A stretch of 64,000 nucleotides of DNA, from positions 124,001 through 188,000 of the forward strand of contig NZ_JACOIJ010000004.1 in the NCBI RefSeq assembly GCF_014692495.1, given 5' to 3'. This DNA comes from Sphingobacterium litopenaei. GTDB taxonomy: Bacteria; Bacteroidota; Bacteroidia; Sphingobacteriales; Sphingobacteriaceae. Below are positions 1 to 64,000 of the stretch, in pieces. Every line of letters begins with the position of its first letter. The first letter of the stretch is position 1. The notes beneath the pieces are model-generated. The model did no database searches. It worked only from the letters and a program-made list of their open reading frames with translations, and had not been told where the DNA came from. A program made the position numbers and the translations under genes.

Positions 1-841
1 CTTTTACTAAATAACTATTATACAATTGAGATTGTGTAATAGGAAATTCTGGAAGATTGTCTTCCACTTTTCCCATGCGGCTTTGATCTTGACGTACGCC
101 TTTTACTACATTATTATAAATACCTGCTATTTGTCTTTTACTTAGGGGCACCCGATAAACTCTAAAATCATGCAATAATGCTTGAAGTGAAGCATCTTTC
201 TTCAGTGCAGAATTACCAATCCATAAGGTAGAACCTTCCACAGATCCGGAACCAAATAATTTAGCGAAATCAATAGTGAAACCCGTTTTTTCGGCTAATA
301 ATTTATTGTCCGCATATAAACTGATTGTCTTTGCAGGAGCATCTAATACCACTACTAAATGACTCCATTTATTTAAAGGAAGAGAAGCCCCTTCTAAGTT
401 ACTTCCTGCGAAATTAACATACAGTTTTCCCTTTTCTTGATAAGCAGAAAACAAAGACTTTTTATTTTTTCCAAAATCAAATATAGTTTGTGCTTTTGAA
501 TCTGATTTAGAAAATATCCAAGCAGAAATACTTAAGGATTCAATATTTAACAAGACGTCACTTGGCAAGGACAAGGATTCTGATTTCTTATTTTCAAAGG
601 ATAAGACTTTTGTGAATTTAGTATCTGTAACGAATTTTGGCTGACCGCCTTGATAAGTAGCATGTAAATTGTTGCGAGACCAATCTTTAAGATCACCATT
701 AAAAATATATCGCGAAACCATTCCTGTTTCCCCAATACCATCTAATATTTGATCTCCACTTTGTGCCTTTCCCATATAGGAAAAACACACGCTTATTATT
801 ACAGGTAAAATCTTTGAAAATGCTTTTATAGATATCATCAT
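1..841 (-). CDS. Secreted LamG-domain protein, C-terminus beyond the window
   Basis: Reading the minus strand from ATG at 841 (a second in-frame ATG lies at 838) gives an open frame of about 280 codons that runs off the left edge, so the gene is partial. The N-terminus is a signal peptide (MISIKAFSKILPVIISVCFS, cleaved near GKAQ). A concanavalin/LamG-type beta-sandwich follows at roughly residues 40-250, with typical pieces such as SLSISAWIF, KWSHLVVVLD and LHDFRVYRVPLSKRQIAGIY. LamG modules usually bind carbohydrate and are often attached to a glycoside hydrolase in Bacteroidota. The catalytic part, if any, is outside the window. It follows the susCD unit beyond a terminator and so probably has its own promoter. 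A glycan-active role is inferred from the neighbourhood. Confidence 0.75.
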   Translation of the reverse strand, partial: MMISIKAFSKILPVIISVCFSYMGKAQSGDQILDGIGETGMVSRYIFNGDLKDWSRNNLHATYQGGQPKFVTDTKFTKVLSFENKKSESLSLPSDVLLNIESLSISAWIFSKSDSKAQTIFDFGKNKKSLFSAYQEKGKLYVNFAGSNLEGASLPLNKWSHLVVVLDAPAKTISLYADNKLLAEKTGFTIDFAKLFGSGSVEGSTLWIGNSALKKDASLQALLHDFRVYRVPLSKRQIAGIYNNVVKGVRQDQSRMGKVEDNLPEFPITQSQLYNSYLVK

Positions 842-982
842 CAATAAATTATAGATATATAATTGCAGAATATATTAATTCTAAAAATAGAAAATTGCTT
901 AACACAGTTGCACAAGGATTTTAGCTAATATGATGAGGATTTTAACAAAATGAGAAATAGCTTTAGGAGAAAGCTATTGTGC

Positions 983-1020
983 AAAAAAAGAAAAGGTGGA
1001 AACTAAACTCCACCTTTTCT
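983..1020 (-). terminator. Rho-independent terminator of the susCD unit
   Basis: A perfect 12-bp stem (989-1000 with 1009-1020) closes an 8-nt loop and is followed on the minus strand by a run of seven T (989-983). It lies 7 nt past the stop of the last gene of the susCD unit and separates it from the LamG gene. Confidence 0.9.
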
Positions 1021-1027
1021 CTACATA

Positions 1028-2017
1028 TTAGCGAGTCACGCGCGTCACACTTGGTAATCGCACTTCGACGAGGTATGTTCCCTCCATTTTCACTCGGAAA
1101 CCAAACACTGGGTTCACATTATTGTTAGGTAGCCCATCTATTTGTGCAAATGCAGCGGGAATACGGTAATAATTCAAGTATCCCCAATCTGTACCCGCTT
1201 TGTCCACCAACTTACTTAATGGGAAAGGAGCTACTTCGAAATCACAGATGAGAGCTGTATCTGTTGTAATTACAGGATTGAATTTTACATGTGATTCGAA
1301 CATTGGACGGTCTCCGCGTTTTACGATTTCACCAGCTTTAGGATTAAATGGACGTCCCGCTTTATCCACTATTTTCAAGATTACACGAGCACCTTCATTA
1401 CTCACTTTACTACAGCTTAATTTTGGAGCTGTAGTTGTGGTAAATTTCTCCAAAGCATCAGAGCCTGTGGCAGCTTCGTACGTCACCTCAAACATATCAT
1501 CAATACTAGGATCAACGATTTCAATGGTAGCCAAATCTTTGAATAGCTTAGTTCCTCGCGCATTCGTGAAATTAACATCGAATTTATATCGACCTAATGG
1601 CAGATTCGCAGAAGCACGATTGAATATAACTTGACCACTTACGGTGTTAAATTCCATAGGTGGCTTTTTTACCACTTCTCTTTTTAGATTTAACAATTCA
1701 ACGGTTGTATCAGTCTCTGCATTAAACACCATTCCATTCTTAAAACTCAGAATTTCATAATCGTTAAAAAATTCTGCTGGAGCTGGTTCCCCTGTTTGCG
1801 CATCGCGAAGATTTAGCAATTCAAAGGTATAGGGAGGCGTACTTCCGTCTGCATTTATGCGATCGGACATAGTTAGTGACATTCCCCTTTTACAATATAT
1901 AATATCAGATTTATAGCGGATATTATCACTTTGAAAGCCGTTTTCGATTTTCGAACATGCCCCAACAGCCAAACCTAAACCCACTAGTGCTACTATTTTT
2001 ATTCTATTGGTTTTCAT
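1028..2017 (-). CDS. PUL-associated surface lipoprotein of unknown family
   Basis: This is a 329-residue protein with a lipoprotein signal peptide: MKTNRIKIVALVGLGLAVGA followed by Cys, lipobox VGAC, at residue 21. No catalytic motif is evident. The sequence is rich in beta-strand patterns (for example GRYKFDVNFTNARGTKLF), which would fit one or two immunoglobulin-like or DUF1735/DUF5007-like domains. I cannot assign the family with certainty. It is the last gene of the unit susC-susD-fasciclin-this gene, 16 nt after the previous stop. By position it resembles the SusE/SusF-like surface glycan-binding proteins that commonly follow susD. Binding of the arabinose-containing polymer at the cell surface is inference only. 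Confidence 0.7.
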   Translation of the reverse strand: MKTNRIKIVALVGLGLAVGACSKIENGFQSDNIRYKSDIIYCKRGMSLTMSDRINADGSTPPYTFELLNLRDAQTGEPAPAEFFNDYEILSFKNGMVFNAETDTTVELLNLKREVVKKPPMEFNTVSGQVIFNRASANLPLGRYKFDVNFTNARGTKLFKDLATIEIVDPSIDDMFEVTYEAATGSDALEKFTTTTAPKLSCSKVSNEGARVILKIVDKAGRPFNPKAGEIVKRGDRPMFESHVKFNPVITTDTALICDFEVAPFPLSKLVDKAGTDWGYLNYYRIPAAFAQIDGLPNNNVNPVFGFRVKMEGTYLVEVRLPSVTRVTR

Positions 2018-2033
2018 AACTTTTTAATTTAAA

Positions 2034-2717
2034 CTATTGGGCCATTTTACCTCTATTAAAAAACAATCTGTGCGAATTGTCCAACACGTGAATTACACCT
2101 GTGGTGCTAATCAATCCGGATGTTTGACAATCAAAGGAGCGATCAAGTTCGGCATCTGGAATTTTAGAATAATCCGGTTCTTCCGAATCCAACGTCTTGA
2201 TTACTTTGGTGAAATTCACAAAATCTACATAATCCAAATATGAACTATATGAATACGTTCTTCTCAATTTGATATTGAAACGCACATTAGGAATATTGCC
2301 TAGCTTACTTTCAAAATATTTGTTGTCCGTTGTCAAGTTTTCACGCATGATTTTACCATCAAAAAGATAAATCATCATAGAATCTCTTAACTCCTGTTTA
2401 GGGATATCTGTAATAGAGAAGGAAATATTCTCATTACCAACTTGAACAATTTTTTCCTGTTTCTTGGCTGCAACATAATCACGCACTCCATAATTTGTTG
2501 TTGCAAATAACGTTACATTGGAATTCACAATATCTTTGAGACCTGCATGGTCTATAATACGTACCAATGAGTCGAACTTGCCATGACTTTTCAGAAAGTC
2601 GTATGTCGTCATATTTACATTGGGATCACTCGTACCTCCATCCACTTTGTACTCATCTTTTTTACAAGAGGGACAAATAAAGAGCAGTACTAAAGCTTTA
2701 AATAATATCTTTTTCAT
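2034..2717 (-). CDS. Fasciclin (FAS1)-domain lipoprotein
   Basis: The frame opens at 2729, but the start at 2717 is preferred because it gives a clean lipoprotein signal (MKKILFKALVLLFICPSC, with the lipidated Cys near residue 18). The mature part matches a single FAS1 domain: TTYDFLKSHGKFDSLVRIID, a GLKDIVNSNVTLFATTN core and a late GVIHVLDNSHRLF strand resembling the conserved H-box region. FAS1 domains are adhesion or ligand-binding folds, and fasciclin lipoproteins are frequent next to susD in Sphingobacteriaceae. The gene sits 6 nt after the susD stop. A role in surface glycan capture is inferred. About 228 residues fits one FAS1 module plus linker. Confidence 0.75.
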   Translation of the reverse strand: MKKILFKALVLLFICPSCKKDEYKVDGGTSDPNVNMTTYDFLKSHGKFDSLVRIIDHAGLKDIVNSNVTLFATTNYGVRDYVAAKKQEKIVQVGNENISFSITDIPKQELRDSMMIYLFDGKIMRENLTTDNKYFESKLGNIPNVRFNIKLRRTYSYSSYLDYVDFVNFTKVIKTLDSEEPDYSKIPDAELDRSFDCQTSGLISTTGVIHVLDNSHRLFFNRGKMAQ

Positions 2718-2735
2718 AAATCGAATCATTACGTG

Positions 2736-4349
2736 TTATACTTTTCCTCTCCAATAACTTGTTTGGACCAGTTTGTTGTTGTTTTTAAATAAGGCTGGGT
2801 TAACAGGCCAATAGAATCCTTCTTGTTTGAATCTTGATCCTGACAACCACCCTACGAAATTGGTGTATTGACGTGTTCTTAATAAGTCATACATTAAATG
2901 ACCTTCTAAATACATTTCTTTGCCTCTTTCCAAAGCATATTCATACATCACATCATCTTTAGATAGATTGCTAGCTAAGTACGAAGAAGCATCTGCACCA
3001 TTACGCTTGCGGAAGCCATTGATAATATCGATAGCCTTACCTACTTCACCACGGTAAAGTGCAATCTCTGCTTTCAACAGTAACAAGTCACTCAAACGAA
3101 AAACGATAATGTTATTCGATAGGTAAGCATCTTGATTCTGAGAGGTATTTCGATACGTTACATTGCTATACTTGATACAAGTAGGACGATCTGTATCTAA
3201 ATCTGTAAAACTCTTTTTAAGGCGTACATCCTTCTCATCAAGTGCGTATACTTCACCTTCTTTCCATTCCCACTGATTCAAATCATAATTCCAATACCAG
3301 TTCCATTCTCTTTCAATTTTGTAAAAATGGTTGGTAAGATATTCTGGATTTACGTAACATCTTGAATTAGTGCCATAATATTGAATATGTGAGGTACGTA
3401 AAAATAAATTTGCTACGTGCATATTGCTACCTTCACGGTTATTTTCGTCAATAGCAATTTCAAAAATTCCTTCTGAAGATTTTCCGATAAAAGTTTTGTA
3501 ATAATTGCTTGTATCTGTTTGGAAATACATTCCACTTTGTATAACCTGATCAATAGAAGCATCTGCTTTTTGTACATCTTCCAGATTTACCGCATCTGTT
3601 TGTACATTGCTCATCGTCGCTCTCCAAAGGTATAGATGGGCTAATAAAGCATGTACAGAACCTTTATTTGCTGTTACTTTAGCTTCACCAATATTACTGT
3701 ACTGCCATTCCAGAAGATCACGTGCTTTGATACAATCTTCTTCAATTTGCGTCATCACATCTGCTTTTGGGCTACGAGGCAATTCAGGAGCGGTAATAGG
3801 GTCATCATATTCTTCGGTAATAAGAGGGACATCGCCCCATACACGAACCATCATAAAGTAAGCTAAAGCTCTCAAGAAATAAGCTTCACCCAAGATTTCA
3901 TTTTTAAATTTCTCCGGGTTGGCAACATCGTTAAATTGTGTTGCATCTACCGTAGGAACTCTGTTAATGAGGATATTGCTCATGGTGATCGCTTTGTAAT
4001 ATTTGGTCCAATCACCTAAACTTTCCACATTATATTGAAAGGTGTAATCACCATTCTGAATGCCTTCCAGACCATCACCTGCGTATTGCATGGTGAAATA
4101 GTTTTTAGCGACAGCATCCCCATACATAAAGTATCGAGGACTCACATTCCAATTACCAGAACTCATTACATCACGTATTAGTGCATAGTTACCTGCTAAT
4201 GCACTACGTAAGTCAGATGATTTCTTCCAAAAAGCATCGGAATAAGTTGAGTTAACGGGTTCTTCCACTAAAAAATCTTTACATGAAGAACATAATGATA
4301 TTGCGGCAACAACTGCGCAGGATGCTATTGATTTAATTATTTTATTCAT
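2736..4349 (-). CDS. SusD/RagB-family nutrient-binding lipoprotein
   Basis: This 537-residue surface lipoprotein has its lipobox at SLCSSC (Cys near residue 23), followed by the KDFLVEEPVN start typical of SusD proteins. The family motifs are in order: FWKKSSDLRSALAGNY, the TPR-like helix region (FLRALAYFMMVRVWGDVPLITE, near residues 155-180) and the late EYALERGKEMYLEGHLMYDLLRT segment. SusD proteins cap the SusC pore and deliver oligosaccharides to it. The gene lies 11 nt after susC, the usual arrangement. The ligand is most likely an arabinose-containing glycan, by context with the adjacent arabinofuranosidases. Confidence 0.95.
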   Translation of the reverse strand: MNKIIKSIASCAVVAAISLCSSCKDFLVEEPVNSTYSDAFWKKSSDLRSALAGNYALIRDVMSSGNWNVSPRYFMYGDAVAKNYFTMQYAGDGLEGIQNGDYTFQYNVESLGDWTKYYKAITMSNILINRVPTVDATQFNDVANPEKFKNEILGEAYFLRALAYFMMVRVWGDVPLITEEYDDPITAPELPRSPKADVMTQIEEDCIKARDLLEWQYSNIGEAKVTANKGSVHALLAHLYLWRATMSNVQTDAVNLEDVQKADASIDQVIQSGMYFQTDTSNYYKTFIGKSSEGIFEIAIDENNREGSNMHVANLFLRTSHIQYYGTNSRCYVNPEYLTNHFYKIEREWNWYWNYDLNQWEWKEGEVYALDEKDVRLKKSFTDLDTDRPTCIKYSNVTYRNTSQNQDAYLSNNIIVFRLSDLLLLKAEIALYRGEVGKAIDIINGFRKRNGADASSYLASNLSKDDVMYEYALERGKEMYLEGHLMYDLLRTRQYTNFVGWLSGSRFKQEGFYWPVNPALFKNNNKLVQTSYWRGKV

Positions 4350-4360
4350 GATCTCAAATT

Positions 4361-7300
4361 TTATAGTGACAACTCTAAACCTATTGTGTATTTACGCGGT
4401 ATTGGATAACCAGCACCATTATACTCTCCATAAGGATTCACCGCTTCTGCATCTGGTAATTTTTTAGACTGTTGCCACATAAGTACATTATCCATCAAAC
4501 CAAAGACGCGCATATTAGATATGCCTAATTTTCTAAGGGTATTTTTAGGTAAGTTGTACGATACAATAAAGTTTTTCCAGCGGATATATGATCCTTTTTC
4601 TAGGAAAAATGATTGAGCAGAAGTATAATAATAGCGGTATGTACCTAAATCATATTTTGCATATTGTGCTTGATCTCCAGGTTGCTTCCACATATCCAGT
4701 TTATCCAAATTTGGAGTGGAATAGTAAACAAAGTTGCTTACTGCATTACCATCTGTTGAGTTTGAGAATTGATCGGCTTCAAATAGATTCAATACATCAC
4801 GATCAAATCCATAAGTAAAATGGAATGTGACCGAAAAATTTTTGTAGGAGAAAACGTTGTTCCAACCGCCAACCCATTTGAAGTTCGGATCACCCATAGG
4901 AATTTTATCAGGATTAATACCGCTATTGAAGATGTCAATTGCATAATCGCCATCTAAATCTGCAAAATAGAAGTCTCCCGGATTAAACACGCCATTGGAA
5001 TTACCATATCGTTCGCCTGTATATGGATTTACTGGAATATCATCCAAAGTACTAAATACACCTAAGGTTTTATATAAGTAGAATGCATTGATTGGACTTC
5101 CTACCGATAAGATATGAGATTTGTCAAAGCGGTCACCACTCATAACCAAATCGCGGTTACCATTAGGTAAACTCATGATCCTATTCTTCACATACGAGAT
5201 GTTGAAGTTAGAACGCCAATCAATTGCCGATGATTTTGGTAATACACTTGCAGAAAATTGAAAGTCTAAACCTGAGTTACGGATTGCTACAGAATTGGTT
5301 TGAGCAATATCATATCCCGTTGTAACAGGTAATTCTACATTGAATAAGCCCTCGTAATTCTCTTTGTTGAAGATATCAACCATAAAGGAATATTTACCTC
5401 CATATAAGTTGATATCGGTACCAATATTCCATTGTTTATTTTTCTCCCAACTTAAGTTACTTTGTGCCACACCGTTGTAGAAATTTGGCATGATAACGAC
5501 CTGCCCATTATACGATGCTGAGCCAGAGTTACCTTGGTAGCCTCCTGCATTCACATTGTATAAGTTGTATTGTAAGTAATTACTTCCTGGCAAAGCACCC
5601 GTTAAACCGTAACTACCACGAACTTTCAGTAAACTCAACCAATCAGAATCTTTTAAGAAATTTTCTTCCGAAAGAATCCATCCTGCAGATACTGATGGAA
5701 AATAACCCCATTTGTTATTTGCTCCGAAGCGAGAAGAACCATCAGCACGAATAGCTGCTGAAAATAAATATTTGTCATCAAAGTCGTATGTCAAACGGCT
5801 TAAGTAAGACAATTGTGTCCATCGCTGAATATCTGAGGAAGCACCAATATTGTTTTGTAAAAATCCATTAACAACTTTAATCTGATCAGAAACACCTTGG
5901 CTACCCCATGCTCCCACAGTATTAAGCTTATTCTTTTCTGCTTCTTGACCTATGAAAACATCCAAATTATGTTTACCAAATGAATTCGTATAGGATAATA
6001 TATTTGAAATACGCAATTGATTATCACCATACGAATATGCATAAGAATAGTTACCTGCTCCACTCATCAATTCAGTGGGACGGTTATAGTCACGTTTTGC
6101 GGAATTGATGATATAAGAAGATTGTGATGTGAATTTTAAGTTAGGCAAAATTTGTAGGTGCAAATTCAAATTCGCATTCAAATTCGTATTCTCATTTACA
6201 TCCAAATTCGAATCATACTGGCCTAATAAGAATTCTTTCTTTTGTTCTGAAAGATTAAATAACGATGATGGCATACTTCCAGCACCTAATGCGATTGGGC
6301 TAGTCGAACTTCCGTTACCTCTATCACGAGCGGAATAAGAATAAGCTACAATAGGATTAATCAACAAACGTTCTTTCAGCGCTTTAGTCGCTAAATTCAA
6401 GCGACCACTGTAACGCTGGAAACCCGTGGCTTTAATAATACCATCCTCATTGAAATAGTCACCACTAAAACGATAATTTGTTGTACCGCTACCCCCTGTT
6501 ACAGCCATATTTACACTGTTTACTGAACCTTTTTGATAAAACAAATCTTGCCAATCCGTGTTGCCATTGTATGCCGGATTTAAGGAATCGGTTAATAAAT
6601 AAGGAAGATATCTTAAATCATTTTCTGATAATTGATTTTGCAATACGCCTAATTTTTGACGTCTCTCAGTCGCTCCCAGCGTAACTTCTCTAAGCTCTGG
6701 TCGTTGTGTGAGCCCCGAATAAGCGGTCACTTGTACTCGAGGTTCACCATTAATACCTTTTTTAGTAGTAATCATCACCACCCCATTAGCTGCTCTGGAC
6801 CCGTAAATAGCAGCTGCAGAAGCGTCACGAAGTACATCCACAGACTCGATGTCGTTTGGATTAAGGCCTGCAAGATAGTTGGTCCCTGTTCCCGTATTTG
6901 GTCCCACGAATTGCTCGGTAGGTTGTGGAACACCATCAATGACATACAATGGACTAGAGATGACATTGTAATAATCATCTCCTGAATAGTCTGTACTCAC
7001 TGCAGAAGATCCTCTAACCGACAAGGTTGGTGCAGCTCCAGGTGCTCCTGTGAAATTTTGCACGTTGACACCAGCAAGCCTTCCTTGCAATAACATGTCA
7101 AAACTAGCTGCTGGAATATTTTCCAGATCTTTACCCGAAATACTAGAAATAGCAGCGGTAGCTTTTTTTCGAGACACGGTTTGATAACCAATAACCACAG
7201 CTTCATCCAAGGTACTTAGCGTTTCCATTAACTGGATCCGCATTTCCGCCTGATTGACTTTAATTCGAAGCTTCTCGTAGCCAATGTAATGTACTTCCAA

Positions 7301-7492
7301 CTCTTGATTGAGTGCTCCATTTAAAGCAAACTCTCCTTTAGAATTGGTTTGTGTTGTTAAAGATGTTTGTAAATTCTGGACAGTTGCCCCTGCTATGGGC
7401 TTGTTGTCCTGATCTACCACGACACCTTTTATTTGTTGTCCAAAACAATGTATGGAAAACAAAAGTGATGCAAGTAGTAAAATTGCTCTCAT
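4361..7492 (-). CDS. SusC/RagA-family TonB-dependent outer-membrane transporter
   Basis: The frame is open from 7564, but Met at 7492 is the better start. It begins a normal signal peptide (MRAILLLASLLFSIHCFGQQ) and lies about 37 nt downstream of a promoter-like TAACTTTG. The product is about 1043 residues. It has a carboxypeptidase-regulatory-like domain (IKGVVVDQDNKPIAGATV), a TonB plug (SVRGSSAVS, PLYVIDGVPQ, LNPNDIESVDVLRDASAAAIYGSRAANGV) and a 22-stranded barrel ending in aromatic strands (RKYTIGLELSL). It imports glycans bound by the next gene, SusD, using TonB energy. No N-terminal signalling extension is present and no ECF/anti-sigma pair is adjacent, so induction is probably through the arabinose regulator rather than transmembrane sigma signalling (inference). 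Confidence 0.95.
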   Translation of the reverse strand: MRAILLLASLLFSIHCFGQQIKGVVVDQDNKPIAGATVQNLQTSLTTQTNSKGEFALNGALNQELEVHYIGYEKLRIKVNQAEMRIQLMETLSTLDEAVVIGYQTVSRKKATAAISSISGKDLENIPAASFDMLLQGRLAGVNVQNFTGAPGAAPTLSVRGSSAVSTDYSGDDYYNVISSPLYVIDGVPQPTEQFVGPNTGTGTNYLAGLNPNDIESVDVLRDASAAAIYGSRAANGVVMITTKKGINGEPRVQVTAYSGLTQRPELREVTLGATERRQKLGVLQNQLSENDLRYLPYLLTDSLNPAYNGNTDWQDLFYQKGSVNSVNMAVTGGSGTTNYRFSGDYFNEDGIIKATGFQRYSGRLNLATKALKERLLINPIVAYSYSARDRGNGSSTSPIALGAGSMPSSLFNLSEQKKEFLLGQYDSNLDVNENTNLNANLNLHLQILPNLKFTSQSSYIINSAKRDYNRPTELMSGAGNYSYAYSYGDNQLRISNILSYTNSFGKHNLDVFIGQEAEKNKLNTVGAWGSQGVSDQIKVVNGFLQNNIGASSDIQRWTQLSYLSRLTYDFDDKYLFSAAIRADGSSRFGANNKWGYFPSVSAGWILSEENFLKDSDWLSLLKVRGSYGLTGALPGSNYLQYNLYNVNAGGYQGNSGSASYNGQVVIMPNFYNGVAQSNLSWEKNKQWNIGTDINLYGGKYSFMVDIFNKENYEGLFNVELPVTTGYDIAQTNSVAIRNSGLDFQFSASVLPKSSAIDWRSNFNISYVKNRIMSLPNGNRDLVMSGDRFDKSHILSVGSPINAFYLYKTLGVFSTLDDIPVNPYTGERYGNSNGVFNPGDFYFADLDGDYAIDIFNSGINPDKIPMGDPNFKWVGGWNNVFSYKNFSVTFHFTYGFDRDVLNLFEADQFSNSTDGNAVSNFVYYSTPNLDKLDMWKQPGDQAQYAKYDLGTYRYYYTSAQSFFLEKGSYIRWKNFIVSYNLPKNTLRKLGISNMRVFGLMDNVLMWQQSKKLPDAEAVNPYGEYNGAGYPIPRKYTIGLELSL

Positions 7493-7528
7493 TGGAAATA
7501 ATTTAGTAATGAATGGTAGTTTTATTAC

Positions 7529-7536
7529 CAAAGTTA
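7529..7536 (-). promoter_or_regulatory. Candidate -7 element for susC
   Basis: The minus strand reads TAACTTTG here, an exact match to the Bacteroidota -7 consensus TAnnTTTG, about 37 nt upstream of the preferred susC start. The nearest TTTG upstream lies 25 nt away, longer than the usual spacer, so the -33 part is weak. Confidence 0.4.
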
Positions 7537-7719
7537 ATCTCAATATTAAGCTTCTATATTTCAAATATTATCTACATATAACCATATTTTAACTAAAAAA
7601 ATATCAAATAGCCCATACCTTGCTTTTAAATACTCCCATTATTATGGGTTTTATATAAAAAAATACAAGAACACACATTATTTACTCCAAACACTGAACA
7701 TATTTATATTTTTTTTAAC

Positions 7720-7752
7720 AAAAAAAGGCTACAATTCCTAGAAATTGCAACC
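7720..7752 (-). terminator. Rho-independent terminator of the arabinose catabolic operon
   Basis: A 10-bp stem (7727-7736 with 7743-7752, two G-T wobbles) has a 6-nt loop and is followed on the minus strand by six T. It is 35 nt past the GH2 stop, so it ends the long araB-to-GH2 transcript and insulates susC. Confidence 0.85.
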
Positions 7753-7786
7753 TTAAAAATTGATTTACTATACTTAAAATAAAATA

Positions 7787-10279
7787 CTAATTTTTAAACT
7801 TCACTTTTATTTCTTTTTGTACTAACCAAGGCGATGAAAGAATAATCCTTCCTTCATTTTCATTGGAATTATTTGCTTTGAAATAAATAATCATACGCCC
7901 TCTGAAAACACGGTGACGATTATCGGTATAACTTGTCATATCCGAATTATTTCCGCCTTCCATGCCCAATAAGCGAATGTTGTGTGTAGATTCAAATGTA
8001 ATTTCATCTTCTGCCAAAAGCACAGGAACACCATTTTCATCTACTAATTGAATTTCAAGCTGACCTACTTCTCCATCTTTCGATATAGTAATTTCATCTC
8101 CTTGCTTGACAAAGATAGACTCTGGTCTTTTGCTTGTTTTGAGTTCTTGTCTGGATATTTCTTTTCCATTGGCATCTAATCCAACTGCCATTAACTCACC
8201 CTCTTGATAAGGAATATCCCAAAATAACACGCCAAACTTACCTTTGTCTGATTTCTTGTCGCCCACAACCTTTCCATTCAATTCAAGATATGCCTGAGCA
8301 GCATTGGTATAACACACAACACGGATCAATTGACCATTTTTGTAGTTCCAGATCGGCCAAGCATCGATTGAAGGTTCTTCATTTTTTCTACGCTCGTTGA
8401 TTTGCAACACAGAAGTGTTATTATCCCAATTAGCACCTTCCAAAGGATAAGTTCCAATATAAACCATCGGCTTGTCTGACCACAAAGATTGTCTGAAATA
8501 ACCTCTTGGTTTGATGTATCCTCCCAGATCTAACAATCCCGAATAAAAACCTCTTGAAGGCCAACGTCCTGATTCTCCTAAATAATCAATCCCTGTCCAC
8601 AGAAATTGTCCAAAAATAAACTCATTATCCGCAACAGCTTTCCATGCTTCCAATTCATGTCTATTTTCACTTCCATAAATCACACGGTTTGGATATTTTT
8701 TATGATCTTCATGGTATTTACCTTCAGTATAATTATATCCTGCAATATCTAATGCTCCAGGATATTCTGTTTCATTAGACATCGCAACACCAGCCAAACC
8801 AGCCGTTACGGGTCTGCTCAAGTCATATTTTTTTACTACTGCTGCTAACTTTTTAGCAATAACACCTAATCGCATCGCATCCGGAGCATCTTTTTTGTAA
8901 CCACCGTAAATTGCTTGTGTAAATCCTTGATTTTTGTCTCCATTTAATATAGGATGCGAATAAGGATCATTTGGATAATCCACTTCGTTACCTATACTCC
9001 AAGCAAAAATTGATAAATGGTTACGGTCTCTTTTGACCATACTAGCTAAATCCTGTTCTCCCCATTTTTCGAAAAAATCATACGTTCCCTGAAAACCTGG
9101 AGTCCCCACATTCCAGCCTTCAAGCCATTTCCTTTTCGGAAATTCCCATTCATCAAAAGCCTCATTCATTACCAATAAGCCCAGTTCATCACACAATTCG
9201 TAGATAATAGGAGATTGTGGATTATGGCTGGTTCTGACCGCGTTAACTCCGATTTCTTTCAAATTTAACAATCTTCTTTTCCACACTTCGCGATAAACTT
9301 CAGCACCTAATACACCTGCATCATGGTGAAAACAGATACCTTTCATTTTCATCCATTTATCATTCAAGGCAAAACCTTTATTGGGATCAAAAGTAAATTT
9401 GCGGAAACCAGTTTTCACAGTCGTGCTGTCTACCAACCTGTCTTTGTCAAAGATTTTAGTTATCAATTGATATAAAACAGGAGATTCTAAAGACCATAGT
9501 TGAGGTTTAGTAACTTTCAATTGCGTTTTGAAAGCGGCTTTATCATTTGCTTTTATGGCATACGAACCATTATTTTTTGCCACAACTTTTCCTTGTGGGT
9601 CTAATAATTCGTACTGTACTTTCACATTTTTTGCTTTGCTAAGTTCATTTACCAAGTTTAATTCTATTTGCAATGTGCCTGCATCTTTATTCAATTCAGG
9701 ATAACAATAAAGCCCCCACAAATCAATATGCAATGGTTCTGATTTCACTAACCACACATCACGATAGATTCCTGATCCAGTATACCAGCGCGAATCTGCA
9801 TCTTGGCTATGATCTACGCGAACAGCAATGACATTTTCTTCACCATATTTTAAGTGAGGAGTCATATCGTACATAAACGATATATAACCATTTGGTCTAT
9901 GTCCTAAAGGCTGTCCATTGATATACACATCGCTACGATTGTAAACACCTTCGAAGTATACAAAAACTTTTTTTCCAGTGTCTTCTTTCGGAATGTTTAC
10001 AACTTTGTAATACCAACCTATTCCGCCAGGCAAATAACCAGTTGCAGAAGCTAAGGAAGGATTCAATGTTTGTTTTACAGTCCAGTCATGTGGCAGATCT
10101 AATCGTTGAAACGAACGATCAAACTGTTGTTGATTCTGTCCATTTTGGATATCATTTAGTTTAAAATACCATCCCTGGTTAATATTTGTTGTTGTTCCAA
10201 AACCAGGTTTAGCGTGTAAAATGTTTGCGAAGCAGCAAAAAAATAAAAAGGTAATTAGTGCATTAAAAAAAGGTTTCAT
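7787..10279 (-). CDS. Glycoside hydrolase family 2 (beta-galactosidase-like)
   Basis: This is an 830-residue secreted enzyme with a signal peptide (MKPFFNALITFLFFCCFANILHA). The order is an N-terminal sugar-binding jelly roll (GGIGWYYKVV, VYFEGVYNRSDVYINGQPLG), an Ig-like linker, a TIM barrel and C-terminal beta domains. The barrel contains AWSIGNEVDYPND (acid/base Glu near residue 430) and VIYGSENRHE (nucleophile Glu near residue 536), plus the NAVRTSHNPQSP signature of GH2. It probably removes terminal beta-galactosyl or related residues (possibly alpha-L-arabinopyranosyl) from side chains; the exact sugar cannot be read from the sequence. Its start overlaps the GH43 stop by one base (TAATG), indicating translational coupling. 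It is the last gene of the operon. Confidence 0.9.
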   Translation of the reverse strand: MKPFFNALITFLFFCCFANILHAKPGFGTTTNINQGWYFKLNDIQNGQNQQQFDRSFQRLDLPHDWTVKQTLNPSLASATGYLPGGIGWYYKVVNIPKEDTGKKVFVYFEGVYNRSDVYINGQPLGHRPNGYISFMYDMTPHLKYGEENVIAVRVDHSQDADSRWYTGSGIYRDVWLVKSEPLHIDLWGLYCYPELNKDAGTLQIELNLVNELSKAKNVKVQYELLDPQGKVVAKNNGSYAIKANDKAAFKTQLKVTKPQLWSLESPVLYQLITKIFDKDRLVDSTTVKTGFRKFTFDPNKGFALNDKWMKMKGICFHHDAGVLGAEVYREVWKRRLLNLKEIGVNAVRTSHNPQSPIIYELCDELGLLVMNEAFDEWEFPKRKWLEGWNVGTPGFQGTYDFFEKWGEQDLASMVKRDRNHLSIFAWSIGNEVDYPNDPYSHPILNGDKNQGFTQAIYGGYKKDAPDAMRLGVIAKKLAAVVKKYDLSRPVTAGLAGVAMSNETEYPGALDIAGYNYTEGKYHEDHKKYPNRVIYGSENRHELEAWKAVADNEFIFGQFLWTGIDYLGESGRWPSRGFYSGLLDLGGYIKPRGYFRQSLWSDKPMVYIGTYPLEGANWDNNTSVLQINERRKNEEPSIDAWPIWNYKNGQLIRVVCYTNAAQAYLELNGKVVGDKKSDKGKFGVLFWDIPYQEGELMAVGLDANGKEISRQELKTSKRPESIFVKQGDEITISKDGEVGQLEIQLVDENGVPVLLAEDEITFESTHNIRLLGMEGGNNSDMTSYTDNRHRVFRGRMIIYFKANNSNENEGRIILSSPWLVQKEIKVKFKN

Positions 10280-12207
10280 TATAGGCTAGGTTTTACTGGT
10301 AAAATATTTCCTTCACTGTCAAAAGTCAATGGATCAATACAAACTTCTCGGTGAAATCCCGCTGCATCTCCCATATGGATACCATTTGGAATGCTAAAAC
10401 GGTGGTAAACAATATACCATTCGTCTTTTCCAGGAACTTGGATCACCGAATTATGACCGGTACCAAAGATACCTCTTGAAGGATCTTTTTGCAATATTTT
10501 ATTGTTTTCTGGAACAATTATTTTGCCGGTAGGTGAATCCGAATAGCCATAACGGACGCTGTAATTTTGGCTTCTTGTATCATCTTCAGACCAGAAGAAA
10601 TAGTATCTACCGTTTCTATAAATTACAAAAGCTCCTTCGCGGAAAGTGCCATTAGGTGTAATGACTTTCATCGTATTTTTCTTAATACGAAGCATGTCCT
10701 TTTCTAATTCTGCGACAGCTAAATAGCCATTACCCCAATATAAATAGCTCTTTCCCGATTTGGGATCATTGAATACAGCCGGATCAATTTCCTGACCACG
10801 ATTGATTCCTTCAGGTTTGAAATCTATCAAAGGTTTTCCGGAATCTTTGAATGGTCCTGTTGGTTCGTCAGCTACTGCAACACCGATCTTCTGCGCTGCG
10901 GTGAAGTAATAGAAATATTTATAGTTTTTGCCTATTTTTTTCTCTGTAATCGTCGGTGCCCAAGCGTTACGGTTGCCCCAAGGCACATCTTTTTTCAAAT
11001 CCAAAATTACACCTTCGTCTTTCCAGTCTTTTAGATTTTCAGAAGAGAAAGTTTTGAAATAATAACCTCCCCAACCGTCAAAACCATCACTGGTTGGATA
11101 TAAGAAGTACTTTTTGTGTTTATGTGAATAGATGATATCTGGGTCTGCATAGTAACCTTCTAAAACTGGATTCTGCGCTTTAGGAATTTCAATACCTTCA
11201 GGTTTACCCCATTTATTGGTCAAGGCGATTAATTCGGATCTAGAAAGAGGAATAATAGAACCATGTCTAGGATGGAAATCCATAGAAATCTTTTGGTCAA
11301 TCAGATGAAATCTATCTAAATCTGTACTTTCACAAAAATCATAACGTCCCTTATGATATACATCATACATCAAAATGTATTTGTCCGAATGATTTAATTT
11401 GAAGATACTTGATCCTTCTACCGCATCACGTGTTTGTTGTTTGTAACCAGGTTGTTCTATCCATTTTCCTGATGTCAAAGAATCTGTAATCGCTAAGCGC
11501 AATCCATTACCATGACCTTCTGTTTTGTAAAACATGTAGAACAATCCATTCTTATTGATGATGTCTCCATCTATACAAGACTTTCCATTCTTTGGAATAA
11601 ATAACGGTTTAGGTTCAGTTTCCAAATCTGTAAAATCAGCATTGGCATAAGAATAATAAATGATATCAGGTCCATCTCCGTGTTTCATCGACCAATAAAC
11701 CATATATTTTCCTACAGCTTCATCATAAATAGTTTGAGGTGCCCAAACACGTTTCAAATCTTCATGGCCTTTGAATCTTTTTTGAATATGAATGTTGGAA
11801 TGTGTCCAGGTCAGCAGGTCTTTTGATTTCAATAAAACCATAGCACGATTGGAATCCCAACCTTTAGATGACGTCATATCCGTCAACACCATGTAGAATG
11901 TTTTATCATCGTGCCCACGTAATACATGCGGATCACGTACACCTCCTGTCAGACTTATTTCGGATGAATTTAAGACAGGTTCATTCTTATTCAAAGCCTT
12001 AAAGTTGTAGCCGTCCGTACTCACAGCATAACAAACGACTTCATTTTCTACTGCATTACCTTTGAAATAGGTAAAAAGGTATCCCACATAATCCTTTTCG
12101 GACGGACCTGATTTGTACTCCTGGGCATTGGTCCCAATACCCATAAATTGAATAACCAAAATGAGTCCCACAATCATTTGGTTCGGTTTAAATTTGATTA
12201 ACTTCAT
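10279..12207 (-). CDS. Tandem-domain GH43 arabinofuranosidase/arabinanase-like protein (paralog 1)
   Basis: This 642-residue secreted protein is built of two GH43-like five-bladed propellers. The N-half has GGVRDPHVLRG, KSCIDGDIINKNG and VEGSSIFKLNHSD. The C-half has YYADPDII, EIDPAVFNDPKSG and FREGAFVIYRNGRYYFFW. In each half the Asp, Asp and Glu at the positions expected for a GH43 triad (base, pKa modulator, acid) are present. The family releases L-arabinose or D-xylose from arabinan, arabinoxylan and related glycans. A closely similar 642-residue paralog is the preceding gene in the operon, 32 nt away, suggesting duplication followed by specialization. I cannot tell whether both propellers are active or which linkage each cuts. 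Confidence 0.88.
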   Translation of the reverse strand: MKLIKFKPNQMIVGLILVIQFMGIGTNAQEYKSGPSEKDYVGYLFTYFKGNAVENEVVCYAVSTDGYNFKALNKNEPVLNSSEISLTGGVRDPHVLRGHDDKTFYMVLTDMTSSKGWDSNRAMVLLKSKDLLTWTHSNIHIQKRFKGHEDLKRVWAPQTIYDEAVGKYMVYWSMKHGDGPDIIYYSYANADFTDLETEPKPLFIPKNGKSCIDGDIINKNGLFYMFYKTEGHGNGLRLAITDSLTSGKWIEQPGYKQQTRDAVEGSSIFKLNHSDKYILMYDVYHKGRYDFCESTDLDRFHLIDQKISMDFHPRHGSIIPLSRSELIALTNKWGKPEGIEIPKAQNPVLEGYYADPDIIYSHKHKKYFLYPTSDGFDGWGGYYFKTFSSENLKDWKDEGVILDLKKDVPWGNRNAWAPTITEKKIGKNYKYFYYFTAAQKIGVAVADEPTGPFKDSGKPLIDFKPEGINRGQEIDPAVFNDPKSGKSYLYWGNGYLAVAELEKDMLRIKKNTMKVITPNGTFREGAFVIYRNGRYYFFWSEDDTRSQNYSVRYGYSDSPTGKIIVPENNKILQKDPSRGIFGTGHNSVIQVPGKDEWYIVYHRFSIPNGIHMGDAAGFHREVCIDPLTFDSEGNILPVKPSL

Positions 12208-12239
12208 AATATTAGTTCAAGCTTTTTATAAAAAGTTTC

Positions 12240-14168
12240 TTATTGTATTCCTTCGGTAGTCATATTGATTCGTTTTATTGTGCCATCATCATTATATTCC
12301 AACAAATCAACACATACGGAGCGACTATAGCTTCCGCCATCTGTCTGAATTCCACCATTGTGATATAAGAAATACCATTTACCTTTGTATTCTACAACGG
12401 ATTGATGATTGGTGTTACTATTTCCAGCAATTTCATTCAAAATACCTTTATATTCATAAGGCCCCTGAATATTATCAGCCATAGCGTAGGCTATTTTTTC
12501 TGGAAATTCAGTAGCATAAGTTAAATAATACTTTCCTTTATATTTATGAATCCATGGCGCCTCTGTAAATGAAAACCCATCGAAATTCACTTGTTTTATT
12601 TCCCCATCAATCTCAATCATATTGTCTTTAAGTTTGGCAAAATAACATTCACGATTACCCCAAAATATCCAGGGGGTACCATCATCATCAATGAATATGG
12701 CGGGATCAATACATGCCCAAGAATGCGTGGAGGCAAAACAGTCTTTGTTGGTTAATAAAGGTTTTCCCAAAGCATCTTTAAAAGGTCCTTCAGGACGATC
12801 CGCTACAGCGACACCTATACCCGTCCAGTTCGTACTGATGTACCAATAATATTTACCATTGCGCTCGGCAACATGTCCAGCAAAAGCATCACCACTTTTT
12901 GCCCATGTAAAATCTTCAATTTTTAATGGAACAGGATATTCTGTCCAAGTTTTCATGTCAGTAGTAGAGTAAACCAACCAATCTTTCATCACGTATCCGC
13001 GCTGACCTCCCGCAAAATCATGCCCCACATACATCCATAAGGTATCTCCTTGGACTAAGGCTGCTGGATCTGCTGTATAATGATGCTGAATGATAGGATT
13101 GCCTTTGGATTTAAATACATAACGATCACCTTTTTCCGTTGGCTGTACTAATTCTGGTAAAACACCTCCCCACTTGCGGTCTAAATTTCTAGCTTCCTCC
13201 TTGGTGATGGAAATAATACTTCCATGTCGAGGATCAAAATTCTTAGTAAAAGCTTCGGGTTTTTCGGTAAAAGTCGCTAAATCTTTACTTCTTTGGAATT
13301 CATAGCGCCCATCTGAATATACATCGTACATCAAAATGTACTCGTCCGAATTATTAAGTTTAAAAATACTAGAGCCTTCTACTTTCGTATTGGTTTTGGC
13401 ATAGCTATCTAAATAACCATCGTTTTCTTGCCAAGGTCCCCATAAGGATTTGCTAGTGGCGACTTTAATTCCATTTTCAAATTCTTTACCGTTAGCATCT
13501 TTTGTATTTCCTTTATAAAAGAAATGATAAATTCCTTTGTCAAAAATAATATCACCATCAATGCCTCCAAATTTAGGGCTAAAAAGCAATTTTGGCTCTG
13601 CTTCAAATCCTGTAAAATCCATATTAGCATAGGCAGCATAAAAATCTAGCTTTTCATTGTGATGATAGCGAACGGTAAAATACACTAAGTATTTACCTTT
13701 CTTTGCATCATAAAATGTCTGCGGAGCCCACACCCATTTTACATTAGCAAATTTCTTAGGATAAGATTTTTCTAAGTTGATAACTTGATGTTTCCAATCC
13801 ACCAGATTGTCCGAATACATCATAACAATACCTGGATTCGTATCCCACCCATCTTTAAACGTTTTCATATCTGTTGCCACAAGATAAAAACCTTTTTCTG
13901 CTCCTCGTAACAAATGCGGATCGCGAATACCACCCGTACTAGCGATAGTATCAGACGAAATAACTGCAAAATTATTGTTTATGGCTTTCCATTTTACGCC
14001 GTCTGAACTTGTTGCAAATCGCAGATGTTCTCGCTTCATCGGATCCGATTTACCTTCAAAATATGCAAATAAATAGCCTGCATAATGTGGCTCTTTATTC
14101 TGCGCATGCGCGTACATATAAGAACCTAAAATCAATAATAGTGGTATTAAAAATTTATTTAGTTTCAT
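12240..14168 (-). CDS. Tandem-domain GH43 arabinofuranosidase/arabinanase-like protein (paralog 2)
   Basis: This secreted protein (signal MKLNKFLIPLLLILGSYMYAHA) has exactly the same length as its downstream neighbour, 642 residues, and the same two-propeller layout. N-half motifs are GGIRDPHLLRG, GGIDGDIIFDKG and VEGSSIFKLNNSDEYILMYD. C-half motifs are HHYTADPAALVQGD, CIDPAIFIDDDGTPWIFWG and FTEAPWIHKYKGKYYLTYA, again supplying an Asp/Asp/Glu set in each half. The C-terminal half differs more from its paralog than the N-terminal half does, so specificity may have diverged there. It probably releases arabinofuranose from arabinan or arabinogalactan side chains (inference from family and operon). 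Confidence 0.88.
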   Translation of the reverse strand: MKLNKFLIPLLLILGSYMYAHAQNKEPHYAGYLFAYFEGKSDPMKREHLRFATSSDGVKWKAINNNFAVISSDTIASTGGIRDPHLLRGAEKGFYLVATDMKTFKDGWDTNPGIVMMYSDNLVDWKHQVINLEKSYPKKFANVKWVWAPQTFYDAKKGKYLVYFTVRYHHNEKLDFYAAYANMDFTGFEAEPKLLFSPKFGGIDGDIIFDKGIYHFFYKGNTKDANGKEFENGIKVATSKSLWGPWQENDGYLDSYAKTNTKVEGSSIFKLNNSDEYILMYDVYSDGRYEFQRSKDLATFTEKPEAFTKNFDPRHGSIISITKEEARNLDRKWGGVLPELVQPTEKGDRYVFKSKGNPIIQHHYTADPAALVQGDTLWMYVGHDFAGGQRGYVMKDWLVYSTTDMKTWTEYPVPLKIEDFTWAKSGDAFAGHVAERNGKYYWYISTNWTGIGVAVADRPEGPFKDALGKPLLTNKDCFASTHSWACIDPAIFIDDDGTPWIFWGNRECYFAKLKDNMIEIDGEIKQVNFDGFSFTEAPWIHKYKGKYYLTYATEFPEKIAYAMADNIQGPYEYKGILNEIAGNSNTNHQSVVEYKGKWYFLYHNGGIQTDGGSYSRSVCVDLLEYNDDGTIKRINMTTEGIQ

Positions 14169-14193
14169 GATTGGTAGTATGTATTTCGATTAC

Positions 14194-16554
14194 TTAATCG
14201 AACTTTTGAGCTAATAATCTAACTTCTTTAATTTTCGGCACTGAAATATTTCCCTTAGCTTGTAATGTAACTTTTATTTTATCGTCAATTTGCGGCAGCA
14301 CATAATAGCGACCATTTTCTTTTTGCTCATCAACTTTTAAAATCTGACCATCCACAAGCACATTATAATCTTTATTATTACCTTCCAAGTCCGAAATCCA
14401 TAGATACTTCGCTCGTTTATTTCTATTGGTCAATTGATAAGAAAACCAACCTGTTGCATTACGCCATTGCACCCCATTATCCGAACCAATAGTAGACTGA
14501 TCATACTGTATACCATGATCGGATTCTGACTGTTGCTGTCCACATTGAATATGATCCACTGTCAATGCATTTATACGTCTTTGGTAATCATCACGCTCGT
14601 ACTTCACTAATTTTTGTTCCAACTCACTGCTTGACTCTACTTTGGGCCAATAAATAATATATCGGCTGTCATGCAGTTGATAAAAAGGAATTAATTCCAT
14701 TTGGGTTGGTTGATTTTTCACTTGAAGACTATTCAACTGGAAGCGTAGATCACGAGGTGAAACCATTTCAACATGCTCTTCTAAAGTAGAAGCCTGCGAA
14801 ACCAAATGCGGTATTTCGGTCATGGAAACTTGATCTCCTTTAGCAATATGCCCTCCGCGGCTATCATCAGCCAACAAGCCTAACATTCTGCTTGTATCTG
14901 TTTTTGCTGCCAATACCACTGGACCATATCGAAATGCATAATATGGAGAATGATCTGGTAACTGCTCTACATTTACTTCTACTGGAAATTCAATTTCTAC
15001 TTTATCATTATTTTTCCACTTACGATTTACCATAAAATAGCCTAAATCGTCTTTAGAAGATTTAAAGCTTTTGCCATTAACCTTTACGGTTAAGCTTTCA
15101 TTTTTCACCCAACTAGGGTATCTGATTTTCAAAGCAAAATCCTGCGATTTCTTTGTTTTGATTGCTAATGTTGATTTGCCTTCTTTAGGGAAAACAGTAC
15201 TTTGAATCACTTGTAAACCTTTCTCCTGCCAATTCAATTCAGAAGCCACAAAAAGATTCACAAATAATTCTTTATCGCGATGGGCGTAAATAAGTTCACC
15301 GTATTTACTATGGTTCTCAATTCCAGACCCCACACAACACCAAAAACTGGTATGAGGCTGCGAATACACACGATAATGTGAAGGACGCATCGAAGTAAAG
15401 TATACCAGACCGCCATGCTCTGGGTGTTGAGAGGAAAGAATATGATTATACATGGCACGTTCATAATAATCTACAAACTTGCTATCACCGTCCGACTGGA
15501 AAAATTGCGTGCTTAGCTTCATCATATTGTAGGTATTGCACGTTTCGGGACCTTCAATATTTGACATCATATTCGAAAAATCCGTCGAAGGGTGAAAATG
15601 CTCACTGGCACTATTACCACCAATAGCTACCGAACGCTTATTGACAACGGTCTCCCAGAAAAAACGAGCACCATCATCCCAATCCTTCTTACCCTCCAAG
15701 TCCGCAATACGTTTGGCACCTATGATTTTAGGAATCTGCGTATTGGCATGCTTTCCGGTCAATTCATCTTTGTGAGCCACTAGAGGATTTAAAATCTGCA
15801 AATGCGTAAATTTTTCTGCCAATTGCATATATCGTGGATCATTAGCAATGACTGCAGCATCAGCTAATACTTCATTCAATCCACCGTGCTCACTGCGCAA
15901 CATATCTTGTATTTGCTCATCAGACAAACCACTTACCAGATCTACTCCCCAATTGGTGAGCTTGATCAGCATATCCTTTGCGTCTTCGCGTCCTGCCAAC
16001 GTATAGGCATCTCGAAGGCCAGCATATATTTTGTGAATATTGTAAAGCGGAACCCAACGTCCATTGAGGTCAAAACCTCCAGCTCTTATCTTTCCCTGTT
16101 TTACATCAGCCCAAAATTCTTGACTTCTTGGCACTCCTCCAATATATCCTGTACCTAGATTGTCCTGACATCTTTTTAGTTCTTTTAGGACATAATCCAG
16201 TTTCTCATAGGCCGCTTGATCTCCTGTAGCCGCATACAGCAACGCCAAAGCAGATACATAATGACCTCCAATATGACCATCCAAACCAGAATTTTCCCAA
16301 TTAGTATAACTTGGTTTTTTAGGAGTAAGACCTGTTTCTCTTAAATAAGGAGCCAATAAACGATCAGCATCTAATTCCAGCACATATCGTTTATTAAGAT
16401 TCTGCGCATGCAGAAATAAGTCATCTTTTAACCTTACGTCCGATAATTTAAACAAAGAAATGGATGGGCTATTTTGCTGTGCCTGTGCTGTTGTGGATAA
16501 GACTAAAGCAGTAGCAACAGCAATGATTTTATTTCTGCATACAAATCTTTTCAT
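14194..16554 (-). CDS. GH127/GH146-type beta-L-arabinofuranosidase
   Basis: This 786-residue secreted protein (signal ending TTAQAQ) belongs to the former DUF1680 group. The zinc-thiolate active-site signature is visible: GPETCNTYNMMKLS (Glu and Cys near residues 335-338) and FWCCVGSGIENHSKYGE (Cys pair near 405-407). Established biochemistry of the family (HypBA1 for GH127, BT0349 for GH146) uses these residues to hydrolyse beta-L-arabinofuranosides, as found in hydroxyproline-linked arabino-oligosaccharides and some pectins. The length with an added C-terminal beta domain fits GH146 somewhat better than the roughly 660-residue GH127 type. It lies between GH51 and GH43 genes, which remove alpha-linked arabinose. 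Confidence 0.88.
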   Translation of the reverse strand: MKRFVCRNKIIAVATALVLSTTAQAQQNSPSISLFKLSDVRLKDDLFLHAQNLNKRYVLELDADRLLAPYLRETGLTPKKPSYTNWENSGLDGHIGGHYVSALALLYAATGDQAAYEKLDYVLKELKRCQDNLGTGYIGGVPRSQEFWADVKQGKIRAGGFDLNGRWVPLYNIHKIYAGLRDAYTLAGREDAKDMLIKLTNWGVDLVSGLSDEQIQDMLRSEHGGLNEVLADAAVIANDPRYMQLAEKFTHLQILNPLVAHKDELTGKHANTQIPKIIGAKRIADLEGKKDWDDGARFFWETVVNKRSVAIGGNSASEHFHPSTDFSNMMSNIEGPETCNTYNMMKLSTQFFQSDGDSKFVDYYERAMYNHILSSQHPEHGGLVYFTSMRPSHYRVYSQPHTSFWCCVGSGIENHSKYGELIYAHRDKELFVNLFVASELNWQEKGLQVIQSTVFPKEGKSTLAIKTKKSQDFALKIRYPSWVKNESLTVKVNGKSFKSSKDDLGYFMVNRKWKNNDKVEIEFPVEVNVEQLPDHSPYYAFRYGPVVLAAKTDTSRMLGLLADDSRGGHIAKGDQVSMTEIPHLVSQASTLEEHVEMVSPRDLRFQLNSLQVKNQPTQMELIPFYQLHDSRYIIYWPKVESSSELEQKLVKYERDDYQRRINALTVDHIQCGQQQSESDHGIQYDQSTIGSDNGVQWRNATGWFSYQLTNRNKRAKYLWISDLEGNNKDYNVLVDGQILKVDEQKENGRYYVLPQIDDKIKVTLQAKGNISVPKIKEVRLLAQKFD

Positions 16555-16556
16555 GG

Positions 16557-18536
16557 CTATAATTTTATTTTTAGAAGGTTTACAGATTTAGCTCCCACAG
16601 TATAGGTTAGTTTCCTGCCTTTATAATTTACAGTTGAATTTACCGGAGTTACAGAAGGTGATTTTCCGACTTCATTGAACGCTAATGGATCATCATGATG
16701 TAATAGCATTACTTGTGCTTGCCCAGCTGATTTCTTAATACCTTTTAAATCAATAGTAAGCTGCTCAGTCTTTTCACCCACATTGATGATTTTTAAAATC
16801 AACTCATTAGATTTTTTATCTACTACCGCCGAACCATACAAGTTATCTTCTCCTGTCAAGGTTTTACCATCACGTAGTAAGGAAACTACATCAGTCCCTT
16901 TGTTCGTACTGTACATTTTCTGTACATGATAACTCGGAGTCACATACACATTTAAATTATCTACCCAAATCAAATCTGGAGTCCATTGCCATCCATCGAT
17001 ATGTGCAAATAAAGGTGCATAAGAAGCCAACTGTACCACATCTGCATTACGCTCTACACCTGTCAAGAAAGCAGCTTCGGATAAAGCAGCTTCCCAGTTG
17101 TTGCGATACTCTGGTTTTTTATTGTTTTTACTATGCGAAGCATATTCCCCCGCAAAGATTTTAGCACCATTTCGATCGTAATTATCATAACGCTTCGCAT
17201 TCGATAAAAACCAATCGGGATCTCTGTAAAAGTGCTCATCAATAATATCAATCTTCATGGCACGCAATTCCTTATCGAGGTATTGGAAACGTTCACCTTC
17301 TGGATCCGTTCCCGAACTTGCTACAATTTCAATTTCAGGGTGATATTTTTTCAATGCTTCCTGAAATACTTTTAGACGCTCTATATATTGAGGACCCCAG
17401 TTCTCATTTCCGACACCTAACATTTTTAAATTAAAAGGCGCAGGATGTCCCATATCGGCACGCAATTTACCCCAAGGTGTAGTAACCGAGCCATTTGCGA
17501 ATTCTATAAGATCTAATGCATCCTGTACATACTGATCCAATTGGTCCAATGGCACCACTTCGCCCGTATTGAATTGACAAGCCATACCACAGTTCAAAAT
17601 AGGAAGCGCTTCTGCTCCTAAATCTTCGGCCAATAAGAAGTATTCATAAAATCCTAAACCAAATGTTTGGAAGTAATCTGGAGTTAAACGGTGTGCAAAC
17701 TCTGTATTCCAGCGATTTACAATAAGTTGTCTATTCTCAATTGGACCTACCGTTTTCTTCCATTGGAAACGTTGAGAAAGATCGAAACCTTCCACAATAC
17801 AGCCTCCTGGAAAACGTATAAAACCAGGTTTAAGATCTGCTAATGTTTGTACCATATCCGCACGTAAACCTTTTTTGCGACCTTTCCAAGTATCTGTAGG
17901 GAATAATGAAATCATGTCCAAATCAATACTTCCCTGCCCCTCAAACCAGATTTGCAAATTTGCTTTTTGATCGGTTTTGCTTGAAGTAAAACTCACTTCT
18001 TGATATTGCCATTGATTATTGGCTTGTGCAGGTTTCAGTTCGGTACTACCAATTACCTTACCTTCACTATCAACCAATTCTACCCGAATACTAATACCTG
18101 CACTAGGTTGGCGATACCACAATGAAAATTCATATGTATTTCCTTGCTTCACCCCCATTCCACGAAAACCTTCGTTACGTAGTCCGATCGAATTTTTTTC
18201 TTTTTTGTTGACCTGTAAATATCTGGGATTGGATTCGCTATTCGACTGGCGGTTCAAAATAAGATAGTTACCTTCTTTCACAGGTCCTAAATTTTTCCAA
18301 CCCATCATCGGTCTGAAGAATTCGAAAGATCTGTTTTTGATAAGTTCCGCATAGATACCACCATCGGCACCCATATTAATATCTTCGAAAAATACACCCC
18401 ACATATTTGGGTTTACTTTAGCTATAGAATTATTGACATCTACCACCAAAGATTTTTGCTGTGCAAAACCAAATTGTAGGCTCTGCATCGCCAAAGCTGC
18501 TATTGCAATATATTGTTTAAGTTTCATCTTGTTCAT
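16557..18536 (-). CDS. GH51 alpha-L-arabinofuranosidase with N-terminal carbohydrate-binding-like region
   Basis: This is a 659-residue protein with a signal peptide (LKQYIAIAALAMQSLQFGFAQ). An N-terminal beta-sandwich resembling a CBM4/9-type module precedes a TIM barrel and a C-terminal jelly roll. The barrel carries LGVGNENWGPQY (acid/base Glu near residue 377) and KIFAGEYASHS (nucleophile Glu near 463), the GH51 retaining pair. It removes alpha-L-arabinofuranosyl side chains. A second, shorter GH51 precedes it by 16 nt. The two are distant paralogs rather than a recent duplication, since domain make-up and length differ (659 versus 522). The next gene, GH127/146, starts 2 nt after its stop. 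Confidence 0.9.
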   Translation of the reverse strand: MNKMKLKQYIAIAALAMQSLQFGFAQQKSLVVDVNNSIAKVNPNMWGVFFEDINMGADGGIYAELIKNRSFEFFRPMMGWKNLGPVKEGNYLILNRQSNSESNPRYLQVNKKEKNSIGLRNEGFRGMGVKQGNTYEFSLWYRQPSAGISIRVELVDSEGKVIGSTELKPAQANNQWQYQEVSFTSSKTDQKANLQIWFEGQGSIDLDMISLFPTDTWKGRKKGLRADMVQTLADLKPGFIRFPGGCIVEGFDLSQRFQWKKTVGPIENRQLIVNRWNTEFAHRLTPDYFQTFGLGFYEYFLLAEDLGAEALPILNCGMACQFNTGEVVPLDQLDQYVQDALDLIEFANGSVTTPWGKLRADMGHPAPFNLKMLGVGNENWGPQYIERLKVFQEALKKYHPEIEIVASSGTDPEGERFQYLDKELRAMKIDIIDEHFYRDPDWFLSNAKRYDNYDRNGAKIFAGEYASHSKNNKKPEYRNNWEAALSEAAFLTGVERNADVVQLASYAPLFAHIDGWQWTPDLIWVDNLNVYVTPSYHVQKMYSTNKGTDVVSLLRDGKTLTGEDNLYGSAVVDKKSNELILKIINVGEKTEQLTIDLKGIKKSAGQAQVMLLHHDDPLAFNEVGKSPSVTPVNSTVNYKGRKLTYTVGAKSVNLLKIKL

Positions 18537-18552
18537 TTTTTGGTTAATGTTC

Positions 18553-20121
18553 CTATTTTAAGCTAAGAACTACGACAGAGAAAGGAGGCAATTCTACTTT
18601 CAATTGATTGTTTTTAAGTTTAGCACCAGTAAAAGCTGTTGGCTTAATTTTGTCAGGAGCCTGGAATGTATTGTGATCCGTTAGCGTTTTAGAAGTTAAT
18701 ATTCTTCCGCTCAAATCTTTATAACTTTTATCCAGATCAATCACAATTTCATGCTTTACAGTAGCATCAATATTCACGAGAGAAATATGTGTTACGCCTT
18801 CTTTATTTACAGAGGCTGATGCATGAATAGCTGGAATTTTTTCATTGCCAAAGGCAAAATCTTTACTTTCTACCGATAGAGGTATCAATGTCGCATCTTG
18901 GTGCACCTTATACATTTCCATTACGTGGTACGTTGGCGTTAAAATCATTTTTTCACCTTCTGTCAAGATTACTGCCTGCAACACGTTTACAGTCTGTGCT
19001 AAGTTTGCCATACGCACACGCTCAGCGTGATTATTGAAAACATTTAATGTCACACCTGCAATCATGGCATCACGCATCGTATTTTGTTGATACAAAAATC
19101 CTGGATTAGTACCTTTTTCAACTTCGTACCAACCGCCCCATTCATCTACAACTAACGCAATACGTTTTCTAGGATCATACTTATCCATAATGGCAGAATG
19201 CTTATTCACCAATTCTTCCATATGCCAAGCCGATTTCATTGTCTTGAAATATTGTTCATCGGTAAATCCAGTAGCAGGACCTTTTTTATTCCATTCTACA
19301 TTGGAATAATGATGCAGCGCAAGACCATCCACTAAGCTATGTGGAATTTTCTTCATTAAAACCTCAGTCCAGTTATAATCACCGCCATTGGCTCCTGAGG
19401 CAATACGGTACAAACCACCGGTGTTAGTCCAATCCGACATAAAAGTTGCATACTTGCGGTATACGTCCGCATAATATTCAGGTGTCATATTACCACCACA
19501 ACCCCACGCTTCATTTCCTACACCCCAGAATTTAACTTTCCAAGGATTTTCTCTTCCATTCTTTTTACGTAAGTCCGCCATCGGGCTAGTTCCCGCATGA
19601 TTCACATATTGTACCCAATCTGCTAGCTCTTGCACTTCACCACTGCCTACATTTCCTGCTAGATAAGGTTCTGTCTCCAAAAGCTCACACATATTCAAGA
19701 AATCATGTGTTCCAAAGCTATTATTTTCTGTCACCCCACCCCACCAAGTGTTTACTATAGTAGGTCTTGACTCTTTTGGACCAATACCATCTTTCCAATG
19801 ATATGTGTCTGCAAAACATCCACCTGGCCAACGGAGATTAGGAATTTTCAGTTTTTTCAATGCTTCTACAATATCATTACGCACCCCAGCAGTATGCGGA
19901 ATAGTGGTATTATCCTCTCCCACATAAAAACCGCCGTAGATACATCGTCCTAAGTGTTCGGCAAAATGACCGTAAATATGTTTGTTAATAGTGATTTTCT
20001 TATCGGAAGTATTGAACTTAATCGCATTGGTCGACACTTGCGCCGATAGAGACTGCGAAATAAATAGAATACCGAGCATGGCACTTGTTCGAAGTGCTTT
20101 GCCATAAAATTTCTTTTTCAT
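18553..20121 (-). CDS. GH51 alpha-L-arabinofuranosidase
   Basis: This 522-residue GH51 enzyme has the size and layout of classic AbfA proteins but carries an export signal (about [20 protein letters not shown], ending SLSAQ), so it probably works in the periplasm or outside. Motifs are [32 protein letters not shown] (acid/base Glu near residue 202) and [10 protein letters not shown] (nucleophile Glu near 325). It cleaves non-reducing alpha-L-arabinofuranosyl residues from arabino-oligosaccharides and feeds L-arabinose to the symporter. Within the operon it follows GH97 by 21 nt. Confidence 0.92.
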
Positions 20122-20142
20122 AATAGATGTTTTTTAATTAGG

Positions 20143-22089
20143 CTATTGTATTACCATCACAAAACCTCCATTGGGTTTTACAGGTATAGTAACATGTTTA
20201 GTTGATGTATTTTTATCTATTTGGAATAAATTAGGTGATTCACCATCCACTACTTTTAATTTAATATCCCCTTTGAATGATGTTAAATCTAATTTCCACT
20301 CTTTCGATTTTTGTTCCCCATTGATACCAGCAATATACCATGCACCATTTCCTTTACGCGCTATCACGATATCCTTTCCAGGATATCCACTAATGAACTT
20401 ACTATCCTCCCATTGATCAGGCAAATTTCTCAGCAAATCTTTTATTTCTGCTGGAACTTCATCCATACCTTCTGGTGATTCGGCATAATGTTGAATCCCC
20501 GACACAAAAAGTATACTTGTAGCTAATTCAAACGAGGCTGTTGTTTTTCGTTTTACACTGCTACGCAGTTTAGATAGATTCATTGGGGTAAAATCCATAG
20601 GGTCATACACATTACGCGTATAAGGCAAAATGCTACAGATCTCAGCTTGTCGATCAGCATCTTCTTGCATGAAGGTAACCATCTCAAATCCGCGAACAGC
20701 TTCTGTAGTCACTAAATGTGGATACGTAGTAGCCCAACTTCTTGGTAACGTAGCGCCGTGAAAATTCACCAATAATTCGTAATCAGCAGCGTCTTCTAAG
20801 ATATCTAGATAATACGCAATAACGGACTGACCATCACCACCAAAGAAATCAATCTTAACTCCTTTGATACCTAAATCCTGTAATTTTTTAAATTCTGCTC
20901 GACGAGATTCTTTGGTTAATAATTTATTTTTCGGCGTATACCCTACCGTATTCCAATCTCCGGCAGAGTTGTACCACAAGATGAGACCAACGTTTTTGCT
21001 ACGAGCATATTGGCTTAGCTCCGCAATTTTGTTAAAACCGATTTTGGTGTCCCAGTTCACATCAATTAAGCAATATTGCCAGCGCATATCTGCTGCAAAA
21101 TCGATGTATTTTTTCTGCTCTTCATAGACGATAAAATCATCTTTGCTATTAATCCAGCTCCAAGAAGCCTTTCCTGGCTTTACAAAAGAAGCAAAAGAAG
21201 TTTTAGGTTGTGGAACTACGGCATTTGCCAATTCAGATTCCACTATATTTTTAAGTTCCCCTACTGCAATTACTCGCCAAGGTGACACAAAATTATTTTC
21301 AATTTTTGTATAAAGATTTTGGTCTTTGATTACTTCTCGAACATCGGGCATAGCAATATGATATTCACCATTTGGTGATTCATAATGCAATCGCGTCGCA
21401 CAATGATTGCGCTGCAAACCAGCTTCAGTAATCAATACCCAAGTATTATTGGTTTCGAACAATGCGGGATAAACCCAACCTGTTTTTGTACTTTCCGGCG
21501 TTCCAACAGGAATTTCCTTTTGGTAATGTTCTTCGTAAGAAGGATTCGTCTGCTCCCAACCCGTTTTAGCAATAGCCATAGGCTGCAACCAAGCTTTTGC
21601 GGATTGATTAAAGTTATAACTTGTTTTTTCTTCGATTATAAAATCTATTTGTTCGCTATATTTTGGCAATTCGTATTGGAATACAACGCCTTCATCTGAC
21701 ACTTGAAAACGGATATTCAATGTTTTCTTGTTCGCATTATGCCATGTCAACACACGCTCATTGGCGGTATAAGAATAGTGTGTTTTTTTGCCGTGAAGAG
21801 CCGTATAAGATTTAGAAATTATTCTATTAGCCGACGCACTTTTATACACCAAATTTGTGGCAAAGTCTTGTGTTTTAGTTTTTAAACCCAATTGGGAGCT
21901 TTCCAAAACTAAGTTACCTTGACGCAGAATTTGATACTTTATAGTTCCTTTTTGATCAGTTGAAATGGAAAGTTCAATCTTTTTATCTGGACTGACGATC
22001 TGTATAGGTGTATTCTTTCCAAACACAGTCGAAGGAACATAAAAAAGCACAAATAAAAGAACGAAGCTAATAGAATATTTCATTTTCAA
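20143..22089 (-). CDS. GH97 retaining glycosidase (alpha-galactosidase or beta-L-arabinopyranosidase type)
   Basis: This 648-residue secreted protein has the GH97 architecture: an N-terminal beta-supersandwich, a TIM barrel (YCLIDVNWDTKIGF, GVKIDFFGGDGQS, NFHGATLPRSWATTYPHLVTTEAVRG) and a C-terminal beta domain. The Asp in VKIDFF, near residue 414, is where retaining GH97 enzymes carry their nucleophile, in contrast to SusB-type inverting alpha-glucosidases. Retaining members include alpha-galactosidases and a beta-L-arabinopyranosidase known from Bacteroides thetaiotaomicron. In an L-arabinose operon the latter activity is an attractive guess, but alpha-galactosidase on arabinogalactan is equally possible. 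Confidence 0.85.
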   Translation of the reverse strand: MKMKYSISFVLLFVLFYVPSTVFGKNTPIQIVSPDKKIELSISTDQKGTIKYQILRQGNLVLESSQLGLKTKTQDFATNLVYKSASANRIISKSYTALHGKKTHYSYTANERVLTWHNANKKTLNIRFQVSDEGVVFQYELPKYSEQIDFIIEEKTSYNFNQSAKAWLQPMAIAKTGWEQTNPSYEEHYQKEIPVGTPESTKTGWVYPALFETNNTWVLITEAGLQRNHCATRLHYESPNGEYHIAMPDVREVIKDQNLYTKIENNFVSPWRVIAVGELKNIVESELANAVVPQPKTSFASFVKPGKASWSWINSKDDFIVYEEQKKYIDFAADMRWQYCLIDVNWDTKIGFNKIAELSQYARSKNVGLILWYNSAGDWNTVGYTPKNKLLTKESRRAEFKKLQDLGIKGVKIDFFGGDGQSVIAYYLDILEDAADYELLVNFHGATLPRSWATTYPHLVTTEAVRGFEMVTFMQEDADRQAEICSILPYTRNVYDPMDFTPMNLSKLRSSVKRKTTASFELATSILFVSGIQHYAESPEGMDEVPAEIKDLLRNLPDQWEDSKFISGYPGKDIVIARKGNGAWYIAGINGEQKSKEWKLDLTSFKGDIKLKVVDGESPNLFQIDKNTSTKHVTIPVKPNGGFVMVIQ

Positions 22090-22108
22090 ACTATTATTTA
22101 ATGTTATG

Positions 22109-23251
22109 TTATCTTACAGAAAATCTATATTCTGTCTTAGAACTATATTTTTCTCCAGGACGCAAAGTCGTTGAAGGGAAGCTTTCATGATTCGGCGCAT
22201 CAGGGAAATGTTGTGTTTCTAAACATAATGCAGCACGGTAAGGATAAGTTTTACCTCCTTTTCCTTTCGGATCCGAATCTTTCATGAAATTTCCGCTATA
22301 GAATTGAAGTCCAGGTTCTGTTGTTAAGATTTTCATCTCAATACCAGTTTTTGGAGCATATAAACTCGCTACTTCAGAAAATCCATCTTTTTTATTCAAT
22401 TCAAAATTGTGGTCATAACCCAAGCCGTATTTAAGCTGTGGAGTTTGTTTATCGATATCTGCACCAATAAGTTTTGGCGATGTAAAATCAAAAGGAGTTC
22501 CTTTTATAGCAATGCTTCTTCCTGTTGGGATCAAATTGCTATCTACTTCTGTCAATTTATCTGCATCGATCCATAGTTCATGATCCAAAATAGTCGTATC
22601 ACCTTCACCATTTAAGTTGAAATAACCATGACTTGTTAAGTTCAAAATAGTTTCTTTATCGGTTTCGCCAGAATATTCGATTTCTAAACCACCTTCGTTA
22701 TTTACTTTGTAAGTCACCTGCATGGTCACCTTGCCAGGATAGCCTGCTTCGCCATCCGGAGAAACGTATTCCAAGGTAAGAGCATCTTTGGACAAGGATT
22801 TTACTTCCCATACTTTATTGTAAACACCATTGGTACCACCATGTAGCGAATTTTCACCATCATTCTTTTCTAATTGATAAGCTGTACCATTCAAAGTGAA
22901 TGTAGCCTTACCGATTCGATTACCGAAACGACCTACTACAGCTCCATAAAAATTATTGGTATTCTTGATAAATTCATCTGCTGTATCATACCCCAAAAGT
23001 ACATCGACATCTTTGCTGTCTTTATCCTTTACCTCAAGAGAAACTATACGCGCACCAAAATTTGTAATGCTTACTTGCAACTTTTCGTTTCCGATTTTAT
23101 ACAATAAGACATCCTTATTGTCCAAACTCGCATAGAATACGCTGGTATCCGTAGCTTCTATTTCCGAAGATGTTTGATTGTTCTTCGTGTTTTGACAAGC
23201 ACTTGCCATAAGAAGCCCTGCAAAAAGGAGACTATAATACTTTGCTTTCAT
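22109..23251 (-). CDS. galM: Aldose 1-epimerase (mutarotase), exported lipoprotein
   Basis: A 380-residue galactose-mutarotase-family protein with a lipoprotein signal (LLFAGLLMASAC, Cys near residue 19). Motifs are NFGARIVSLEVKDKD, ENSLHGG (the His is expected at the active site), TSHGYFNLNG and a late LCLETQHFPDAPNHESFP segment with the catalytic Glu/His region. It interconverts alpha and beta anomers of aldoses. Placed directly before the symporter gene in the cluster, it probably supplies the anomer of L-arabinose used by the transporter or isomerase. Membrane anchoring suggests action in the periplasm or at the outer surface. Confidence 0.9.
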   Translation of the reverse strand: MKAKYYSLLFAGLLMASACQNTKNNQTSSEIEATDTSVFYASLDNKDVLLYKIGNEKLQVSITNFGARIVSLEVKDKDSKDVDVLLGYDTADEFIKNTNNFYGAVVGRFGNRIGKATFTLNGTAYQLEKNDGENSLHGGTNGVYNKVWEVKSLSKDALTLEYVSPDGEAGYPGKVTMQVTYKVNNEGGLEIEYSGETDKETILNLTSHGYFNLNGEGDTTILDHELWIDADKLTEVDSNLIPTGRSIAIKGTPFDFTSPKLIGADIDKQTPQLKYGLGYDHNFELNKKDGFSEVASLYAPKTGIEMKILTTEPGLQFYSGNFMKDSDPKGKGGKTYPYRAALCLETQHFPDAPNHESFPSTTLRPGEKYSSKTEYRFSVR

Positions 23252-23272
23252 AATCTTTAAGTTTATAATGAA

Positions 23273-24970
23273 TTACCAAAATTTAACATACAATGCCCCA
23301 ACAATTAAGATAGTCAAGACGATCATTACCATTACCGATGGTTCTACTTTGAACATTTTAGAATCTAATTCTAATCCTTTAGGATTTTCTTTAGGACCAA
23401 ATAAGCTCACCAATACCATGATAATCATTGTAAACATGAAAGCTAGACCCATACAAATTTGGAAAGGAATCTCATATTCGCCAGCTGAATTGATATAAGC
23501 TGTATATAAGAATGTTTCTGGTCCAAACCATGCTGGAGCGTAATTGTTGAATACAATCGAAAGAACGAAACCAGTGATCAAACCTACAATAGCAGCTGAA
23601 CCTGTAGTTCTTTTCCAGAACATACCCAATAAGAACATTGCAAATACACCTGGAGAAATAAAGCCCGTATATTTTTGAATGAATGTGAAACCACCTGCAC
23701 CACCTATACCTAATAAATCATCCCATGTAAAGAATACCGACACTAAAATAGATATGATAATAGTGATTTTACCTACATTGATCAGCTTGCGTTCAGATGC
23801 ACCTTTATCGATATATTTATTGTAAATATCCATGGTGAAAATGGTCGCAATACTATTAGCTTTACCAGCTAAAGAAGCTACGATAGCAGCAGTCAACGCG
23901 GCAAGTGATAGACCTTTCATTCCGTTAGGTAAGAATCCTAAAATCGCGGAATAAGCATTATCTGGGTTAAAGTTTCCTCCTGGAGCCATTTCATTTTGTA
24001 AAGCACCATTTTTGTAAAGCACATAAGCAGCAATACCTGGCAACATAACGATAATAGGCATTAATAATTTTAAGAAACCCGCAAACAAGATACCTGTACG
24101 CGCAGTTTTCAAATCCGCACCCAAAGCACGTTGCGTGATATATTGATTACAACCCCAATAATTTAAGTTTACAATCCAAATACCTGCTAAGTACATTCCA
24201 ATTCCTGGAAGCATCAAATATTTATTTACATCCTCTTGCGAACTTTCGGCTGTCGGTTTATCTACAATAAGGTTAAAATGTTTTGGAGAATCTACCATTA
24301 ATTGTTTGAAACCTGCTAACACATCTTTTCCTAATCCAAAATGTTCAGAGACTAATGTCAAAGCGATATAAGTTGTTGCAAAACCACCTATAATCAGTAC
24401 AACCACTTGAATAACATCGGTAAAACCGATAACTTTCATACCACCCAAAGTAATGACAATAGAAAATACAGCTAATGCTACTATAATCACGTGGAAGTAC
24501 TCGCCACCCCCCAAATTACTGATGGCTAGCGCTCCTAAATATAGGATAGAAGTTAAATTCACAAACACATATAAGAACAACCAAAAGATAGCCATGATAA
24601 GACTGGTCGTTTCATTATAACGTTGTTTTAAGAATTGAGGCATGGTAAAAATTTTGTTTTTGAGATAAACAGGAATAAACCATACCGCTACGATAATCAA
24701 AGCAATAGCAGCAATCCATTCGTAAGCAGCCACGGCGATACCCACCGTAAAACCGTTACCACTCATACCGATAAATTGCTCTGCTGAGATATTGGAAGCA
24801 ATAAGACTGGCTCCAATTGCCCACCATGTTAATGAGCCTTCGGCCAAGAAGTAATCTTTACTACTTGCCAATTCTTTCTTTTGCTTGCTATATACCCAAT
24901 ATCCATAGCCAGCGACCACGACAAAATAAATAAGAAAAATGACGTAGTCAATAGTTGCAAACTTTTCCAT
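23273..24970 (-). CDS. Sodium/solute symporter (SSS family), probable L-arabinose importer
   Basis: This 565-residue membrane protein has about 14 hydrophobic segments. It begins with a short periplasmic N-terminus and TM1 (FATIDYVIFLIYFVVVAGYG). SSS signatures include GSLTWWAIGASLIASNISAEQFIGMSG, LGGMKVIGFTDVIQVVVLIIGG and the late AGGFTFIQKYTGFISPGVFAMFLLGMFWKR segment. It resembles SglT-type sugar carriers driven by sodium. It lies between araA (18 nt gap) and the secreted mutarotase, so uptake of free L-arabinose across the inner membrane is the most likely role; the substrate is inferred from context. The cluster has no ABC or MFS sugar importer. Confidence 0.9.
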   Translation of the reverse strand: MEKFATIDYVIFLIYFVVVAGYGYWVYSKQKKELASSKDYFLAEGSLTWWAIGASLIASNISAEQFIGMSGNGFTVGIAVAAYEWIAAIALIIVAVWFIPVYLKNKIFTMPQFLKQRYNETTSLIMAIFWLFLYVFVNLTSILYLGALAISNLGGGEYFHVIIVALAVFSIVITLGGMKVIGFTDVIQVVVLIIGGFATTYIALTLVSEHFGLGKDVLAGFKQLMVDSPKHFNLIVDKPTAESSQEDVNKYLMLPGIGMYLAGIWIVNLNYWGCNQYITQRALGADLKTARTGILFAGFLKLLMPIIVMLPGIAAYVLYKNGALQNEMAPGGNFNPDNAYSAILGFLPNGMKGLSLAALTAAIVASLAGKANSIATIFTMDIYNKYIDKGASERKLINVGKITIIISILVSVFFTWDDLLGIGGAGGFTFIQKYTGFISPGVFAMFLLGMFWKRTTGSAAIVGLITGFVLSIVFNNYAPAWFGPETFLYTAYINSAGEYEIPFQICMGLAFMFTMIIMVLVSLFGPKENPKGLELDSKMFKVEPSVMVMIVLTILIVGALYVKFW

Positions 24971-24988
24971 AGGTTTAATAAATGCAGA

Positions 24989-26488
24989 TTAGTTTTGTAG
25001 TTTATAATACAGTTCACTATTTCTCAATTCTTTCTCGAATTGATCTAATTTGGTTGACTTATCAATGATAATCAGCTCCAATTTAGCTATTCTTGCAAAA
25101 TCTTCCATATATTCTGATGTAAGATTTTGGCTATAAACTGTATGGTGTGCTCCTCCGGCGTAAATCCATGCTGTACATCCAGTCTTCATATCAGGCTCTG
25201 GCTTCCATAAAACACGTGCCACAGGTAATTTTGGTAATTCATTAGTAACATCCACGCCTTGTACAGTATTGACCACCAAACGGAAACGATCACCCATATC
25301 CACTAATGAAGCATTGAATGCAGGACCACCTTTGGCATCAAAAACTAAACGCGCAGGATCTGCTTTACCCCCAATACCTAAAGGATGAACTTCTAATTTA
25401 GGTTTACTCGCGGCCAATGAAGCATCAACTTCCAACATATGTGAGCCTAAAACCATAGCATTAGCAGGATCAAAATGATAGGTATAATCTTCCATAAAAG
25501 CATTCGCCCCTTCATACCCTGTTGCCATTACTTTACAAGCACGAACCATAGCTGGAGTTTTCCAGTCACCTTCACCCGCAAAAGCATAACCTTCTGCCAT
25601 TAAACGCTGTACAGCTAATCCTGGTAATTGTGGCAATCCGTACAAATCTTCAAAAGTATCTGTAAATCCTTTATAATTTCCTTTTTCTAAGAATGAACGT
25701 AATCCCAATTCAATCTTCGCGGCATCATAAACATTTGAACGAAATTTACCGCCTTCGAGTACATCTTCCGACATGATATACAATTGTTCATATTCTTTCA
25801 GCAAAGCCTGCACTGCATCATCGGAAATAGCATCAATTTCTTTTACTAAATCACCAATTCCATGTGTATTCACAGAGAAACCAAATTTCACTTCAGCCTC
25901 TACTTTATCACCTTCTGTCACTGCAACGTAGCGCATATTATCACCAAAGCGAACAAACTTAGCGCCTTGCCAATCTGCCCAAGCGGCTGCAGCACGCGCC
26001 CATACGTTAATACGATCTATGACTTCTGGATCTTGCCAATGGCCTGTTACCACTTTTCGAGGCAAACGCATTCTTGACACTATAAAACCAAATTCACGAT
26101 CTCCATGTGCACTTTGATTTAAATTCATGAAATCCATATCGATAGAATCCCATGGAATATCACGATTATATTGGGTATGGAGATGTAATAAAGGCTTATT
26201 TAGAATTTGTAAACCACGAATCCACATTTTCGCTGGTGAGAAAGTGTGCATCCATGTAATTAAGCCAATACATTTTTCTGTATTATTTGCTTCTAATATA
26301 GTTTTATAAATTTCTTCCGTGTTTCTTACAATAGGTTTAAACACCACACGTACAGGTATGCCTGCGTGCTGATCAAAATATGTAGCTATTTCTTTGGAAT
26401 GATCTGCAGCTTGACGTAAAGTTTCCTCCCCATATAGATCTTGGCTCCCCGTAATAAACCAAACCTCTAAAGTTTCTAATGATATCAT
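24989..26488 (-). CDS. araA: L-arabinose isomerase
   Basis: A 499-residue protein matching AraA along its length: [20 protein letters not shown] at the N-terminus, [45 protein letters not shown] and a [17 protein letters not shown] segment. It converts L-arabinose to L-ribulose in the cytoplasm using a divalent metal held by Glu and His residues. It is cytoplasmic (no signal peptide) and the length matches family members of about 500 residues. It lies between araD and the symporter, 29 nt after araD. Confidence 0.97.
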
Positions 26489-26517
26489 GTTTTATTTAGG
26501 TTTTTATTTAAATAATT

Positions 26518-27210
26518 TTATTGTCCATAGTAAGCATTGCTTCCGTGCTTACGTTCGTAATGTTTCTTGATTAGTGAAGCTTTTAAGCGTTCGATTTTAG
26601 GATTAATACCTTCTGACAGGAATGCCAACTCCGCTACATATTCCAAAACTGCAGCATTGTACACCGCTTGTTTACCATCTTTGCCCCATGTAAATGGGGC
26701 ATGATTTCCAACCAAAATCATCTGTACTTCCTCATGGTTCAAACCCACTTCTTTGAAATGATTAATAATCTGGTAGCCTGTTTGATATTCATAATTTCCA
26801 GCAATCATATCATCTGCCATAGGTGGGGCACATGGAATATCTTTGGTCAAATGATCTGCATGCGTCGTGCCATAAATAGGAATACTTCTATTAGCTTGTG
26901 CCCAAGCTGTTCCGTAAACTGAGTGTGTATGTACTACAGCTCCCAACTCTGGCCACTCCTTATATAATACAGCATGTGTTTTGGTATCGGACGAAGGACG
27001 AAGAGTACCTTCTACGACTTGCGCATCCAAATCCACGATAACCATATCATCTACTTTCAGAATTTCGTATGGAACTCCACTCGGCTTGATCGCAAACACC
27101 CCTTTATCTCGATCAAATACACTTACATTACCAAATGTAAATTTGACCAAACCAAGTTTAGTCAAATTCATATTTGCTTCGTATGCTTCTTCTTTTATGT
27201 TATTGTACAT
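26518..27210 (-). CDS. araD: L-ribulose-5-phosphate 4-epimerase
   Basis: This 230-residue class II aldolase/epimerase has MNLTKLGLVKFTFGNVS (substrate-binding Asn region), IKPSGVPYE, TLRPSSDTKTHAVLYKEWPE and the metal-binding VVHTHSVYGTAWAQ, with a further His in TTHADH. It interconverts L-ribulose 5-phosphate and D-xylulose 5-phosphate, linking arabinose to the pentose phosphate pathway. The start overlaps the end of araB by 11 bases, consistent with translational coupling. Length matches E. coli AraD (231). Confidence 0.96.
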   Translation of the reverse strand: MYNNIKEEAYEANMNLTKLGLVKFTFGNVSVFDRDKGVFAIKPSGVPYEILKVDDMVIVDLDAQVVEGTLRPSSDTKTHAVLYKEWPELGAVVHTHSVYGTAWAQANRSIPIYGTTHADHLTKDIPCAPPMADDMIAGNYEYQTGYQIINHFKEVGLNHEEVQMILVGNHAPFTWGKDGKQAVYNAAVLEYVAELAFLSEGINPKIERLKASLIKKHYERKHGSNAYYGQ

Positions 27211-28849
27211 CGTATAAATTATTTTCTAAGACATCACCCGCAGCAATATATCGTTCATATCTCTTTTGATAAATGCCCACCACTTCGCTGTTTGGATAAT
27301 AAGTTTGTTCAAATCCATGTCCCATTTTTGCCATTGCCTCACCCACATTGGAATAGACATTAGCCGCCACTGCAGCAAACATAGCTGCACCTAAAGCACA
27401 AGTTTGATCCGATTTGTGCACCTTAATGGGCATATTGAGAATATCGGCCATCATTTGCATGATGAAAGGAGACTTTTTAGGAATACCTCCCATGGCAATA
27501 ATCCCTTTTACTGGAACACCTTGCTCCACAAAGCATTCGGCTATTTTACGCGCACCAAAACAAGTGGACTCCACGATAGCTCGGAATAATGAGATAGTAT
27601 CTGATGCAAGGTTTAAGTCTAATATGGAAGCCTTTAAGTTTTGATTAGCAAATGGAGTACGTCGACCATTCAACCAATCTACAGCTAAAGGATGTTTTAC
27701 ATCTGGCACGATTTCATTTGCCTTTTCACTTAATTTTAAAAGAAGAGTCGATTCAATCCCTTGAAGCATCGACTCTTCTAGCTCATAGATATGTTGTAAG
27801 GGCCACATGAGGATATTTTTGAACCAGGCATATGCATCCCCAAATGCGGATTGCCCAGCTTCTAATCCTACCATATTTGGTATTACCGAACCATTTACCT
27901 GTCCGCAAATACCCTTTAACGTAAAGTCTAATTTTTCGGGTGTTACCAGTATATCACAAGTGGATGTGCCCACAATTTTACTTAAATAATAAGGCTCGAT
28001 TTCTCCCCCTACAGCTCCCATATGACAATCGAATGCACCTACACCTACTACCACATTCCTCGAAAGCCCTAATTTCTCCGCCCATTCGGACGAAAGATTG
28101 CCCACCACCTGATCTGAAGTATATGTTTGGGTACCTAGACGTTGTACCTGGTCTTTTAGCAAAGGATCCAATGCTGTAAAGAATTCATTAGGTGGATAGC
28201 CATTAAATTCCTCAGCCCATAATCCTTTATGTCCTGCCGCACACACGCCTCTTTTTAATTGTGTAACATCTTTTCCACCAGTTAACTCAAAAGGAATCCA
28301 GTCACAATGCTCTACCCAAGTGTAGGCTGCACGTTGCACTTTTTCATCTACGCGTAGGATGTGCAGCATCTTTGCCCAAAACCATTCCGAAGAATATACG
28401 CCACCGACATATTTTAAATAGTCTGTTTTATATTTTGTTGCATGTTGATTGATTTCACTAGCTTCTTTGATTGAAGTATGGTCCTTCCAAAGCACAAACA
28501 TAGCGTTTGGATTCTCCGCAAATTCAGGAGTCATTGCAAGTGGTTTTCCTTCTCGGTTGACCGCTACTGGTGTAGAACCAGTGGTATCCACAGAAATTCC
28601 TACCACTAGATTGGCTGTTTGGGCTTCTACGTCAGAAAGACAGCCTTTAATGACTTCTTCAATAGTTTCTAAATAGTCTAATGGATGTTGTCTGAATTGA
28701 TTGGTTCCCGGATTACAGTATAATCCCTTTTTCCATCTCGGATAATAGCTCACACGTGATGCTAGCTCTTGACCATTTGTTGCATCCACTAAAATTGCAC
28801 GCACAGAATCGCTCCCAAAGTCTACCCCAATTACACAAGGATTATTCAT
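27200..28849 (-). CDS. araB: Ribulokinase
   Basis: A 549-residue FGGY-family kinase with VIGVDFGSDSVRAILVDATN (phosphate loop), GISVDTTGSTPVAV, a VGVGAFDCHMGAVG core (catalytic Asp candidate), SKIVGTSTCDILV, and MGGIPKKSPFIMQMMADIL with KSDQTCALGAAMFAA near the C-terminus. It phosphorylates L-ribulose to L-ribulose 5-phosphate. It is the promoter-proximal gene of the operon and divergent from the regulator gene; the 130-bp space between them carries the likely operator. Length fits bacterial AraB proteins (about 550-570). Confidence 0.96.
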   Translation of the reverse strand: MNNPCVIGVDFGSDSVRAILVDATNGQELASRVSYYPRWKKGLYCNPGTNQFRQHPLDYLETIEEVIKGCLSDVEAQTANLVVGISVDTTGSTPVAVNREGKPLAMTPEFAENPNAMFVLWKDHTSIKEASEINQHATKYKTDYLKYVGGVYSSEWFWAKMLHILRVDEKVQRAAYTWVEHCDWIPFELTGGKDVTQLKRGVCAAGHKGLWAEEFNGYPPNEFFTALDPLLKDQVQRLGTQTYTSDQVVGNLSSEWAEKLGLSRNVVVGVGAFDCHMGAVGGEIEPYYLSKIVGTSTCDILVTPEKLDFTLKGICGQVNGSVIPNMVGLEAGQSAFGDAYAWFKNILMWPLQHIYELEESMLQGIESTLLLKLSEKANEIVPDVKHPLAVDWLNGRRTPFANQNLKASILDLNLASDTISLFRAIVESTCFGARKIAECFVEQGVPVKGIIAMGGIPKKSPFIMQMMADILNMPIKVHKSDQTCALGAAMFAAVAANVYSNVGEAMAKMGHGFEQTYYPNSEVVGIYQKRYERYIAAGDVLENNLYDVQ

Positions 28850-28906
28850 TTTATAATTGTTTTTCAGTTTATAATTGTCATCAATAAGACAGATGTCTCA
28901 ATAATT

Positions 28907-28923
28907 AGTGTCAAATTAACACT
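28907..28923. promoter_or_regulatory. Candidate AraR operator between araB and the NUDIX regulator
   Basis: The sequence AGTGTCAAATTAACACT is an imperfect palindrome: the outer arms AGTGT/ACACT are exact, the inner AA/TT also pair, and one position mismatches. It lies midway in the divergent promoter region, and on the minus strand its centre overlaps a TTAATTTG close to the TAnnTTTG -7 element. A nearby AGAC-agat-GTCT (28887-28898) is a second, shorter dyad. Binding by the adjacent NUDIX regulator is inferred from position. Confidence 0.5.
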
Positions 28924-28979
28924 TATTTTTGAAGTTTAAAATTTTTTTTTAATTTTTATATAATTATTAATTTAAACTC

Positions 28980-29675
28980 ATGACTTTAGACTTCTACAAA
29001 AAGAATAAAAAAATCCTTCTGGCCGTCGATTGTATCATATTCGGATTCAACAAAGAAGAGCTTGAAATTCTTCTTATTCAACGTGATTTTGAGCCTGAAA
29101 AAGGAAAATGGAGTTTGATGGGCGGTTTCGTAGAAGAAAATGAGTCTCCTGGCGACGCTGCACAACGAGTTCTGAAATCCCTGACTGGATTAGACCATAT
29201 ATATATGGAACAATTTGCTGTTTTTGGCAATCCCAACCGCGAACCGCAGGAACGTGTAGTCAGCTTATGCTATTTTGCATTAATCAATACCGAAATCCTT
29301 AGTACAGATTATAAAGCCAAATGGTTTAAATTGGAAAAATGTCCTCCATTGATTTTCGATCATAATGAAATGGTGGTGGAAGCGCATAACAAGCTTAAGA
29401 AAAAAGCCGCGCTTTACCCTATTCTCTTCGAACTTCTATCAGATAAGTTTACGATTCCACAAATCACTTTATTATACGAAGCGATTTATCAAAATCAATT
29501 GGACAAAAGAAATTTCACTAGAAAACTTCTTGCCTCCAAATTATTGATCAAACTGAATGAAAAGGACAAAGAAAATTCGAAGAAAGGTGCCTATTATTAT
29601 AAAGTAGACAAATCAATATACAAAGAAAAGATTATATCCTTCCTCAACTTCTTACCAGGTTGGTACGGAGAATAA
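28980..29675 (+). CDS. araR: NUDIX-fold transcriptional regulator of arabinose use (AraR/NrtR type)
   Basis: A 231-residue protein: an N-terminal Nudix domain (about 10-145) followed by a winged helix (about 150-225) with FTIPQITLLYEAIYQNQLDKRNFTRKL, typical of NrtR-family regulators. The Nudix box (residues 49-71) keeps Gly49, Glu55 and Arg63 but the catalytic glutamates are replaced by Val64, Ser67 and Leu68, so hydrolase activity should be lost and the domain probably acts as a ligand sensor. Bacteroidota use such a protein, AraR, as an L-arabinose-responsive repressor. It is divergent from araB, with a palindrome in the shared promoter region. The symbol is assigned by context and family. 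Confidence 0.85.
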   Translation: MTLDFYKKNKKILLAVDCIIFGFNKEELEILLIQRDFEPEKGKWSLMGGFVEENESPGDAAQRVLKSLTGLDHIYMEQFAVFGNPNREPQERVVSLCYFALINTEILSTDYKAKWFKLEKCPPLIFDHNEMVVEAHNKLKKKAALYPILFELLSDKFTIPQITLLYEAIYQNQLDKRNFTRKLLASKLLIKLNEKDKENSKKGAYYYKVDKSIYKEKIISFLNFLPGWYGE

Positions 29676-29677
29676 GA

Positions 29678-29708
29678 AGATAGGGCTGTAAAATTTACAG
29701 CCCTATCT
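29678..29708. terminator. Bidirectional terminator between the regulator and M14 genes
   Basis: A 31-nt perfect inverted repeat (AGATAGGGCTG arm) sits between the converging stops at 29675 and 29711, with T-rich sequence on the plus side and an A-rich stretch that serves the minus side. Confidence 0.8.
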
Positions 29709-29710
29709 CT

Positions 29711-31468
29711 TTATATTTTTACTTCCGTCTCTATCACGCCTCCCTTTTCACTATCTACGATAATCTTTGCTTTGTTTGGATTTCCTTTTACAATCCATTT
29801 GACTTTGACCTCCGTCATTCCTTCAATAGAAGGCACTTCAATTTGTTCGGGTTTATACTTTTGTTCTTCCGTGACATTAAAGTCATCATTCAAAACTCGC
29901 ATACCTGTAATAACATCGACACCTTTTAATGTAATGTAATTCGGTCTATTAATTTTATTGCGAACATCATGATCCGAATGCGTCGGAATAATTCGGGTAT
30001 TCCACACAGAGGCTTTTACTTCATACAAATTACTACCTAATGACTTTACCTTCACATCAGTGAATTCTAATTTCGGAGTATGGTATGCATGAAAAATAGT
30101 AAATGCAGTATTACGGTGCGCATCTTCTTGCAATAGAAATCCTGGATGATTTCTCGTGTAATTTTTCTTCGCCCCACCGATTTCTATTTTACCGAATTGA
30201 GGATGGTCGTACTCTTTCCATGGCACATAAGCATCACCAAACAAAAGTAATTTATCAAAATCATAATATTCATTCTGACCACTTCCAGCTTCTTTATTAT
30301 TGAATAATTTAAAAGTAGTCATCAGTTCATTGGAAAAGGTATAGACACCTCTACCTAAAGCAAAGAAATCAATCTCTCCTCCAAAAACCGTATATAAATC
30401 CTTATGAATTACTATATAATTATAGCCTGGCAACATTTTTTCTCCCGTCCTACCTAACGCATCATACACTTGCACATCTTTACGGGAATAATAACGTTCA
30501 TCGTCTGCAGCTCCTGGACCACGCAAAATCATACCCCCATAATTATGATAGGATTGTGCACCTGCAATATTAGTATGCTTAAAAAAGAAATTTTTCACAG
30601 CCATAGTTTCTGGCAGCGTTCCAGGATAATATAAAGCACCATTCTGCACGTAATTCGGCTGCCAATTCCAGCCCCAATCACGGTTAGGGTCATACGTACC
30701 TGTTATATCTTCATTGACCAACCCATCTCCATCATTATCTATGCCTTCATATCCCAAAAGTTCGTACTCTCCTACTTCCCCTGGCTTTGCTAACACCATG
30801 CGATTGGGATTTTCAGGATCAACTTTATAACGACCAGTTTTGGATTTACGACGCATCGTCACAATATGTCCATCTCCATCTAAATCATCGTACAAGTCTT
30901 CTGCGACCAAACCATCTCCATCATTATCAAAAGGACGACGACCTGTACGTGACGAATGCATCGTATTCGGTTCATAAATAAAATAATCACGAGAGTCTGG
31001 ATTAATAGTCGGCGCTATATAAAATACTTTATCGCGTAATAACTCTTTAATAAAGTCTACTTGATGATAATTCTCGGCCAAATACCAAGCTGTATACATA
31101 GCAATTTCCGAACCTTGTAATTCATTGGCATGAATATTTCCATCTATCCAAAGTCCAGGTTTGCGATCGGTATTCCCATCTTTAAAATCTGAAACCGTCA
31201 AAACAAAAATATCTCGACCTTCGTATGATTTTCCTATGGATTCATATTTCACCAAATTAGGATAAGCTTTCTGCAAGTCCTTACAGAATTGCTCGATCTG
31301 CTTATTATCATGATAACGATTCCAATTCATCGGAACTTTTGGATTTGCCGGAGTCCCAATTGCACGTAGTCCTGGGATATCGATGTCCTTATTTTCTTTT
31401 TGAGCCAACAGGCTTGTACTCATTTGAGTACACAAGAATAGGGCTAAAATTATATGTTTAATTTTCAT
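29711..31468 (-). CDS. M14-family zinc carboxypeptidase, secreted
   Basis: The frame opens at 31522 inside the preceding gene, but the start at 31468 gives a standard signal peptide (MKIKHIILALFLCTQMSTSLLAQ) and is preferred; the product is about 585 residues. M14 zinc motifs are intact: GNIHANELQGSE (HxxE), a later SYHNYGGM histidine and TFSNELM with a candidate catalytic Glu. Two acidic insertions (DNDGDGLVAEDLYDDLDGDG and DNDGDGLVNED) look like calcium-binding DxDGDG loops. A C-terminal beta domain follows. It trims C-terminal residues from peptides outside the cytoplasm. The companion gene 11 nt upstream is a related protein without the catalytic residues. Confidence 0.85.
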   Translation of the reverse strand: MKIKHIILALFLCTQMSTSLLAQKENKDIDIPGLRAIGTPANPKVPMNWNRYHDNKQIEQFCKDLQKAYPNLVKYESIGKSYEGRDIFVLTVSDFKDGNTDRKPGLWIDGNIHANELQGSEIAMYTAWYLAENYHQVDFIKELLRDKVFYIAPTINPDSRDYFIYEPNTMHSSRTGRRPFDNDGDGLVAEDLYDDLDGDGHIVTMRRKSKTGRYKVDPENPNRMVLAKPGEVGEYELLGYEGIDNDGDGLVNEDITGTYDPNRDWGWNWQPNYVQNGALYYPGTLPETMAVKNFFFKHTNIAGAQSYHNYGGMILRGPGAADDERYYSRKDVQVYDALGRTGEKMLPGYNYIVIHKDLYTVFGGEIDFFALGRGVYTFSNELMTTFKLFNNKEAGSGQNEYYDFDKLLLFGDAYVPWKEYDHPQFGKIEIGGAKKNYTRNHPGFLLQEDAHRNTAFTIFHAYHTPKLEFTDVKVKSLGSNLYEVKASVWNTRIIPTHSDHDVRNKINRPNYITLKGVDVITGMRVLNDDFNVTEEQKYKPEQIEVPSIEGMTEVKVKWIVKGNPNKAKIIVDSEKGGVIETEVKI

Positions 31469-31479
31469 TGGACGACAGA

Positions 31480-33087
31480 TTAAAGTTTTACTTCGATTTG
31501 TTGTTCTCCAGAAGTGGGACATCCAGCTTGGATTTTCACGGCACCTTTACCTTTTATCAACCAAGAAAAAGTTTTTGAATCACCTGCTCCTAATGCGCTA
31601 TATAGCTGCAGCCTTTTTCCACTCAAAAACTGCTGATTACTTTGTAAATCACAAACCGTTTTGAATCGTGATACAAAACGTATACGATCTGCTATTTCAG
31701 GATAGGTAGGCATATTACCTACATTCATTACAGATAATTCCACTCGGTAAATATCATCTCCCAGTGAAGTCACCTTAGGCGTAGAAAACACCAATTTTGC
31801 CATATTCTCTAGGAGCTTTACCACGAAGCCGGTATGCGCTTGCACGGAAGTTTCCAAAAACTCTACTGGTGGATTATTTCTAAAAATATCGACAACACCT
31901 CCAACTTCAACTTTTTGATTTGAAAAATCAGGATGATTAACTTTTGACCAAGGCAAGATGGCGCCCTGAACATTATTTATATCCACCCATTTATAGAAAG
32001 TTTCATTGGCATCTGTAGTTTTATTTGTATTCTTCGTAGAATCAGTAACGGAAGGCCACCACAATGGAGTGGAAAAACTAAATTTTCCCAAATGATAATA
32101 TGCCGTATTTGAAAAATTTCCAGGCGAGGATACCATTTTGCTTGCTTCACCTAAAGATTTAGTGTGTTCCTTATATATAGTAGAAATGTATTTAGACATT
32201 TCTACATCATTTACACTCCAAGATTTCACAATACGTTCGTTGGCCGCACGCGCATCATATCGTTCAGGTTCGGAAAGATTATTCGCTAGACCTATATGGA
32301 GGACACTAGCAATTTGTGGATTAGCAAAAATAAAATCTACCAATGCGCGTGTTTCGGGCTCAGATGCAGCATAGTCGCCGCTTTCAGCTAAAAAAGCGTG
32401 ATAATCAAAAGTAAAATTACGATCTATATTTACACCGCCTTCACCATCTTCGCCATATCGTCCATCAAAGTCTTGATCTATACCTTCAGGAAATACAATA
32501 TAATTTCCTTTTTCAGCTTTGGACTTATCAGCAGCGACTAACAAATTAGGATTATCTTTACGCACCTTAAAATTCCCAATCGGCGATTCTACGCGCATTT
32601 GTGAAATGATACCATCCCCATTCAAATCTTTAGCAGAATCTTCATCCAAACGACCATCTCGATCATTGTCTATTTTACGACTATTCCCCGAAAGCCATTG
32701 CTTTGTAGATGAATTACGTTTGTAAGCATCAGGATTTACTAACGGAATAATCCAAATAGACTTGTCTTTCAGCAAAGCTTGAAGAGAATCTTTAGGTAAA
32801 GCTAAAATTTGTTTGGTCAGCTGCAAAGAAGCTATCGTACCAGCAGGATGTTTACCGTCTATCCCGGCTACTACTAGCAAAGTAGGCTTCGGTTTTTCAT
32901 CCAATTGTAGTTTGATGACGGAAATATTTTCATTCCCATAACTTTTTCCGATAACAGTTTGCGAAACCAATCCCTTGGTCGAGTATCCGCTAATGGAAGA
33001 TTGTACTTCAGCATAGGAAGGATATTTGAGCTGTGCTAAAGACAACAACGGACTAATAAGTAACAAACCCAAAAAGGTCTTTTTCAT
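31480..33087 (-). CDS. M14-like carboxypeptidase homolog, probably inactive
   Basis: This 535-residue secreted protein (signal MKKTFLGLLLISPLLSLAQ) has the same layout as the next gene, including acidic DNDRDGRLDEDSAKDLNGDG and DQDFDGRYGED loops and a C-terminal beta domain. At the zinc site the expected HxxE reads GIDGKHPAGT, so the metal-binding Glu is Gly. The region corresponding to TFSNELM in its neighbour reads SFSTPLWW, so the catalytic Glu is missing too. A His equivalent to the third ligand (SVLHIGLANN) remains. It is probably a non-catalytic binding or partner protein for the active paralog, with which it is likely co-transcribed. The alignment was done by eye. Confidence 0.75.
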   Translation of the reverse strand: MKKTFLGLLLISPLLSLAQLKYPSYAEVQSSISGYSTKGLVSQTVIGKSYGNENISVIKLQLDEKPKPTLLVVAGIDGKHPAGTIASLQLTKQILALPKDSLQALLKDKSIWIIPLVNPDAYKRNSSTKQWLSGNSRKIDNDRDGRLDEDSAKDLNGDGIISQMRVESPIGNFKVRKDNPNLLVAADKSKAEKGNYIVFPEGIDQDFDGRYGEDGEGGVNIDRNFTFDYHAFLAESGDYAASEPETRALVDFIFANPQIASVLHIGLANNLSEPERYDARAANERIVKSWSVNDVEMSKYISTIYKEHTKSLGEASKMVSSPGNFSNTAYYHLGKFSFSTPLWWPSVTDSTKNTNKTTDANETFYKWVDINNVQGAILPWSKVNHPDFSNQKVEVGGVVDIFRNNPPVEFLETSVQAHTGFVVKLLENMAKLVFSTPKVTSLGDDIYRVELSVMNVGNMPTYPEIADRIRFVSRFKTVCDLQSNQQFLSGKRLQLYSALGAGDSKTFSWLIKGKGAVKIQAGCPTSGEQQIEVKL

Positions 33088-33269
33088 AATCTTAGGTTAG
33101 AAGTAGTGGTAAATACTATAGGCTAAAAATAGTCTTTTAACACTAATTTTTTATTAAGTATAAGTAACTTGTTTGATATAATATACGTATATTATCTTAT
33201 TAATTTTGAACAACAAATTTTCGTATCCGAAGAGCTAATTATAAATTTTAAATTATTCTTAACAAACGC

Positions 33270-33300
33270 TTTGCTTTTAATAAGATATACATTATTTTTG
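33270..33300 (+). promoter_or_regulatory. Bacteroidota-type promoter of atpD
   Basis: TTTG at 33270-33273 and TATTTTTG at 33293-33300 are separated by 19 nt, matching the -33/-7 consensus TTTG / TAnnTTTG. Transcription should start near 33307, leaving a leader of about 60 nt before atpD. Confidence 0.8.
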
Positions 33301-33312
33301 CATTCCAAAATG

Positions 33313-33332
33313 CAGCCTGATTAAACAGGCTG
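33313..33332 (+). promoter_or_regulatory. 5'-leader hairpin of atpD
   Basis: CAGCCTG at 33313-33319 pairs perfectly with CAGGCTG at 33326-33332 over a 6-nt loop, starting only about 6 nt into the predicted transcript. There is no T-run, so it is not a terminator. A stabilizing 5' hairpin is a reasonable inference. Confidence 0.6.
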
Positions 33333-33344
33333 TGAATAAATTGA

Positions 33345-34871
<1,527 letters not shown>

Positions 34872-34976
34872 TTAGATATTAGAAATTAGATATGAGATAA
34901 TAGATTTTTTATCTCATATCTATTTGAAGAATTCGTTCTCAAATCTCATATCTCGCATCTCATATCTAACAAAAGA
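34872..34976 (+). repeat. AT-rich intergenic block of repeated ATCTCATATCT units
   Basis: The gap between atpD and atpC consists of variants of TAGATATTAGAAATTAGATA followed by inverted copies: TAGATATGAGATA pairs with TATCTCATATCTA, and ATCTCATATCT occurs three times. The unit can fold into a long AT hairpin without a T-run. It resembles other low-complexity gaps in this window (38165-38307, 44997-45096). Confidence 0.7.
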
Positions 34977-35225
34977 ATGAAATTACAAGTAATAACTCCA
35001 GACAAAATAGCATACGAAGGCGAAGTAACAGCCGTTACAGTACCTGGATCTGCTGGATCTTTTCAAATTTTGAAAGACCACGCTGCTATTGTCTCTACGT
35101 TAGAAGATGGCAAAGTCATTATTAAAGGTAGTAATGGCGAACAAGTCATTATTATCAAAGGTGGTGTAGTTGAAGTAAAGGACAACAATATCATCGTTTT
35201 GGCGGAAGGAATAGTGCAAGGATAA
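34977..35225 (+). CDS. atpC: F1Fo ATP synthase epsilon subunit, short form
   Basis: This 82-residue protein covers only the N-terminal beta-sandwich of epsilon (LQVITPDKIAYEGEVTAVTVPGSAG, FQILKDHAAIVSTLEDGKVII). The C-terminal helical hairpin present in E. coli-type subunits of about 138 residues, which mediates ATPase inhibition, is absent. Short epsilon subunits are usual in Bacteroidota, so this is probably not a truncation; the stop is followed by a good terminator. It pairs with atpD across a 105-bp repeat-rich gap. Confidence 0.93.
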   Translation: MKLQVITPDKIAYEGEVTAVTVPGSAGSFQILKDHAAIVSTLEDGKVIIKGSNGEQVIIIKGGVVEVKDNNIIVLAEGIVQG

Positions 35226-35242
35226 CGATAAAAGATAATGAT

Positions 35243-35284
35243 AAAATAGCCCTTAAAACTTCAGGTTTTAAGGGCTATTTTTTT
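35243..35284 (+). terminator. Rho-independent terminator of atpDC
   Basis: A 17-bp stem (35243-35259 with 35265-35281, AGCCCTT core), a 5-nt loop and a run of T end the atpD-atpC transcript 17 nt after atpC. Confidence 0.92.
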
Positions 35285-35589
35285 GCAACTTTTTTTAGCT
35301 ACAAGACCATTTTAGGAAGAATTTTGAGGATAATACGAAATTTTTCAAAACCTAGAAAATAAACCAATTTTAATTTCGGTTCAGCTATTGAAAAATTTTA
35401 TTTTGTTTAATACATGTATTATAAAATATATTTAAGAAAAATAAATAAACACGAAACAATAAACTTTTTTAAAATAAAGTGTTTGTCTATTGTAAAGAAT
35501 TTTTTTTCGTCTTAACTTGACGAAGCTTCTTATTCGAAGATGTGTACCTAGTCTTTGGGGAGGGAAAGGACACCTTAAAATTTAAACAT
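35285..35589 (+). promoter_or_regulatory. Upstream/leader region of the ilv-leu cluster
   Basis: No gene is visible in these 305 nt. The first 220 nt are very AT-rich. The last 75 nt (about 35510-35585) are markedly less so and contain several short stems: CGTC/GACG, CTTC/GAAG and a GTCTTT...AAAGGAC pairing around GGGGAGGG. This is what a structured mRNA leader would look like, but no known riboswitch or T-box motif was recognised and no leader peptide rich in Ile, Leu or Val was found. Confidence 0.35.
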
Positions 35590-36480
35590 ATGCAATACTA
35601 TAATCAGAACACGAAAATATTTCTAAATGGTGAGTTCGTATTAGCGAAATCAGCTGGCGTAGATTTATTTGGTCAGTCGTTGCATTATGGCTATGGAGCC
35701 TTCGAAGGATTACGCGCTTACAACACACACAATGGTACGCGTATCTTCAAGGCAGAAGCACATTTTGAAAGATTACGTAAATCTTGTGAGTCTATTGGAC
35801 TTCCATATAAATGGAACAACAGAACGTTGATTGAAAAGTGTTACGAATTATTGGAAATAAACAATCTTCGTGCAGCATATATAAGACCCTTAGTATTCTC
35901 TGGATCTAATATGCACCTTACCTCTTCAGAAGATGCGAATATCATGTTGGCCGCTTGGGAATGGGGTCCCTATTTAGGACAAAATCTATTGAACGTTAAC
36001 ATTTCAAAATACGAGCGTCCTAACCCAAAATCTTTCCATATAGACGCGAAGATTTCAGGACAGTACATCAATTCCATTCTTGCCTCGACAGATGCTATTC
36101 GTAATGGATACGATGAAGCCTTGATGTTGGATCAAGATGGTTACGTCGCACAGGCTTCGAGTGAGAATATTTTTATTGAAAAGGATTATAAAATCTATAC
36201 ACCGCCATTGGGAGATGTGTTCCCTGGCATAACAAGAAAAACGGTGATTGGCATCTGCAAAGAATTGGGATTCGAAATCATCGAGAAGAAACTAACCGTC
36301 CAGGATATCTATACAGCTGACAGTGCCTTCTTAAGTGGCACTGCTGCTGAGATTATTGGTATCAAACAGGTGGACCATATCGTTTACAAAGAAGAATGGG
36401 AACATAGCATTGGTGCTACGATCCAAAGAAAATATAAAAACTTAGTATTAGAGCAAGAGAATTATGAAGTCATCATCTGA
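35590..36480 (+). CDS. ilvE: Branched-chain amino acid aminotransferase
   Basis: The frame is open from 35542, but Met at 35590 ([17 protein letters not shown]) matches the usual IlvE start and gives 296 residues. It is a fold-type IV PLP enzyme: [27 protein letters not shown], the PLP-Lys region [36 protein letters not shown] and [12 protein letters not shown]. It performs the last step of Ile, Val and Leu synthesis, transferring amino groups from glutamate to 2-oxo acids. It overlaps ilvD by 17 bases, showing tight coupling at the head of the cluster. Confidence 0.95.
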
Positions 36481-38164
36481 TAACGAAAAGGGATTAAATA
36501 AATACAGCCGCATATTCACTCAAGACGAGACACAACCTGCTGCCAAAGCGATGTTGTATGGTATTGGCTTGACTGATGCCGATATGGATAAAGCGCAAGT
36601 GGGTATCGCCAGTATGGGCTATGATGGTAACACATGTAATATGCACCTAAATGACTTAGCTCAGGTCGTGAAAAAAGGTGTATGGAACAATGATTTAGTC
36701 GGTCTTACCTTCGGTACTATTGGTGTAAGTGATGGTATGAGTAATGGTACAGATGGCATGCGTTATTCCTTAGTATCACGTGATGTGATTGCAGATAGTA
36801 TTGAGACTATATGTGGCGGTCAATATTACGATGGATTAATTGCTATCCCTGGATGTGACAAAAACATGCCTGGTGCTATTATGGCTATGGCTCGATTGAA
36901 CCGCCCTGCAATTATGGTTTACGGCGGAACAATTGCTCCTGGGCATTATAAAGGTGAAGAATTAAATATCGTTTCGGCTTTCGAAGCTTTAGGTCAAAAA
37001 ATTTGTGGTAACATTTCGGACGAAGATTTCCAAGGTGTCATCAAACATACTTGTCCTGGTCCTGGTGCTTGTGGTGGTATGTACACTGCAAACACAATGG
37101 CTTCAGCGATTGAAGCTTTAGGAATGAGTTTACCATATTCATCTTCACACCCTGCCGTTTCTAAAGAGAAAGAACAAGAATGTCTTGACGCAGGCAAATA
37201 CATCCGTATTTTATTAGAAAAAGATATTAAGCCTTCGGATATCATGACGCGCAAAGCGTTTGAAAATGCTTTACGTTCAATTATCATATTAGGAGGAAGT
37301 ACCAATGCAGTATTGCACTTTATCGCTATCGGTAAAGCTGTAGGTGTAGATATCACACAAGATGATTTCCAACGTATGTCTGACGAGACTCCTGTATTGG
37401 CGGATTTCAAACCATCTGGAAAATACTTGATGCAAGATTTACAACAATATGGTGGTACACCAGCGGTATTGCGTTACTTATTAGATAATGGCTTATTGCA
37501 TGGAGATTGTATGACTGTAACAGGTAAAACTGTAGCAGAAAACTTGGCTGATGTAAAATCTATTATTGATTACAACCAACCTATCATCAAACCTTTGAGT
37601 GAGCCTATCAAAGCAACAGGTCACTTGCAAATCCTTTACGGAAATTTAGCGGAAAAAGGTTCTGTAGCGAAGATTTCGGGTAAAGAAGGCGAACGTTTTG
37701 TAGGTCCGGCTCGTGTATTCGATGGAGAACATGATTTGGTAGCAGGTATTGCTTCTGGACGCATACAAAAAGGCGATGTTGTCGTTATTAAAAATGAAGG
37801 ACCTATTGGAGCTCCTGGTATGCCTGAGATGTTGAAGCCTACGTCACTAATCATTGGTGCTGGTCTTGGTAAATCGGTAGCATTAATTACTGACGGTCGT
37901 TTCTCAGGTGGTACACACGGTTTTGTAGTTGGTCACATTACACCAGAAGCCTATAAAGGTGGATTGATTGGATTAGTAGAAGATAACGATATAATCGAAA
38001 TTGACGCAGTAAACAACACAATCACACTAAAAGTAGAAGACAGCATAATCGCTGAACGTCGTGCAAAATGGACACAACCCCCATTGAAAGTTACCAAAGG
38101 TGTATTGTACAAATACGCGAAAACAGTAGCTGACGCATCAGAAGGTTGTGTAACGGATTTATAA
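36464..38164 (+). CDS. ilvD: Dihydroxy-acid dehydratase
   Basis: A 566-residue Fe-S dehydratase with the motifs PGCDKNMPG and [17 protein letters not shown] supplying cysteines for the cluster, [13 protein letters not shown] and a C-terminal [16 protein letters not shown]. It converts 2,3-dihydroxy-isovalerate and -methylvalerate to the 2-oxo acids used by IlvE. The chosen start lies within the end of ilvE and fits the family N-terminus ([20 protein letters not shown]). Length is in the normal range. Confidence 0.96.
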
Positions 38165-38307
38165 TAAGTATTTAGTAAAGAGTATTTAGTAATTAGATTT
38201 AAATACGCCATATATTCTTTACTAATTTATATCAATGAAAAAATAATTAGGATTATTAGACGATAAGTCTAAATACACAATACTAATATCTTAATACTAA
38301 CAACAAA
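38165..38307 (+). repeat. AT-rich gap between ilvD and ilvB with short direct repeats
   Basis: AGTATTTAGTAA-like units are repeated (GTATTTAGTAAAGAGTATTTAGTAATTAG), followed by partly complementary TTCTTTACTAA and an ACTAATATCTTAATACTAAC stretch just before ilvB. No gene or clear terminator is seen. It may carry an internal promoter. Confidence 0.5.
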
Positions 38308-40050
38308 ATGAGTACACTGGAGAAAACAGAAACAAAGAAAACCCAAACCATTGCAGCCAACACACAGATATCGGGTTCGCAAGCGGTCTTGGAAGCTTTG
38401 ATTCATGAAGGAGTAGATACGGTATTCGGCTACCCAGGCGGCGCGATTATGCCAATTTATGATGCATTATATGATTATAATGACAAAATAAAACATATTC
38501 TGGTCCGTCACGAGCAAGGTGGCATTCACGCTGCTCAGGGGTTCGCACGTACTTCAGGTCGTGTAGGCGTCGCTTTCGCAACATCAGGTCCTGGTGCAAC
38601 TAATTTAGTAACTGGTCTAGCGGACGCTATGATTGATAGCAACCCTATCGTCTGCATCACAGGCCAAGTATTTGCATCATTATTAGGAACTGACGCTTTC
38701 CAAGAAACTGACGTAGTCAACATTACCAGTCCAGTGACTAAATGGAACTATCAAGTAACTGATGCAACAGAAATTCCTGCTGTGCTGGCAAAAGCATTTC
38801 ATATAGCACGTACAGGTCGTCCAGGCCCTGTATTGATTGATATTACCAAAAATGCACAAATGCAGTTGTTCGATTACGAAGGTTACGAAAAATGTAATCA
38901 TATCCGTAGTTACAGACCAGCTCCAATTGTTCGCAAAGAATACGTGGAGGCTGCCGCTGAACTTATTAATGCAGCTAAAAAACCTTTCGTGATTTTTGGT
39001 CAAGGTGTAATCTTAGGTAAAGCAGAACAAGAATTTAAAGAATTCATAGAAAAAGGTGGTTTCCCTGCTGCTACAACTGTAATGGGATTAAGTGCTTTGG
39101 AAACTGACCATCCACAACACGTTGGTATGTTGGGTATGCATGGTAACTATGCACCTAATGTAATGACTAATGAGTGTGATGTATTAATTGCTATAGGTAT
39201 GCGTTTTGATGACCGCGTGACAGGTCGTTTGGATAAATATGCTAAACAAGCAAAAGTTGTTCACTTAGATATTGACCCTGCCGAAATTGATAAAAATGTA
39301 AAAACTACAGTTCCTGTTTGGGGAGACTGTAAAGAAACATTACCTCAATTGACTGCATTGCTTACTCCAACTGACCATTCGGAATGGTTACAAAAATTCC
39401 GTGAGTTAGAGCAAGAAGAGATTAAAGAGGTTATCTATAACGAATTAAATCCTACAAGTGATATCATGACGATGGGCGAAGTAATTCGCGTATTGAATGA
39501 ATTGACAGGCGGTAACGCTGTCATCGTAACTGACGTTGGTCAGCACCAAATGGTTGCTTGTCGTTATGCGAAATTTAACTCTTCGAAATCTAATGTAACT
39601 TCTGGAGGTCTTGGAACAATGGGATTTGGTTTGCCAGCAGCTATTGGTGCGTGGTATGGAGCTCCAGACCGTGATGTAATAGCTATTATCGGTGACGGGG
39701 GCTTCCAAATGACTTTACAAGAATTGGGCACTATTATGCAGTTCGGTGCTAAGGTTAAAATCTTGATTTTAAATAATGAGTTCTTAGGAATGGTACGTCA
39801 ATGGCAACAATTGTTCCACGACAAACGCTATTCATTCGTGAACATCACAAGTCCTGATTTTGTCGTATTAGCGAAGTCATACTATCTGGATGGAAATAAG
39901 ATTTCAGACCGTAAGGACTTAGAGTCTGCTTTAAAAACAATGTTGGCTCACGATGGCGGTTATTTATTGGAAGTAATGGTTGGCAAAGAAAACAATGTAT
40001 TCCCAATGGTAGCGCAAGGAACTTCAGTATCAGAGATTAGATTAAAATAA
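38308..40050 (+). CDS. ilvB: Acetolactate synthase, large (catalytic) subunit
   Basis: This 580-residue TPP enzyme has VFGYPGGAIMPIYDALY and RHEQGGIHAAQGFAR (the Glu that activates TPP), GPGATNLVTGLADAMIDS, the middle FAD-binding-type domain (GMRFDDRVTGRL) and a C-terminal TPP-Mg motif (IIGDGGFQMTLQEL ending in LNNEFLGMVRQWQ). It makes 2-acetolactate and 2-aceto-2-hydroxybutyrate from pyruvate and 2-oxobutyrate. About 25 N-terminal residues precede the fold (TETKKTQTIAANTQ). ilvN starts one base after its stop. Confidence 0.96.
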   Translation: MSTLEKTETKKTQTIAANTQISGSQAVLEALIHEGVDTVFGYPGGAIMPIYDALYDYNDKIKHILVRHEQGGIHAAQGFARTSGRVGVAFATSGPGATNLVTGLADAMIDSNPIVCITGQVFASLLGTDAFQETDVVNITSPVTKWNYQVTDATEIPAVLAKAFHIARTGRPGPVLIDITKNAQMQLFDYEGYEKCNHIRSYRPAPIVRKEYVEAAAELINAAKKPFVIFGQGVILGKAEQEFKEFIEKGGFPAATTVMGLSALETDHPQHVGMLGMHGNYAPNVMTNECDVLIAIGMRFDDRVTGRLDKYAKQAKVVHLDIDPAEIDKNVKTTVPVWGDCKETLPQLTALLTPTDHSEWLQKFRELEQEEIKEVIYNELNPTSDIMTMGEVIRVLNELTGGNAVIVTDVGQHQMVACRYAKFNSSKSNVTSGGLGTMGFGLPAAIGAWYGAPDRDVIAIIGDGGFQMTLQELGTIMQFGAKVKILILNNEFLGMVRQWQQLFHDKRYSFVNITSPDFVVLAKSYYLDGNKISDRKDLESALKTMLAHDGGYLLEVMVGKENNVFPMVAQGTSVSEIRLK

Positions 40051-40051
40051 A

Positions 40052-40642
40052 ATGGAAAAGCAAGAATTTACCATTACCCTATATACAGAAAACGCTATCG
40101 GTATGATAGGTCGTATTTCTAATATTTTTTCAAGACGTAAAATCAACATTGAAAGCTTGAACACCTCTCCTTCTGAGGTGGAAGGCATTCACCGCTTCAC
40201 TATTTTGATTACCGAATCAGAAGATGTGGTTCGTAAACTTTGTCGTCAAATCGAAAAACAAGTCGAAGTATTGAAAGCTTATTTCAACACGAATGATGAA
40301 TTAATCTGGCAAGAACAAGCGTTGTACAAAGTACCTACAGAAGTAGTAAATGAAAAAGTTTATGTAGAACGTTTATTGCGTGAATACGGAGCAAATGTTG
40401 TTGTTATTCGTCCAGATTACATCGTATTCGAAACAGCAGGCCACCGTGAAGAAATCGACAAATTAACTCAAGAATTGACTAAATACGGCTTAATCGAATT
40501 CGTTCGTGGTGCACGAATCGCTATCATCAAAGCGAGCGCTGGTTTCCACGAAAAATTAAAACAATTCGAACAACAAGAGCCAGCACCAGAAATTGTAGAA
40601 AACGAATTCTTAGACCAACAAGACCAAGTGTTCACGATGTAA
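40052..40642 (+). CDS. ilvN: Acetolactate synthase, small (regulatory) subunit
   Basis: A 196-residue subunit: an N-terminal ACT domain (FTITLYTENAIGMIGRISNIF, RRKINIESLNTSPSEVEGIHRFTI) that binds valine for feedback control, then the C-terminal ALS small-subunit domain (ELALYK-like segment LYKVPTEVVNE, ETAGHREEIDKLTQEL, IEFVRGARIAI). It is adjacent to ilvB with a 1-nt gap. Its length exceeds the 163 residues of E. coli IlvH because of a Glu/Gln-rich tail. Confidence 0.94.
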   Translation: MEKQEFTITLYTENAIGMIGRISNIFSRRKINIESLNTSPSEVEGIHRFTILITESEDVVRKLCRQIEKQVEVLKAYFNTNDELIWQEQALYKVPTEVVNEKVYVERLLREYGANVVVIRPDYIVFETAGHREEIDKLTQELTKYGLIEFVRGARIAIIKASAGFHEKLKQFEQQEPAPEIVENEFLDQQDQVFTM

Positions 40643-40646
40643 TTGT

Positions 40647-41120
40647 ATGGAGCAAGTATTTAAATTTATCAAACAAACCCGTCAAGCATTTATCCAATTA
40701 TTGGATGGATTGACATTAGAACAGCTTAATGAAATTCCGACAGGTTTTAACAATAATATTATATGGAATTTTGGACATGCCGTGGTAGCCACACAAGCGC
40801 TTTGCTATGTGCGTACAGGCATTCGTCAAGATGCAAGTTCTATTAAATATGTAGCTTCTTACGTAAAAGGAAGCAAACCAACGTATTTCGTTACACAAGA
40901 AGAAGTAGATGATTTGAAACGTCTAGCTGTAGAAACTATCGAACAACTTGAAAAAGATTACGCAGCTGGTGTTTTTAACAAAATCGCTCCTTTTGCAACA
41001 GATACTTATGGCGAGACGATGGCAACTATCGAAGAGGTTATCACCTTGACCTCAGGTCACGATAATCTTCACTATGGCTATGCTATCGCACAGAGAAGAA
41101 TAATCAACAACAATAAATAA
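40647..41120 (+). CDS. DinB-like four-helix-bundle protein
   Basis: This 157-residue protein resembles the DinB/YfiT metalloprotein superfamily: FIKQTRQAFIQLLDGLTLEQLNEIP, then IIWNFGHAVVATQ with the first candidate metal His, and ITLTSGHDNLHYGYAIAQRR with two further His. Some members are thiol S-transferases and most are uncharacterized. It starts 4 nt after ilvN and ends 35 nt before ilvC, so it is probably co-transcribed with valine biosynthesis genes although no link to that pathway is known. No signal peptide is present. Confidence 0.75.
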   Translation: MEQVFKFIKQTRQAFIQLLDGLTLEQLNEIPTGFNNNIIWNFGHAVVATQALCYVRTGIRQDASSIKYVASYVKGSKPTYFVTQEEVDDLKRLAVETIEQLEKDYAAGVFNKIAPFATDTYGETMATIEEVITLTSGHDNLHYGYAIAQRRIINNNK

Positions 41121-41155
41121 AAACTTAAGAAAAGACAAATTAAAATAGTACTACA

Positions 41156-42637
41156 ATGGCAAATTATTTTAACACATTACCTCTTAGAGAGCAATTAAAC
41201 CAACTTGGTGTAGCTGAATTTATGGATTCATCAGAATTCGCTGATGGCGTAAATGCTTTAAAAGGTAAAAAAATCGTAATCGTAGGTGCGGGTGCACAAG
41301 GTTTGAACCAAGGTTTAAATTTAAGAGATTCTGGTTTGGACGTTTCTTACGCTTTACGTAAAGAAGCTATTGAACAAAAAAGAGATTCATGGAAAAATGC
41401 AACAGATAACAACTTTACAGTAGGTACGTATGATGAATTAATTCCTACAGCAGATTTAGTTATCAACTTGACTCCAGATAAACAACATACAGCAGTAATC
41501 AATGCGGTAATGCCATTGATGAAACAAGGAGCTACATTATCTTATTCGCACGGTTTCAACATTGTAGAAGAAGGTATGCAAATCCGTAAAGATATTACCG
41601 TAATCATGGTTGCACCTAAATGTCCAGGTTCTGAAGTACGTGCAGAGTACTTGAGAGGTTTTGGTGTTCCTACATTAATCGCTGTTCACCCTGAAAATGA
41701 CCCTCAAGGTAAAGGGTGGGCTGAAGCAAAAGCTTACTGTGTAGGTACAGGTGGTCACCGTGCAGGTGTATTGAAATCATCATTCGTAGCAGAGGTTAAA
41801 TCTGACTTGATGGGTGAGCAAACTATCCTTTGTGGTTTATTACAAACAGGATCTATCCTTTCTTTCGACAAAATGGTTGAAAAAGGTATCGATGCGGGTT
41901 ACGCTTCTAAATTAGTTCAATACGGTGTTGAGGTTATCACTGAAGCCTTGAAACACGGTGGTGTATCAGGTATGCTTGACCGTTTGAGCAACCCTGCTAA
42001 AATCAAAGCTTTTGAATTATCAGAAGAATTGAAAGATATTATGCGTCCATTATTTCAAAAACACCAAGACGATATCATGTCAGGTGAGTTCTCAAGAACT
42101 ATGATGGAAGATTGGGCTAATGGCGATGCAAACTTATTAAAATGGAGAGCAGAGACAGGTGAAACGGCTTTCGAAAAGACTCCTGCTGGCGATGTTAAAA
42201 TCTCAGAACAAGAATACTTCGACAATTACTTATTGATGGTTGCTTTCGTAAGAGCAGGTGTTGAATTAGCTTTCGAAACAATGGTAGAAGCGGGTATCAA
42301 ACCTGAGTCTGCATACTATGAGTCATTACACGAAACACCGCTTATCGCTAACACGATTGCACGTCGTAAATTGTTCGAAATGAACCGTGTAATTTCGGAT
42401 ACAGCAGAGTACGGATGTTACTTATTCGACCAAGCTTGTAAGCCATTATTAGCTGATTTCATGAAAAAAGTTGATACGGATATCGTTGGTAAAAACTACA
42501 ACGAAGGTAAAGATGGTTCTGTAGATAACGTTAAATTGGTACAAGTAAACGAAATCTTACGCAATCATCCTGTAGAAATCGTTGGACGTAAATTACGTAA
42601 AGCGATGACTGCAATGAAGACGATTAAAACAGTTTAA
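41156..42637 (+). CDS. ilvC: Ketol-acid reductoisomerase, class II (long form)
   Basis: At 493 residues this is the long form, like E. coli IlvC. The Rossmann motif is [21 protein letters not shown], followed by [17 protein letters not shown], where basic and polar residues set NADPH preference. [38 protein letters not shown] and the duplicated knotted helical domain ([31 protein letters not shown]) follow. It isomerizes and reduces acetohydroxy acids for Val and Ile synthesis. A strong hairpin follows its stop before leuC. Confidence 0.97.
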
Positions 42638-42663
42638 TATTTCGTAATTTTGATAATTACAAC

Positions 42664-42699
42664 AAAGGGATAAAGCGCATTCAATGCCTTTATCCCTTT
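42664..42699 (+). other. Strong hairpin between ilvC and leuC
   Basis: A 12-bp stem AAAGGGATAAAG/CTTTATCCCTTT (42664-42675 with 42688-42699) extends by GCAT/ATGC, with one bulged base and a 3-nt loop. A flanking GTAATTT/AAATTAC pair encloses it. No T-run follows, so it is more likely an mRNA stability or processing element than a full terminator. Confidence 0.6.
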
Positions 42700-42727
42700 C
42701 GAAATTACTTATACTATCATAAGAGAA

Positions 42728-44125
42728 ATGGGAAAAACATTAGTAGAAAAAATTTGGGATGCTCACGTCGTCAAGCGTGCGGAGGGTTTTCCAGATATAT
42801 TGTATATCGATACGCATTTGATTCATGAGGTGACTTCTCCTCAAGCATTCGATGGATTGCGCAAAAGAGGTCTTCCTGTCTTCCGTCCTAATCAAACTGT
42901 TGCCACAGCCGATCATAACGTTCCAACATTAGACCAACACCTTCCTATTAAAGAAGAATTATCGCGCTACCAAGTGGATATGTTGACTAAAAACACGTCT
43001 GAATTTGGAATTGAATTGTATGGTTTAGGACACCCTTACCAAGGTATTGTTCACGTTATCGGTCCAGAATTGGGTATCACATTACCGGGTAAAACTATGG
43101 TTTGTGGTGATAGCCACACATCTACGCATGGTGCATTTGGTGCTATTGCTTTCGGTATTGGTACTTCACAAGTAGAACAAGTTTTCGCGACACAATGTCT
43201 ATTGCAATCAAAACCTAAAACGATGAAAATCGAAGTTAACGGTGAATTGCAAAAAGGTGTTGGCGCAAAAGATATTATTCTTTACGTTATTTCTAAAACT
43301 ACTGCTGCTGGTGGTACAGGATATTTCGTAGAATTTGCTGGATCGGCAATCCGTTCGTTAAGTATGGAAGGTCGTATGACCGTTTGTAACATGAGTATCG
43401 AAATGGGTGCTCGTGGTGGTCTTATTGCACCGGACGAAACTACATTCGAATACATCAAAGGTCGCGAATTTGCACCTAAAGGTGAAAAATGGGAGGAAGC
43501 ATTAGCCTACTGGAAAACATTGTACTCGGACGAAGACGCAGAATTCGATGCTGTGTTGACATTCGATGCAGCAGATATTCAACCGATGATTACTTACGGG
43601 ACAAATCCAGGAATGGGGATCGGTGTAAAACAATTCATCCCTACTACAGCTACACAACCAGAAAGCGAACAACCATCTTACCAAAAAGCATTAGACTATA
43701 TGGGCTTTGCTGATGGTGAGCAAGTTTTAGGTAAACCAGTAGATTACGTCTTCATTGGTTCTTGTACTAATTCACGTATCGAAGATTTACGGCAGGTAGC
43801 AGCTTTTGTTTCTGGAAAACAAAAAGCGGAGGGTGTAGAAGTTTGGATTGTTCCTGGTTCGAAACAAGTAGAAGCGCAAGCGAAAGCGGAAGGTATTGAC
43901 AAAGTATTCGAAGCAGCAGGTTTCCAATTACGTGAGCCAGGATGTTCAGCTTGTTTGGGTATGAATGAAGATAAAATCCCAGCAGGTAAATACTGTGTAT
44001 CTACGTCAAACCGTAACTTCGAAGGACGTCAGGGTCCTAACGCACGTACAATGTTGGTAAGTCCTTTGACAGCAGCGGCAGCAGCTATCACAGGTAAAGT
44101 TGTAGATGTAAGAGAATTAATTTAA
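42728..44125 (+). CDS. leuC: 3-isopropylmalate dehydratase, large subunit
   Basis: A 465-residue aconitase-superfamily subunit with [50 protein letters not shown] and [12 protein letters not shown], the last two supplying three Cys for the 4Fe-4S cluster, and [12 protein letters not shown]. With LeuD it isomerizes 2-isopropylmalate to 3-isopropylmalate. It is separated from leuD by a methyltransferase gene, an unusual interruption of the leuCD pair. Confidence 0.97.
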
Positions 44126-44177
44126 GATAGATTTTAAAGGTTTATCCTATTGAATTTTAACTTATTACTTTAACAAA

Positions 44178-44996
44178 ATGTGTCAAATTTGTCAGGCAGT
44201 AACTGTTACCGAAAACAAGGTCATTGATAGAACAGGTCAGAATGCTTCTTCTATCTTTAACCAACGTACTTTGGAACAGGATTACAGAACACTTAAATCG
44301 GCTTTGAAGCCAGGTTTGAGAGTTTTGGATATTGGCTGTGGTTCCGGTTCGATTACCAAGGATATAGCACAGTTGGTTGGTCCAACGGGTTATGTTATTG
44401 GTGTAGACAATACCGAGTCATTTATTGCCGAAGGCAAAAAGCTTTTTGATGTGGAGAATCTAGAGCTTATCCATATGGATTTTTTAGATTTCGAAACAGA
44501 AGAAAAATTTGACCTAATTGTATCTGCGCGTACATTTCAATGGATTTCTACGTTGGATAAAGCCATTGATAAAATAAAATCCTTGTTGAAACCTAATGGT
44601 CAGATTTCGATTTTGGATTATAACCACGAAGCCATCAATTGGACACCAAAAATTCCAGAAAGCATGCAGAATTTTTACAACATGTTTTTGATGTGGCGTA
44701 AAGATGCAGGTATGAACAACCGCATCGGTTTTGACCTGATTGATATCTTTGAAGAACACGGCTTTGACCAAATCGAGATTTTCAACGCAGACGAACATTA
44801 TGAAAGAATGTTCCCTGGCCACGTTGAAAAAATCAAAGTTTGGTCCAAAGTAGCAGGTTCTAAACAAATGGTGGAAGAAGGTTACATTTCCGATGCCGAG
44901 CGTTTGCAAGCTATCGCAGATTATAACAATTGGGCAGATAAAGAAGCAACCAGTATGACCCTAAAATTGAGAGAAGTAAGAGCTCGTGCTAATTAA
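44178..44996 (+). CDS. Class I SAM-dependent methyltransferase
   Basis: This 272-residue protein has a Rossmann methyltransferase core: motif I VLDIGCGSGSITKD (near residues 53-66), an acidic end of strand 2 in YVIGVDNTE, LIHMDFLDFET and motif IV FDLIVSARTFQWI. A C-terminal helical part follows. The N-terminus holds two Cys (MCQICQ). The substrate cannot be read; the layout resembles small-molecule UbiE-like enzymes. It is inserted between leuC and leuD, 52 nt after leuC and 100 nt before leuD, on the same strand. No role in leucine synthesis is known. Confidence 0.8.
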   Translation: MCQICQAVTVTENKVIDRTGQNASSIFNQRTLEQDYRTLKSALKPGLRVLDIGCGSGSITKDIAQLVGPTGYVIGVDNTESFIAEGKKLFDVENLELIHMDFLDFETEEKFDLIVSARTFQWISTLDKAIDKIKSLLKPNGQISILDYNHEAINWTPKIPESMQNFYNMFLMWRKDAGMNNRIGFDLIDIFEEHGFDQIEIFNADEHYERMFPGHVEKIKVWSKVAGSKQMVEEGYISDAERLQAIADYNNWADKEATSMTLKLREVRARAN

Positions 44997-45096
44997 AAAT
45001 TAGAAATTAAAATTTAAAAAGCACAAGATAATAATTCATTTAAACTCAAATTAAATAGGTTTTTGCCCTTTTAATTTTGACTTTTTACTTTGAAAG
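44997..45096 (+). repeat. AT-rich gap before leuD with TTTTGAC/TTTTTAC units
   Basis: AATTAGAAATTAAAATTTAAAAAG-type sequence (shown in parts: AATTAGAAATTAAAATT then TAAAAAG) follows the methyltransferase. Just before leuD lies TTTTGACTTTTTACTT (45075-45090), whose first 15 nt recur before nrdF (58616-58630). No gene is visible. Confidence 0.5.
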
Positions 45097-45699
45097 ATGA
45101 AAAAATTTGAAAAATTAACTTCAAGCGTAGTTCCACTACCGATTGAAAATATCGATACCGACCAAATCATCCCGGCTCGTTTCTTAAAAGCGACGACTCG
45201 CGAAGGTTTTGGCGACAACTTATTCCGTGACTGGCGCTACGACAGCAACAATCAACCAAAAGCTGATTTTGTGTTGAATGACCCGAAGTTTTCAGGTCAA
45301 ATCTTAGTCGCTGGTAAAAACTTCGGTTGTGGTTCATCACGTGAACACGCAGCATGGGCTATCGATGACTACGGTTTCAAAGTTGTAGTAAGTTCATTCT
45401 TTGCCGACATTTTCAAAGGTAATGCCTTGAACAATGGCGTATTGCCTATCACTGTATCAGAAGAATTTTTAGAAAAAATATTCGCTCAAGTTTTTGCTGA
45501 CAACAACGCACAATTAGTGGTGGATTTGGAAGCACAAACATTGACAATCGCAGCAACTGGCGAATCATTCGAATTCGAAATCAATCCGTACAAAAAATCA
45601 TGTTTGATTAACGGTTATGACGATATCGACTTTATTTTAAGCCACAAAGCTGAAATTGAAAACTTCGAGCAAACAAGACCTTTTTCTTTTTATAGATAA
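45097..45699 (+). CDS. leuD: 3-isopropylmalate dehydratase, small subunit
   Basis: A 200-residue subunit with the swivelling-domain signatures [41 protein letters not shown] and [23 protein letters not shown]. It joins LeuC to form the active hydro-lyase. Length is normal (E. coli LeuD 201). The ABC ATPase gene starts 7 nt after its stop. Confidence 0.96.
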
Positions 45700-45706
45700 A
45701 AAATAA

Positions 45707-47194
45707 ATGACAGAACCAGTCGTCCATATTGCTAATTTAACAATTCAATACCCAAATAATGTGGTATTGAATTCCCTATCTTGGTCTATCCAGCAAGGGG
45801 AAAATTATGTTATTGGAGGCACGTCTGGTTCTGGCAAAACAACTTTAGCTAAAGCTATAGCAGGATTAATTCCTGCAGATAATGCGATTAAATTAAACTT
45901 CGATGCATCGAAATCCCTTCCTGCTAAAGTTGTCTATATTTCCAACTGGTATCAGTTTACCAATTTAGAAGGGGACCGCAATTTCTACTACCAACAACGC
46001 TACAACCACCATCAAGGTCACGATACCTTGACCGTGAAAGCAGAGTTGGAGCACTTCGCCAAGAAAGAAAATTTAGACTTTTCAGCTATTCGACAACGCA
46101 TTCAGGATTTTGGATTTGAAGATGTACAATCTTCTCAATTGATTGAATTGTCAAGTGGTGAACACAAGAAATTGCAATTGGTCCGCGGGCTATGGACGAA
46201 ACCGCAACTTCTTATTATTGACGAACCATATACAGGTTTGGACAAGAACGCAAGAGCAGTATTGAATACTTGGTTGGATGAATTAGTACAAGAAGGCGTA
46301 CAGCTTATTCTTATTACTAACGATACTTTATTACCAAATTTTATCAATCGCTTTGCACATGTAGTGAATGGCCAGATAGAAATTGTGAATTCTCCAGCAG
46401 CATTTGCGAAAGATAAAAAACGTCAGAAGAAAGAATTACCTGCCTTCTTACATGAAATTCCACAAACAAACTACGAAACTGTTGCGGAGATGAACAACAT
46501 TTTTATTCGCTATGGCGAAAAAGTAGTTTTGAAAGATGTCTCTTGGAAGGTAAATGTTGGTGAGAAATGGTTGTTGCAAGGGCCAAATGGTTCTGGTAAA
46601 TCGACTTTATTGAGTCTTATCAATGGCGACCATCCTCAAGCCTATGGCCACGACCTTTCTTTATTTGGCAACAAAAGAGGTTCTGGCGAAAGTATTTGGG
46701 ATATAAAACAAAAAATCGGGATTATCTCTCCCGAAATGCATTGGTATTTCGACCAAAATGCTACGGTATGGCATACCATTGCTTCTGGTTTTTATGACAG
46801 TATCGGATGGTTTATTGATGTAAAATACCAAGAGCAAAAACAAATAGAAGAATTGATGGAGTTTTTTGATTTGACGGAATACAAAAATCAAAATCTACAA
46901 ACACTCCCGTTAGGAAAGCAAAGACTAGCGATGTTGGCAAGGACAATAGTTAAGAATCCGCCATTGTTAGTGTTGGATGAACCTTGTCAAGGTTTGGATA
47001 ATGACCAAGCCAAATATTTCAACGATGTAGTAGATGAATTGGCGCAATACGGCAAAACATTGATTTATGTTGGGCATTACGAGACGCAATTGCCATCCTG
47101 CATCGAACATAGAATTGTATTAGAGAAGGGCGAAGTAAAAGCCATAGAAAATATAACTGTAAAAAATAAACATTTAGAAAGCGCTATTGTGTAA
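45707..47194 (+). CDS. Duplicated ABC ATPase, ModF-like
   Basis: A 495-residue soluble protein with two ABC domains. Domain 1: Walker A GGTSGSGKTTLAKAIAG, signature LSSGEHKKLQLVRGL, Walker B LLIIDEPYTGLD. Domain 2 (from about residue 265): Walker A GPNGSGKSTLLSLING, a degenerate signature LPLGKQRLAMLART and Walker B LLVLDEPCQGLD. There are no membrane segments. The arrangement matches the ModF/PhrA group, whose function is poorly defined. It lies between leuD and leuB with gaps of 7 and 51 nt, so it is probably co-transcribed with leucine genes without an evident metabolic connection. Confidence 0.85.
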   Translation: MTEPVVHIANLTIQYPNNVVLNSLSWSIQQGENYVIGGTSGSGKTTLAKAIAGLIPADNAIKLNFDASKSLPAKVVYISNWYQFTNLEGDRNFYYQQRYNHHQGHDTLTVKAELEHFAKKENLDFSAIRQRIQDFGFEDVQSSQLIELSSGEHKKLQLVRGLWTKPQLLIIDEPYTGLDKNARAVLNTWLDELVQEGVQLILITNDTLLPNFINRFAHVVNGQIEIVNSPAAFAKDKKRQKKELPAFLHEIPQTNYETVAEMNNIFIRYGEKVVLKDVSWKVNVGEKWLLQGPNGSGKSTLLSLINGDHPQAYGHDLSLFGNKRGSGESIWDIKQKIGIISPEMHWYFDQNATVWHTIASGFYDSIGWFIDVKYQEQKQIEELMEFFDLTEYKNQNLQTLPLGKQRLAMLARTIVKNPPLLVLDEPCQGLDNDQAKYFNDVVDELAQYGKTLIYVGHYETQLPSCIEHRIVLEKGEVKAIENITVKNKHLESAIV

Positions 47195-47245
47195 GAGTTG
47201 AGAGCGATTATATCTCTTGATTTTTACTTTATACTTTTGAAAAAA

Positions 47246-48319
47246 ATGAAGAAAAATATTCTAATCATTCCAGGTGATGGAATCGGACAAGAAGTAACAA
47301 CTTGGGGTAAACAAGTTTTAGAAGCTATTGCGGAAAAATATAACCATGAATTCGTTTTTGACGAAGCTATCATGGGACATACTGCTATCGAAGCGACTGG
47401 TAATCCATTACCGGATGAAACTTTAGAGAAAGCGAAAGCTTCGGATGCGATATTATTTGGTGCTATCGGTCATGCTAAATACGATAATGACCCTTCAGCA
47501 AAAGTTCGTCCAGAGCAAGGTTTATTGAAAATCCGCAAAGAATTAGGTTTATATGCAAACTTACGTCCTATTCTATTATTTGATGAATTATTAGATGCAT
47601 CAAGCTTGAAACCTGAAGTGTTACGTGGAACAGATATTTTATTCTTCCGCGAATTGACAGGTGACGTTTATTTCGGGGAGAAAAAACGTAACGAAGACAA
47701 CACTTTTGCTTCAGATTTGATGAACTATCACCGTTATGAAGTAGAGCGTATTGCGCGCAAAGCATACGAAGCTGCACGTACACGTGGCAAAAAATTATGT
47801 TCAGTAGATAAAGCTAACGTATTGGAAACATCACGTCTTTGGAGAGAAGTGGTTCAGGAATTAGCTAAAGAATATTCAGATGTGGAAACAGAACACATGT
47901 TTATCGATAATGCAGCGATGCAATTGGTTAAAAATCCGAAAAAATTTGATGTCGTATTGACTGCTAACTTATTTGGTGATATCTTGACTGATGAAGCTTC
48001 ACAAATTGCAGGTTCAATGGGTATGTTAGCTTCAGCCTCTATCGGTGATAGTACAGGTTTCTTTGAGCCCATACACGGTTCTGCACACGATATCGCTGGA
48101 CAAAACAAAGCGAACCCATTAGCTTCTATCCTATCAGCGGCATTGTTATTGGATATTGCATTTGGTCTTCAAGAAGAAGCGAAAGCAGTAACTACAGCTG
48201 TAGCTGACACATTGAAAGCGGGTTGGAGAACAAGTGATATTGCAAATGGAGAAACACCTGCAGACAAAATTTTGGGCACAAACGAAATGGGCGCTAAAGT
48301 TTTAGAATTTATTAAATAA
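47246..48319 (+). CDS. leuB: 3-isopropylmalate dehydrogenase
   Basis: The frame opens at 47198, but Met at 47246 (MKKNILIIPGDGIGQEV) is the family N-terminus and gives 357 residues. Motifs are ILFGAIGHAKYD, RPEQGLLKIRKELGLYANLRPI, LTGDVYFGEK, KANVLETSRLWREV, VVLTANLFGDILTDEASQIAGSMG and EPIHGSAHDIAGQNKANPLA. It oxidizes and decarboxylates 3-isopropylmalate to 2-oxo-isocaproate with NAD. leuA follows after 37 nt. Confidence 0.97.
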   Translation: MKKNILIIPGDGIGQEVTTWGKQVLEAIAEKYNHEFVFDEAIMGHTAIEATGNPLPDETLEKAKASDAILFGAIGHAKYDNDPSAKVRPEQGLLKIRKELGLYANLRPILLFDELLDASSLKPEVLRGTDILFFRELTGDVYFGEKKRNEDNTFASDLMNYHRYEVERIARKAYEAARTRGKKLCSVDKANVLETSRLWREVVQELAKEYSDVETEHMFIDNAAMQLVKNPKKFDVVLTANLFGDILTDEASQIAGSMGMLASASIGDSTGFFEPIHGSAHDIAGQNKANPLASILSAALLLDIAFGLQEEAKAVTTAVADTLKAGWRTSDIANGETPADKILGTNEMGAKVLEFIK

Positions 48320-48356
48320 GAAATAACCAAGGTATAAACATATAAAGGAAAAGACT

Positions 48357-49511
48357 ATGTTACACGATCCGAATCACTTATATATTTTCGACACGACATT
48401 ACGTGATGGTGAACAAGTACCGGGCTGTCAATTGACAACACCTGAAAAAATCGATATTGCAAAAGATCTCGAGCGCTTAGGTGTAGATATTATCGAAGCA
48501 GGTTTCCCTGTTTCAAGTCCTGGTGATTTTCAATCTGTAGTTGAATTATCAAAAGCTGTAAATGATGTAATCATTTGTGCTTTGACTCGCGCAAATAAGA
48601 ACGATATTGATGTTGCAGCTGAAGCATTGAAATATGCAAAGCGACCTCGTATCCACACTGGTATTGGTTCTTCAGATTTACATATTCAATATAAATTCAA
48701 TAGTACACGCGAAGAAATCTTGGAACGCGCTGTAGCCGCTGTAAAACATGCTAAATCGTATGTAGAAGACGTAGAATTTTACGCTGAAGATGCAGGTCGT
48801 GCTGATATTGAATTCCTTGCTAAAATGGTTGAGGCTGTAATTGGAGCTGGTGCAACTGTAGTTAATATTCCAGATACAAACGGATATTGTTTACCCGATC
48901 AATACGGTTCTAAAATTAAATTCTTGAAAGAGAATGTGAAAAACATCGATCAAGCAATAATCTCGGCACACTGTCACAACGATCTAGGTTTAGCTACGGC
49001 TAACTCTATCGCTGCTGTCCAAAATGGTGCACGTCAAATAGAATGTACTATTAACGGTATTGGTGAAAGAGCAGGTAACACATCATTAGAAGAGGTTGCT
49101 ATGATTTTGAAAGTACATAACCAAGCTTTCGGAGGTTTAACTTCTAATATAGACAGCAAATTATTCACATACATTTCACGTAAAGTGTCTGATATGATGA
49201 ATATGCCTGTACAACCAAACAAAGCTATAGTAGGTCGTAATGCATTCGCGCACAGTTCAGGTATCCATCAAGATGGATTCTTGAAACACCGTGAGACTTA
49301 TGAGATTATCCGTCCAGAGGATGTTGGTTTGGAAGAAGCGGATATTATCTTGACAGCTCGTTCAGGTCGTCACGCGCTGAAACACCACTTAGAACGTCTA
49401 GGTTATACATTAGATAAAGATACATTAGCGGATACTTACCAACGTTTCTTAACGTTAGCAGATGCTAAAAAAGAAATCACTGACGAAGATTTATTGACGT
49501 TGGTACAATAA
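48357..49511 (+). CDS. leuA: 2-isopropylmalate synthase, short form without regulatory domain
   Basis: A 384-residue HMGL-like TIM barrel with [45 protein letters not shown], a metal-binding [19 protein letters not shown] and [21 protein letters not shown], then [20 protein letters not shown] and a helical subdomain. It condenses acetyl-CoA with 2-oxo-isovalerate. The roughly 120-residue C-terminal LeuA dimer/regulatory domain of standard LeuA (about 510 residues) is absent, and the stop is followed directly by a terminator, so leucine feedback may work differently. Homocitrate or citramalate synthase is possible by family, but the operon favours LeuA. Confidence 0.9.
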
Positions 49512-49513
49512 TT

Positions 49514-49540
49514 AAAAGGCTGGCAAATCCAGCCTTTTTT
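49514..49540 (+). terminator. Terminator or attenuator between leuA and ilvA
   Basis: AAAAGGCTGG/CCAGCCTTTT (10 bp, 49514-49523 with 49529-49538) closes a 5-nt loop and is followed by T. It begins 2 nt past the leuA stop, yet ilvA starts only 26 nt after it on the same strand, so it may reduce rather than abolish ilvA expression. Confidence 0.8.
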
Positions 49541-49566
49541 AAAATCACCTATACAACAATTAAACA

Positions 49567-50820
49567 ATGAGCTTAGATATTGCTACTTTACCGATAGATT
49601 CTTTACAAGCTAAAGAAAGAATAAAAGCTGTAGTGACAAGGACTCCTTTGCAATACAATATACATTTGTCCGAGAGATATGGTGCGGATATTTATCTAAA
49701 AAGAGAAGATCTACAAGTCGTACGCTCGTACAAAATACGCGGTGCTTTTAACAAAATTTCATCTTTATCAGCAGCTCAACGTGCTGCTGGTGTTGTATGT
49801 GCTAGTGCTGGTAATCATGCCCAAGGCGTAGCCTTATCATGCAAAAGACTAAATATCAAAGGCGTAATCTTTATGCCTGGTCCTACACCACGTCAGAAAA
49901 TCACCCAAACTGAGATGTGGGGAAATGGCAATATTGAAATTATCTTGACAGGAGATACATTTGACGATTGTCAAAAAGCGGCGTTGGATTATTGTGCACA
50001 AAACAATATGACTTTCATCCCTCCTTTTGATGATGTACAAATTATCGAAGGGCAAGGAACTGTTGCGGTGGAAATTTTAGAAGATCTTCCTGATGTTGAT
50101 GCCGTGATTATTCCAATTGGAGGAGGCGGTTTATCGTCCGGATTGAGTTATCATATGCGCAAATATTCGCCTACGACAAAATTATACGGCGTAGAACCTG
50201 AAGGCGCGCCTTCGATGCAAGCAGCTCTGTCGAATGGAGGTCCTATAGAATTGGAACAAATAAACAAATTTGTGGATGGCGCTGCAGTAAAGAAAATAGG
50301 TCAATTGACTTACGATATCAGCTCACAATTATTGGATTCTGTCAAATCTATTCCCGAAGGAAAAATCTGTACCACAATATTAGAATTGTATAACAAAGAT
50401 GCTATCGTAGCTGAGCCAGCTGGCGCTTTGGCGATTGCAGCTTTAGAATTCCACAAAGAGGAAATCAAAGGTAAAAAAGTCGTTTGTGTAGTTTCTGGAG
50501 GAAACAATGACATCGATCGCATGAGTGAAATCAAAGAAATGTCTTTGCTTTATGAAGGTTTCAAACACTACTTTATCGTTCGATTCCCACAAAGACCTGG
50601 TGCACTTCGTCTTTTAGTAACCGAAGTTTTGGGTCCTAAAGATGATATTACGCGTTTTGAGTATATCAAGAAAACAGAACGCGAGCGTGGTCCTGCGTTA
50701 ATAGGTATCGAATTAAATAATCCAAAAGATTACATTCCATTCATTGAACGATTGAAGGCTTATAAATTCGACTTTATTGAGGTCAACAAAGACCAGACAT
50801 TATTCGAATATTTAGTCTAA
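49567..50820 (+). CDS. ilvA: Threonine dehydratase (deaminase), biosynthetic
   Basis: A 417-residue fold-type II PLP enzyme: LKREDLQVVRSYKIRGAFNKI (PLP-Lys in KIRG), ASAGNHAQGVALSCKRL, VIIPIGGGGLSSG, EPEGAPSM and CVVSGGNNDIDRM. A single ACT-like domain at the C-terminus (about 335-417; FIVRFPQRPGALRLLV) would bind isoleucine. It makes 2-oxobutyrate, the start of the isoleucine branch. The length matches the single-ACT form (B. subtilis IlvA about 422) rather than E. coli IlvA (514). It closes the cluster. Confidence 0.95.
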   Translation: MSLDIATLPIDSLQAKERIKAVVTRTPLQYNIHLSERYGADIYLKREDLQVVRSYKIRGAFNKISSLSAAQRAAGVVCASAGNHAQGVALSCKRLNIKGVIFMPGPTPRQKITQTEMWGNGNIEIILTGDTFDDCQKAALDYCAQNNMTFIPPFDDVQIIEGQGTVAVEILEDLPDVDAVIIPIGGGGLSSGLSYHMRKYSPTTKLYGVEPEGAPSMQAALSNGGPIELEQINKFVDGAAVKKIGQLTYDISSQLLDSVKSIPEGKICTTILELYNKDAIVAEPAGALAIAALEFHKEEIKGKKVVCVVSGGNNDIDRMSEIKEMSLLYEGFKHYFIVRFPQRPGALRLLVTEVLGPKDDITRFEYIKKTERERGPALIGIELNNPKDYIPFIERLKAYKFDFIEVNKDQTLFEYLV

Positions 50821-50842
50821 AAATCATATACCTTAAAATATT

Positions 50843-50868
50843 AGCTCAGGAAATCCTGAGCTTTTTTT
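50843..50868 (+). terminator. Rho-independent terminator of the ilv-leu cluster
   Basis: AGCTCAGG/CCTGAGCT (8 bp, 4-nt loop) followed by seven T, 22 nt after ilvA. Confidence 0.92.
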
Positions 50869-50962
50869 ATTATATTGATGACTCATTTATCTATGAATGA
50901 ACAATTTAATTTTTCAGACGTTATAAATAGGTACTAGATTGTAAACTAAAACTATTTTAGCT

Positions 50963-51139
50963 ATGAAAAACAAAATCACAACAGCACAAGACAAGAGTAG
51001 AAATGTAGCAATGGGAAATCCTACATCTGATAAACAATTTGTCGAAACGAAAACATTGAAAAGACATCAGGGATTACCAAATCTAGGAGCTCGAAAGAAT
51101 GGACCTCAGAAAAATAATAAATCAACAGATAACGAATAA
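50963..51139 (+). CDS. Small basic hypothetical protein, 58 residues
   Basis: ATG at 50963 opens a 58-codon frame ending at TAA 51137-51139, between the ilvA terminator and the DUF2911 gene. The product is hydrophilic and rich in Lys, Asn, Thr and Gln, begins MKNKITTAQDKSRNVAMGNP and ends KNNKSTDNE, with no Cys or Trp and no membrane segment. It has no signal peptide and looks intrinsically disordered. Base composition resembles neighbouring coding sequence. No homolog is recognised. The next start is 11 nt after its stop, so it could be co-transcribed with the DUF2911 gene. Reality as a gene is likely but unproven. Confidence 0.55.
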   Translation: MKNKITTAQDKSRNVAMGNPTSDKQFVETKTLKRHQGLPNLGARKNGPQKNNKSTDNE

Positions 51140-51150
51140 ACTTAAAAACT

Positions 51151-51678
51151 ATGAAATCTAAATTAACAATAGTAGTATGTCTACTAGCTTTTTTTACATT
51201 TAATTTTGCTTTTGCTCAAAAAGACAAATCCAAACGACCTAGCCCACCGGATTCGGTTCATGTTACCACCTCGGACGGTGTTCATATTGCTATTGATTAC
51301 AGCAAACCTTCTTTAAAAGGAAGGCAGCTTGGTGTAGATATTGCAAAAGTTGGAGAAGTGTGGCGCACTGGTGCTAATGAAATAACTATCATATCATTCG
51401 ACAAGGATGTTTTGGTAGAGGGGCAAGCCTTACCAAAAGGTAAATATGGTTTGTGGACGATTCCAGGCGAATCTGAAACAACAGTGATATTTAGTAAAAA
51501 ATGGCAGGGTTGGGGCGTTGGCTATAGTGATAAAGATGACCAGCTTCGTGTGAATGTTAAAAACTCAATGGGTAATCCTTCTGTAGAACAATTTACGATC
51601 TCTGCGGATGCATCCGGAAAAATTAATTTAGCGTGGGGAGAATATATCATTCCGATTACCATTAAGGCGGCAAAATAA
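51151..51678 (+). CDS. Secreted DUF2911-family protein
   Basis: A 175-residue protein with a signal peptide (MKSKLTIVVCLLAFFTFNFAFAQ) and the DUF2911 pattern: VHIAIDYSKPSLKGRQ, GEVWRTGANEITIISFDKDVLVEGQ, LPKGKYGLWTIPGE and VIFSKKWQGWGVGYS. The family is widespread in Bacteroidota and its function is unknown; the sequence suggests an all-beta exported protein. It ends in a hairpin terminator and is convergent with the next gene. Confidence 0.85.
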   Translation: MKSKLTIVVCLLAFFTFNFAFAQKDKSKRPSPPDSVHVTTSDGVHIAIDYSKPSLKGRQLGVDIAKVGEVWRTGANEITIISFDKDVLVEGQALPKGKYGLWTIPGESETTVIFSKKWQGWGVGYSDKDDQLRVNVKNSMGNPSVEQFTISADASGKINLAWGEYIIPITIKAAK

Positions 51679-51695
51679 TTTTAAAAACAGAAATA

Positions 51696-51725
51696 AAAGG
51701 ACGAGATCATATAATCTTGTCCTTT
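51696..51725 (+). terminator. Terminator after the DUF2911 gene
   Basis: AAAGGACGAGAT pairs with ATCTTGTCCTTT (12 bp with one G-T) over a 6-nt loop. The T-run is short, so it is of moderate strength. Confidence 0.65.
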
Positions 51726-51781
51726 GTTATTAAACATCATATCGCCCGCACGGGAGTATGAAGAAAAAAATATTAATAATT

Positions 51782-52432
51782 CTAATAAGCCGCAGTGAAA
51801 CGTTGTTTAATGTGTTTTGGCTGTTCTACTTCATCAGCAATAACTACCGCAACATCTTCTACCGAAAGTACACTTCTTCCATTTTCATCGGCTACGGGAT
51901 AATCGGTTCCTAGTCGGTAAGTACCTGTGCGTACGCCTGAAGTACCTGGATGCATTTCGAGTGCTGGTGAAAAGAAAGTCCAATCCAGCTCTGTTTCTTC
52001 TTTCAATATATTCAAATAATCCCTGGCAGCTAATGCACCCGGTCTAATTTCTGCAGGAAATTCAGGAGTATCCACAATTTGAATTTCTGGAGTGGCTTGC
52101 AGGCTTCCAGCACCACCAATCACGATTAAACGTTTTACACCAGCTTTTTTAGTCGCTTCTTGAATGGACTTAGATCCTTTCAAAAAATCATCATATAAGT
52201 TCGGATTAGTCCATCCTGCATTGTACGCACTTACCACCACATCTACATCCTTAAGATTAGTGGCTAATTTTTCTACATCATTCACATCTAAAGCAATTTT
52301 TTCTACATTTTCATGTGCTAGAATGTTTTCTGTATTACGTGCAAAAGCCTTAATAAAGTGTTTACGGTTTACTAATTCCGAAACTAGATGCTTACCTACA
52401 AATCCAGAGGCACCAATAACTGCAATTTTCAT
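51782..52432 (-). CDS. NAD(P)-binding NmrA/SDR-like protein
   Basis: A 216-residue atypical short-chain dehydrogenase fold: N-terminal dinucleotide motif IAVIGASGFVGKHLVSELVNRKH, then VEKIALDVNDVEKLATNLKDVDVVVSAYN and RLIVIGGAGSL, and a LDWTFFSPALEM segment typical of the NAD(P)H-binding NmrA-like group. The classical YxxxK catalytic pair is not evident, so it may be a redox sensor or an unusual reductase. It follows an Rrf2 regulator on the same strand, and a palindrome 20 nt upstream of its start matches one before the regulator, suggesting direct control by it. Confidence 0.8.
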   Translation of the reverse strand: MKIAVIGASGFVGKHLVSELVNRKHFIKAFARNTENILAHENVEKIALDVNDVEKLATNLKDVDVVVSAYNAGWTNPNLYDDFLKGSKSIQEATKKAGVKRLIVIGGAGSLQATPEIQIVDTPEFPAEIRPGALAARDYLNILKEETELDWTFFSPALEMHPGTSGVRTGTYRLGTDYPVADENGRSVLSVEDVAVVIADEVEQPKHIKQRFTAAY

Positions 52433-52451
52433 ATCTCTTATTTTATATTTA

Positions 52452-52474
52452 ATTGAAACAAATTTTGTTACAAT
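52452..52474. promoter_or_regulatory. Candidate Rrf2 operator, copy 2 (before the NmrA-like gene)
   Basis: A 23-nt palindrome, ATTGAAACAAATTTTGTTACAAT split as ATTGAAACAAA and TTTTGTTACAAT, in which 10 of 11 positions pair. On the minus strand it shares the TGTAACAAA core with the copy upstream of the Rrf2 gene. Confidence 0.55.
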
Positions 52475-52489
52475 AATGTTTAAAAAATT

Positions 52490-52897
52490 TTATTCGAACT
52501 GATTCGAAAAATCTTTTACGGTTTGCTTGTTTAATGTTTCTATCAATACCGTATCGGTCTGATCAAATAGTTCATCTAACCTCCCATTCATTTGTCTTCC
52601 AACAGCGCAATTCGGATTAGGCTGATTTTTTCTTCCCAACATATTCTCTTTGTTGACAATCTTATACAGATCCCCCAACAAAATCTTTCGCGCATCAATA
52701 GCCAAAGCACAGCCCCCTATTTTACCTTTCTTAGCGTCGATTAAACCCGCTTCACGTAATAATTTGATTTCTCTACGAACCACTACAGGGTTCACGTTGA
52801 TGCTTCCTGCAATAAAATCCGAAGTAATTAATTCTCCCTGATTTTTGTCAAGCAACACCAAAATATGTATAGCCGTTGAGAATCTTAAATTATTCAT
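52490..52897 (-). CDS. Rrf2-family transcriptional regulator
   Basis: A 135-residue protein with an N-terminal winged helix: RFSTAIHILVLLDKNQGELITSDFIAGS, VNPVVVRREIKLLREAGLIDAKKGKIGGCALA, matching Rrf2 proteins of the YwnA subgroup. The wing motif GKIGG is typical. The three-Cys iron-sulfur set of IscR/NsrR is absent; only Cys in IGGCAL and in PNPNCAVG remain, so redox sensing through a thiol is possible but an Fe-S cluster is unlikely. It probably represses itself and the following NmrA-like gene through the two similar palindromes. Confidence 0.85.
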   Translation of the reverse strand: MNNLRFSTAIHILVLLDKNQGELITSDFIAGSINVNPVVVRREIKLLREAGLIDAKKGKIGGCALAIDARKILLGDLYKIVNKENMLGRKNQPNPNCAVGRQMNGRLDELFDQTDTVLIETLNKQTVKDFSNQFE

Positions 52898-52923
52898 ATC
52901 GGTACAAAAGTAACAATAATTTT

Positions 52924-52948
52924 TAATGTAACAAATTTTATTACATTA
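52924..52948. promoter_or_regulatory. Candidate Rrf2 operator, copy 1 (before the Rrf2 gene)
   Basis: TAATGTAA (52924-52931) and TTACATTA (52941-52948) form a perfect inverted repeat around an AT-rich 9-nt centre, 27 nt upstream of the regulator start. The core TGTAACAAA recurs in the copy at 52452-52474. Confidence 0.6.
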
Positions 52949-52990
52949 AAGATTTATAAATAAGGGAGAATTTACATTCTCCCCTCGTAA

Positions 52991-55393
52991 TTATTTATTT
53001 TTCAAATATTTCTCTAAGAATTGATCTTGTTCCCAAAGTAAATGGAAAATATTCTCCTTAGCAGCATAACCATGCGATTCGCGTGGAAGAATCACCATAC
53101 GTACTGGAGCGCCTAAATTTTTCAAGGCTTGGAAATAACGTTCAGTTTGCAGAGTAAAAGTTCCGGGATTGTTATCCGCAGCACCATGAACCAATAGCAT
53201 CGGTGTTTTCATACGATCAGCACTCATGAATGGAGACATAGTCATATACAATTGAGGATCATCCCAAAAGTTACGTTGCTCCGATTGGAAACCAAACGGT
53301 GTCAAGGTACGGTTGTACGCACCAGATCGTGCAATTCCCGCAGCAAAAAGATTAGAATTAGACAATAAATGCGCGGTCATAAAAGCACCATATGAGTGTC
53401 CTCCGACAGCTACTTTCTTACGATCAATATAGCCTAAAGCATCCACTGCATTAATTGCCGCTTCCGCATTCGCTACCAATTGAGGAATAAACGTATCATT
53501 CGGCTCAGCTTTGCCTTCTCCTACTATTGGAAAAGCTGCGTTATCCAATACCGCATAACCTTTGGTCACCCAATAAATAAATGAACCATAGCTTGGAAAA
53601 GTAAATTCTTTAGGGTTTGCCGTGCTTTGACCTGCGGTCGCTTTATCTTTATATTCACGTGGGTAAGCCCAAATCAGCAGTGGTAATTTCTCTTTTTTAT
53701 TGAAATCATAACCTGCAGGAAGATAAAGTGTACCAGAAAGTTCAACTCCATCATTACGTTTGTAATTGAGCACCTCTTTATGAACAGCTTCTAAACTTTT
53801 AAACGGATTTTCAATTGCTGTTACGGCTTTCGTTTTACCTGATTTGATATTTTTAGTATAATAATTTGGGTATTGTTTAGCCGATTGCAACGAAATCAAA
53901 ATATCGCCTTTTGTGATATCTACAACTTCCGCAATGCGTTCCTGCAATTCAGAAGATGGAGCTGTATAAATTCTTTTTTTCTTTAAAGTCTTTAAATCCA
54001 ACTCATCGATAAAAGGAAACTCTCCTTCTTTTGTAAAGCCTGGACCAACCCAATATGTCTTATCTTTATTGATAAACATAGAATAAGTACCGAATTGATT
54101 TCGTTCACGGTACACTGAACCCGGATTTGAATACACATCTTGACTATTGCGATCAATGATCACTTTCGTATCACCTGAAGTTGGATTCAATAAAAAAGTT
54201 TTACTGTTTCGTGTATCATACCAGCTTGAGGACACCAACGCATAAGTATCATTACCCCAAATAATTCCAGCGAAACGATCTTTTACTTTGGTTAAAGATT
54301 TTGGTTCTCCATTGAAAGGATATTCCCATGTAAAAAGTTCGTCTCTGTATTCAACAGCTTTGTTTGCATCGCCACCATCCAATGCCTGTACAAAGAACAA
54401 GGTATTAGGCTTATCCGCTCGCCATGTCAACATACGTTTTCCAGGACGCGTTGAAGAAAAACCCTTGGGCTGAATTTCCAGCAAAGGAGTTTCATTTACT
54501 TTTAGAATCAAGGTACCATCTACAGCATATACATTTGCTTCTTGCGGAAAGGAAATATAAGGCACTACATAGGAAAACGGCTTTTTCAATTTTGATACTA
54601 ATACATATTTACCATCTGGTGATACATTTGCCTGTGTATATAAATCCGAAGCTAAAAATTTAGTTTGCTTTCCTTGCAAATCAATCCAGTACAATTCTGC
54701 CGTTCCTAACGAAACGAAATCCTGTTCATCCTGTGGATTTTTAAGTAAATCCTGATAAGTACGCAATTGCGAAATTTGCCCACCACTCGTCGAAACAACA
54801 GGTCCAGAAGGCAAATCTTTGCTGTGATCAATTAATGCGGGACGATTAGCTGGTGATTTGCTAATAAGTAATCCTTGAGAATTACGCAACCACTGATACG
54901 GATCATTTAATACGGCATTCAAATCATAATCTGTCAATTGCTTTGCTGATTTGTTTGCTACATCCACCAACCAAAGCGAGACTCCTGAATCATTGGTATG
55001 TGTAAAAGCAATGTACTTACTATCAATTGAAAACGACACATTAGAAATCAACGCATTGGCTGGCAATCCTGCAATATCAAATTCTTTTCCATCTTGCGCA
55101 GAACGCAGACGAATATTGTAGAAATAATTTTCTGTGCTCGCAATTCTAGTCTTTGCATTTATCCGGAGACCTGCCAATCGCAATTCTTCTTGTCCTAACT
55201 CCTCCAGACTTTTGTAAGTAGGTCTATAACTTAATAGTACCCATGATTTATCGGGGCTTAAACTGACAGCGGGCGGCCTTTGATAATCCGCCAATGCCAA
55301 AATTTCTGAAGAAGGCTTTTGAAAAGTAACATTTTCTTGCGCATGGACATTTAGTCCTAATAAGAATAGAAAAAAGAAAGGTATTTTTTTCAT
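52991..55393 (-). CDS. Secreted S9 prolyl-oligopeptidase-family peptidase
   Basis: An 800-residue exported protein (signal MKKIPFFFLFLLGLNVHAQ) with an N-terminal beta-propeller rich in SPDGKY-type turns and a C-terminal alpha/beta-hydrolase domain from about residue 540. The triad is recognizable: nucleophile GGHSYGAFMTAHLL, Asp in LLVHGAADNNPGTF and His in LPRESHGYAAKEN. The closest description is the Bacteroidota S9 peptidase group that includes glutamyl-endopeptidase-like enzymes and dipeptidyl peptidases. It probably degrades peptides in the periplasm. No operon partner is visible; it is divergent from the nrd genes. Confidence 0.88.
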   Translation of the reverse strand: MKKIPFFFLFLLGLNVHAQENVTFQKPSSEILALADYQRPPAVSLSPDKSWVLLSYRPTYKSLEELGQEELRLAGLRINAKTRIASTENYFYNIRLRSAQDGKEFDIAGLPANALISNVSFSIDSKYIAFTHTNDSGVSLWLVDVANKSAKQLTDYDLNAVLNDPYQWLRNSQGLLISKSPANRPALIDHSKDLPSGPVVSTSGGQISQLRTYQDLLKNPQDEQDFVSLGTAELYWIDLQGKQTKFLASDLYTQANVSPDGKYVLVSKLKKPFSYVVPYISFPQEANVYAVDGTLILKVNETPLLEIQPKGFSSTRPGKRMLTWRADKPNTLFFVQALDGGDANKAVEYRDELFTWEYPFNGEPKSLTKVKDRFAGIIWGNDTYALVSSSWYDTRNSKTFLLNPTSGDTKVIIDRNSQDVYSNPGSVYRERNQFGTYSMFINKDKTYWVGPGFTKEGEFPFIDELDLKTLKKKRIYTAPSSELQERIAEVVDITKGDILISLQSAKQYPNYYTKNIKSGKTKAVTAIENPFKSLEAVHKEVLNYKRNDGVELSGTLYLPAGYDFNKKEKLPLLIWAYPREYKDKATAGQSTANPKEFTFPSYGSFIYWVTKGYAVLDNAAFPIVGEGKAEPNDTFIPQLVANAEAAINAVDALGYIDRKKVAVGGHSYGAFMTAHLLSNSNLFAAGIARSGAYNRTLTPFGFQSEQRNFWDDPQLYMTMSPFMSADRMKTPMLLVHGAADNNPGTFTLQTERYFQALKNLGAPVRMVILPRESHGYAAKENIFHLLWEQDQFLEKYLKNK

Positions 55394-55581
55394 AATTAGA
55401 GTATAATCAAAGAAAAAAGCGATATAATTTTATCAATTTTTGGATGAAGTTTTTTTCTTTTTGAATCCTCTAAAAATATAACAAATAATATAGAATATTA
55501 GCAAAATAAATTTCTTTTTTGACAATAAAATTCTAATCCAATTGTCATGCAAAAATTAGGATAAAAAACAAATTTTTAAAG

Positions 55582-55590
55582 TTATCCACA
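55582..55590 (+). promoter_or_regulatory. DnaA-box consensus upstream of the nrd genes
   Basis: TTATCCACA is an exact match to the bacterial DnaA box, 242 nt upstream of the redoxin gene. A near match in inverse orientation, TGTGGAAAA at 55670-55678, lies 80 nt downstream. Confidence 0.5.
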
Positions 55591-55652
55591 CCCGCCAAAT
55601 ATTGATTTACAGTCTTTTACAAACAAAACCATTCAACTGAGGCAGTTTTATA

Positions 55653-55769
55653 ATGAAAGATCTGAAGAATGTGGAAAAGTATAACTACCTCTCGGAACTA
55701 AAATATATGATATTTGTTAAGGATCCCAGAAAATCATCTGTGATCGCAGCGTTTATTTACAAATCTTAG
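55653..55769 (+). CDS. Possible 38-residue ORF before the nrd genes
   Basis: ATG 55653 to TAG 55769 encodes MKDLKNVEKYNYLSELKYMI followed by FVKDPRKSSVIAAFIYKS. It uses AAG more than neighbouring genes. No homology is recognised, no promoter is evident and it may be chance. It ends 62 nt before the redoxin start on the same strand. Confidence 0.25.
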   Translation: MKDLKNVEKYNYLSELKYMIFVKDPRKSSVIAAFIYKS

Positions 55770-55831
55770 TAAATTTTTTGTTCAAAAGAAACACTTTTGG
55801 ATAGGATTTACTGTCAAACTTAATATACAAC

Positions 55832-56068
55832 ATGGCAAGAATCATTAAATTCGAAAAAAACGATTGTGCTCCATGCGCACAAGTGTCGGCGTACTTAGAC
55901 AGTAAGGGTATTTCGTATGAGACGATCAATCCATTTGATGAACCGGAGTTGGCTGTTAAGTTTAAAGTTCGCACTGTCCCTACAGTAATCGTTTTGGACG
56001 GTGAAGAAGTGAAGCACCGTGTGATCGGTTTCAAACCTCAAGAATTAGAAGAAGCTGTAGCTCAATAA
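55832..56068 (+). CDS. NrdH-like glutaredoxin/thioredoxin
   Basis: A 78-residue thioredoxin-fold protein with a CAPC redox pair at residues 12-15 (KNDCAPCAQVSAYLDSKGI), a cis-Pro VRTVPTVIV segment and a conserved Gly in VIGFKPQEL. Small redoxins of this kind reduce class Ib ribonucleotide reductase, and the gene lies directly before nrdI and nrdE. Standard NrdH has CVQC or CVMC and an SGFRP C-terminal motif; here the equivalent is IGFKP, so it is close but not canonical. It is probably the NrdE electron donor. Confidence 0.85.
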   Translation: MARIIKFEKNDCAPCAQVSAYLDSKGISYETINPFDEPELAVKFKVRTVPTVIVLDGEEVKHRVIGFKPQELEEAVAQ

Positions 56069-56093
56069 ATATTTATCATAAAACTATCTATTT

Positions 56094-56498
56094 ATGATAC
56101 TCTATTACGACTCAAAAACAGGAAATGTACAGCGCTTTATTGATAAAGTGGTACAAATTACTGGATGGACAGCGATTCGCATTCAAAAAGATATGCTTAT
56201 CGAAGAAGAAGGTCATTTGGTGACCTTTACGACCAATTTTGGTCAAATTCCAGCTATTACGGAAGATTTTGCATCTAAAAATAGTGCAAAGCTATATTCT
56301 GTAACTTCTAGCGGAAACCGCAATTGGGGTAGAAACTTCGGTGTAGCAGCAGACAAAGTAGCGGCACATTTTGAAATTCCGTTAGCATTCAAATTTGAGC
56401 TTTCGGGCACGATGGAAGATATTAATCAATTTATAGACATAATTAAGAATCAATACTATGATAGCAAACGAGGTAGCAAAAAACTGGATATTGCTTAA
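56094..56498 (+). CDS. nrdI: NrdI flavoprotein, class Ib RNR cofactor assembly
   Basis: A 134-residue flavodoxin-like protein: LYYDSKTGNVQRFIDKV forms the FMN phosphate loop, TTNFGQIPAI and TSSGNRNWGRNFGVAADKVA follow. NrdI supplies an oxidant (superoxide or peroxide) to assemble the Mn(III)-tyrosyl radical cofactor of NrdF. It lies 25 nt after the redoxin gene and overlaps nrdE by 41 bases, consistent with a co-translated set. Confidence 0.93.
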   Translation: MILYYDSKTGNVQRFIDKVVQITGWTAIRIQKDMLIEEEGHLVTFTTNFGQIPAITEDFASKNSAKLYSVTSSGNRNWGRNFGVAADKVAAHFEIPLAFKFELSGTMEDINQFIDIIKNQYYDSKRGSKKLDIA

Positions 56499-58563
56499 TA
56501 ATGAAATCATGATCAAACATGATGACGAGTACAGCTTGCATAAAGACAAGGAAGCTGTGCGCGCCTATTTCTTAGAGTATGTAAACAAGAATACGGTATT
56601 CTTTTACACACTTAAAGAAAAAGTTGATTATTTGATCGAACACAATTATTATATCAATTTCTACGAGTGGTTTACATTTGAAGACATGGAAAAGGTGTAC
56701 AATTATGTGTATGCTAAAAAATTCCGTTTTCAGTCTTTCATGGCAGCCTTCAAATTTTTCCAAAGTTATGCACTTCGTGATGACTCCGGAGAGAAATTCC
56801 TGGAGCGCTATGAAGACCGTGTTGTAGCGGTATCGTTGTTTTTAGCACGTGAAGAAGGTGTACAAAAAGCTATCGAGTATGCCGAAATCATGATTAATCA
56901 AGAATATCAGCCTGCTACCCCGACATTCTTGAATGCTGGTAAAAAACGTTCTGGTGAATTGGTTTCATGTTTCTTGGATGAAATCGGTGACAACTTGAAT
57001 GGTATTGGTTATGCTGTAGATTCTGCAATGAAATTATCATCTATCGGTGGTGGTGTTTCATTCAACATATCAAAAATCCGTGCACGCGGTGAAGCTATCA
57101 AAGGCGTAGACGGTCGCGCAGGAGGTGTACTTCCTATTATGAAAATCATGGAAGATACGTTCTCTTATGCCAACCAATTAGGTCAACGTCCTGGTGCTGG
57201 TGCGGTGTACTTAAATATTTTCCACTCGGACATCGAAGAATTCTTAGATTGTAAGAAAATCAACGTGGACGAGAAAGTACGTATCAAATCATTGTCTATT
57301 GGTATCATCGTTCCAGATAAGTTCATGGAATTGGCAGAGAAAGACGAGCCTTGTTACTTGATTTATCCACATACTGTAATGCAAGAGTATGGTCAGTATT
57401 TGGACGAAATGGATATGGATCAATGGTACGATGAGTTGATCACCAACCCGAACGTTAAGAAAAAGAAAATCAATGCGCGTCACTTATTAGTGAAAATTGC
57501 ACAGACACAAAAAGAGTCTGGATATCCCTATATTTTCTTCAAAGAGAACACAAACCGTGCACATGCATTAAATGGCATTGGTCGTGTAAAATTCTCTAAC
57601 CTTTGTACAGAGATCATGCAAGTATCTGAAGTTTCGGATATCGAAATCTATGGCAAAGAAGACACGATCCGTTACGGTATCTCCTGTAACTTAGGTTCGT
57701 TGAATATTGCTACTGTAATGGACAACAAGCGTATCAAAGAATCTGTGAAAACAGCTATGCGTGCATTAACGGTAGTAACAGATGTAACAGATATCGCTAT
57801 GGTACCTTCGATCGCCAAAGCCAACAGAGAATTACACTCTGTAGGTTTGGGGGCAATGAACTTACATGGCTTCCTAGCAAAAAGCTTTATCATGTACGAA
57901 TCTCGCGAAGCTTTAGACTTTGCGAATACATTCTTCATGATGATGAACTACTATTCTTTGGAAGCTTCTATGGAGATTGCTAAAGAGCGTGGACGTACTT
58001 TCGTAGGTTTCGAAAAATCAGATTATGCATCAGGAGCATATTTTGACAAATACTTAGAAAGAGATTACTTACCACAAACGGACAAAGTAAAAGAACTGTT
58101 TGAAGGATTGCACATTCCTACAATTGAAGATTGGAACAATCTGAAAGCACAAGTACAAGAACATGGTATTTATCATGCTTACCGCTTGGCTATCGCTCCT
58201 AACCAATCTACTTCATACATTATGAACGCTACGGCATCGGTAATGCCAATTGTGGATATCATCGAAGTACGTGAATATGGAGATAGTACTACATACTACC
58301 CTATGCCTTACTTGACAAATGACAATTACTTTTACTTCAAGTCAGCATACGATATGGATCAAATGAAAGTATTGAAACTGATTTCAGTAATCCAACGCCA
58401 CATCGACCAAGGTGTATCTACTATTTTGCACACGAATTCAAAAGATTCGACTCGTGATTTAGCGAAATATTATATTTATGCGCATAAATTGGGCTTGAAA
58501 TCATTATACTATACCCGTACACGCAAGTCTTCGATCGATGAGTGTATCTCATGTTCAGCATAA
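56458..58563 (+). CDS. nrdE: Class Ib ribonucleotide reductase, large subunit
   Basis: A 701-residue catalytic subunit. The start at 56458 is supported by the N-terminal VAKNWILLNNEIM segment found in NrdE proteins, although it overlaps nrdI by 41 nt. Motifs are ATPTFLNAGKKRSGELVSCFLDEIGD (redox Cys in SCF), SCNLGSLNIATVM (second redox Cys and radical-site region), VGLGAMNLHGFL, APNQSTSYIMNATASVMPI and a C-terminal tail ending CISCSA (Cys pair re-reduced by the redoxin). It has no N-terminal ATP cone, as expected for class Ib. Confidence 0.96.
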   Translation: MIANEVAKNWILLNNEIMIKHDDEYSLHKDKEAVRAYFLEYVNKNTVFFYTLKEKVDYLIEHNYYINFYEWFTFEDMEKVYNYVYAKKFRFQSFMAAFKFFQSYALRDDSGEKFLERYEDRVVAVSLFLAREEGVQKAIEYAEIMINQEYQPATPTFLNAGKKRSGELVSCFLDEIGDNLNGIGYAVDSAMKLSSIGGGVSFNISKIRARGEAIKGVDGRAGGVLPIMKIMEDTFSYANQLGQRPGAGAVYLNIFHSDIEEFLDCKKINVDEKVRIKSLSIGIIVPDKFMELAEKDEPCYLIYPHTVMQEYGQYLDEMDMDQWYDELITNPNVKKKKINARHLLVKIAQTQKESGYPYIFFKENTNRAHALNGIGRVKFSNLCTEIMQVSEVSDIEIYGKEDTIRYGISCNLGSLNIATVMDNKRIKESVKTAMRALTVVTDVTDIAMVPSIAKANRELHSVGLGAMNLHGFLAKSFIMYESREALDFANTFFMMMNYYSLEASMEIAKERGRTFVGFEKSDYASGAYFDKYLERDYLPQTDKVKELFEGLHIPTIEDWNNLKAQVQEHGIYHAYRLAIAPNQSTSYIMNATASVMPIVDIIEVREYGDSTTYYPMPYLTNDNYFYFKSAYDMDQMKVLKLISVIQRHIDQGVSTILHTNSKDSTRDLAKYYIYAHKLGLKSLYYTRTRKSSIDECISCSA

Positions 58564-58581
58564 CCTAAAATTTTATACATC

Positions 58582-58619
58582 ATATGAATAAGCTAAATCT
58601 TTAGCTTATTCATATTTTT
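58582..58619 (+). terminator. Terminator-like hairpin between nrdE and nrdF
   Basis: ATATGAATAAGCTAAA and its exact inverse (58582-58597 with 58600-58615) form an almost uninterrupted 16-bp palindrome followed by TTTT. It sits 18 nt after nrdE, in front of nrdF, and could set the nrdE:nrdF transcript ratio. Confidence 0.7.
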
Positions 58620-58651
58620 GACTTTTTACTATTAATTTTTGACTTCAAATA

Positions 58652-59638
58652 ATGAGTAAGCAATATACGGCCGTAAATTGGAATACGCCAGACAATGATT
58701 ATGCATTAATGTTCTGGGAACAGAATATTAAACAATTCTGGATTGATACCGAATACATTCCTTCAAAAGATATCGACAGCTGGAAAGGTCTTAGCTGGGA
58801 TATGAAAGAGTGTTACAAAAAAGCTTTAGGTGGATTGACTTTATTGGATACGCTACAAAGTCATACGGGTATGCCTAAAATCATTGATCATATCACCTCT
58901 TTACAAAACAAAGCTGTATTGTCTTATATGTGTATGATGGAAGCTATCCACGCCAAATCATACTCTACAATCTTTACGACTGTATCCACTACAAACGAAA
59001 TCAACGATGTATTTGGTTGGGTATCGCAAAACAAATTCTTGCAATATAAAGCTTCTACTATCGACCAATATTACCGTGCTATTGACAAAGAAAATCCTTC
59101 GGATGAAGAATTATTCATGGCTTTAGGTGCTTCGGTATTGTTAGAGTCATTCTTGTTCTATTCTGGATTCTTCTTACCATTATGGTTGTGTGGTCAAGGA
59201 CAAATGGTTGCTTCTGCAGATATCATCAAAAAAATTGTAGCAGACGAATCTATCCATGGTGTTTTCGTAGGATTAATTGCACAAGAAGTATTCGCTAAAC
59301 TGCCAAACAAAGAAGAAGTAAAAGAGAAGTTCTTGAAATTACTAAACGACTTGTACGAGAACGAAATCAAATACACAGAAGAATTATATACAGTAGTAGG
59401 TTTGACTTCTGAAGTAAAAGAATACGTTCGTTACAATGGTAATAAAGCTTTGATGAACCTAGGTTTCGAGCCTATCTTCGACGTAAAACAAGTCAACCCT
59501 ATTGTATTGAACGGTTTGAATACGGATACGACACAACATGATTTTTTCTCCAAGAAATCCACTAACTACGAGAAAGCAACTGAAATTGTCCATCTGATGC
59601 ATGATGACTTTGATATGGATGCTTCCGTAGATATTTAA
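58652..59638 (+). CDS. nrdF: Class Ib ribonucleotide reductase, small (radical) subunit
   Basis: A 328-residue ferritin-like protein. Metal ligands appear in SWDMKECYKKALGGLTLLD, MMEAIHAKSYSTIF (ExxH, with the candidate radical Tyr in SYS), LLESFLFYSGFF and VADESIHGVFVGLIAQE (ExxH). The NrdI partner and the class Ib NrdE indicate a manganese or iron tyrosyl-radical cofactor. A weak repeat-like TTTTGACTTTTTACT leader precedes it. A strong terminator follows. Confidence 0.96.
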   Translation: MSKQYTAVNWNTPDNDYALMFWEQNIKQFWIDTEYIPSKDIDSWKGLSWDMKECYKKALGGLTLLDTLQSHTGMPKIIDHITSLQNKAVLSYMCMMEAIHAKSYSTIFTTVSTTNEINDVFGWVSQNKFLQYKASTIDQYYRAIDKENPSDEELFMALGASVLLESFLFYSGFFLPLWLCGQGQMVASADIIKKIVADESIHGVFVGLIAQEVFAKLPNKEEVKEKFLKLLNDLYENEIKYTEELYTVVGLTSEVKEYVRYNGNKALMNLGFEPIFDVKQVNPIVLNGLNTDTTQHDFFSKKSTNYEKATEIVHLMHDDFDMDASVDI

Positions 59639-59666
59639 GAAATTTTATATAATAAAGCGATTTTTT

Positions 59667-59702
59667 AAACTCCCTTTCAGAAATTCTGGAAGGGAGTTTT
59701 TT
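59667..59702 (+). terminator. Rho-independent terminator after nrdF
   Basis: AAACTCCCTT/AAGGGAGTTT extended by a further four pairs (14 bp with one G-T wobble, 5-nt loop), followed by T. Confidence 0.9.
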
Positions 59703-59888
59703 ATACAAGAAAATGCAATGTCACTTGGTTATTCTACCTAAACAATAAATTAATTATCAAAGAGATAGAAAGAATAATAAAGGATTATAAAAAGTAAAAC
59801 ACAAATGTTAAAATTAAAAACAATTGCTGTAAAATTATTACCTTAGATAACAACTGAATACAGTTGCACTAACATTCATAAAAATTAT

Positions 59889-61403
59889 ATGAGAAGAATT
59901 TTATATGTTATACCTTTTCTGTTTTTGCTAGCATTAAGCTGTGAAAAGGATAATACCTCTCCTACAAAGGCTGATACAGATCAAGAGATTATTAAAAATT
60001 GGGATAAATCTCCAGAAGCGTATCTAAGAGATTCCACATTGTATCTAACAAAATTATTGTCCTTATGGCAAGAAAGCATTGTGCCATCCAATATCAATGA
60101 CATTCTAGACACCGTAAAAGTAAGACGGATTACCAAAGATTATGACAAGGCTGAAGATCTTTTAGATTACCTAATTGGACTTACTCCAAAAGATTCCAAA
60201 GGACAACCCTATGACAGATTTAGCTTCTTGGATAGACAAGGTGCTGTAGCAGAAGAAATTCAAGAAGGCACAGGCACAAGTTATGGTATATATGTATTAT
60301 ACCTGCAAACAGCCGAATCCGCTAAAGACAATAACAATGCGGATCTATATGTAAGAATGTTGGATTTAAATTCACCTGCGTATGTTGCCGGATTACGAAG
60401 GGGTGATAGAATATTAAGTATTAATGGAAATACAAAATACGATTATAACACTCAAAAAGCTCAGAATTTCAAGGGAATTAATGATGCACTAAATTCCAAT
60501 TCTATGAATGTCAAGTGGCAGAAACCGAATGGCGAAATTATAGAAAAAACAATTACTCAAGCTAAATATAATATCAATCCTATTTTAAGTACTTGGGTTA
60601 AAGATATTGAAGGCAAAAAGGTAGGTTATTTTGCTTTTAGTTCATTTATCAGTATACTCAGCAATCAGGGACAATTAAACTCTTTATATACCAGTCTTCA
60701 AAATCTGTTTAATAGCTACGAAACACAAGGGGTATCAGAGCTCATCATAGATTTACGTTACAATGGTGGAGGATCAACCTATACTGCTGAATATTTAGCT
60801 AATAAACTTGCCCCTGCTGCTGCGACAGGAAAAAGAATGTACTATTATAAACTAAATCCTATTGTACAGGAAGAACTGGCAGAAGATTTTAAGCCGGTTG
60901 ATTTCAACAAATTTGGAAATCTTAATTTAACTAAAGTTTATTTCTTAGTGACAAGTTCTACGGCATCAGCAAGTGAACTGTTAATTAATTCATTGAAACC
61001 CTACTTGAATGTTCAAATCATAGGATCTGAAAATACTTACGGCAAACCGGTTGGATTCTGGGGTATTCCTATTGGTAAAAAAGGAGCACAGGCTGATATT
61101 TATGTCACTTCTTTCCAAATGTTTAATGCCGACAATTACGGAAATTACTTCGAAGGCCTTGTTCCAAATAAACTGACTAGAGAAGATTTCCTGAAAGATT
61201 TCGGAGATGTGGAAGAAGGATTTATTGCAGAAGCAATTTACCATATTAAAAATGGATCGTATTCTACAGCGACCCGTTCTGCTGTTTCCGCAAAAGATGC
61301 ACAACGAATTAACAATACTCATCTATTAAAATCTATTCAAAGCAATAGAGCAACAGACGCTGGTATGTTTAAGTTCGGCAAAGAAAAGATCAAATTAAAA
61401 TAA
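59889..61403 (+). CDS. PDZ-containing S41 C-terminal processing protease, lipoprotein
   Basis: A 504-residue lipoprotein (MRRILYVIPFLFLLALSC, lipidated Cys at 18). After an N-terminal helical part comes a PDZ domain (about 140-215; LDLNSPAYVAGLRRGDRILSINGN) and an S41 protease domain: ELIIDLRYNGGGSTYTAEYL, VYFLVTSSTASASELLINSL with the nucleophile Ser in the TASASE stretch, and GSENTYGKPVG with the general-base Lys. It resembles Bacteroidota Tsp/Prc-like peptidases of the cell surface or periplasm. It is a single-gene unit, bounded by terminators. Confidence 0.88.
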   Translation: MRRILYVIPFLFLLALSCEKDNTSPTKADTDQEIIKNWDKSPEAYLRDSTLYLTKLLSLWQESIVPSNINDILDTVKVRRITKDYDKAEDLLDYLIGLTPKDSKGQPYDRFSFLDRQGAVAEEIQEGTGTSYGIYVLYLQTAESAKDNNNADLYVRMLDLNSPAYVAGLRRGDRILSINGNTKYDYNTQKAQNFKGINDALNSNSMNVKWQKPNGEIIEKTITQAKYNINPILSTWVKDIEGKKVGYFAFSSFISILSNQGQLNSLYTSLQNLFNSYETQGVSELIIDLRYNGGGSTYTAEYLANKLAPAAATGKRMYYYKLNPIVQEELAEDFKPVDFNKFGNLNLTKVYFLVTSSTASASELLINSLKPYLNVQIIGSENTYGKPVGFWGIPIGKKGAQADIYVTSFQMFNADNYGNYFEGLVPNKLTREDFLKDFGDVEEGFIAEAIYHIKNGSYSTATRSAVSAKDAQRINNTHLLKSIQSNRATDAGMFKFGKEKIKLK

Positions 61404-61451
61404 TATAAAACAAAAACAGGACTTAAAATAAGTCCTGTTTTTGTTTTATAT
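61404..61451. terminator. Bidirectional terminator between S41 protease and Dabb genes
   Basis: A 22-bp inverted repeat with core AACAGGACTT/AAGTCCTGTT, a 5-nt loop and T-runs on both strands serves the two converging genes; its arms reach into both stop regions. Confidence 0.9.
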
Positions 61452-61874
61452 ATCCAATACTTCTGTATCTCTCACCTGCACTTTTGTCCAATATTTACTG
61501 TATTTCGCCGCGGCCTCAGTATGTATAGGATGCGTTTCATAGACATTGATATCTGCGAGTTCTTCAAAAACAACAGTAATACTATAAGAGAATGAATTAT
61601 CTACAACCGATCGAGGATTCGTCCCAGCGGGTTTTCCTGTAGTAAAAGATTGAATACCAGGAACTGTTTTTAGAATTTTAAAAAATTCTAAAAAATCCTT
61701 TTCCTCCTCTGCTGTAATCCCCTCCTTAAGCCAAAAATAAACTTGGTGTATTATATTACCTGATTTCATAGTGTTTCCCTTCTCTTCGTTAGGATTACTG
61801 GAAACTGTACAAGAGGCTAATACGCTTGTAGATATGCCTGCGATACCAGCACCAAGAAAAAATCTTCTTTTCAT
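61446..61874 (-). CDS. Exported Dabb-domain (stress-responsive A/B barrel) protein
   Basis: A 142-residue protein whose N-terminus KRRFFLGAGIAGISTSVLASC combines a twin-Arg-like start with a lipobox Cys near residue 22. The rest is one Dabb domain: IIHQVYFWLKEGITAEEEKDFLEFFKIL, VPGIQSFTTGKPAG and SITVVFEELADINVYETHPIHTEAA. Dabb proteins are dimeric ferredoxin-like barrels; functions are mostly unknown. Export is unusual for the domain but seen in Bacteroidota. Anchoring in the membrane facing the periplasm is inferred. Confidence 0.8.
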   Translation of the reverse strand: MKRRFFLGAGIAGISTSVLASCTVSSNPNEEKGNTMKSGNIIHQVYFWLKEGITAEEEKDFLEFFKILKTVPGIQSFTTGKPAGTNPRSVVDNSFSYSITVVFEELADINVYETHPIHTEAAAKYSKYWTKVQVRDTEVLDI

Positions 61875-61935
61875 AAATTAAAATTTAGAATCACATTAGG
61901 TAGTTCATTTACAACAAGATAGTAAATATATTACG

Positions 61936-62592
61936 TTATACAATAAGTTGAAGAAGATTTGACAAATCTTCGATTAGATACTTCGCAACAGCAAGTCTTT
62001 GACGCTCCGTAGTGTGCTTGGAAACCGCAACACAAGTTAATCCAGCTGCTGTAGCCGATGTAAAACCTGTAATCGTGTCTTCTACAGCTATTATTTGTTC
62101 TTTTGTAAGACCTAATTTCTGTGTAGCCAACTCATAAGGTTCTGGATTAGGCTTTGGATTTTCAACGAGTTCCCTTGTAATAAAAAATTCAAAATAATCG
62201 AGTAATTCATGATGCCCTAAAACTGTATCTACTGTCGTTGTATAACTGGATGTGACTAACGCCATACGCAAACCCTTTTGTCGTAAATTTTCTAAGGTTT
62301 CTTTCGCGAAAGGCATTAATCGAATTGTAGTCATATCCGATTTCGCATAATTGGCTCTCGTGGCAGTCCACATAAATTCTTCCGTAGTCTCAATACCAAA
62401 TTGATCTTTCAAAAATCCAACATTACGGACTAAGGTGTGTCCAGCAAAATTCTTCAACCAATCATCGAAAGTAATATGTAAGTCGAATTCATCGGATAGT
62501 ATTGGTGCCCAATTACTGTAGTAAAAATATTCTGAATCTATTAATGTGCCATCCAAATCAAATAATACGGCTTTTACGGTAGATGCTATCAT
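61936..62592 (-). CDS. HAD-superfamily phosphatase, beta-phosphoglucomutase-like
   Basis: A 218-residue protein with HAD motif I VLFDLDGTLIDSEYFYYSNW (nucleophile Asp in DLDGT), motif II region LVTSSYTTTV, motif III Lys in ENPKPNPEPYELA and motif IV IIAVEDTITGF. The helical cap follows motif I, as in subclass IA enzymes such as beta-phosphoglucomutase and sugar phosphatases. Without a conserved sugar-binding signature the substrate remains open. It is transcribed away from the structured element at 62693-62832. Confidence 0.88.
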   Translation of the reverse strand: MIASTVKAVLFDLDGTLIDSEYFYYSNWAPILSDEFDLHITFDDWLKNFAGHTLVRNVGFLKDQFGIETTEEFMWTATRANYAKSDMTTIRLMPFAKETLENLRQKGLRMALVTSSYTTTVDTVLGHHELLDYFEFFITRELVENPKPNPEPYELATQKLGLTKEQIIAVEDTITGFTSATAAGLTCVAVSKHTTERQRLAVAKYLIEDLSNLLQLIV

Positions 62593-62660
62593 AGGACTAA
62601 AGTTCGCAAAATATATCGTGAAATAGCACCATGCAATATGGATTTATTGTAAATAAAGAA

Positions 62661-62681
62661 GAGGCTGTCTCCAACGGCCTC
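62661..62681 (-). terminator. Terminator-like hairpin downstream of the intron-like element
   Basis: On the minus strand GAGGC-c-GT / AC-a-GCCTC forms a stem with a 5-nt loop, followed by TTCTTTATTT. It lies 11 nt past the 140-nt structured element. Confidence 0.55.
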
Positions 62682-62692
62682 ATTCGATTTCT

Positions 62693-62832
62693 GTGCGTCA
62701 GGCCAGAGATTTACCGCCGGCTTCCTTCAGATTCCCCCTCGCGAAGGACACCCTTGCCTTAAGTTAACGTTTCCCACTATCAAGGCACGTTCGGGACTTA
62801 CACCCTAGAGTTCACGCCCATGCCGGACGCAC
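62693..62832 (-). ncRNA. Group II intron domain-I-like RNA element without ORF
   Basis: On the minus strand this 140-nt sequence begins GTGCGTCCGGCATGGGCGTG and continues with AGGGTGTAAGTCCC, GGCAAGGGTGTCC and GGAATCTGAAGGAAGCCGGC, all reminiscent of the 5' part (domain I) of bacterial group II introns, whose 5' consensus is GUGYG. Instead of continuing into the rest of domain I, it ends GGCCTGACGCAC, which pairs with its own 5' end (GTGCGTC with GACGCAC, then GGC/GCC). Internal stems (GTGCCTT/AAGGCA, CCTTCGCGAGG) are visible. There is no reverse transcriptase nearby. It is GC-richer than its surroundings. It may be a degenerate intron fragment or a domesticated structured RNA. Confidence 0.6.
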
Positions 62833-62834
62833 AT

Positions 62835-62873
62835 AAAAAATGCTATCTCAATCACTTGAAATAGCATTTTTTT
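62835..62873. terminator. Hairpin terminator after the GMC oxidoreductase gene
   Basis: AAAAAATGCTAT/ATAGCATTTTTT (12 bp) with an inner TCAA/TTGA pair lies 17 nt past the minus-strand stop at 62891 and would work in both directions. Confidence 0.85.
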
Positions 62874-62890
62874 CTTTAAAAATAAAATTT

Positions 62891-64000
62891 TTAAAAACTT
62901 CCCTTTTTCATTTCTTTAATTGCATAATCAACTGAGCGCGCTGAAAATGCCATATAGGTAAGAGAGGGATTTTGAGTAGAAGTAGAGGTCATGGCTGCAC
63001 CATCGGTAACAAAAACATTCGGTACAGCATGCAGTTGATTCCATTTATTGAGCATAGAGGTCTTAGGATCAAGTCCCATACGAACACCACCCATTTCGTG
63101 TATATCTAATCCAGGTGCCTGCCAATTGTCATCGCGACGAATGTTGGTAAAACCTGCCTCAGTAAACATTTCTTCCAAAGTATCCAAGTAATCCTTCTTC
63201 ATCTTCTCATCATTCTGGTCGTAATCAATAGAAATCTTGAGCAAAGGAATACCCCATTCATCTTTTTTGTCCTTATCTAATGCTACATAATTTGATGCTT
63301 TTGGAATAGTCTCCCCCATCATGTGCGAACCTACTCCCCAACTTCCGAGTTTTGGATTCAACAAAGATTTTTTTAAATCTTCGCCTAATCCAGAAGTATC
63401 AGCATACGAAGAACGATAAGCCCCGAATCCAGCCGCGTAGCCACGTAAGTAATTCGTTTCTTGCTTATATAGGTTTCTGAATCTGGGAATATAAGCACCA
63501 CCTGCTGGATTACGACCTTCGACAGTATAATCTAACAACCCCTCGTACTCAGCATATATTCGGGCACTATAATTATGGAAAGCCACATATTTACCCAACG
63601 TTTCACTATCATTGCCTAAACCATTCGGGAAACGGGTAGATGTAGAATTTAACAAGATCAAATTGGTATTAATAGCTGCTGCATTCACAAAAATGATTTT
63701 TGCATAAAAATCAATCTCTTCCTTCGTATTTCGATCAATAACTTTTACTCCTACGGCTTTCCCCTTTTGTTCATCATACAAAATAGAATGAACCACAGAG
63801 TTTGGTCTTAGTGTCAGGTTTCCAGTTTTTGCTGCCCAGGGTAAAGTGGAAGCATTCGAACTAAAATATCCTCCAAAAGGACAACCACGCTGACATAAGG
63901 TTCTATTTTGACATTGGGTACGTCCTTGCTGGATATGAATAGGCTGCGGTTTAGAAATATGAGCACAACGTGCCGAAATAACTTTCCGTGTTGGATATTT
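62891..64000 (-). CDS. GMC-family oxidoreductase, N-terminus beyond the window
   Basis: The minus-strand frame is open to the right edge (370 codons including the stop), so the gene is partial. An in-frame GTG at 63796 is internal, because the conserved frame continues upstream with PIHIQQGRTQCQNRTLCQRG and CPFGGYFSSNASTLPWAAKT. The C-terminal half shows the GMC signature: DIHEMGGVRMGLDPKTSMLNKW (catalytic His region) and VFVTDGAAMTSTSTQNPSLTYMAFSARSVDYA. The protein resembles FAD-dependent gluconate 2-dehydrogenase-like or sugar/alcohol dehydrogenases common in Bacteroidota, often paired with a small subunit gene that would lie outside the window. The cysteine cluster TQCQNRTLCQRGC is notable for these enzymes. 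Confidence 0.88.
   Translation of the reverse strand, partial: KYPTRKVISARCAHISKPQPIHIQQGRTQCQNRTLCQRGCPFGGYFSSNASTLPWAAKTGNLTLRPNSVVHSILYDEQKGKAVGVKVIDRNTKEEIDFYAKIIFVNAAAINTNLILLNSTSTRFPNGLGNDSETLGKYVAFHNYSARIYAEYEGLLDYTVEGRNPAGGAYIPRFRNLYKQETNYLRGYAAGFGAYRSSYADTSGLGEDLKKSLLNPKLGSWGVGSHMMGETIPKASNYVALDKDKKDEWGIPLLKISIDYDQNDEKMKKDYLDTLEEMFTEAGFTNIRRDDNWQAPGLDIHEMGGVRMGLDPKTSMLNKWNQLHAVPNVFVTDGAAMTSTSTQNPSLTYMAFSARSVDYAIKEMKKGSF

Follow-up and report, generated by a model that had tools for sequence, protein, structure and literature searches.

An ORF-less group IIC intron truncated at its 3' end, behind a transcription terminator of Sphingobacterium litopenaei

The locus and the extent of the intron fragment

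The DNA analysed here, referred to as the window, is a stretch of 64,000 nt from Sphingobacterium litopenaei, whose genome assembly comprises 3.85 Mb in 94 contigs. On the minus strand, an open reading frame at 62891..63796, which presumably represents the C-terminal part of a GMC-type oxidoreductase, lies upstream of an open reading frame at 61936..62592, which we take to encode a HAD-like hydrolase. Among the ten named loci with relatives of the hydrolase, nine belong to Sphingobacterium, and the remaining one matches weakly, with 28% identity. Between the two genes lies a segment, flanked by hairpins at 62835-62873 and 62661-62681, that a preliminary description had delimited as 62693-62832 and interpreted as a self-closed RNA element resembling the 5' part of a group II intron. 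The minus-strand sequence, its motifs, the complementarity GTGCGTC...GACGCAC of its ends and both flanking hairpins are all present.

A comparison by blastn with a full-length intron copy (C44), together with an alignment of the copies, identified the minus-strand segment 62670..62832 as nt 1-163 of a group II intron of 691 nt whose intact form occurs at other sites of this genome. The two sequences agree in 162 of 163 bases (99.4%), the sole mismatch in both comparisons being a C to T substitution at position 6 of the window copy. The similarity extends 23 nt past the 3' end previously assigned at 62693; beyond nt 163, at the junction 62670/62669, the copy passes into unrelated sequence. In a cmscan search the Rfam model RF02001 (group-II-D1D4-3) matched 62748-62657 of the minus strand with 45.8 bits (E 4.7e-06, gathering threshold 32), the last part of the match aligning past the truncation point, and no other Rfam family reached its gathering threshold anywhere in the 64-kb window. 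The proposed origin of the segment in the 5' portion of a group II intron is borne out by this match and by the 163-nt identity to the full-length copy. The same description had rightly noted that an encoded protein and domains V/VI are missing: no ORF of at least 60 aa overlaps the element, and the domain V model RF00029 found no match in the window with cmscan. Because domains V-VI are absent, the fragment presumably can neither splice nor move. It is a non-functional member of group IIC, a remnant of part of domain I.

The two flanking hairpins differ in nature. The upstream one (62835..62872, minus strand) is the intrinsic terminator of the upstream gene and the insertion site of the intron. 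The other (62661..62681, minus strand), which had been regarded as a flank, belongs in part to the intron (62681-62670), as the comparison with the full copy in C44 reveals, and only its remainder is host sequence. Such a fused hairpin might now provide the hydrolase gene with an additional upstream terminator or insulator, since on the minus strand it has GAGGC/GCCTC arms with a T-rich tail, and since a terminator-like hairpin at C64 has a 3' arm similar to its host part. A terminator scan, however, called 62661-62681 terminator-like on the plus strand only, and the upstream minus-strand terminator is stronger; we regard this role as very unlikely. The minus-strand sequence 62655-62669, GACAGCCTCTTCTTT, resembles a terminator that has kept its 3' arm and tail but lost its 5' arm. 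The idea that the junction belongs to a common perfect terminator pair was rejected when the pattern AGGCTGTCTN{0,20}AGACAGCCT remained unmatched in the genome; the hairpin at C64 is similar but imperfect.

The terminal stem and the fold

The preliminary description called the element self-closed and, because its ends are complementary, took it not to be a simple random truncation. The 7-base complementarity is completed by the position-6 substitution of the window copy; position 6 is C in the other aligned copies. The alignment comprises 25 of 31 copies and omits those that end at contig edges, are truncated or show early alterations (C18, C20, C8, C40b, C21 and G034 C32). In these 25 rows, pair 6-135 is formed only by the window copy and pair 3-138 by nine copies, whereas the remaining five pairs are formed in 24 or 25 copies, in columns that are nearly invariant apart from one-sided C/T changes. 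None of the seven pairs exhibits a two-sided change, and the covariation that the description had suggested looking for is thus unsupported in the 25-copy alignment. Overall, 76.6% of the cells of the stem are paired, compared with 76.4% in shuffles. When the stem is shifted by up to 3 columns pairing falls to 9-53%, as expected, because the stem was chosen from the window sequence.

A hairpin of domain I (columns 85-100) served as control. Its cells are paired to 99.3%, with two-sided changes in nine cells, and it beat all 500 shuffles on three measures, including paired cells and cells with two-sided changes; the count of pairs that change on both sides (1) was reached by 500 of 500 shuffles, and that of pair types by 281. 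RNAalifold assigns the arms of the terminal stem to other partners, pairing 2-8 with 28-34 and 134-136 with 36-38, and 6 of the 37 pairs of its consensus show two-sided changes. A self-closed stem was rejected, as it lacks covariation while a genuine control helix was detected. Special stability of the fold of 62655-62834 was likewise rejected: it is little better than that of shuffles (z -1.01), 36 of 200 being equally stable.

These data bear on the view that the element is a structured RNA, whether miniature, domesticated or mobilized in trans, that is closed by a terminal stem of its own. In its favour are the exact complementarity over seven bases between the ends chosen in the preliminary description, the predicted single-strand fold, which makes use of it, and the five stem pairs that nearly all copies can form. 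The full stem, however, exists in one of 25 copies by virtue of one substitution, and the fold stays close to that of shuffles. Nor does any mapped copy short of a contig edge stop at the same place. A shared truncation end was rejected because the mapped copies that do not reach a contig edge end at three different points: the window copy at nt 163, C77 at approximately nt 149 and C40b at nt 111. In addition, the fragment sits behind a terminator without a promoter site before it on its own strand. A scan of 62560-62920 for promoters of the sigma-70 type yielded two sites where 0.9 would be expected; the plus strand has one of them, and the other, on the minus strand at 62673-62646, lies at the end of the fragment. 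A structured RNA of this kind is highly improbable, and its domestication is, as far as the evidence goes, not borne out. The truncated intron copy remains the preferred reading.

The parent intron family

A DNA search with 62670-62834 as query, of the kind the preliminary description had recommended, revealed ten copies with 93-100% identity in the same genome, including the window copy. Two of the nine others, all of at least 93% identity, are cut to 123-125 nt by contig edges inside the matched stretch. Nine further copies in this genome are diverged (79-83% identity), and of 58 other genomes searched four contain matches, all in the same genus and with 93% identity at best. In total, 36 copies are known: 19 in the genome under study (G000), 12 in G034, three in G001 and one each in G008 and G015.

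Two copies, C44 (L021:2688-3378, minus strand) and C16 (L022:532-1221, plus strand), can be read from end to end. They are 691 and 690 nt long and 99.6% identical, and both start with GTGCG and have a common 3' end, which is shared by C35, after which the flanks of the three differ. Both match the D1-D4 models RF02001 and RF01998, with RF02001 scores of 136-149 bits for full-length copies, and the domain V model RF00029 with 50.8 bits (gathering threshold 40). With GTGCG at nt 1, a defined 3' end and domain V, the family shares these features with group IIC introns. That the 5' part found in the window continues as a full intron in C44 and C16, in the same genome, contradicts the earlier statement that it is not a simple truncation; such a continuation had itself been named there as speaking against a self-closed element. 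Taken together, these data identify the window element almost certainly as a dead copy of an ORF-less group IIC intron that has lost its 3' part. Another Sphingobacterium genome contains a compact relative of approximately 556 nt with separate internal deletions (L136:637-1192, G034 C18), in which no domain V match exceeded the threshold.

A profile search of the genome revealed five RVT_1 matches, at C22, C19, C35, C40 and C36, and none in the C16 and C44 introns. The short introns (family A, 691 nt) match a longer relative (family B, C35, 1927 nt) at nt 1-553 and 1788-1927 with approximately 95% identity. Since the short form matches both ends of the 1927-nt intron, whose reverse transcriptase gene sits between the matched stretches, it has, most simply interpreted from the sequences, lost the ORF. 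Protein-free full-length copies (family A) thus coexist with a related IEP-bearing intron (family B).

At contig edges, the short form has six additional 5' ends and likewise six 3' ends. They probably represent six further copies collapsed in the assembly, which would account for equal numbers of both ends and leads to an estimate of approximately eight full-length short copies in the genome, two complete and six inferred; the estimate is drawn from their ends, and an ORF in the middle of these six is conceivable. The same ends could be invoked for a split intron, in which the 3' part missing from the window copy is encoded elsewhere and the halves are spliced in trans, as six 3' ends have no linked 5' end in the assembly and engineered split group II introns can reportedly function (PMC3410883). 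However, these 3' ends are all at contig edges, where six 5' ends match them as in repeat collapse, and the window copy lies between two separate genes, so that no split exon is apparent. The probability of a split intron is close to nil, and the window copy is better understood as truncated.

The parent introns form an ORF-less group IIC family that has been amplified in a genome of the Bacteroidota, a minor new point; a search of the open-licence literature for ORF-less group II or IIC introns in Bacteroidota found no paper. A review describes ORF-less introns as rare in bacteria, with their mobility mostly lost (PMC4424553), and a later survey reports that certain genomes show an increase in them (PMC8919778).

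Insertion, truncation and mobility

Directly upstream of nt 1, 29 of 31 copies have a predicted hairpin of at most -9 kcal/mol within 45 nt, in contrast to 13.3% of 2000 random 45-mers, which were drawn from nine G000 loci that also contain copies. The exceptions are C8 (-8.9 kcal/mol) and G034 C2 (-0.4 kcal/mol), and the 31 copies exclude five of the 36 known ones (G034 C23, G034 C56:88 and three of G001). The hairpin upstream of the window copy has -19.0 kcal/mol over these 45 nt and a T-rich tail. Insertion after terminators is the habit of group IIC introns; bacterial class C introns are described as inserting behind intrinsic terminators (PMC8919778; PMC4424553). The parent family further resembles group IIC introns in that its full copies match the D1-D4 and domain V models, and a reverse transcriptase of the GsI-IIC kind is present in its sister family C. 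The window copy differs from group IIC introns in being cut at nt 163 and in having neither domain V, nor the remaining intron, nor the protein.

In S. bovistauri L122 both neighbouring genes occur in the same order, separated by approximately 125 nt, and the intron is absent from this gap; in the other compared loci where both genes were seen the gene order differs. For the host sequence that follows the junction, the S. bovistauri gap contains no counterpart, and the genome under study offers no clear source. In the proposed history, a full-length ancestral copy would have inserted behind the terminator of the upstream gene by RNA-directed retrotransposition, driven by a reverse transcriptase supplied in trans. 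Target-primed reverse transcription typically leaves 5'-truncated copies, so that the loss of the 3' part requires a separate deletion. This later event would have removed all of the intron downstream of nt 163, possibly together with host DNA, and fused the stump to host sequence. Behind a strong terminator, the fragment is probably hardly transcribed. Most bacterial group II intron copies are truncated or inactivated, as stated in a review (PMC4424553), and the window locus itself is ordinary, one more inactivated mobile-intron copy, given that intact protein-free copies of the same intron exist elsewhere in the genome.

Mobilization in trans, which the preliminary description had considered for the window element, does not apply to the fragment but fits the 691-nt ORF-less parent family. 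For the latter it is suggested by near-identical copies at unrelated sites. The ORF-less short copies outnumber their one close assembled ORF-bearing relative, C35, whose frame is broken, as are those of its G034 relative and of C40. Intact frames are found in C22 (442 aa) and C19 (443 aa). The family C enzyme (C22) matches NCBIfam TIGR04416 above the cut-off and is, among solved structures, closest to the GsI-IIC reverse transcriptase (6ar1, E 1.8e-120), a typing that applies to family C, as family A has no reverse transcriptase and the broken one of family B was compared only with TIGR04416. Given the broken frame of C35, the diverged sister enzymes of C22 and C19 come into consideration as drivers: it is possible, if rather unlikely, that the short introns spread behind terminators without a working protein of their own type and are driven by these enzymes. 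At C36 (L141:48-765), a domain V match of 64 bits precedes a partial group II-like reverse transcriptase frame by only approximately 115 nt, an unusual arrangement pointing to an intron that is rearranged or nested.

The window fragment is of little importance in itself, and the case shows that a single substitution together with an arbitrary choice of ends can mimic a closed RNA. The interest of the parent family is modest. To our knowledge, the introns of Thermosynechococcus elongatus are not terminator-targeted class C introns. Among them, TeI3 exemplifies ORF-less group II introns mobilized in trans, and the parents studied here resemble it (PMC2882425) in being protein-free, lacking the ORF of a related intron and outnumbering ORF-bearing relatives; they differ in that their single close ORF-bearing relative in the assembly carries a broken frame. 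If the short introns are indeed driven by the diverged sister enzymes, they would parallel, within class C, the driver system of T. elongatus, with a reverse transcriptase of relaxed specificity.
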